Made by a program: the position numbers and the translations under genes
From: a virus
Virus record (IMG/VR): IMGVR_UViG_3300017987_000293
Coordinates: 1-28,060 of that record
Reading direction: 5' to 3' (one strand)
Length of the DNA: 28,060 nt
In this document: positions 1 to 28,060 of the stretch, piece after piece
Layout of the letters: every line of letters starts with the position of its first letter
Position numbering within the stretch: position 1 is the stretch's first letter
Notes under the pieces: model-generated
Database searches by the model: none
Seen by the model: only the letters and a program-made list of their open reading frames with translations
Told to the model about the DNA's origin: nothing

Positions 1-216
1 GCCAGGGACGCTGCCAGGGCCGCTGCCAGGGACGCTGCCTGGGACGCTGCCTGGGCCGCTGCCTGGGCCGCTGCCAGGGCCGCTGCCTGGGCCGCTGCCA
101 GGGCCGCTGCCAGGGACGCTGCCTGGGACGCTGCCTGGGCCGCTGCCTGGGACGCTGCCTGGGACGCTGCCTGGGACGCTGCCTGGGACGCTGCCAGGGA
201 CGCTGCCTGGGACGCG
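1..216 (+). repeat. Tandem array of eighteen 12-bp coding repeats
   Basis: Eighteen uninterrupted 12-bp units follow the pattern GCC-(A/T)GG-G(A/C)C-GCT, the last ending GCG. Only two positions vary: A/T at base 4 (Arg or Trp) and A/C at base 8 (Asp or Ala). The array is in frame with the reading frame that ends at 285 and encodes Ala-(Trp/Arg)-(Asp/Ala)-Ala units. The window begins inside it, so its full length is unknown. The unit length preserves frame, so gain or loss of units would change protein length without breaking it. Confidence 0.95.
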
Positions 217-285
217 CATATTAAAAAATTGATTGAGATGATCAACGAAGACGAAGGGAAAGACAATGAAACAACACGGCAGTGA
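1..285 (+). CDS. Ala/Trp/Asp/Arg repeat protein, C-terminal part
   Basis: Frame 1 is open from the first base to a TGA at 283-285, giving 94 residues of a protein that starts outside the window. The visible part is 18 four-residue units (Ala, Trp or Arg, Asp or Ala, Ala), followed by a charged tail (HIKKLIEMINEDEGKDN, then ETTRQ). The composition predicts a long, uninterrupted alpha-helix. Ala-rich repeats of this kind occur in many phage and bacterial hypothetical proteins, but I know of no established function. Its end overlaps the start of the YqaJ gene by 20 bases, so the two are probably translationally coupled and belong to the same early or recombination operon. Function is unassigned. 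Confidence 0.75.
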   Translation, partial: ARDAARAAARDAAWDAAWAAAWAAARAAAWAAARAAARDAAWDAAWAAAWDAAWDAAWDAAWDAARDAAWDAHIKKLIEMINEDEGKDNETTRQ

Positions 286-1120
286 ATGGCACGAATGGAG
301 AGGCCGCGGACTGGGTGCATCTGACGCTCCCGCAGTCATGGGCGTCTCTCCCTGGCTGACTGCTTATCAGCTCTGGGAAATCAAGCGCGGCCTGGCCGTG
401 CATGAACCAAGCGAATACGCCACCGGCCGCGGCAAGGATCTCGAGGAAATCGCGCGCCAGCACTACACCATGCACACCGGTCATGAGGTCAGGCCGGCCA
501 CGTTCACGCACCCGGAGATGACCTTCTTGCGCGCCAGTCTGGACGGGTGGAACAGAGAGATCAGCCTGGTCGTTGAGATCAAGTGCGTCGGTCAGAAAAA
601 TCACGATCTGGCCTTTCGCGGCCAGATTCCTGACTACTACTACCCGCAGCTGCAACACCAGCTCTTCGTAACCGGGTCGCGCAAGCCCGCCCACTATTGG
701 TCGTTTTTCGATAACTCCGGCATCCTGGTCGAAGTGCCGCGCGATGACGACTATATCAACGATAAACTGCTGCCCACAGAAAAGGAATTCTGGGCGAGTG
801 TCGTTGCCGGCAAGGCGCCGCCGCTGAGTGATCGCGACTACAAGAAAGTCACCAGTCCCGAGATCTCAGAGCTCCTGCTGCAGTATCGCATCTATAAGAA
901 CACTTATGAAGCCAGCAAGAAACAGATGGACTCGCTGAAAGAAAAGATCGCAGCGCTCGCAGATCATCCCAGGATCGAGTGTCACGGCGCGCTGATCGCG
1001 AAGATTCACCGCCAGGGAAGCGTCGACTACAAAGCGATCCCGGAGCTCAAGAGCATTGATCTGGACAAGTTTCGAAAAGACCCTACGGAATTCTGGACGA
1101 TCAGGGAGAAGAAGAAGTGA
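266..1120 (+). CDS. YqaJ-like viral recombinase / lambda-type exonuclease
   Basis: This 284-residue protein matches the YqaJ family, PD-(D/E)XK exonucleases related to lambda Exo. They resect double-stranded DNA ends so that a single-strand annealing protein can drive recombination. Visible family signatures are the N-terminal GLGASDAPAVMGVSPW segment (about residues 16-31), LRASLDGW with the acidic metal ligand near residue 94, VVEIKCV supplying the Glu-x-Lys catalytic pair about ten residues later, and a Gln-rich helix YYYPQLQHQLFVTG further on. The C-terminal third is helical and charged. The ATG lies inside the end of the repeat protein, and the stop overlaps the next start (GTGATG). The usual partner annealing protein (RecT/Bet/Erf) is not in the window and may lie to the left. 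Confidence 0.9.
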   Translation: MKQHGSEWHEWRGRGLGASDAPAVMGVSPWLTAYQLWEIKRGLAVHEPSEYATGRGKDLEEIARQHYTMHTGHEVRPATFTHPEMTFLRASLDGWNREISLVVEIKCVGQKNHDLAFRGQIPDYYYPQLQHQLFVTGSRKPAHYWSFFDNSGILVEVPRDDDYINDKLLPTEKEFWASVVAGKAPPLSDRDYKKVTSPEISELLLQYRIYKNTYEASKKQMDSLKEKIAALADHPRIECHGALIAKIHRQGSVDYKAIPELKSIDLDKFRKDPTEFWTIREKKK

Positions 1121-1287
1121 TGACTACCGTATTCTTTCAATTCCGCTGCGACGAATGCGATGAAGAAATTCTGATCATTGCAAACGAGCGGGTGGAACAC
1201 ATTGCATTCTGTCCGGTCTGTGGTGCGCGAGAGCACTACTACGTGAAGTCAAAGCCGGCTTGGGGGAGGAAGACAAAACGTGATTGA
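1120..1287 (+). CDS. 55-residue zinc-ribbon protein
   Basis: A 55-residue frame starts at an ATG that shares its A with the stop of the exonuclease gene. It contains two CxxC pairs, C10/C13 (FRCDECDEE) and C31/C34 (FCPVCGARE), the spacing of a small zinc ribbon. It ends in a basic tail (GRKTKRD). Its stop overlaps the GTG start of the following Lar-like gene by eight bases. Tight packing on both sides and the intact cysteine pairs argue that it is real despite its size. It probably binds zinc; whether it contacts nucleic acid or protein cannot be told. Confidence 0.7.
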   Translation: MTTVFFQFRCDECDEEILIIANERVEHIAFCPVCGAREHYYVKSKPAWGRKTKRD

Positions 1288-1624
1288 TAAACTGAAGCCG
1301 TGTCCGTTTTGCAGATCAATCAAGCTAGACCCAGAGTGGGAACACAATGGTATGTCGGCTAGTTTTGATGGTGTTTGGTGCAATGAATGTGGAGCAAAAG
1401 GACCACAATACGAATGTAAAATGCCTGCCGAACTATGGAACCACCGCCCCCGCGAAGACGCCATGATGCGGGTTGTGGATGCGGTTTATCGATACTGCGA
1501 AATCATGGAGGGCGACAACGAAGGGCCGATAAACTTCAAGCCTTATAGGGATTTGAGGGATGCGCTGTACTCATATGAAGGCGCATTTATCACCGCCGTG
1601 GACGCGGCGGGGGAGGGGGAGTGA
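1280..1624 (+). CDS. Lar-like restriction alleviation protein
   Basis: A 114-residue protein starting at GTG. Its first half matches the Lar family: KPCPFCRSIKL with the first CxxC (residues 8 and 11), then VWCNECGAKGP with the second CxxC, then an AELWNHRP ending typical of the family's EAWNxR motif. Rac prophage Lar reduces type I restriction by modulating the host restriction-modification enzyme; many phage homologues are known only by similarity. The C-terminal half (from about residue 60) is acidic, with no motif I recognise. It lies in the plus-strand operon, overlapping the zinc ribbon upstream and the Cys-rich gene downstream (GTGATG). Base composition begins to drop in AT-richer stretches here. 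The family call is good; the biochemical role is inferred. Confidence 0.75.
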   Translation: MIDKLKPCPFCRSIKLDPEWEHNGMSASFDGVWCNECGAKGPQYECKMPAELWNHRPREDAMMRVVDAVYRYCEIMEGDNEGPINFKPYRDLRDALYSYEGAFITAVDAAGEGE

Positions 1625-1902
1625 TGGAAGAAAAAATAAGGTGCTCGGTATGGGATGTAAATTTAAAAGAGCTTTGCAAGTTACCAGCGAAATATCGTAC
1701 TGAAATTGATCCCACTGATAACATCGCATCGGTGCATGATAGGTATAAATATCTCTGCGACTACCACATGGATTATTATATGCCGCACCTTCTGGTTTCT
1801 GGATTTAAGATTAAGAAAGCGTGCCAAGCGTGCGGGAGCGTTCTTTGTAATGAAGACTGCCAAGGGGCATTGTTAATGCATCAAATGGGTGAAGAAAAAT
1901 GA
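1621..1902 (+). CDS. Cys-rich hypothetical protein
   Basis: A 93-residue protein beginning at GTG 1621 or ATG 1624, overlapping the end of the Lar-like gene. It carries several Cys and His residues: C8, C19, a CDYH segment near the middle, and a closing CQACGSVLCNEDC cluster near residues 69-81, consistent with metal binding. The sequence is more AT-rich than the neighbouring late genes. No family is recognised. Its place after two other zinc-type small proteins suggests an early accessory or anti-host role, but that is inference. Confidence 0.65.
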   Translation: MMEEKIRCSVWDVNLKELCKLPAKYRTEIDPTDNIASVHDRYKYLCDYHMDYYMPHLLVSGFKIKKACQACGSVLCNEDCQGALLMHQMGEEK

Positions 1903-2037
1903 AAGCACTCGATCGGATCGCGGATTGCCATACACACGCTAACTGAGACCAGAAGGCGCCTAAAAATATTTGGTAAGTCAACATGTGAAATTGACGATGT
2001 TCTGAAGAAAATCAACACGGCGGGGAAGAGAGAATGA
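1899..2037 (+). pseudogene. Possible frameshifted small gene
   Basis: An ATG at 1899 overlapping the previous stop opens a frame reading MKALDRIADCHTHAN that stops at 1946. From about 1924 a different frame (shifted by one base) is open to a TGA at 2035-2037 and reads IAIHTLTETRRRLKIFG, then KSTCEIDDVLKKINTAGKRE, a plausible helical protein end with no usual start codon of its own. Its stop overlaps the next ATG, as in the rest of the operon. The simplest reading is one roughly 45-residue gene broken by a single-base indel or sequence error near 1918-1930. It could also be chance. Confidence 0.3.
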
Positions 2038-2135
2038 TGATCTTGATTGACCCGATGCATATCTTCCTGGCCTGCTGGTTTGCGGCGCCCTTCCTTGGGG
2101 CCGCGATCTGGTGGGTGCTGTCTTACCTGCAATAA
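2034..2135 (+). CDS. Small membrane peptide
   Basis: A 33-residue frame (start ATGATG at 2034) contains a strongly hydrophobic stretch from about residue 9 to 30 (HIFLACWFAAPFLGAAIWWV), enough for one transmembrane helix. The start overlaps the preceding TGA, matching the coupling seen across this operon. It is the last plus-strand gene before the convergent late genes. No family is recognisable at this size; it could be a small membrane effector or chance hydrophobic coding. Confidence 0.4.
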   Translation: MMILIDPMHIFLACWFAAPFLGAAIWWVLSYLQ

Positions 2136-2185
2136 AAAACGACCGACCCACAAAGAGCCGGCCGCTGATCCAGAAGATCCGGAGA

Positions 2186-2551
2186 TTAACTACACCGTGT
2201 GGGTATCACGGTCAGCACATTCTTGAAGCGCTTCGCCTTGGGATCAGGCGAAGACGCGTTATCGAGCACCAGATCGAGGTCCATGCGCTCGTCTTCTTCG
2301 AGGTCGGCTGCATCGAGTTTTTTGACCGTCACCTGCAGCTTCCCCAGGATGGCGTTGCCAAGCAGTGCGACGACTGATCCGTTGGCGCCCGCGACTTCGG
2401 TGATCGTCAGAGTCGTGCCGTCGGTATTCGGAAGACACACCGAATATTTGTCATATGGTGTCAGATCAAACGGCTCGCCGTCTTCGTCCTTGATCCTGAT
2501 CGTGAACACCGAATTCCCACCCTTATAGATTTCAACTTTGCCTTCGTCCAT
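2186..2551 (-). CDS. Small beta-rich structural protein, end of late operon
   Basis: A 121-residue protein. I chose the ATG at 2551 over an upstream in-frame one at 2629 because it follows the stop of the preceding gene by seven bases and has a GAGGG ribosome-binding site formed by that stop region. The N-terminus (GKVEIYKGGNSVFTIRIKD, then EDGEPFDLTPYDKYS) resembles the opening strands of BppU-type baseplate or Ig-like phage tail proteins: a short strand, then IKDEDGxPFDLT. That similarity is by eye only. It is the last gene of the minus-strand late operon and converges on the plus-strand module. Probably a virion or tail-tip accessory component. Confidence 0.6.
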   Translation of the reverse strand: MDEGKVEIYKGGNSVFTIRIKDEDGEPFDLTPYDKYSVCLPNTDGTTLTITEVAGANGSVVALLGNAILGKLQVTVKKLDAADLEEDERMDLDLVLDNASSPDPKAKRFKNVLTVIPTRCS

Positions 2552-2558
2552 GATTCCC

Positions 2559-3026
2559 TCACGTCGCAAATGTTCCAGATATTTCGTCTGTCTCAAACGC
2601 GCCGACGAGCTCGCCACCGTCGACGTCACCAGTGATCAGATCGTCGTCCAGCCGGGCGACCATGTCGGACTGCTCGATCACACCGCCGATCTGATTGATC
2701 ATCTCGATGACACCGAAGATCTTATCGTCGCGTCTTTCAGGCACGAATGTGTCATAGATGAAGATGTCAACGCCAGCGTCGTGGTTTGAAACCTGAGTTT
2801 TCCCGGCGTCCTTATAAGTCTTGTAAGTGACGAGCACATTGTTTTGTGGCATGGCGAGCGTCTTGTTGACATAGATGCCGTCACCTCGGTCGACCAGGTT
2901 GACAGTAGTCCATGCATTGCCACTGTCGTCTTTTAGGATGGCTTCAACGTATTTGCCTTCGTCGAAGTCACCGAGCTGATGATGCAGACTGATCAGATCA
3001 CCGACTCTTGTCAGGATACCCGCCAT
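2559..3026 (-). CDS. Hypothetical phage structural protein
   Basis: A 155-residue acidic protein. The first about 95 residues look like a beta-sandwich: GDFDEGKYVEAILKDDSGN, RGDGIYVNKTLAMP, then NNVLVTYKTYKDAGKTQVS. This has the flavour of domains in phage fibre and appendage proteins that deal with a material's deformation along a rod, but no family is certain. The tail (about 105-155) is acidic with an amphipathic segment (FGVIEMINQIGGVIEQSDM). It overlaps the end of the upstream peptidase gene by 29 bases. Together with the next gene it closes the late operon, so a tail accessory role is likely. Confidence 0.6.
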   Translation of the reverse strand: MAGILTRVGDLISLHHQLGDFDEGKYVEAILKDDSGNAWTTVNLVDRGDGIYVNKTLAMPQNNVLVTYKTYKDAGKTQVSNHDAGVDIFIYDTFVPERRDDKIFGVIEMINQIGGVIEQSDMVARLDDDLITGDVDGGELVGAFETDEISGTFAT

Positions 3027-3474
3027 CTTTGAACCCCTTGCTTTTCAGCAAAGCATAAAACTCGCCCGGTGTCATCAGGGAAAGCTCGCGGCCGAGAACG
3101 AACATGCTCGCCCACTCGACGCAGGTGAAACGGCCGCGGCTGTTCCAGAGATTCCAGGCCGCCCGCGGCAGGCCTACGGCCGCAAGCAGATAGTAAACGC
3201 CGAAATAGAGCAGGGCGCCGATGTCATAGCCGGCGTGTTCATATTTCGCCAGAAAATTGAAAAGCCGGGCTTCGTCGTCTTTGATCTCAATCGACCTGAC
3301 GACAGACGATACCCGGCCGAACGCCTCGAAGGTCTCGACGTTGAGGCCTCGCTGATTCGCATGGACAACCCAGTTTTTATAAAGCAGGGCGACATGGGTG
3401 ACGTCTTCACCGGTGATCCGACTGATCAGCCGGCTGACGAATTTCTTCGGGGCATGGCAGAAAAGCACTTGCAT
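2998..3474 (-). CDS. Permuted papain-like (NlpC/P60, YiiX-type) cysteine peptidase
   Basis: A 158-residue protein starting at ATG 3474, which shares TGATG with the upstream stop. Residues 25-31 (VTHVALL) and 114-122 (GRFTCVEWA) have the layout of circularly permuted papain-fold enzymes of the YiiX/YebB type: a His near the N-terminus (H27) on a strand, a second His (H38) in WVVHA, and the nucleophilic Cys (C118) late in the chain, followed by a helix. Such enzymes cleave peptide or amide bonds, and some act on cell-wall peptides. A longer in-frame start at 3579 exists but lies deep in the upstream gene. In a tail operon it may help local peptidoglycan opening or modify a virion protein; which is unknown. 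Confidence 0.55.
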   Translation of the reverse strand: MQVLFCHAPKKFVSRLISRITGEDVTHVALLYKNWVVHANQRGLNVETFEAFGRVSSVVRSIEIKDDEARLFNFLAKYEHAGYDIGALLYFGVYYLLAAVGLPRAAWNLWNSRGRFTCVEWASMFVLGRELSLMTPGEFYALLKSKGFKDGGYPDKSR

Positions 3475-3944
3475 CAGCTGAGATAGTCCTGAATGAGTCC
3501 TTTGAATGTGGTCAACCTGGTCTCTGTCACAAACGGCGACAGGCCAGCGGGTATGCCTTCGGAGATCAACCGGTCGCATTCGCTCATGACCTCATAGAGT
3601 GAACCCGTCTGGCCATATCGCAAAACATCAGCCAGATAGTCAGCGACGTCTTTGGTTTTGCCGGCCTGAGTGATTCCGAGTGAGATATTTTCACCGGCGA
3701 ATTCGGTCATGATCTCGTTGAAGAATTCAATCGCTGATCTGATGATCGCCTTGTATGCCGCGTAGTCACTCAGATCAACGTCTTTGGTTTCGACGATCGT
3801 GAAATCCCTGGTGTCCGCTTGAGGGTGATCAGGGCAGGTGATCGTGTCGTCGACGACTTGCTGTTCGGCCTCGAAATAATGCCATCCCTTGCCGTCTCCG
3901 GTCTCTGTCTCGCAGACTTTCCTGACACAATAGATTGTCGTCAT
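3474..3944 (-). CDS. Hypothetical protein, tail operon
   Basis: A 156-residue protein with a strong ribosome-binding site (GAGAGGGTGAC before the ATG). The N-terminal 45 residues hold three Cys and several His (IYCVRKVCETETGDG, then TITCPDHPQAD) that could form a small zinc site. The rest is mainly helical (AAYKAIIRSAIEFFNEIM, ADYLADVLRYGQ). Phage genes placed directly after fibre genes often encode fibre-assembly chaperones, but no known chaperone family is recognised here. Its stop overlaps the start of the peptidase gene. Confidence 0.6.
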   Translation of the reverse strand: MTTIYCVRKVCETETGDGKGWHYFEAEQQVVDDTITCPDHPQADTRDFTIVETKDVDLSDYAAYKAIIRSAIEFFNEIMTEFAGENISLGITQAGKTKDVADYLADVLRYGQTGSLYEVMSECDRLISEGIPAGLSPFVTETRLTTFKGLIQDYLS

Positions 3945-3945
3945 G

Positions 3946-4449
3946 TCACCCTCTCAATTGCATATCAGAGATAAAAACAGATCCGCCCGCCGCATCATGG
4001 CTCAGATCAACTGCGAACACAGCCGGGCCTGTGGGTAGATTTGTGATGGTCGTTGTTTCATATGTCGTGATGGAAAGCCCGCTGACGTTGTCGATCAGTG
4101 CGATTTGATTCGCGTTTGTGATGTCATAAAGGCGCACATTTCCTTCGCCCGTGCCGGTCTCGCCAACAAGGCATTTAAATTGCGTTAGATTGCATCCTGA
4201 GTCAGTGCCCGGAAACAAAATGTAAGCGATCGTCTGCCAGGTGCTGCCGGTCTTTGAGATGTATTGCGCCGTCCCACCGTCAAAAAACGCAAAGCATTGA
4301 TACGTTGGCGCAATGATTTTCCAGCTTGACACAGCTGACGTGCCGACAGAGATATAGTGCACGTTATTTGTCGTGTCGATATAGTGCTGACCGACAGCTG
4401 TCGGTGTCGTTGCCGGTCTGCCTGAGCCCGTGAAAATATGCTGTGCCAT
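3946..4449 (-). CDS. Tail-fibre-like protein with GxxYxDT module
   Basis: A 167-residue, Gly/Thr/Ser-rich, beta-rich protein. Its start, GSGRPATTPTAVGQHYIDT, then a Trp about 20 residues later (SSWKII), is a common opening of phage fibre and appendage proteins, in which a short hairpin precedes a receptor or trimerising domain. The remainder (about 48-167) looks like a single beta-sandwich lobe ending DMQLRG. It starts at TGATG overlapping the previous gene and shares its N-terminal module with the two genes upstream. Likely a minor fibre or tip protein. Confidence 0.6.
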   Translation of the reverse strand: MAQHIFTGSGRPATTPTAVGQHYIDTTNNVHYISVGTSAVSSWKIIAPTYQCFAFFDGGTAQYISKTGSTWQTIAYILFPGTDSGCNLTQFKCLVGETGTGEGNVRLYDITNANQIALIDNVSGLSITTYETTTITNLPTGPAVFAVDLSHDAAGGSVFISDMQLRG

Positions 4450-4760
4450 CAGATCACACCCGATAAGACGTTAAAGTTTTGATCAGCCAGCACTTGCGCA
4501 GACTGGTCCATCAGAACACGATCAAGTATCTCGCTGCCGGAAAGAAACTTCTGCCATCCGGTGGGGACTTCGCCGGTGTCGGTGCCGGCTTTTCTCCACC
4601 AGCGGCCGGTGTCAGTTTGGAGATAGATGGTTCCGGTGGGCGCCTGCTGGCCCACCGGAGACCCGTCACCAGAAATGAATGACGACTTTCTCTCACCGTC
4701 GATAAGGACGCCGACGCCGTTGGCGTCGACATCAAAACCACTTTCTGGATCAAAGGCCAT
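4449..4760 (-). CDS. Small tail-fibre-like protein
   Basis: A 103-residue protein whose centre (APTGTIYLQTDTGRWWRKAG, then PTGWQKFLSG) is the same strand-turn-strand-Trp module found in the genes on both sides. It has short N- and C-terminal extensions and no separate globular domain, so it may be a connector or adaptor that caps a fibre. The start overlaps the upstream stop as TAATG. It is acidic, with no Cys. Function is inferred only from the module and its position. Confidence 0.55.
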   Translation of the reverse strand: MAFDPESGFDVDANGVGVLIDGERKSSFISGDGSPVGQQAPTGTIYLQTDTGRWWRKAGTDTGEVPTGWQKFLSGSEILDRVLMDQSAQVLADQNFNVLSGVI

Positions 4761-5902
4761 TATAACACCGATTTCACCACTTCAATGCGCCGTGCTGTCA
4801 CGGTCACACCGGCCGACGTGCTGGCGGCACGCAGGCGCATATTGCCTGTGTCGATGTCAACTGACAACGACAGATCGAAATTACTGCCGACTTTCAGCTT
4901 CGCGTAAAGCGTGTCGTCGACGTTGGTTGAGCCGTCATTGAGTGCGTAAACTTCCATGGACTTGCGGTTTGCGGGAGTGGCCTCCTCAAACGCTTCGACC
5001 AGCCACTTGCAGGCCTTGACGCTTGCCACCGGCACGCTGTCCACAGTGGCCTCGGTCGTTATGCCCGTGGCCTGCACGCCGCGCATCTGCTCGAGCAGGG
5101 TTTCGATGCGCTGGAACAGCTGTTTTGAAGTCTGGCTGTCGGCCAGACTCCCTCCGGTGAAAGTGCCATAGTCGACGCTACCTTCTGCAATGCCGCTTGC
5201 GGTCTGGATGTCCTGCTGATTGCCGTCGAGTTTCTGGATGGCGCTTTCGACGGTATCCGAAGACGAGATCGCGCCGTTGCCGGCGGTGTAGCCGCTCGAC
5301 AGATTGATGCCGGTAGCGAATTCCCAGTCGACGTCGGCGACCTTGATGATCGAGCCGCTGCCATAAAGCAGGAAGGCCGCGTCTTCCTGGTCAGCTCCGA
5401 CGTCCGGCAGAAAGTGACGCACGATAAACTTGTCACCGTCGGCCAGTGCTGGCGTATACGCCGAGATCGTAAGGTTGGGAGTGGAAATGCTGTCCACTTT
5501 GAACAGCGACGGCGTGCCATCGACATCACTGACAATGATGTCATCGACAGAAAAGTCGGTGTCGTCGAGGCCGCTTTCGTTGTCTGACCAGCCAGAGGGA
5601 TCAGTCGACCCCGCGCTCAGGGTGTCGTTGGTAGCCGCGCGAAACAGCTCGTTTCGCCAGGTGAGATCTTCCAGGACGAGGTCGGACTTTTCTTGCCAGT
5701 CGGCGGCCTCGTCATTGTCTGCGATCTTTGTGTAAAGTTTGCCGTCGGTGCGCAAGTAGATAGATCCGATCGGCGCATCATCCTGGATATCGCCGTCGCC
5801 CCCAGGGGCCGCTGATCCGAAGATCATGTCGACATAGCTGGTGTCTGAGTTTGTGGCATAAATGCGAAAACCGTGCTCTGTCGCTAGAAAACGTCTGGCC
5901 AT
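4760..5902 (-). CDS. Virion structural protein, probable tail appendage
   Basis: A 380-residue acidic, Ser/Thr/Asp-rich protein with a strong ribosome-binding site (GGGAGAACGCA before the ATG). It contains an N-terminal GSIYLRTDGKLYTKI module (about residues 46-60) and a segment with WSDNESGLDDTDFSVDDIIV. Around SSSDTVESAIQKLDGNQQDI is a helical stretch of the kind seen in fibre shafts, followed by a second helix near QLFQRIETLLEQMRG. The last 80 residues are beta-rich (SMEVYALNDGSTNVDDTLYA). The pattern of beta head, short coiled region and beta tail fits a virion appendage. No specific family is recognised. Confidence 0.6.
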   Translation of the reverse strand: MARRFLATEHGFRIYATNSDTSYVDMIFGSAAPGGDGDIQDDAPIGSIYLRTDGKLYTKIADNDEAADWQEKSDLVLEDLTWRNELFRAATNDTLSAGSTDPSGWSDNESGLDDTDFSVDDIIVSDVDGTPSLFKVDSISTPNLTISAYTPALADGDKFIVRHFLPDVGADQEDAAFLLYGSGSIIKVADVDWEFATGINLSSGYTAGNGAISSSDTVESAIQKLDGNQQDIQTASGIAEGSVDYGTFTGGSLADSQTSKQLFQRIETLLEQMRGVQATGITTEATVDSVPVASVKACKWLVEAFEEATPANRKSMEVYALNDGSTNVDDTLYAKLKVGSNFDLSLSVDIDTGNMRLRAASTSAGVTVTARRIEVVKSVL

Positions 5903-5914
5903 TGCGTTCTCCCT

Positions 5915-6238
5915 TTATAACAGGAATTTCAGAAGTTTCACGCTGACAGTGAAGGCTTCACTGTTCGCGAACGTGACAGATACATCGGCACCGTCGTCGG
6001 TGACATTAATGGAAACATCCAACGAATCACCGAGACGCGAAGAAATCGAGTCACTTGCACCACCATTTTCTTTCGCGACGTTGAGCTCAAGGAATTTAGT
6101 CCGACCGTTTCCCGACATGAACACCAGGTATTTATAGCCGATGAAACCGGTGAGCGAGAAAGTGTCCATGGTTTCGCTGCCAGCTGGGGCGACGTCTCCG
6201 GACAGCTCGATCACATGTTTTTTAGCACCGAATCCCAT
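5915..6238 (-). CDS. Hypothetical beta-rich protein
   Basis: A 107-residue protein, mostly alternating hydrophobic strands (KYLVFMSGNGRTKFLELNV, LDVSINVTDDGADVSVTF, AFTVSVKLLKFLL). This suggests a compact beta-sandwich. It has no Cys, signal peptide or membrane helix. The start lies 17 bases inside the end of the amidase gene, so the two are probably coupled. It sits between the lysis genes and the appendage genes, and its sequence style is closer to the latter. Probable minor virion protein. Confidence 0.55.
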   Translation of the reverse strand: MGFGAKKHVIELSGDVAPAGSETMDTFSLTGFIGYKYLVFMSGNGRTKFLELNVAKENGGASDSISSRLGDSLDVSINVTDDGADVSVTFANSEAFTVSVKLLKFLL

Positions 6239-6668
6239 GGCTGATCCTGCTGTGGTATTCGCGAAGAAGCGTGCGAAACATATTCATTGAAAACCCGGGG
6301 CAGGTCTTCGCCGGGTTGAATTCATAGTGGCCGTGCCAGTGGTCGGCAGTTATCCCGTGTGATTTTAAAAGACCGATGTAAAGGGAAAGTATCGAGCGGA
6401 TCTGCTGATCGGTGGGCAGCCAGGTGCCGACCCAGCAGACCCCTATGGACTTGTCGTTATGGCCGCGAGTGTGCGCGCCTTCCTGGTGAATCTTTCTTCC
6501 TTCTTCGATCACTCCTGTGCGCCGGATGACGAAGTGATAGCCGACACCGCTCCAACCTTTCTCTTTATGCCACTGGTCGATCTGGCGCACGCCGATAAAA
6601 TCACCGCGATCAGGCGATGCGCTGCAATGCAGGATGACTTTCTCAGGCAGATTCACCAGAGCACGCAT
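6222..6668 (-). CDS. N-acetylmuramoyl-L-alanine amidase (T7 lysozyme / PGRP type), endolysin
   Basis: A 148-residue Amidase_2/PGRP-domain protein close in size to T7 lysozyme (151). It cuts the bond between N-acetylmuramic acid and L-Ala in peptidoglycan using zinc. By analogy with T7 lysozyme, the zinc ligands are H14 (VILHCSASP), H114 (HGHYEFNP) and C123 (KTCPGF), and the catalytic partners are Y44 (GVGYHFVI) and K121. All are present, so the enzyme is predicted active. There is no signal peptide, so it would need a holin to reach the cell wall. It lies directly downstream of the spanin-like pair and overlaps the lipoprotein gene by 16 bases, a standard lysis cassette arrangement. Confidence 0.92.
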   Translation of the reverse strand: MRALVNLPEKVILHCSASPDRGDFIGVRQIDQWHKEKGWSGVGYHFVIRRTGVIEEGRKIHQEGAHTRGHNDKSIGVCWVGTWLPTDQQIRSILSLYIGLLKSHGITADHWHGHYEFNPAKTCPGFSMNMFRTLLREYHSRISHGIRC

Positions 6669-6895
6669 TCCTTATCCTGGACACAGTGAGCGAACAGAAT
6701 GCGCCACTGGTCTCTTGGTATGCAGACGAAATCCGAGACTTCCTTGCGGTCACACTGGATCGCCTGAGTCCTGCGAACGAGCGACGAGCTCTCCGGGTCG
6801 ATCGTCCACATGTCAGGTTTCCAGACCTTATTTTCCTTTGTCTGACAGCTCGGCATTGCCAGGACGCAGAACAGCAAACATGTCTTCCAGCTCAT
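6653..6895 (-). CDS. Small lipoprotein, candidate o-spanin (Rz1-like)
   Basis: An 80-residue protein from ATG 6895, chosen because it follows a GGAAGGACCG ribosome-binding site. It begins with a short lipoprotein signal: K4, a hydrophobic core (TCLLFCVLAM) and a loose lipobox ending in C17 (MPSC). After C17 the mature part is about 63 residues with four more Cys, which is unusual for Rz1, typically Pro-rich. Its first 68 bases overlap the end of the upstream membrane protein gene in another frame, the classic Rz/Rz1 layout. The role would be outer-membrane disruption together with the inner-membrane partner. A different lipoprotein function is possible. Confidence 0.5.
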   Translation of the reverse strand: MSWKTCLLFCVLAMPSCQTKENKVWKPDMWTIDPESSSLVRRTQAIQCDRKEVSDFVCIPRDQWRILFAHCVQDKECVLW

Positions 6896-7058
6896 CGGTC
6901 CTTCCTTCTTCACAGGCTTTCAGCGCCTTTTCGAATTTCACCAGCTTTTCAGCCTTTGCCAGCATGGTGCGCTCTTTCTTTTCCTCCGCCGTGTTCATGT
7001 ATTTGATCAGCTGGCGAAGGAAACCTAGCAGTGCCGTGATAAAAACGAGCCAGTTCAT
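6828..7058 (-). CDS. Small membrane protein, candidate i-spanin (Rz-like)
   Basis: A 76-residue protein. I chose ATG 7058 because it is preceded by AAAGG at good spacing; an upstream TTG is less likely. It has one N-terminal transmembrane segment (WLVFITALLGFL) followed by a charged helix (AEEKKERTMLAKAEKLVKFE) that could form a coiled coil. An N-in membrane anchor with a helical periplasmic part is the Rz i-spanin plan, although at 76 residues it is shorter than lambda Rz (153). The lipoprotein gene overlaps its 3' end in another frame. It could instead be a holin-associated protein. Confidence 0.5.
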   Translation of the reverse strand: MNWLVFITALLGFLRQLIKYMNTAEEKKERTMLAKAEKLVKFEKALKACEEGRTDELEDMFAVLRPGNAELSDKGK

Positions 7059-7060
7059 GG

Positions 7061-7345
7061 TCAACCTTTCGGCATAAAGACTTCGATCAGACTCATGATA
7101 ATGTCCCAGGACTGGGTGAACAGTTCCTGGCGCTCCTGATCGTTGAGATCACCGAGCTCTTTGCCAATGTTCCAGCTGCCCCACGCAGCGCGCGCGGCCT
7201 CCTCGACAGTGGCGGCTGCGCCGTTGAGCATTTCCTGCTTATCGATTTTGCCGTCATCGGCCTTTGCGATTTTCATCTGCTCAATGACGGCGCGAACGTA
7301 GACCATGACATCCTTGCATTCCTGGATTCCGTATTTTTCTGTCAT
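7061..7345 (-). CDS. Hypothetical lysis-region protein with degenerate EF-hand-like loop
   Basis: A 94-residue, soluble-looking helical protein. Residues 27-38 (AKADDGKIDKQE) resemble an EF-hand loop from the central Asp-Gly-x-Ile onward, but lack the acidic residues at loop positions 1 and 3, so calcium binding is doubtful. Small phage proteins with this DGKI-type motif are common beside holin and endolysin genes, with no known role. It starts four bases inside the end of the membrane protein gene upstream and is followed directly by the i-spanin candidate. Confidence 0.6.
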   Translation of the reverse strand: MTEKYGIQECKDVMVYVRAVIEQMKIAKADDGKIDKQEMLNGAAATVEEAARAAWGSWNIGKELGDLNDQERQELFTQSWDIIMSLIEVFMPKG

Positions 7346-7608
7346 GACATTGACTCTCCTATGTGTGATTCGACTTTCTTGATTCGGTCATAAAAATTCT
7401 GGATGTCCTTTGTGTTCTTGTCAACGGTCATTCCCATGCGCGTCAGGTCGTCGTGATCGCCTTTCGTTGCTTCAAGGATGTATTTAACTATGCCCATGTC
7501 CTTGTCCATCTTGCGAATGGAATTGCTTTGCTGGCGCAGGTGCCAGCCGAAATATCCCATGACGACGACGACGAATCCGCCGACGATTGCGAGAATGATC
7601 TGATCCAT
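7342..7608 (-). CDS. Small membrane protein with coiled coil, holin or holin-associated candidate
   Basis: An 88-residue protein with one N-terminal transmembrane helix (IILAIVGGFVVVVMGYFGW, residues 4-22) followed by a roughly 60-residue charged helical region (SNSIRKMDKDMGIVKYILE, KNTKDIQNFYDRIKKVESH) with heptad-like spacing. Its position at the start of the lysis cassette makes it the best holin or membrane-lysis candidate in the window, although typical holins have more of their length in the membrane. It could also be an i-spanin. The start codon follows the fibre gene stop by a single base (TAA A ATG). Confidence 0.55.
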   Translation of the reverse strand: MDQIILAIVGGFVVVVMGYFGWHLRQQSNSIRKMDKDMGIVKYILEATKGDHDDLTRMGMTVDKNTKDIQNFYDRIKKVESHIGESMS

Positions 7609-7609
7609 T

Positions 7610-8986
7610 TTAATTTAATACCTGATCGGTCACCCAGTGGATCACCGATCTGCGGAACCCCTTGGTCACATCTGAGCCCACCCAGGCCTGACCCTGTGCA
7701 TTTTTCGCAAGAGAATTGTTGCATGTGCTGTATTGTGCGCAGTTGTCAAAGACCAGGTAGCCGAACGTGCTGGTAGCGTCTTCTCTGGTCCTGACAGCAG
7801 AAGTATGCACGTCACCGCCGATAGGCTGCCAGCCAACGGGCCACCTTTCACCGTCCTGATCAACCGATAAATAGACAGTGGTGGACGTTGAACTTTGCAG
7901 CAGATCACTTAAAAGCGAAAGTGAATTGCTATTCATGTTTCTGTCAAAGTTTGCACTACTGCTTGGATTCGTCCCAAGGCCTCTCATGTAAACAGTTATG
8001 ATTCCTGTTTCCATAAGGCGCGTGACTTTCCATGCATTTGATCCGTAACAATATACAGTCATTTGCGCGCCGTCTAAATACATGCGTTGGGTAGTTCTAC
8101 CACCTACCGTTTCACCGCCTGCACCGTCAATTACCAATCCCCTGTTAGCGGTGCCTGTATCGAAATCAGTGCTGTCGATTTTTATAAAAGTGATCTCTCT
8201 ACCGACATTGCCGGTGCAGTCTGGAAGAGTGATGATATATTCGTCGTCATCGTCAGTGTCGTCGATCAGATAGATGTCATATTCGTCTGCGTCAGGAATC
8301 GTGTACGTATACGGACCGCTTCCAGAATAATCAGCTTGCACCAGTGTGTCAGTCCTGCCCTCGCTCAGATCGGGGTAGTAAGTGCTGACGACTCCGAACC
8401 CGTCTTCGTCAGCTTTGGCGCCGGCAGTAAATGAGCTCTGTGAGCTGATCTGAGACCAGACTGGATCACTGCCATCTGATGACAGAAAATAATTTGCTGT
8501 TCCCAGGGCAAGTTTCACAGTCGCGCCGCCAGCATTCCTTGTTATCAAGTCGCCGCGGGCGTCCATCGGATTTGTCAAGACAGCATACCAGTCGAGCTCT
8601 TTAGATCCATTCGTCCCCAGGACTTCGCCAGCGGCGCCGTCGCCGTCAGGTAAGGTGAAGTCAGTGGTCGTCGTGACAGACGAAGGGGCCTTAAATGAGA
8701 TGTAGTCAGTGCCGGAACCGTCTGACTCATAGAATTTCAACTCACCCTGATCGAACAGATCGCGGCCGGCCATCTGGCTGAAATTCACGCCGTCATGGGA
8801 AACTGCCCAGTAGCTTTCGCTTTCGTCCCAACGGATGGCCGGCTTGTCCGCGTCAGTCGTCTGCGCTGAGATCTCTTTGTCGCTGTCGGTGCCGTCACCG
8901 AGTTTCAGCGTGTTGTCGCTTATCGTGTGCGCGCCCAGCACACACATGATGGAAATACCTAAAAGAAACGCTTGCCACTTTCTCAT
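7610..8986 (-). CDS. Tail-fibre-like protein with N-terminal hydrophobic leader
   Basis: A 458-residue protein with a good ribosome-binding site (AGGGAGACAAGACT before the ATG). It starts with a signal-peptide-like segment (RKWQAFLLGISIMCVLGA, residues 2-19) and continues as a long Ser/Thr/Gly/Asp-rich, beta-rich chain typical of fibres: TLKLGDGTDSDKEIS, KFYESDGSGTDYISF, TDFTLPDGDGAAGEVLGTNG and others. The region from about 225 contains a strongly acidic turn (DDTDDDDEYIITLPDC), and the C-terminus has three Cys (C424, C430 in a short loop, and others). A leader on a virion fibre is odd; see findings. It lies between the baseplate-end genes and the lysis cassette. Confidence 0.65.
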   Translation of the reverse strand: MRKWQAFLLGISIMCVLGAHTISDNTLKLGDGTDSDKEISAQTTDADKPAIRWDESESYWAVSHDGVNFSQMAGRDLFDQGELKFYESDGSGTDYISFKAPSSVTTTTDFTLPDGDGAAGEVLGTNGSKELDWYAVLTNPMDARGDLITRNAGGATVKLALGTANYFLSSDGSDPVWSQISSQSSFTAGAKADEDGFGVVSTYYPDLSEGRTDTLVQADYSGSGPYTYTIPDADEYDIYLIDDTDDDDEYIITLPDCTGNVGREITFIKIDSTDFDTGTANRGLVIDGAGGETVGGRTTQRMYLDGAQMTVYCYGSNAWKVTRLMETGIITVYMRGLGTNPSSSANFDRNMNSNSLSLLSDLLQSSTSTTVYLSVDQDGERWPVGWQPIGGDVHTSAVRTREDATSTFGYLVFDNCAQYSTCNNSLAKNAQGQAWVGSDVTKGFRRSVIHWVTDQVLN

Positions 8987-9011
8987 AGTCTTGTCTCCCT
9001 ATCGAAATAAA

Positions 9012-9563
9012 TTAAATCGAAACCTTGCGAATGTGCGACACCCTGAAGTCACCGTCATAGTTCGCGCCAGCGAATGAGGTTGACTTATATTGGATTTGAC
9101 CCGCCGACGTGATCCCAAACGTCATCCCTGAGTCGCTGGCACCCTGGCCGACCCACCGCACCGCCCATGTGTCGTCTTCTTCGTTGTAGATCGCGGTGAT
9201 CTCAAAGAGCTCTGTCGCACTCTGGCCGTCGTCGCGGCGCATGATGTCGCAAAGAAACTTCGCTGACTTGACCAGAGTCTTGTCAAACAACACGCCGGTC
9301 AGATTGACAAATGAGCTCTGATTGTCCAGGATGTCGCCAGTGATCTGAACGCCACCCAGGCCGATGATGATGCGCAGTGCCTCGAGGAGCTGATCTTCGT
9401 CACTTCCATCGAGCGTTATGCCGGCATCTTCGACGACGTTGCAGATCTCTTCTTGCACGTTATTGAGCCACGTTTCCTCGACCACTGTGGCCGCGATGGA
9501 TAACGACGGATTACCGTCGGTAAACCTGTTGGAATCATGAGCTTCTGCGTCTGTTCTTTTCAT
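9012..9563 (-). CDS. Tail-fibre or baseplate-attached protein
   Basis: A 183-residue protein with a perfect GGAGG ribosome-binding site. The N-terminal 60 residues (FTDGNPSLSIAATVVEETW, LNNVQEEICNVVEDAG) match the opening of many phage fibre proteins, in which a Trp-x-Asn-xx-Gln-Glu-Glu helix attaches to the baseplate wedge. The remainder (about 75-183) is beta-rich and ends as a small globular tip. It immediately follows the gp48-type wedge gene, where Mu has its fibre gene S. It is much shorter than Mu S, so it may be the attachment part, with the 458-residue protein next to it as partner. Confidence 0.7.
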   Translation of the reverse strand: MKRTDAEAHDSNRFTDGNPSLSIAATVVEETWLNNVQEEICNVVEDAGITLDGSDEDQLLEALRIIIGLGGVQITGDILDNQSSFVNLTGVLFDKTLVKSAKFLCDIMRRDDGQSATELFEITAIYNEEDDTWAVRWVGQGASDSGMTFGITSAGQIQYKSTSFAGANYDGDFRVSHIRKVSI

Positions 9564-9564
9564 G

Positions 9565-10224
9565 CTATCCTCCGAACGTAAAATAAATTGACGTGTGAGC
9601 TGGTTTAAACTTATTCATAGTGCACTGCATAAGCGGATTAGTTGCTTCGCGAATGCGGTCACCCGAGCGACTTTGACCACTGCGAAACCAGGTGAGCTCG
9701 CCCACCGGAACGTCGACTTGAAAAACAAACGCCCAGCCGTGTTGTCCCAGCTTATCACCTGAGCGATTGACACCCGAGCGGAATTTGAAACCCGGACCGA
9801 CGTGGCCAGTGATGCGGTCACCTGAGCGGCCGCGCCCGGAAAGAAAGCGCACCGGATTTGTCACGGTCACGTCAACACCGAACGCCGCGGCCAGGTCTTC
9901 ATAAAACTGAGCGGACAAGGCGCCGGCACCGTGCATTTTCATCAGGTGCAGGATCTGGTTTCGAAGGTCATCATCTGTCGCGTTGCTGGGCGTGCACTCG
10001 TTGGGAATTCCCCAGGTTTCTTTCCAGTCCTCGAAAGTCTCATCGGCGCTCAGTGGATGCAGTTCGTTTCGCAGAAACTCAGCTGCCCTTTGCTCGATGC
10101 GGCAGCACTCGACAGCCAGAGCGCGCCAAAGGTTTTGCAGTCGCACTTGATCCCATGCCAGACCCTGGGGCAGCAGTTTCTTGAACAGACTGGCAAATCT
10201 GTCTTTGCAGCTTTCAGTCGTCAT
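9565..10224 (-). CDS. Baseplate wedge protein, Mu gp48 / YmfQ (DUF2313) family
   Basis: A 219-residue protein of the DUF2313 family. The N-terminal helical part (RFASLFKKLLPQGLAWDQ, then LRNELHPLSADETFEDWKET, WGIPNEC) is diagnostic: the family begins with a LLPxGxAW motif and has a Leu-Pro/Leu-Ser-x-Asp-x-Asp/Glu-Trp segment. In Mu and related phages this protein joins the J-type wedge protein to the fibre. The second half contains three copies of an FxSGxxRSGDxI motif (near residues 135, 153 and 187). It overlaps the stop of gp47 upstream by four bases and precedes the fibre gene by one base. Confidence 0.85.
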   Translation of the reverse strand: MTTESCKDRFASLFKKLLPQGLAWDQVRLQNLWRALAVECCRIEQRAAEFLRNELHPLSADETFEDWKETWGIPNECTPSNATDDDLRNQILHLMKMHGAGALSAQFYEDLAAAFGVDVTVTNPVRFLSGRGRSGDRITGHVGPGFKFRSGVNRSGDKLGQHGWAFVFQVDVPVGELTWFRSGQSRSGDRIREATNPLMQCTMNKFKPAHTSIYFTFGG

Positions 10225-11312
10225 GGCAGATCCTGAAAAGTGATCGTTCCAAGTGTTATCAGTCTCCCGGTTGACGTCGTGACGTCAGCTGTCGGGCTGA
10301 CCAGTTCGTTGTCGTCTTCGCCGGTCGCGCGGCTGACAGCTTCGCGGATCTTCGAGATCGCGATCGTGCCGCTGTAGGTTTCGCCGGCCTGCTTATAAGA
10401 TCCGCCGACCTGACCGTCGCGAAGAAGCATGTCTTCGAGCTCGGCGGTCACCGCAGCCTGGACCGCTGCCGTGTTCGGATCCAGCTTGATCGTCAGGTCC
10501 ATCGTTTGTTCTGTCGGGCTGGCCACCGTCACGTCAGCGGTCACCGGTTTCTTCTCGTTGACAGCGGCCAGGACTTCGGCGATCTTTGCCGCCGACGGGA
10601 AGATAGGATCTTCGTTATCTTCAACGAACCAGATAAGGACGGTGCCTTCGCCCAGGCCGTCGGGCCTGATCCAGACCCTCGTCGGTCCCTCGACGTCGGT
10701 GACGAAACCCTTATAGTCTTCGACGTTGCCACCCTGTGGCGGGTTTTGAATGCGGTCGACAATGCGCTGGCGAAACTGAGCGTCAGTCTCTTCGTCTTCG
10801 CCCTCGATCGCCGTGCTGGCCACTTCTGCGTCTGATTCCACGTCAGCGATAGGTGAGACCAGCGTGATCGTCGACCCAGCGTCTAGATTGCCCGCGTCGC
10901 CCGCCGCAGATGCCGAGACCACGCCGGTCTCAGTTCCCGCCCCACTCGCTGACACTTCGCTGTCAAGCGTATATTCCGCCCCGTCCGATCGCTGAAAAGT
11001 CGTCCCAGCCGGCACGGTCGCCGCGGCTGTGAATGTGATCGTGATATTGAGCTGCGCGGCTGTTGCCGCCCGGCGCTCAAGACTCCAGATTGAACCCCAG
11101 CGCTCAAGGAATTCGAGCTCGGCCTGATCCGGGAACAGCTGCCGGCTGACATAAACCAGATGGCCGTGCAGCATGTGGGCGACACCAGCCAGGGCGCGAG
11201 CGAACGCCGAGAGGAAACTGCGCCGCAGGATCGTCGAAATGCTCAGCTCGTTTTTGATGTCGCCGCGCACACGGTCAATGATCTGTGTAAGTGTCGGTCT
11301 TGAAAACGCCAT
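10221..11312 (-). CDS. Baseplate J-like wedge protein, Mu gp47 family
   Basis: A 363-residue Baseplate_J protein, equivalent to Mu gp47 and P2 gpJ. It forms the wedge that joins the baseplate hub to the fibres. The N-terminus (RPTLTQIIDRVRGDIKNEL), the PAGTTFQRSDGAEYTLDS segment near residues 98-115, an SASAAGDAGNLDAGSTI motif near 132-148, and the ETDAQFRQRIVDRIQNPP helix are all characteristic. The C-terminal part has the usual VTVASPTEQTMDLTIKL repeat-like strands. Length matches the family. It overlaps gp46 at its start and gp48 at its end. Confidence 0.92.
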   Translation of the reverse strand: MAFSRPTLTQIIDRVRGDIKNELSISTILRRSFLSAFARALAGVAHMLHGHLVYVSRQLFPDQAELEFLERWGSIWSLERRAATAAQLNITITFTAAATVPAGTTFQRSDGAEYTLDSEVSASGAGTETGVVSASAAGDAGNLDAGSTITLVSPIADVESDAEVASTAIEGEDEETDAQFRQRIVDRIQNPPQGGNVEDYKGFVTDVEGPTRVWIRPDGLGEGTVLIWFVEDNEDPIFPSAAKIAEVLAAVNEKKPVTADVTVASPTEQTMDLTIKLDPNTAAVQAAVTAELEDMLLRDGQVGGSYKQAGETYSGTIAISKIREAVSRATGEDDNELVSPTADVTTSTGRLITLGTITFQDLP

Positions 11313-11764
11313 TATGCCGCCCTTCTTACTTCAGTCGCATTCCACTGGAATGCAAAGCTGTTTTCTTCGTTGTCCGGTCTTGTCAGCGAAATCTTGATCG
11401 TGTCGAATCCCTGGCGAAAATATCCCATTTCGACGCTGACTGATTTGACAATGCCGTCGTCGATCATCCATTGCAGCGCCTTCTTCGCCTCGGTCTCTGT
11501 CAGCGCCCTGATCTCGTTGTTTTGTTTTTTTCGCGCGAGTGTCCACAGCAGAGATCCGATCTGATCACCCTCGACATCAGGGAACATGTCGCCCCACCAT
11601 CCGCGCCGGCTGATCTCACCGTCGGGCAGATCCTGACGCGGCACACGCTGATCAGTGAACAGCGAGATCACGATAGCGGTTTCAAGAGTATCGTCACCAG
11701 CGAAGTCGCCGTCTTCGAATTTCATGTCGATCGCTTTGTCGACTATAAAGAAACCAAGATCCAT
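11312..11764 (-). CDS. Baseplate protein, Mu gp46 family
   Basis: A 150-residue protein with the family hallmark SRRGWWGDMFPDVEGDQIG followed by SLLWTL (residues about 48-72). It corresponds to Mu gp46, and functionally to the T4 gp25-like part of the baseplate wedge that links hub and sheath. The N-terminal third carries short acidic strands (MKFEDGDFAGDDTLETAI). The order spike, small gene, gp46, gp47, gp48 is the Mu arrangement apart from the extra small gene. The start shares a base with the previous stop, and its stop abuts gp47. Confidence 0.9.
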   Translation of the reverse strand: MDLGFFIVDKAIDMKFEDGDFAGDDTLETAIVISLFTDQRVPRQDLPDGEISRRGWWGDMFPDVEGDQIGSLLWTLARKKQNNEIRALTETEAKKALQWMIDDGIVKSVSVEMGYFRQGFDTIKISLTRPDNEENSFAFQWNATEVRRAA

Positions 11765-11982
11765 CAGACTATCTTCCCGTTTGTTATCGGATAAGTGCCG
11801 GCGCTTGAGCCGCCAGTGATCACGACGTCACCGGTCACTTCGCCTGCTGTGGTCAGGTGAGTGACAATGGCTTGCGCAATGGCCACTTGCAAGACCAGAA
11901 GAGCCGCGGCGTCGGTGACACTTGCTGTCGTGCCGATCGCTGCAGCCATTGCCGCTCCCAGTGTCGCTCCGTTAAGTGCCAT
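11764..11982 (-). CDS. Small Ala/Thr-rich protein between spike and gp46
   Basis: A 72-residue protein without charged residues in its first 22 positions (MALNGATLGAAMAAAIGTTA). It is rich in Ala, Thr, Val and Gly, with a C-terminal beta-like part (TGDVVITGGSSAGTYPITNG). It has a GGGAGC ribosome-binding site, and its start overlaps the stop of the spike gene (TAATG). It has no cysteine and is not a PAAR protein by motif. The N-terminal half could be a hydrophobic helix or a lipid-contacting segment. Position beside the gp45 spike suggests a hub or spike-associated component, but no family is recognised. Confidence 0.6.
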   Translation of the reverse strand: MALNGATLGAAMAAAIGTTASVTDAAALLVLQVAIAQAIVTHLTTAGEVTGDVVITGGSSAGTYPITNGKIV

Positions 11983-12596
11983 TAGCTCCCTGCCTTCACT
12001 TGGGTTGACAGATGCGCCGGGTTTGAGGGGACCATAGGCGGACCGGTCGGATAAAACAGATTCCCTTGATGAACGTGCGCATTGAAGAAAGTCTGGAACA
12101 GCTCACCGTTCAGGACTTTCTGCAATGCCGCCGCACCGATCTCCACCGTCGGCGAGATGACTTTGGCTTCCGGCGTCGTCACCTCGACCTTTGACTCAGC
12201 ATTGACTGTCAGCGTCTTCGTTTTCACTTCGATCTCGTTGCCGCGCTTCAGCCAGACGTGGTCACCTTCATCGCTATAAAGCGCCACTTCGCCGTCAGCC
12301 AGGCCTTTGAGCCGATAGGTGCGGTCGTCCATGGCGATCACGATCCCATGGTCTCTGCCGCCACCGACGAAAAGACAGGCACCTTCCGCGCCGGCCTTCG
12401 GTCTTGAAGTCAGGCCGTATTGCTGGAAACGCTCGACGTCTTCTTTGGTTTCGCCGGCCAACAGACTGATCTTCACCAGCTGGATTCCGCCGTCATCTTT
12501 GACAGATTCCAGGACACAGCGGCTTATCATCGACGACACCCGCCGCTTGAGCGGCGCCATCGCGCGATTGATAAAATTGAGCATTGCCTGACTCAT
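11982..12596 (-). CDS. Baseplate spike protein, Mu gp45 (Phage_base_V) family
   Basis: A 204-residue protein from ATG 12596, chosen because it forms an ATGA overlap with the upstream gp44-like stop and gives the family's usual length and opening (MLNFINRAMAPLKRRVSSM). A longer frame from 12650 exists but lies within gp44. An OB-fold region (about residues 30-115, with SLLAGETKEDVERFQQYGLT, then VIAMDDRTYRLKGLADGEVA) is followed by a repetitive beta-helix-like section (EVKTKTLTVNAESKVEVTT, EAKVISPTVEIGAAAL). It ends in a His-rich tip segment (FNAHVHQGN). It forms the membrane-piercing trimer at the baseplate centre. Confidence 0.9.
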   Translation of the reverse strand: MSQAMLNFINRAMAPLKRRVSSMISRCVLESVKDDGGIQLVKISLLAGETKEDVERFQQYGLTSRPKAGAEGACLFVGGGRDHGIVIAMDDRTYRLKGLADGEVALYSDEGDHVWLKRGNEIEVKTKTLTVNAESKVEVTTPEAKVISPTVEIGAAALQKVLNGELFQTFFNAHVHQGNLFYPTGPPMVPSNPAHLSTQVKAGS

Positions 12597-13843
12597 GTGA
12601 ACAGTCCTGTCACCTGCCCGATGACTCCCGATGCCGTCGGCGCCTTCCATCCGAGCTCACCGACTTTCGTCGGGTCGACACTTGATTCGAGATCCTGATT
12701 CCCTTTATATGCATCCTGGCGCGTCAGGGCCAGGGTTGTAAACGTGCCGCTTTGGGATTTCTCGTAAGTGACTCCACTGATTAGCATTTCAGCATTGATG
12801 CCGATGAACGGTATTTCGCAGCGCACGATCTCGTTGGGTGCCCACAGACTCTTATCCGGGCGCAGCCAGCCTTTGACCTTGACCTGGGCGTCAACGGCAT
12901 TGCGCGCTGCCAGATTCGCTTCCCAGCGAGCGCGTGTTTTTGCTGTGGACAGATCGAGATTGCCGTCTGCAATGATGACTTTCGGCCGCGTGCGCCCGAC
13001 GCCGGGATCAGTCGCTGACGCTTCGACCTGGGCAGCATTCTTTCCAAAGAGCTCGTCGGTGCCGCGCGATTGGCCTTTGACAATGTATGTGGAAAATCGG
13101 TCTGTGTAGTCGTAATTTGCAGACGCTTCCTCGACGTTCTGGCCTTGCACCAGATCGACTGAAGACTTCAGGATGGCGCCAGGGATAAAAGCCGTAAAGT
13201 CGTGTGATGCCACAAGGTTTTTAGCTGATGGCGGCTCACTCGTCCCGCCACCAGCACCGCGGGTCGTGATCACCAGATTGCCGTCGGTGTTCGTTATCAA
13301 CAAGAGACCGCGCAGCTGGGCGGCACGGTGCAGCATTTCGAAGACCGTCTCGCCTTGCTTGACCGTGAATTTTTTGAACGGCTCACCGACGTCAACGTCT
13401 TCGACCACTTCAATGCCATGCAGCTCCGCGAATGGCCGCGCGATCTCAGTGATCGTCTTGTCGTTGAATTCAGCCACTCCGATGGCAGCAGAGCAGTCGA
13501 CCAGGTCGGCAGTTTTCGAGCGCCCGCTGATGGAAAACGTGCGGTCTTCACTGCTGATGCTTGCACCCAGTCGGTCGATGTAGCCATTGATGATCGGCGT
13601 CGTGCCGATATAAATGCGGATCTGCTCACCAGGCACCAGCGGCCAGGCCTCTCCGCTTTGGCGCCAGCGGTCGACGGCCGAGAAATCGAAACCCATTGCC
13701 AGGGAATCAAGGGAGCGATTTATGAAAAGATCTTTCCAGCCCTCGATGACACGCGTGCCCACTCTGATCCCGACACTGTCCGGCTTCTGTCCGAAGACGT
13801 CAGGAAGGATGGCACCTGCGACCTGATCAAGAACATTAGACAC
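12593..13843 (-). CDS. Baseplate hub protein, Mu gpP / gp44 (P2 gpD, T4 gp27-like)
   Basis: A 416-residue phage late control D/hub-type protein. Recognisable parts are an opening domain on a beta barrel (IRVGTRVIEGWKDLFINRSL, then DFSAVDRWRQSGEAWPLVPGE) and a hub core (TFSISGRSKTADLVDCSAAI, then LHGIEVVEDVDVGEPFKKFT). The KQGETVFEMLHRAAQLRGLL segment (residues 178-197) is typical of gp27-like proteins. The C-terminal part resembles DPGVGRTRPKVIIADGNLD and the VKVKGWLRPDKSLWAPNE barrel. It forms the trimeric hub that carries the gp45 spike. It overlaps gpN-like by eight bases upstream and the spike gene downstream. Confidence 0.9.
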   Translation of the reverse strand: MSNVLDQVAGAILPDVFGQKPDSVGIRVGTRVIEGWKDLFINRSLDSLAMGFDFSAVDRWRQSGEAWPLVPGEQIRIYIGTTPIINGYIDRLGASISSEDRTFSISGRSKTADLVDCSAAIGVAEFNDKTITEIARPFAELHGIEVVEDVDVGEPFKKFTVKQGETVFEMLHRAAQLRGLLLITNTDGNLVITTRGAGGGTSEPPSAKNLVASHDFTAFIPGAILKSSVDLVQGQNVEEASANYDYTDRFSTYIVKGQSRGTDELFGKNAAQVEASATDPGVGRTRPKVIIADGNLDLSTAKTRARWEANLAARNAVDAQVKVKGWLRPDKSLWAPNEIVRCEIPFIGINAEMLISGVTYEKSQSGTFTTLALTRQDAYKGNQDLESSVDPTKVGELGWKAPTASGVIGQVTGLFT

Positions 13844-15059
13844 TCAAGACCTCAAGGTCACCGACAAGAAACCCTGGGTTTCTCACCCGGTTACGGCTCA
13901 ATATATCGCTTTCCCGATCCGGATCTTCATAGCGGTCATAGGCCAGCACGAGACTCGGGACTGATTCACTCAGGTTGATATTTTCAATGCGCGCCAGCGA
14001 GCTGCGCGAATTCGGCACGGCGTCAGCGAATTTCGCCATCAGATCACTTAGCGCCTGATAAGTGTCATCATTCGGGTCAGCGTCTCGGAGCTCTTCCAGA
14101 GTGGCGGCGACTTCTTCGCGCTTTTCAACTGCTTCGTCGATCGAAAGGAATTCTTTCTCGACGACAGCCTGAGCGAGCCGAATGGCAGCCAGCTGCCGCT
14201 GCAGCGCGATCAGGGCCTCGGCGTTTTCTTTCTCTTGAATGCGGCTGTCTGTGGTCTCTGGAATGTCAGGGACGGTGAGCGCCAGCAAGGGATTGTATAC
14301 GTCCAGTTTATCGTCTCGCCCGGAGGCCGTGTCAATCGTGTCGGAGTCGGGCGGGTCTGCTACTGCGGCGCCCATGAGCTGGATGGCGTTGTCTGTTTCT
14401 GCGGCCAGGGAGGCGGGATTTTCCACCAGTGCCTCGACGTTGGCGTCAATCTCGTCCAGCTTGCGCTCGAGATCCGCCTGCTCTTCTGCGCTCAACCTTA
14501 CGTTTTTAATGCCGTTTCTTATCGTGTCTGTGAAGCCTGTGACCAGACTGACACCAGACTGCGCCAGCAGGCCTGGAAATGCGGCCAGCGAAAACAACAC
14601 CTGAAAACCGTTTTGCACTCTCGCGACAGTCGTAACGACGGTTGTCAGAAAGTCGGTTACAGCGTCGATGGCGCTGAATGGAAATGACGCTTCGCCGGCT
14701 TCCGCGAAGGTCATGGTCAGCCGGCCGAGTCGGCCTTCTTCCACCGACTCGCTGACGGTGATCGTGCCCGGCTGCACTTCTTTCGTGCCGAGATACGGGT
14801 GGATCAGGATACCGCGGGACTCGTCTTCGAAAGCGTCGATCAGGGCGTCACGAATGAAAAAATACGTGTCACCCATGACATAGGCATTGATATTATGACC
14901 TTGCAGCTTGCGGCCGACGTCTTCGGTCTGACCGGTATCCTTGCCGGGAATCTCATGACCGACGATATTGCGCCCGGCGGTGAAGTCATGGGAGTCCACA
15001 TAGAAAGGGATTCCGCGAAACGATGCGGGCAGATAGCGTGCTTTCCATGCGTCGGTCAT
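13836..15059 (-). CDS. Mu gpN-like protein (DNA circularisation N-terminal domain)
   Basis: A 407-residue protein. The N-terminal ~95 residues match the DNA_circ_N family: ARYLPASFRGIPFYVDSHD, AGRNIVGHEIPGKDTGQTED, VGRKLQGHNINAYVMGD. The family name derives from an old assignment; in Mu the protein (N, gp43) is a tail component between tape measure and baseplate hub, so a structural role is the better reading. The middle (about 180-300) is helical and acidic (DLERKLDEIDANVEALVEN). The C-terminus returns to a short strand segment. It overlaps the tape measure stop (ATGA) and the hub start. Confidence 0.9.
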   Translation of the reverse strand: MTDAWKARYLPASFRGIPFYVDSHDFTAGRNIVGHEIPGKDTGQTEDVGRKLQGHNINAYVMGDTYFFIRDALIDAFEDESRGILIHPYLGTKEVQPGTITVSESVEEGRLGRLTMTFAEAGEASFPFSAIDAVTDFLTTVVTTVARVQNGFQVLFSLAAFPGLLAQSGVSLVTGFTDTIRNGIKNVRLSAEEQADLERKLDEIDANVEALVENPASLAAETDNAIQLMGAAVADPPDSDTIDTASGRDDKLDVYNPLLALTVPDIPETTDSRIQEKENAEALIALQRQLAAIRLAQAVVEKEFLSIDEAVEKREEVAATLEELRDADPNDDTYQALSDLMAKFADAVPNSRSSLARIENINLSESVPSLVLAYDRYEDPDRESDILSRNRVRNPGFLVGDLEVLSV

Positions 15060-16894
15060 AGTCCTGCACCCTGATAGCCGAGCTGAAGATTGAGCCCGCC
15101 TGCTTTGGATCCCTCTGTTTTAACACGTGCTCCACGTGGAACATTCTTGAAGTCAACTGTTACTTTCGATTCTTTCGTTTCTTTGCGAAAGATCTCGCTT
15201 CGACGCTCGGGGCCGAAAGAAACTCTTGATCTGTTTTCCCCGACAGCACCCCCGACATTGACATCCAAACCAAGTTTTCTTTTAAGAAAACCAGGCATGA
15301 GTCTTGTCAGACCTGATAACTTTTCTTTTATAAAATTAAGGCCACTGGTGAATTTTTCTTTAACGACATCAGCCCAGCTTGATATTTTATTTTTCAAAAA
15401 ATCAACACCATCAGAAAACCACTCTTTCGTCTTTCCCCATGACTCTTTGAGAAGAGCGCTGACCTTGTCCCAGTTTTTCCAGACGCGCCAGACAACAAAA
15501 ACAAGCAGTCCTATGGCCGCAACGACAGCAAGAACAGGCAGAGAAATTGCACCGATCACCGCACCGATGGCAGTGAACAGAGTGATAAAAGCCGGCGCCA
15601 CAGCAATCAGGCCACCCAGGACAATCAGCAGGGGACCGAGCACCGCAGTCAGCGCAGCAATAGCAGCAATCATCTTAAGAAGTCGCGGATTTGTCTTCGC
15701 GGTTTCACGCAGCCAGCCGGCCACTCGCTCGGCCGCACTGGTGAACATCTCGAGCACGCCGGAATCGCCGACGGCAATGGCGACACCCTCGACTGCGGCT
15801 TTGAACCGGCGCATGCTGCCGACCGCACCGCGGTCCATGATCTCAGCCATGCGACCGGCTGCGCCCTGAACGCGCTTCATTTCCTCGCTGAACTGGGCCA
15901 GCTTTCCAGTGCGCGCGAATTCAGCCAGCTTTGCCGCACCGGCAATGCCGATCTTTCCAAAGATCTCTTCCAGAATCTGGATTCGCGAAGCCTGGGGCAT
16001 CTTTGCCAGCTGGCCGGAAAGATCAGTCATGATGTCGCCGAAGCGGCGAATCTTCCCAGTGCCTTTGTCAACGACGTTGACGCCCATTTTCTCAAGCATC
16101 TGAGATGCTTTAGAAGTCGGCGCGGCCAGACCCATAAAAGCACGCTTCAATGCGGTGCCGGCAACGGTGCCCTGGATACCGATATTTCCCAGCAGGCCAG
16201 CTGCGGCCGCAGTGTCTTCAAGCGTCGCGCCGAATTCATCGGCCACCGGACCGGCGAATTTCATCGTGTCGGCCAGCTGTTCCATGTCGACGTTGGCTTT
16301 CGCCGTGACCGCGGCCAGGACGTCGGCCGCCCGTGACGACTGGGTCGCCGGGATCCGGAAAGCGCCCATGATATTGGACATGATGTCGGCCGTGCGTGCG
16401 AGATCGGTTTCCGCGGCTGCGGCCAGATTGAGAGTCGCTGGCAGGGCGTCAAATATTTCCTGAGTGCGAAAGCCAGCCATTGCAAGGAAGGCCTGGGCGT
16501 TCGCAGCTTCAGTGGCGCTGAATTTCGTAGCAATGCCCATAGCCTTTGCCTGCTTTGTCAGGCGGGCCATGGCGGTCTCGCCAGCTCCGGATTTCGCGCG
16601 CACCCTGTTCATGGCCAGCTCGAAATCAGCGGCCATCTTTATGGTGCCGGCACCGAGCAGGCCTATGGGTGCGGTCAGCCTTGTCGTCATGAATTTGCCG
16701 GCGCTCTTGATTCCCTGGCCGACGTTGGCCATGACTTTGCGGAACCCTGCAGTGCGCATCTGCATCAGCTTGAAGGAATTCGACACCCTTCGCGCCGTGG
16801 CACCCAGACCCTTGAGAGACTGAGACGCCCGGCGGACCGGGCTGCTCAGTCGATCAAGTGCCTGCAGGACAATGGACACTTTAGTTTGTGTCAT
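15056..16894 (-). CDS. Tail tape measure protein
   Basis: A 612-residue TP901/Mu gp42-type tape measure. An Ala-rich helical N-terminal half includes FSATEAANAQAFLAMAGFRT (residues 125-144) and the diagnostic LAAVTAKANVDMEQLADTM segment (193-211). A large hydrophobic region at about 406-470 contains several potential membrane helices (LTAVLGPLLIVLGGLIAVAP, PVLAVVAAIGLLVFVVWRVW). A charged C-terminal tail follows, likely the tip-proximal end. It sets tail length and may contribute to DNA entry through the inner membrane. The C-terminal coding part (about 15160-15430) is visibly AT-richer than its surroundings. The ATG lies inside the E'-like frame, 14 bases before its stop. Confidence 0.95.
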   Translation of the reverse strand: MTQTKVSIVLQALDRLSSPVRRASQSLKGLGATARRVSNSFKLMQMRTAGFRKVMANVGQGIKSAGKFMTTRLTAPIGLLGAGTIKMAADFELAMNRVRAKSGAGETAMARLTKQAKAMGIATKFSATEAANAQAFLAMAGFRTQEIFDALPATLNLAAAAETDLARTADIMSNIMGAFRIPATQSSRAADVLAAVTAKANVDMEQLADTMKFAGPVADEFGATLEDTAAAAGLLGNIGIQGTVAGTALKRAFMGLAAPTSKASQMLEKMGVNVVDKGTGKIRRFGDIMTDLSGQLAKMPQASRIQILEEIFGKIGIAGAAKLAEFARTGKLAQFSEEMKRVQGAAGRMAEIMDRGAVGSMRRFKAAVEGVAIAVGDSGVLEMFTSAAERVAGWLRETAKTNPRLLKMIAAIAALTAVLGPLLIVLGGLIAVAPAFITLFTAIGAVIGAISLPVLAVVAAIGLLVFVVWRVWKNWDKVSALLKESWGKTKEWFSDGVDFLKNKISSWADVVKEKFTSGLNFIKEKLSGLTRLMPGFLKRKLGLDVNVGGAVGENRSRVSFGPERRSEIFRKETKESKVTVDFKNVPRGARVKTEGSKAGGLNLQLGYQGAGL

Positions 16895-17269
16895 GTGCTT
16901 TCACCACTTCTTCGAGACGATCTGCCCAAAAATGCAGCTCTTCGCCTGTCATCGCCATCAGCTCGGACGGCGGGAAGTGAAAGACGAAAGCGATCTGCCC
17001 GATCAGCTCTCGCCAGTCTCCTGGCCAAGACCTAAAAAATCAGCGACGACTTCCTGCACGTCCATCAGGTCGGCCGCGTCCATCTTCTTGAAAAACGATG
17101 GCGCTTTGCCGGTGGCCTTCTGCGCCGCGATGATCAGGTCTTTCATCGTCGGCGCAGCGCCTATATGCAGAATGTGTTCGCCTCTCAGTCTCGGCAGCTC
17201 GAATTCTTCGACGGTTTCTTCGCCATACTGAAACGGATACTTTAACTTGATGACCTTCGCTTCACTCAT
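16881..17269 (-). CDS. Tail assembly chaperone frameshift product (P2 E+E'-like)
   Basis: A -1 ribosomal shift on the TTTTTTA heptamer (17033-17039) would join the first 79 residues of the upstream chaperone to 50 residues in the -1 frame, giving a 129-residue fusion (P2 E+E' is 142). The -1 frame part reads RSWPGDWRELIGQIAFVFHF, PPSELMAMTGEELHFWADRL, EEVVKAHDTN, the pattern of GpE'-type extensions with a central Pro-x-x-Glu-Leu and a late Trp-Ala. Such fusions bind the tape measure during tail assembly, and long and short forms are needed in a fixed ratio. The fusion ends 14 bases inside the tape measure gene. Evidence is motif, frame and location; the shift itself is not demonstrated. Confidence 0.85.
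17003..17269 (-). CDS. Tail assembly chaperone, short form (Mu gp41 / P2 gpE-like)
   Basis: An 88-residue acidic protein of the phage tail assembly chaperone type (Mu gp41/P2 gpE). It begins KVIKLKYPFQYGEETVEEFE, then has LRGEHILHIGAAPTMKDLI and a helical C-terminal half (AADLMDVQEVVADFLG). It is the unshifted product, ending at TGA 17005-17003, and is expected to be the more abundant form. The slippery heptamer spans codons 77-79. It sits between the tube protein and the tape measure, the conserved position of these chaperones. The start follows an AGGAG site at rather long spacing. Confidence 0.88.
   Translation of the reverse strand: MSEAKVIKLKYPFQYGEETVEEFELPRLRGEHILHIGAAPTMKDLIIAAQKATGKAPSFFKKMDAADLMDVQEVVADFLGLGQETGES
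17012..17039 (-). promoter_or_regulatory. Programmed -1 frameshift signal
   Basis: On the coding strand the heptamer T TTT TTA (17039 to 17033) is in the correct phase for tandem slippage (zero-frame codons TTT TTA). After a 7-base spacer a hairpin GCCAG-GAGA-CTGGC (17025 to 17012) follows, with a 5-bp stem and a GNRA tetraloop. P2 uses the near-identical T TTT TTG at the same gene junction. Downstream, the -1 frame stays open for 50 codons and encodes an E'-like peptide. Confidence 0.85.
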
Positions 17270-17271
17270 GT

Positions 17272-17634
17272 TTAGGTGATCTCCTGCGCTGACATGGCCT
17301 CAAAGCGCCCTGCGATCTCGCCTTCTTCCGAAGTCTGATCCCAGTCGCCCGCTGCCCATGCGTCGTTAAAAGAAAGGACTTTGCCGTTGGCCAGCTCTGC
17401 GACAATCGTTGCATCGGTGAGACCCTGCAGCGCCGCCACGTCCAGGTCTTGCTTATCGGTGATCGCGCCTTCGATAAACGGAGCGCGCGGCATCTGCTTA
17501 TAGCCGTGCACGCCGTCCGCGCCGACGACAGCTTCTTTGCGATCGACGCCCAGATTCCAGGTCCAGTTTCCCTTGACCTGAAGCTGGACGCCGTTGGCTT
17601 TGATGAAAAGAATTCCGCCAACTCTTCTTGCCAT
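17272..17634 (-). CDS. Tail tube protein, Mu gpM-like
   Basis: A 120-residue protein (Mu M is 118) that builds the rigid inner tube of the contractile tail. Family features are the opening RRVGGILFIKANGVQLQVKG, then NWTWNLGVDRKEAVVGADGV, HGYKQMPRAPFIEGAITDKQ and the DLDVAALQGLTDATIVAELA segment. It follows the sheath gene with an ATAGGAG site before the ATG and precedes the chaperone gene, as in Mu. No unusual insertion or truncation is visible. Confidence 0.92.
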   Translation of the reverse strand: MARRVGGILFIKANGVQLQVKGNWTWNLGVDRKEAVVGADGVHGYKQMPRAPFIEGAITDKQDLDVAALQGLTDATIVAELANGKVLSFNDAWAAGDWDQTSEEGEIAGRFEAMSAQEIT

Positions 17635-17671
17635 TTTCGTGATCTCCTATCTTTAAGTTAACGCCCAGCGA

Positions 17672-19153
17672 TTACAGCAGAAACTGGATCTGCGCACCGA
17701 TGATGCGCAGCTGGTTCATCAGATCGGGCGGCAGCAGGAAGTCAAGACGGTTGGGGTCTTGACTGCTGCGCTCGACGACCAGATCGCGCTTGAATTGATC
17801 GAGGCCTTCGACCAGACCGAGGTCATTCTGCCACGCCGAGAAGATCCGAACCGCTTCGGCCTTGCCGATCTTCGGTGTCATGATCGGCGCTCCCGGCGGC
17901 ACCCGCACGCCATCGTCGGCCAGCTTGTGGCGCGGGTAGCGGACGAGCATCTGAGTCCTGAAGTCATAGCGCAGAAATGACAGGGTGAACAGCGTATTCG
18001 AATCAAGGAATGTGGTGTCAGGTGCGCTGGCCGCATTCGTCTGATAAGTCGTGATCGCCCGCTCGATCCTGCTGGCGCCACCGGCGTCAAACTTCGCTGT
18101 CGCGATGCCGTCGGTCAGCAGAATGTTTCGCTCACTGAGCAGAAACTGCTCGGACTCTTTGGGTGCCAGGACACCGAGCACTTGCAGTGTCTGGAAAGGC
18201 CGCGCGGGATCAGCCTGCGCGCTCTTTGCGATCTGGCCACAGGCGCCAGCTGCCCAGGCATAAGGCAGGACCGGCGCCGACTTTGCCGGGCCGAAGATCG
18301 CCGAGTGCTTCGAGTTTCTGGAATTCCCCAGGGTAGAAAGATTCGATAGGGTGTCAAAGCGACAGCCGAACGCCAGGCCATCATTCTGTCGAGTCGGTTC
18401 CCAGCGGCTGAGCAGTTCGGTCTCGAGCAGGCCGAGATTCGCGGCGTCAAGCCAGGGATTGACGATCACGTTGTATTGCTGTTCGGTCATGACAGCAATG
18501 ATCTCGCTGACGTCCGGATTCGTCGTGCCGCCAGACATGTCGGTGATCGATGCACTGATGCCGGCGGGAAACTCTTCGCCGTCATTATAGTTAAAGCGCA
18601 CGTCGATCAGACCGGCGTCTTCGCCTTTGTGCTTTGCCGTCAGGTCGGTCTCGTTGGGATTCACGCCGTTTTCGACCGCACTGACCGGAGAGTCGGCGTA
18701 GGCAGTGATCGCCGCGACGATGGCGTCGGTGACATCGTCCTGGTCGTCGCCACTTGAGACCGACACCGGAATGCGCACACCGCCGATGTAAACATAAAAC
18801 GTGCCGTCTTCGGTGGCCGTGCCAGTTGCCACCGTGATCTTTCCGGTGGCCTGGACACCGGCAGCCGCGTCGTCAATGGCGATCACGCGCAGCTCGGTGA
18901 CTTGATCATTCGCCAGATAGGCCTTGACCATGTGGTGAAGCATGGAGCCCTGACCGAACAGAGTGATCGCCTGCGCCTCGCTGGTGACAATCACTTCCAC
19001 CAGCTCGTCTTGCGAGCCGGCGGCAAGTTTCTGCCCCATGAGCAAAGTCACGAATGGCTGGACACTCGGGCCTTGCTGTGCTTTGCTGGCGTCAAATTCA
19101 ACGTAGGTGAACGGGACGCGCAGCGTTGTCGGAATGTTGTTGAAATTAACCAT
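17672..19153 (-). CDS. Contractile tail sheath protein, Mu gpL-like
   Basis: A 493-residue sheath subunit, almost the length of Mu L (495). It polymerises around the tube and contracts to drive it through the envelope. Recognised parts are the opening FNNIPTTLRVPFTYVEFDAS, the SVQPFVTLLMGQK strand, LVEVIVTSEAQAITLFGQGS followed by MLHHMVKAYLANDQVTEL, and a C-terminal polymerising domain with LRYDFRTQMLVRYPRHKLAD and the ending MNQLRIIGAQIQFLL. The ATG has a strong GGAGG-like site. The region from about residue 100 to 215 forms the typical outer insertion. DUF2635 precedes it and the tube follows, as in Mu. Confidence 0.95.
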   Translation of the reverse strand: MVNFNNIPTTLRVPFTYVEFDASKAQQGPSVQPFVTLLMGQKLAAGSQDELVEVIVTSEAQAITLFGQGSMLHHMVKAYLANDQVTELRVIAIDDAAAGVQATGKITVATGTATEDGTFYVYIGGVRIPVSVSSGDDQDDVTDAIVAAITAYADSPVSAVENGVNPNETDLTAKHKGEDAGLIDVRFNYNDGEEFPAGISASITDMSGGTTNPDVSEIIAVMTEQQYNVIVNPWLDAANLGLLETELLSRWEPTRQNDGLAFGCRFDTLSNLSTLGNSRNSKHSAIFGPAKSAPVLPYAWAAGACGQIAKSAQADPARPFQTLQVLGVLAPKESEQFLLSERNILLTDGIATAKFDAGGASRIERAITTYQTNAASAPDTTFLDSNTLFTLSFLRYDFRTQMLVRYPRHKLADDGVRVPPGAPIMTPKIGKAEAVRIFSAWQNDLGLVEGLDQFKRDLVVERSSQDPNRLDFLLPPDLMNQLRIIGAQIQFLL

Positions 19154-19352
19154 CGTTTTCTTCCTCCTCGATTCGTGTCACTTCAGTGCGCTTTGCGGCC
19201 GGCCCGTCCGTGACAGTGACGTCACCGTCCTTGATCCTGCGCGTCCAATATGAATCTTTAGGAACCCACGCCCCCAAGTCCCGTAACAGCTCACGGGTGC
19301 GCGGATCTTTCACCCTTCTTCCCTCGACGGGTTTCACAAATATCCTGGTCAT
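19146..19352 (-). CDS. DUF2635 protein (Mu gp38-like)
   Basis: A 68-residue basic protein with the DUF2635 signature: IFVKPVEGRRVKDPRTRELL, then LGAWVPKDSYWTRRIKDGDV. Mu has the homologous gp38 immediately before the sheath gene, and the same order holds here. The role is not known; position suggests help in sheath or tail assembly. It has an AGGAG site before the ATG and overlaps the sheath start by eight bases. Confidence 0.85.
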   Translation of the reverse strand: MTRIFVKPVEGRRVKDPRTRELLRDLGAWVPKDSYWTRRIKDGDVTVTDGPAAKRTEVTRIEEEENDG

Positions 19353-19361
19353 AGATCTCTC

Positions 19362-19910
19362 CTATGTCTGTGGCAGATCAATCGTGTCTTCAGCTTCGGG
19401 ATCAGGATCTGCTGCCGTGCCGACGTCCCATTCCGCGTCAATGCCTTCAAACGGCGTGATTCCCAGACCCTTGCGATCCCGCGGCATGGGTGTCATATAC
19501 TTGCAGTTCCAGATCAGACGGGCGCTGGCCAGCGGGCGCTCCCCGCCTTCTTGCCATTCGAATTCAACGTCGGTGAGCAGAATGTCTTCGCAGCGATCGC
19601 CCAGGGTGTCGTCCTGACTCATGATGGCCTCGACGTCTTCTGTCATGGTGTCAAGGGCGTCGGCGACTTCTTCTTCCGTTTTCCCGGAGACGATGCATTC
19701 ACAGACCAGCCGAAGGTTTCTAAGCATTTCCCTGGGTGCCTGCGCCCATTCAGTCAGGTCTTCACCGCGGGTGTAAACATTGATGACCGGCAAGTGTTCT
19801 TCCCAGGCCGGCAGCGAGCGATTACCGGTGACGCGGTCTTCTGCGTCAGTGCGCTTTCGCTTCAGCAAAGACACGACATACTTTCTGATTTCACGTCGCT
19901 TCGTCGTCAT
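19362..19910 (-). CDS. Tail terminator-like protein (lambda gpU type)
   Basis: A 182-residue protein with a gpU-like plan. A basic N-terminal helix (KRREIRKYVVSLLKRKRTD) is followed by LPAWEEHLPVINVYTRGEDL with the Leu-Pro-Val-Ile-Asn strand typical of tail terminators. Next come the helix EEEVADALDTMTEDVEAIM and the strand pair ILLTDVEFEWQEGGERPLAS. It caps the tail tube and joins it to the head connector. The C-terminal 35 residues are acidic and probably flexible. It lies between the connector and the DUF2635 gene, where Mu has gp37, a tail terminator, and it overlaps the connector gene by 20 bases. Confidence 0.75.
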   Translation of the reverse strand: MTTKRREIRKYVVSLLKRKRTDAEDRVTGNRSLPAWEEHLPVINVYTRGEDLTEWAQAPREMLRNLRLVCECIVSGKTEEEVADALDTMTEDVEAIMSQDDTLGDRCEDILLTDVEFEWQEGGERPLASARLIWNCKYMTPMPRDRKGLGITPFEGIDAEWDVGTAADPDPEAEDTIDLPQT

Positions 19911-20244
19911 CGGTCACATTCGTCAGCATGAGAGTCGCACCGCCCTGACCGTCTTCCTGACTGTCGTTGACAGTGAACGTCTCACCGGTTGAGATGATCT
20001 TGACCTTGTCACCCTGTTCTGGCGGCTTCGGCCAGTCGTTTAAATTCACTCCTATGGCTGGAAGATTCGATGCGATCAGCGCTTCCGTGTCCGGGTCGAC
20101 CTGATGAAAGTTTCGATCGAACACAGCCATACGAGTAAATTCCCCGCTGCCGTCGGCGGGGATGTAGCGCACCCGTTCACCGAATGTCGGAATGAGTATC
20201 CGAAGCATGCGGTGAACGGTTGATTTAAAAACAGGCATTGTCAT
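19891..20244 (-). CDS. Head-tail connector, lambda gpFII-like
   Basis: A 117-residue protein, the same length as lambda gpFII. It contains FGERVRYIPADGSGEFTRM, FDRNFHQVDPDTEALIASN, and the IGVNLNDWPKPPEQGDKVKI segment, followed by the TGETFTVNDSQEDGQGGATL ending. This is the phage_attach plan: a beta barrel with a Pro-rich linker that docks the tail to the filled head. The start overlaps the DUF2190 stop (ATGA). An alternative start six bases later is possible. Confidence 0.8.
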   Translation of the reverse strand: MTMPVFKSTVHRMLRILIPTFGERVRYIPADGSGEFTRMAVFDRNFHQVDPDTEALIASNLPAIGVNLNDWPKPPEQGDKVKIISTGETFTVNDSQEDGQGGATLMLTNVTDDDEAT

Positions 20245-20588
20245 GTTACGGCAACGACTCCGACGCCATTCAGTTTCACGGCCACGGTTGTCGTCGTCGC
20301 CACAGCGGCTGCGACAGCGACACCGACAGCAAAACGCCCGGCTGCGGACTCATCCAGTTCTTTCGCCGTATCGTCCCAGAAGACGATCTCACCTTCGGTG
20401 AAAGCCGCAGTCGACTCTTTCGGAAGAGTGAACACGCCCTCGATGGACATTTCGAAAGACTCGCCAGCGTCAGCGCTGTGCAGCGCTACGCCGAACAGAG
20501 CTCCGATCAGATACGCTGTGCCCGAGACAACACCGCCAACGGGTGCGGTCAGGGAAACAATGTTACCGGGTTGATTGAAATTTTTCAT
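20241..20588 (-). CDS. DUF2190 capsid decoration-like protein
   Basis: A 115-residue, Ala/Val/Thr/Gly-rich protein of the DUF2190 family. It opens NFNQPGNIVSLTAPVGGVVS, continues GTAYLIGALFGVALHSADAG, and ends with AAVATTTTVAVKLNGVGVV. Members are capsid-associated, and lambda-like counterparts include decoration proteins that stabilise the shell. It follows the capsid gene and a hairpin, and has a GGAG site before the ATG. It is strongly beta, with no Cys. Confidence 0.85.
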   Translation of the reverse strand: MKNFNQPGNIVSLTAPVGGVVSGTAYLIGALFGVALHSADAGESFEMSIEGVFTLPKESTAAFTEGEIVFWDDTAKELDESAAGRFAVGVAVAAAVATTTTVAVKLNGVGVVAVT

Positions 20589-20620
20589 GGTGCCGTCTCC
20601 TATTCAGGCATTTTTAAGAA

Positions 20621-20640
20621 AGGGAGCCTCGCGGCTCCCT
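20621..20640 (-). terminator. Perfect hairpin after the capsid gene
   Basis: The coding strand can form AGGGAGCC-GCGA-GGCTCCCT, eight uninterrupted base pairs with a four-base loop, followed by TTCTTAAAAA. It lies in the gap between the capsid stop and the DUF2190 start, one of the few real spacers in the operon. The following U run is weak, so partial termination or 3'-end protection of the capsid message is more likely than a full stop. Most other neighbouring late genes overlap or nearly touch. Confidence 0.6.
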
Positions 20641-20680
20641 GAACCCCTTTTGCGCTGTGCATCAGGGGAGTGACGTTTTA

Positions 20681-22630
20681 TCACGCACCGTCATTGAGCT
20701 GCAGCGGCCGCCAGTCGATAACTTTGGCGCCCAGATCATAACGCACTTTCATTTTCATGCCGTCGACATCAAAGATCTCTTCGGAGTCGATGACCGGACC
20801 TTCTTCGCCCTGGAGTCTTGCCAGCTCGATGATGTCGGTCTGGTCGGCACTGGCGGCAAGATAGTGCGCGGTGATCGAAGTATCGTCAAGCCGCGGCTCA
20901 GCGATCGGAGTGACCCTGCCAGCGAAGAAATTCTCGTTTCCGACTTCGGTCGGCTGTGTGGCGGCGACCAGTTTATAAGCGGTCACCTGCAGGGCCACCG
21001 GGACGATCAGAAAAGCCGGCATGATGTCGATCTTCGCGCCGTCGACACCGGTCTGTTTTCTCATCGCTGCCCACATGGCAGTCAGGGTATCTTCAGCCAG
21101 GGCAGAGGCGCCAGTGCCGATATTGAGGTTTCCATGGTCCGCATGGAAGAGATCGGTGCCGTCGCCCATGGCAGCATTGGCGGTGAGCTGCGCCCAGACC
21201 AAATCGGCCTCGAGGTCAGCTGCACGGCGGCCGAATAGTTCCGGCTGACGCATGAAAGCGTTCAGATCATCATTGACCAGCATTTTCCTGGAAAACGTAA
21301 TGCGCTTTCCGTAGGTTTTCAGGTTGTATTCTTCCTTGGCTTCCCCGATCGTGCCTTCGGGAAACTCCCCGGAATCGCCCATTTCTTCGAGTGACTCACC
21401 TTCTCCCAGCTGCGTGCGCTGCACGGTCTTGAAATCGGGCACGCTCACCTGACGGGTGATCGGCTCCCAGGTCCGCGGCGCGCGCTCGTAAGCATCGCGC
21501 AGCGTCTTGTTTGCGACGTTCGCCAGGATATAAGGGAAGTCGCTGGTGGAGTGCGAGCCGGCGCGCAGGACCATCTTTGCAATCTCGTTGCGCGACATTC
21601 CGCGGGTGCGAACGCCAGCGGCCTCGAGACAATCGCGCGCCATGTCGATCATGGACAGGCCGCGGAATTCCCGACCGACGTCGGTCAGTTTATGGGCCTT
21701 GCTGTTCGAGCGATGCAAAATGGCGTTTTCCATCCCGCTTCGAATCGTGTCGCGCTGGTCTCTGGTGACCGCGACGTTCTGGCTTGAGGTCTGACCCTTG
21801 TCCTGGTCATCCTTTGCCATCTCGTCGATGACGAGTTTTCTGACCTCGTCGATCTTCTTGCCTTCTGCGATCCACTCGTCAGCGCGCTTTGCGTCAAGGC
21901 CGGCCTTTGACACAGTGTCGCGGATTTCTGCGGCGCGGGTGCGCTCGGCTTCGATGGCCTCAGCGCGCACCTTGTCAACGTCGACCTGCTCGGGTGCAGG
22001 CGCTTGCTGGCCTTCAGTCTTGTTTTCAGTCGTCATGTCTTCTTCCTTTCTTTCAATGATTTCACATTCATAGAAATCGCTATCTTCCCTTGCCTGCGCG
22101 CCTGCGTCGGCAGGAATAGGAACAGGTGATATTTCAACCGGCTCCCAGTCAGTGACCAGAAAGTGCCGGGTGCCGTCTTCGAGCGGTTTCTGCTCTTCGA
22201 CTTTGTAGACCTTGTAGCCTACGGAAACGCTGGACAGCGTGCCGCGTGCGAATTTGCGAAAGACAGCTTCGGCCTTGCCGACTTCGCCTTCTTTCGCGTC
22301 CTGCTGGTCGTCGTCAAAGCGCATAGTGGCCAGACCTACGCCGTTCTTGATCTTCGCCGACCCGCGAACGACCGAGCCGATCACGTCTTCGAGACTGTAG
22401 CGGCGATGAGCGTTGAGCACGGGTGCGCCGCCATTGAGCCGGTCAAGGCGCACATGGGAGCGCTTCATTGACAGCTCTTCGATGAATTCACCCTCAAACC
22501 AGGTTGCGCGTCTGACCTGGGCGCCCGTGGAAAAGGTGACATCGATAGTCCGCTTGTCGACATCCAGCGAAGACGGCGCCGTCGAAAACGCCCTCGACTG
22601 CAGACCCAAACTCATCTTTCTCGTTTCCAT
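20681..22630 (-). CDS. Prohead protease / major capsid protein fusion
   Basis: A 649-residue fusion of two usually separate head genes. Residues 1 to about 175 are an HK97-type (S78) prohead protease, with VLNAHRRYS placing catalytic H75 and TLSSVSVGYKV placing catalytic S136. Residues about 199-300 are charged and helical (VRAEAIEAERTRAAEIRDTV) and probably act as scaffold. The rest is an HK97-fold capsid protein (TWEPITRQVSVPDFKTVQRT, YGKRITFSRKMLVNDDLNAF, GRRAADLEADLVWAQLTANA). Start 22630 was preferred over 22654 because it follows the portal stop by one base and has a GAGGGAGAG site. Such fusions are known in other phages. An internal start at residue 199 is possible. Confidence 0.92.
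   Translation of the reverse strand: METRKMSLGLQSRAFSTAPSSLDVDKRTIDVTFSTGAQVRRATWFEGEFIEELSMKRSHVRLDRLNGGAPVLNAHRRYSLEDVIGSVVRGSAKIKNGVGLATMRFDDDQQDAKEGEVGKAEAVFRKFARGTLSSVSVGYKVYKVEEQKPLEDGTRHFLVTDWEPVEISPVPIPADAGAQAREDSDFYECEIIERKEEDMTTENKTEGQQAPAPEQVDVDKVRAEAIEAERTRAAEIRDTVSKAGLDAKRADEWIAEGKKIDEVRKLVIDEMAKDDQDKGQTSSQNVAVTRDQRDTIRSGMENAILHRSNSKAHKLTDVGREFRGLSMIDMARDCLEAAGVRTRGMSRNEIAKMVLRAGSHSTSDFPYILANVANKTLRDAYERAPRTWEPITRQVSVPDFKTVQRTQLGEGESLEEMGDSGEFPEGTIGEAKEEYNLKTYGKRITFSRKMLVNDDLNAFMRQPELFGRRAADLEADLVWAQLTANAAMGDGTDLFHADHGNLNIGTGASALAEDTLTAMWAAMRKQTGVDGAKIDIMPAFLIVPVALQVTAYKLVAATQPTEVGNENFFAGRVTPIAEPRLDDTSITAHYLAASADQTDIIELARLQGEEGPVIDSEEIFDVDGMKMKVRYDLGAKVIDWRPLQLNDGA
22034..22054 (-). 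promoter_or_regulatory. Internal ribosome-binding site and start within the protease-capsid fusion
   Basis: Just after the protease domain the coding strand reads GAAAGAAAGGAAGAAGACATG. The AAGGAAG core sits about 7 bases before an in-frame ATG (residue 199 of the fusion; MTTENKTEGQQ). Initiation here would make a 451-residue scaffold plus capsid protein lacking the protease, as lambda does with nested C/Nu3 starts. Purine-rich codons for Glu/Lys could create this by chance. Confidence 0.5.
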
Positions 22631-22631
22631 A

Positions 22632-24095
22632 TCACTCTCCCTCTGTGAAATCATCTTCCTGCGCTTTGCCGGCCGCGTTCACCTTGCGCGGATCGCTGTC
22701 AAGGACAAGATCCAGCCGGTCGATCGTTTCGTTATCGGCCTTGATTTTTGCGAAGTGGTCATCCGGATGACTGCCGCCCTCTCGGATGACATCAGACAGC
22801 GTCTCGATGCCGCCGCGGATTGCTTTGATCTTTGCCGGGATTTCCTTTGTCGGATCAATCATCTGGCGCTTTGGCGCGGACCAGTGGGCGGTCAGGTCAT
22901 CGGCCGTCTGCCCCAGGATCGCAGCTGTGTTTTTGAACCACTGAAAAATCGGATCGTTCATAAGCGGGTTGAGCACATGCACGCGCCAGCTGTCGATATT
23001 GCGCCCGAATTCAAGCCAGCCCATGCGAGCAGACGAGAAATTAACTTTCGACAGATCACCGGCAAGGGTTTCATATGACACGCCCAGGCCGACCGATATT
23101 GCACGCAGCACGGTGGCGGTATAGTTGTCATATTCTTCGCCTGCCCCTGGCGGGGACGCGAAGTGAACCGTCTTCCCGGGTGGCAGGATCTCGATCTGAC
23201 CGGGCTCAACTTTCTCGCCGAGCTCTTCTTTCTGGGTGTCAGTCAGCGGAGTTTCAGGCGCCTCGATGTCGGATATGAACACCGAAAAGCAGGCCGCTAT
23301 TTTCTGGCGCACCAGCTGAGCGTCTTCGTATTCATCGAAATCACGCAGGCGGATCATGACCGGAGCCAGCCAGGGGACTCCGCGGATTTGTCCTGGTCGG
23401 TCAATGCGGAATATGTGCAGGATGTCTTCGGCGGGAATTCGGACGGTCTCAAGGGAAGTGAACCCGCGCGGTGAGTTTATCCCTGTGTTTCCGGGATGAT
23501 CCTTGTAAAGATGATAGGCCACCCGGCGACCCTGGGCGTCGAATTCGATACCCTGGATCACCCGGTTTTCGCCAAACTGCGTCACGGTCGTTGAGATGAA
23601 ATCTGACTCGAGCACCTGCAGGCGCAGCGGGAATTCATCAGTCGTGCGCCAGCGCCGAATCAGGACTTCGCCGGATTCGACGACCGAGCGCTTGACCAGG
23701 CGCTGCATACTATAAATGTTATGAACGCCATCATAGTCAATATTTGGAGTCTCTGCCCAGGACTTCCACAGCTGCCGAGCACTGTCAGCGGCCGCGGGAG
23801 TCGCACTTGAAAAGTGCGGCATGATTCCTTTGCCGACCACATTCGTGGCAATCAGCGCGATGCCGCGGGCAGCGTAAGGGTTGTTTCTGACCAGATCGCG
23901 CGAGCGATTTCGAAGGATCGGCAGCGCAGCCGAGATCTCAGAGATAGCAGAAGAGCTGCCAGTCTTCCAGCCGACGGTGCGCCTGCTCTTTGCCGCGCCT
24001 TCATATTTTCTGATTTCAGAGATGGCCGCACGATAGCGGGCACGCTTGAACTGAGCGGCCGGTGAAAACCAGCCGATGCACTTATCAATCCACAT
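22632..24095 (-). CDS. Portal protein, lambda gpB-like
   Basis: A 487-residue portal of the lambda gpB family (Phage_portal_2; lambda gpB 533). It forms the dodecameric ring through which DNA is packaged and ejected, and to which the terminase and connector bind. Visible marks are RNNPYAARGIALIATNVVGK near residues 70-89, the ESGEVLIRRW strand, the GLGVSYETLAGDLSKVNFSS segment (near 335) and the SARMGWLEFGRNIDSW helix. The start codon overlaps the gpW stop (TAATG). The last residues (DDFTEGE) lie next to the start of the protease-capsid gene. Confidence 0.93.
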   Translation of the reverse strand: MWIDKCIGWFSPAAQFKRARYRAAISEIRKYEGAAKSRRTVGWKTGSSSAISEISAALPILRNRSRDLVRNNPYAARGIALIATNVVGKGIMPHFSSATPAAADSARQLWKSWAETPNIDYDGVHNIYSMQRLVKRSVVESGEVLIRRWRTTDEFPLRLQVLESDFISTTVTQFGENRVIQGIEFDAQGRRVAYHLYKDHPGNTGINSPRGFTSLETVRIPAEDILHIFRIDRPGQIRGVPWLAPVMIRLRDFDEYEDAQLVRQKIAACFSVFISDIEAPETPLTDTQKEELGEKVEPGQIEILPPGKTVHFASPPGAGEEYDNYTATVLRAISVGLGVSYETLAGDLSKVNFSSARMGWLEFGRNIDSWRVHVLNPLMNDPIFQWFKNTAAILGQTADDLTAHWSAPKRQMIDPTKEIPAKIKAIRGGIETLSDVIREGGSHPDDHFAKIKADNETIDRLDLVLDSDPRKVNAAGKAQEDDFTEGE

Positions 24096-24298
24096 TACAG
24101 ACCCTTATCGTGCTTTGCTAGCAGGCGCACACCGCGGCCGGTCAGGCCGAGCGCCTGGCGCATGCGGTCGCGGATCGCCATCATTTCGCTGAGCGATCGA
24201 TACCAGATTTCCTTGTCGGTGTATTTGACTCTGAGTGTCCCGGATGCGATTGCGCTTTCAAGTGCTTCGAGGTCAGCTTGCGTCCAGGTCGTTGTCAT
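24095..24298 (-). CDS. Head-tail joining protein, lambda gpW-like
   Basis: A 67-residue protein (lambda gpW 68). ATG 24298 was chosen because it overlaps the terminase stop as TAATG and gives the family length; a GTG nine bases upstream is possible. The sequence WTQADLEALESAIASGTLRV, then KYTDKEIWYRSLSEMMAIRD, matches the gpW fold: helix, beta-hairpin with an aromatic Trp-Tyr pair, and helix. It seals the portal after packaging and provides the platform for the connector. Confidence 0.85.
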   Translation of the reverse strand: MTTTWTQADLEALESAIASGTLRVKYTDKEIWYRSLSEMMAIRDRMRQALGLTGRGVRLLAKHDKGL

Positions 24299-27200
24299 TA
24301 AAGCCACCCACTGCGCCTGCGCCTTATAGGCGGCGCTCGTTGAGTTGAGTCTGCTTGCTTGCTTTCAATTGTAACATTCTTTCCAGCAATGTCATCCCAG
24401 TGCTTGTCGGTGAAGCGGTCGATCCCGATGACTGCTGCGGCTGCCCTGGCGTAAATGCGACAATCGAGCGCTTCGTTTCTGTCGCGGACTTTCTGCCATT
24501 CCGGTCTCTTGTAGCCTTTCACGAATCTAACGATAACCGCTTCCGCCGTCAACTGCTTGAAGAAGTCTTCGCCGTATTCAGGGAAGTGACAATACCCCGG
24601 CGGATCTTCTTCACCTTCGCCGGCCTTGTCCTGACGCAGCCAGCCATAGAGCTCTGTCTTCAACAGATTCACGCCGACGGTCCAGACTTTCGTGCCTTTT
24701 TTTATAGTGCGGCCGCCGCGTGTCACGTCCACAGCCTTCGGCTGTGATATCGTCGTGGTCTGTCGATCACTGCCTTTTATCGGCACTATTTGAGTCGGAC
24801 TGAATTTTCTGCAATAATCATAAACCGTCTGAGTGGCATATCCGGAGTCGACCGCAAAGAGTCGGACCGAAAGGCCGCGACGTTCATCGTCAATGAGCGG
24901 CCAGGTTTCCGACATCATCTTAGTCAGTTCGTTCCAAGGTCCGACCGTATTCGTCTTTCCAAGAATCACGCGATATTCGATTGACCATGTGACTTTGTTT
25001 CTTCCCCACCCGACCACTTCGACCTCAAGGCGATCTTCTTGCACGTCGACGCCGGCAGTCAGGAAGAAGACGCCCTTTGGGATTTTCCCGACCGGATACT
25101 GCTCGCGCCGCTCATAAAGTCGGTGCCAGTCGGGGACTTCAGTCTTTTCTTTCCAGGTCTCGCCCAGTGCGGTGTTCACAAACGAGCGCAGGAGCTCTGG
25201 AATCTTACAGGCACGCAGCCAGTCTTCGGCCATCTCTTCCCACGAATACCAGCCGACCGGTGAATACAGGGCATTTAGGTGAAAGCCAGCGATGTCGGAC
25301 TCTGCGGTCTTTACCCAGCGACCGGCTTTTAACATTTTAGTTTTCATCCAGTTTTTGATATGACCAGCACAGGACTCGCACTCATACCAGGCCGTCTTCG
25401 GCCGGTCTTTATGCCACTTCAGATTTTTCCAGACCAGTCTTTGATAGTGTCCGCACAGCGGACAGGGCACATGAAAATATCGCTTATCGCTCAGCTCAAA
25501 GAGCCTGGCGATCTTCGATCGGTCTTCAAGCGTCGGTGTGCTGGCATAGAATGTCTTGCGCCGCGTAAACGTGCGCTGGCGGGCGCGGGCCAGCTCGAGC
25601 GGCGATCCCTCGTTGTCGACGTCCTCGGGATACGCGTCAATTTCATCAGGGAAAACGAACCTGGCCGGCATCGACCTCAAGCCGACTGCTGAATTCGCAC
25701 CGGTCATCAGCAGGGTGCCGCCGATGAAATCTTTCTGCAGCACGGTGTTGCCGCTGTCGCGGCTTCGCTTTGATTTGACTTTCTCACTCAGGTCCGGGCA
25801 ATCTTCAATCATCGGGTCGATGCGTTGCTTGCTGTAGCGCTTTGCCAGTTCGACAGTGGGCTGAATTGCCAGAATGGGCGCCGGGCTGTGATCGATCAGA
25901 TAGCCGATCCAGTTGTTTCCCGCTTCGGTGTTATGCGTCGGGATCAGTTCGTTTCCGACCAGAAATAGATGATCGTCCGAATCGACAGCCAGACATTTCG
26001 TCTGAAACGGCGCCACTTTCTCGACTTTCTTTATTCTTCTGTTGAGGACTTCAGACTGACGTCTCGGGATTTTTTGCCTGGCTGATTTTCTTTTCACATT
26101 GAAGACACGCAGACCAGTGGGGCGGAAATGAACGAGATGGACATCTTGAATTCCCCAACCACTCTTCTGTTCTTCAGCTGGCTTTGTCCTGATCGACGCA
26201 CGCATTCCCAGCGAACATACTAAGTGCTGAACCTGCTCGGCCAGCTGTCTGTTTGTGTTGCTGAATTCACAAAGGCCGTGCTTTGCGCAATACCCGTCAG
26301 TATCCATCAGCCCGCGGAGCAGTGATAGTCGTTGATCGAATGATGCTCTCAGATATTCATCAGGAATGTGCTTATTTCTATGTACGCCGATTTCTCTTAA
26401 AACGGTCCCGAATTTTTTCTTGCTTGGCAGGGTTTTCGTCCCGAACCTTGAATCATATGATCTTCGTCTATGACACTCCCGACAACGTCCATGGATCGTC
26501 CCGACTTCGGCCAGGTTGTGACCTCTGAAGCACTGGCCATTGCTGTGTCCGATTGGATCTATGACAATTTCCAAAACGGAATCATATCTGCGTTCTGTGT
26601 CTTCGATAGCTACCAGGTGCCCGCCGACTTTTATGTGATGCGCGATTTCTTCGGCGTCGTCACGAAAAACAGTCAGTCTGTTTGAGTTTCTGTTTCCGTC
26701 GCCCAGCCAGGCGCCGAGTGCATATGGTGCTATCTCAAATTCTTTGGCGCTGCATTTCAGATAGCTGGCAATCCCGATCCTGTATCTGTTTCGATTGCCT
26801 GACTTGTATGCTTTAAAGATGTCAGCTGTGCTCAAAGTCTTCTCAGTGAACCTGCCCCTGAAACTATCTTCTTCAATAGTCCACAGATGCCTTCCATCGC
26901 ATCTCACTGTAGATCTGTCGTCGAACGTCACCAGATAGCATTCATCGTTTTCAAAGATTTCAGAAACACCGATGACTCGTTTCGCTTCACCGCTGACACC
27001 GAAAACTTCATCGCCTTCTTTTATTTCGCCGATCGTTTTGAATCCAACTGGTGTCGCGACCTTTATGTCGAGCGCCAAAGGCGCGCCGATCTGCGAGCAT
27101 TTTTGAAAGACAATCTCTTTCGTCGGATCGTGCGCACTCAAAACGTCCATGATCTCTTTCATATATGGAGTGCGACTGGTGCGGTATCTGCCAGGTTCGG

Positions 27201-27321
27201 CACTGGCGCGCGTTGAGAGGTATCGATACTTGTCCGCCCATTCGCTGACGGTGAGCCGGTCTGGCGGCTTCAGTTCACGAAGGAAAACTGCAGTGCTGTT
27301 AAAGCGATGTTCACTCATCAA
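24298..27321 (-). CDS. Terminase large subunit (lambda gpA-like) with in-frame intein
   Basis: A 1007-residue precursor. Removing residues 81-464 leaves a 623-residue GpA-type terminase (lambda gpA 641), the ATPase-nuclease that cuts concatemeric DNA and drives it into the prohead. Host parts seen: the Walker A-like loop, rebuilt on splicing as QIGATEAGNNW; Walker B in MPARFVFPDEIDAYPED (D559, E560); a zinc ribbon with C620, C623, C648 and C651; and nuclease acidic residues D758 (AGVDVQEDRLEV), D825 (FAVDSGYAT) and D953 (NEALDCRIYARA). The intein interrupts the ATP-binding loop, so terminase activity should depend on splicing. The start MMSEH lies within the end of the small membrane gene. 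Confidence 0.93.
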   Translation of the reverse strand: MMSEHRFNSTAVFLRELKPPDRLTVSEWADKYRYLSTRASAEPGRYRTSRTPYMKEIMDVLSAHDPTKEIVFQKCSQIGAPLALDIKVATPVGFKTIGEIKEGDEVFGVSGEAKRVIGVSEIFENDECYLVTFDDRSTVRCDGRHLWTIEEDSFRGRFTEKTLSTADIFKAYKSGNRNRYRIGIASYLKCSAKEFEIAPYALGAWLGDGNRNSNRLTVFRDDAEEIAHHIKVGGHLVAIEDTERRYDSVLEIVIDPIGHSNGQCFRGHNLAEVGTIHGRCRECHRRRSYDSRFGTKTLPSKKKFGTVLREIGVHRNKHIPDEYLRASFDQRLSLLRGLMDTDGYCAKHGLCEFSNTNRQLAEQVQHLVCSLGMRASIRTKPAEEQKSGWGIQDVHLVHFRPTGLRVFNVKRKSARQKIPRRQSEVLNRRIKKVEKVAPFQTKCLAVDSDDHLFLVGNELIPTHNTEAGNNWIGYLIDHSPAPILAIQPTVELAKRYSKQRIDPMIEDCPDLSEKVKSKRSRDSGNTVLQKDFIGGTLLMTGANSAVGLRSMPARFVFPDEIDAYPEDVDNEGSPLELARARQRTFTRRKTFYASTPTLEDRSKIARLFELSDKRYFHVPCPLCGHYQRLVWKNLKWHKDRPKTAWYECESCAGHIKNWMKTKMLKAGRWVKTAESDIAGFHLNALYSPVGWYSWEEMAEDWLRACKIPELLRSFVNTALGETWKEKTEVPDWHRLYERREQYPVGKIPKGVFFLTAGVDVQEDRLEVEVVGWGRNKVTWSIEYRVILGKTNTVGPWNELTKMMSETWPLIDDERRGLSVRLFAVDSGYATQTVYDYCRKFSPTQIVPIKGSDRQTTTISQPKAVDVTRGGRTIKKGTKVWTVGVNLLKTELYGWLRQDKAGEGEEDPPGYCHFPEYGEDFFKQLTAEAVIVRFVKGYKRPEWQKVRDRNEALDCRIYARAAAAVIGIDRFTDKHWDDIAGKNVTIESKQADSTQRAPPIRRRRSGWL
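25930..27081 (-). mobile_element. Class 3 intein with LAGLIDADG homing endonuclease, in the terminase gene
   Basis: A 384-residue intein, residues P81 to N464 of the precursor (N-terminal Ala at 80 is an alternative boundary). It lacks a Cys or Ser at position 1 but has the class 3 Trp-Cys-Thr signature: W147 in block B (GRHLWTI, with His145 at B10), C443 in block F (TKCLAVDSDDHLFLVG) and T462 in block G (PTHN followed by Thr+1). In class 3 inteins the block F Cys starts splicing. Endonuclease motifs ALGAWLGDGN (acidic D208) and LLRGLMDTDGYC (acidic D342) are intact, so homing activity is predicted. A Cys/His cluster lies between them. DNA here appears more AT-rich than the surrounding terminase gene. 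Confidence 0.93.
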
Positions 27322-27499
27322 CTACCTTGGAGCCCAGCAGAATGCACCAGGCGAGCAGTCCGCTGACCGAGACAACACCGGTCACGATCATCGCCGCTGC
27401 CCACCAGACTTCCATTCCCAGAAACTGGTGCTTTGCCGCCCAGGCCGCTGCGCAGCTGATGACTGACATTGCGATCGTGGCAAAGAGAAGTTTGTTCAT
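27311..27499 (-). CDS. Small membrane protein between terminase genes
   Basis: A 62-residue protein with two hydrophobic segments: an N-terminal one (LLFATIAMSVISCAAAWAA) that could be a signal or a first helix, and a second (AAAMIVTGVVSVSGLLAWCI) spanning the membrane. The start overlaps the small terminase stop (ATGA) and its end overlaps the terminase start, so it is clearly translated with them. No family is recognised. It may be an early-expressed membrane protein placed here by chance, or a superinfection or lysis accessory factor. Confidence 0.6.
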   Translation of the reverse strand: MNKLLFATIAMSVISCAAAWAAKHQFLGMEVWWAAAMIVTGVVSVSGLLAWCILLGSKVVDE

Positions 27500-27993
27500 G
27501 AATACCTACTCTCATAGTTCGACAGCTCTTCCAGGACTGTCCTGATCTCAGCTGTCAGCATGTTCTCGACTTTCAGTGGATCGGTTTCGGCGGCCAGGTC
27601 GACTGATATCCTGGTCGGCATATCCAACAAAGCATTCCGGACAGCGCGCGCCGTCGTGATCGCCTGCTCTTTGATGATGGCCACCGGCAGCAGGAGACCC
27701 TGTCGTTCTTCGACTTGCATCCTGGCCAGCTCGGCGTTATAGCGTTCACGCTTCGCTCGCTCGCTTGCGTAAGTGATCTTGCCGTCGCTGTCGCCGTCGC
27801 AGATGTTATCTGCTTTCATCTTCGTGTTTTCTTCCCAAGCGGCGTCAGCTTCTTCGACCGGGATCTGGTAGTTCCTGCCTACTTTTCTGGCAGGTATCCT
27901 TCCGGCCTTGATCGCCTGAGTGACTGACTTTTGGTCAACTCCGCGCCGTTTCGCGTATTCCCGGACTCCGACTTCGTTCGCTGTTTTATCCAT
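27496..27993 (-). CDS. Terminase small subunit, lambda Nu1-like
   Basis: A 165-residue protein (lambda Nu1 181) that recognises the packaging site and recruits the large subunit. The N-terminal 50 residues form a winged helix-turn-helix: VREYAKRRGVDQKSVTQAIK, then AGRIPARKVGRNYQIPVEEA, where the Gly-Arg-Ile-Pro and Gln-Ile-Pro turns are typical of Nu1. The central helix is charged (SERAKRERYNAELARMQVEE), and the C-terminal region (LPVAIIKEQAITTARAVRNA) would bind the large subunit. It is first in the visible late operon, and the packaging site is expected just upstream. Confidence 0.9.
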   Translation of the reverse strand: MDKTANEVGVREYAKRRGVDQKSVTQAIKAGRIPARKVGRNYQIPVEEADAAWEENTKMKADNICDGDSDGKITYASERAKRERYNAELARMQVEERQGLLLPVAIIKEQAITTARAVRNALLDMPTRISVDLAAETDPLKVENMLTAEIRTVLEELSNYESRYS

Positions 27994-28060
27994 GATCCCG
28001 GCGTCTTAAGGACGTTCCAAAAAATGCAAAAAGTAGAGTTTTTCTGCGCGGTGCCCTACC

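Follow-up and report, generated by a model that had tools for sequence, protein, structure and literature searches.

Within a 28,060-nucleotide stretch of viral DNA (IMG/VR record IMGVR_UViG_3300017987_000293, positions 1 to 28,060; hereafter the window), the gene for a gpA-type terminase large subunit is interrupted at a fixed site by 384 residues that we read, with a probability of about 0.95, as a full-length and probably active class 3 intein carrying a LAGLIDADG homing endonuclease, its capacity to splice and to cut DNA being predicted from sequence. The host protein is a GpA terminase large subunit, in which both the GpA ATPase domain (PF05876, 1e-86) and the GpA nuclease domain (PF20454, 9e-93) were found with Pfam; its minus-strand frame, read from TTG, is open throughout its 1007 codons (27321..24298), as an earlier note on this DNA had described. 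The ATG at 27318, which has AGG six bases upstream, is the more likely start over the alternative TTG at 27321, and from this ATG the precursor would have 1006 aa and the product without the insert 622 aa; the 623 residues predicted in the earlier note are what deletion of the insert from the 1007-codon frame leaves, and thus apply to the TTG start and not to the likelier ATG. A short membrane-protein-like frame (window 27310-27499, minus strand) separates the small terminase gene from the large one, and its end overlaps the start of the latter. The coordinates of the gene, the intein, and its motifs are collected in Table 1.

Table 1. Coordinates in the window of the terminase gene, the intein, and the motifs discussed in the text
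Feature	Position	Strand	Remark
Intein-containing precursor of the gpA-type terminase large subunit	24298..27321	-	1007 codons from TTG
N-extein, residues 1-80, ending ...QKCSQIGA	27082..27321	-	GpA_ATPase profile 1-41
Class 3 intein, 384 aa, PLALDIK...IPTHN	25930..27081	-	
First intein residue, Pro, in place of a Ser/Cys nucleophile	27079..27081	-	Pro in 43/50, Ala in 7/50 same-site inteins
Block B His-Leu-Trp: His65 (B10) and Trp67 (B12) of the intein	26881..26889	-	H-x-W in 50/50
LAGLIDADG motif 1 region (LGDGNR), catalytic Asp retained	26689..26706	-	
Zn-knuckle-like insert, C-x2-G-H...C-x2-C-H, between both LAGLIDADG motifs	26470..26532	-	Zn binding putative
LAGLIDADG motif 2 region (DTDGYC), catalytic Asp retained; Pfam LAGLIDADG_3 match	26287..26304	-	
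Block F Cys363 of the intein (F4; precursor Cys443), expected branch-point nucleophile	25993..25995	-	50/50
Block G Thr-His-Asn end of the intein	25930..25938	-	
+1 Thr (Thr465), second branch point; aligns with lambda gpA P-loop Ser83	25927..25929	-	Thr in 50/50
C-extein: remaining ATPase domain and GpA_nuclease domain, including stop codon	24298..25929	-	

The insert comprises precursor residues 81-464, between Ala80 and Thr465; it opens with PLALDIKVATPVGF and closes with NELIPTHN. It breaks the GpA_ATPase match at profile position 40, with profile positions 1-41 falling at 27204-27079, positions 40-247 at 25932-25315, and no match in between. An empty-site scan returned at least 120 stretches, and at least 118 open frames read Q-x-G-x-T-E-x-x-N-N-W with no insert and have A, G, K, F, or L immediately ahead of TE; these intein-free relatives are similar in length, their site is empty (G-x^T-E), and the best among them matches at 55% identity over 579 residues with the site uninterrupted. 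Because every one of these 118 frames has one residue between G and TE, Ala80 is a host residue, and because related genes with the intein and without it join in frame at that point, Pro81 is the first residue of the intein. Of the two candidates offered earlier for this residue, Pro or Ala, the first is thus upheld and the second is not, and the alignment with intein-free gpA-type terminases that had been proposed for fixing the junctions places them at Ala80^Pro81 and Asn464^Thr465, in agreement with the coordinates, the length, and the numbering of Cys443 and Asn464 given earlier. Three pairs of related gpA genes, one member with the intein and one without, differ by its precise presence or absence, with in-frame joining at the same point: L148 and L217 (89% DNA identity over 1.9 kb), L126 and L265 (85%), and L138 and L184 (85%). 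The third-position GC content of the intein is 0.50, against 0.60 and 0.64 in the flanks. That the 384 residues are instead a normal terminase domain might be suggested by the continuous frame and by PHROG families 15 and 36964, which store such sequences as terminase, but this reading is refuted by the empty sites, the intein-free homologues lacking exactly those residues, as well as by the gene pairs and by the resemblance of the insert to inteins in both sequence and fold, and its probability is practically nil.

The earlier placement of the insertion in a Walker A-like loop is borne out by alignment with lambda gpA, which puts the site between Tyr82 and Ser83 within KSARVGYS (76-83), a segment that we take to be lambda's variant Walker A; from this alignment, the +1 Thr replaces the P-loop hydroxyl residue (Ser83).

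The intein has no Ser or Cys at position 1, as fixed by the comparison with intein-free genes, and it possesses Trp67 (B12), Cys363 (F4), and Thr382 (G5), together with the block B His65, the His-Asn end, and the +1 Thr465, so that the full class 3 set reported in the earlier note is present. Class 3 inteins lack Ser/Cys1 and share the Trp-Cys-Thr set, which is stated to be exclusive to this class (PMC7664689). Among 50 complete same-site inteins that we compared, the window included, position 1 is Pro in 43 and Ala in seven; H-x-W, Cys F4, and Thr+1 are found in all 50, and the end reads THN in 49 and SHN in one. The best solved sequence relatives are the class 3 DnaB inteins 6bs8, 6rix, and 6riy (E 2e-13 to 4e-13), which match the N- and C-terminal parts; chance is excluded, since the insert matches solved class 3 inteins (2e-13) and the 50 same-site inteins keep the diagnostic residues. 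An AlphaFold model of the window intein, built from 46 aligned inteins (pLDDT 90.3, pTM 0.89), predicts a HINT splicing fold matching 6riy, 6bs8, and PI-SceI; a Foldseek search with this model ranked PI-SceI first (E 5e-22), with the class 3 inteins MchDnaB-1 and MsmDnaB lower (E about 1e-7). Assignment to class 1 or class 2, the first residue then being atypical, has in its favor that position 1 is neither Ser nor Cys, as in class 2, but it is highly improbable given that the Trp-Cys-Thr set is stated for class 3 only (PMC7664689), that the class 2 inteins known so far are orthologues of KlbA (PMC4031507), and that the solved inteins matching best by sequence belong to class 3.

Class 3 inteins follow a route in which Cys F4 attacks the N-junction first and the N-extein is then passed to the +1 residue (PMC4031507). 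Applied to the window, Cys443 of block F would attack the Ala80-Pro81 bond and the N-extein would be transferred to Thr465, after which Asn464 would cyclize with cleavage on the C side and an O-N shift would join Ala80 to Thr465. Splicing would in this way restore the variant Walker A loop (KCSQIGA^T) in a terminase of 622-623 residues, and since the intein interrupts the P-loop, packaging would depend on splicing. The endonuclease, for its part, would cleave gpA genes that lack the intein, at this same conserved loop, and repair would copy the intein in. The intein of Mycobacterium phage Violet gp10 also starts with Pro, which suggests that Pro1 is no bar to splicing, although the TerL1-c intein that was assayed is that of Bethlehem gp10.

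To map the distribution of the insertion, IMG/VR was searched with a degenerate pattern for HN^TE..NNW, which 73 contigs match, with the junction in an open frame in 71 of them; with the window (L001 and L002) and an Endozoicomonas plasmid record counted, the loci with the junction in an open frame number 74. The latter record (Endozoicomonas sp. Mp262, CP092490, L104) is a linear 39.5-kb sequence labeled as a plasmid, and in it the reading frame is lost some 18 residues past the intein (L104:4119-4155), by sequencing error or decay. Two inteins seem to share a single frame at L027:1476-4268, one of them having LAGLIDADG at residues 290-349 and the other evident from a second splicing domain that spans residues 593-858. 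Of 50,697 isolated-phage records, a single one, that of Acidovorax phage ACF1, aligned along at least 80% of the window precursor, a search that distant cases may escape, and a single alignment was likewise obtained along at least 80% of the L130 precursor; a scan of genome contigs with the window intein found two distant inteins only. The gpA-branch inteins seem nearly absent from isolated phages. The same insertion in about 70 uncultivated viruses indicates that it is real, mobile, and familiar in kind.

The intein tree places 35 of 36 gpA inteins in one group and does not reject a single clade of all 36 (p 0.47); the same-site gpA inteins essentially constitute one lineage, which is scattered among terminases that lack an intein. 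On the host tree (101 gpA proteins), the presence of the intein needs 17 changes, 16 of them forced by well-supported (starred) branches, and these changes, counted without direction, fit the repeated gain and loss expected of a homing element. The window intein pairs with that of L158 (99/94), followed by L160 and L152; L158 is its nearest relative at 51% identity, so that its activity is extrapolated over some distance. A recent transfer of the window's own intein was considered and is unsupported, as the host-protein tree does not reject joint descent with L158 (p 0.38).

Two LAGLIDADG motifs with their acidic residues (LGDG and MDTDG; Pfam LAGLIDADG_3, 1.8e-9) look intact in the window intein. 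The Zn-knuckle-like stretch between them reads CFRGHNLAEVGTIHGRCRECH and may bind zinc; profile and Pfam searches matched it to no Pfam or PDB family, and PHROG gave a weak match to the HNH endonuclease family phrog_826 (E 0.0019), to be taken as a lead. The C-x2-G-H...C-x2-C motif recurs in six further same-site loci (L125, L152, L158, L160, L171, and L180) and in one Terminase_1 intein (L003), and is the one unusual feature of the gpA-type inteins, present in a few members. It is conceivable, if rather doubtful, that the gpA-type inteins are a class 3 lineage not yet described, site-specific and splicing at an X-Pro bond, and that in some members (the window, L158, L160, L152, L125, and L171) the LAGLIDADG domain contains a Zn-knuckle-like module, similar to those of phage HNH nucleases, that would alter DNA recognition or make splicing of the packaging motor metal- or redox-sensitive.

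In two same-site inteins (L117 and L135), the LAGLIDADG motif is degenerate and the splicing residues are intact, as if the endonuclease were decaying. Some same-site relatives have lost one such motif (L117, as well as L135 and others, which read LGNG), so that decay does occur in this lineage; this, together with the frameshift in the Endozoicomonas copy, lends some weight to the notion that the window intein no longer splices or homes and that the terminase is dead in a decaying prophage. This outcome is nonetheless improbable, for no stop interrupts the 1007 codons of the window gene, which retains all splicing residues and the Asp of each LAGLIDADG motif, and the adjoining head and tail genes are intact; an intein that still splices and homes remains the preferred reading.

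P-loop class 3 inteins in phage terminases of the Terminase_1 type have already been published, as have splicing and DNA cutting by mycobacteriophage terminase inteins including those of Bethlehem gp10 (TerL1-c), shown in the laboratory, and Baka gp6 (PMC5050341), and the novelty of the window intein is therefore modest. The mycobacteriophage TerL1-a and TerL1-b class 3 inteins share with it the terminase large subunit host, the P-loop insertion, and a homing endonuclease, but reside in the equivalent loop of another family (Terminase_1 rather than GpA), so that the window intein is not an allele of either, and TerL1-a is inserted between Lys and Thr, whereas the gpA variant Walker A has Ala or Gly in place of the Lys (PMC5050341). 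The TerL1-c intein of Violet gp10 resembles that of the window in its first residue (PLALNTEVPT...), THN^T end, and +1 Thr, with about 30% identity over the full length, and differs in its site, a poorly conserved helix in another terminase family. The mycobacterial class 3 DnaB inteins (PDB 6bs8, 6rix) have the same splicing domain, W-C-T set, and THN end, but are about 140 aa long, lack an endonuclease domain, and interrupt a helicase. Closer in host, ACF1 (MZ547449, L103) and the IMG/VR locus L061 have an intein at the equivalent P-loop position of a gpA-family terminase, yet with a canonical GK^T loop, Cys as the first residue (CLDVNT), and a host protein only about 23-25% identical. The Endozoicomonas intein and those of about 70 IMG/VR contigs agree with the window in gpA loop, junction, Pro or Ala at position 1, and class 3 set, at 26-51% identity, and most lack the Zn-knuckle-like insert. 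We found no literature joining intein, terminase, and gpA, and the gpA branch of terminase P-loop inteins seems undescribed in the literature searched, an earlier mention in Tori and Perler 2011 being possible.

The analysis adds the gpA (lambda-type) terminase family to the hosts of P-loop class 3 inteins, represented by one site-specific lineage that recurs in many uncultivated viruses and is nearly missing from isolated phages; automatic annotation would call the host genes plain 1000-residue terminases. For most readers, the window intein will be a clear yet ordinary example, and the pairs of related genes that differ by the intein offer ready material for homing and fitness tests.

Elsewhere the window holds contractile-tail phage genes (6222-24095, minus strand), among them a lambda-type portal, sheath, tube, gpP-like hub, baseplate J, and amidase. 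A single 657-aa frame at 20681-22654 (minus strand) fuses prohead protease and major capsid domains (PF04586, weak; PF25209, 6e-51). At positions 1-215, a tandem 12-base unit, GCCTGGGACGCT, is present in 18 copies (93% match) and translates in frame into Ala/Trp/Asp repeats at the truncated end of a gene.
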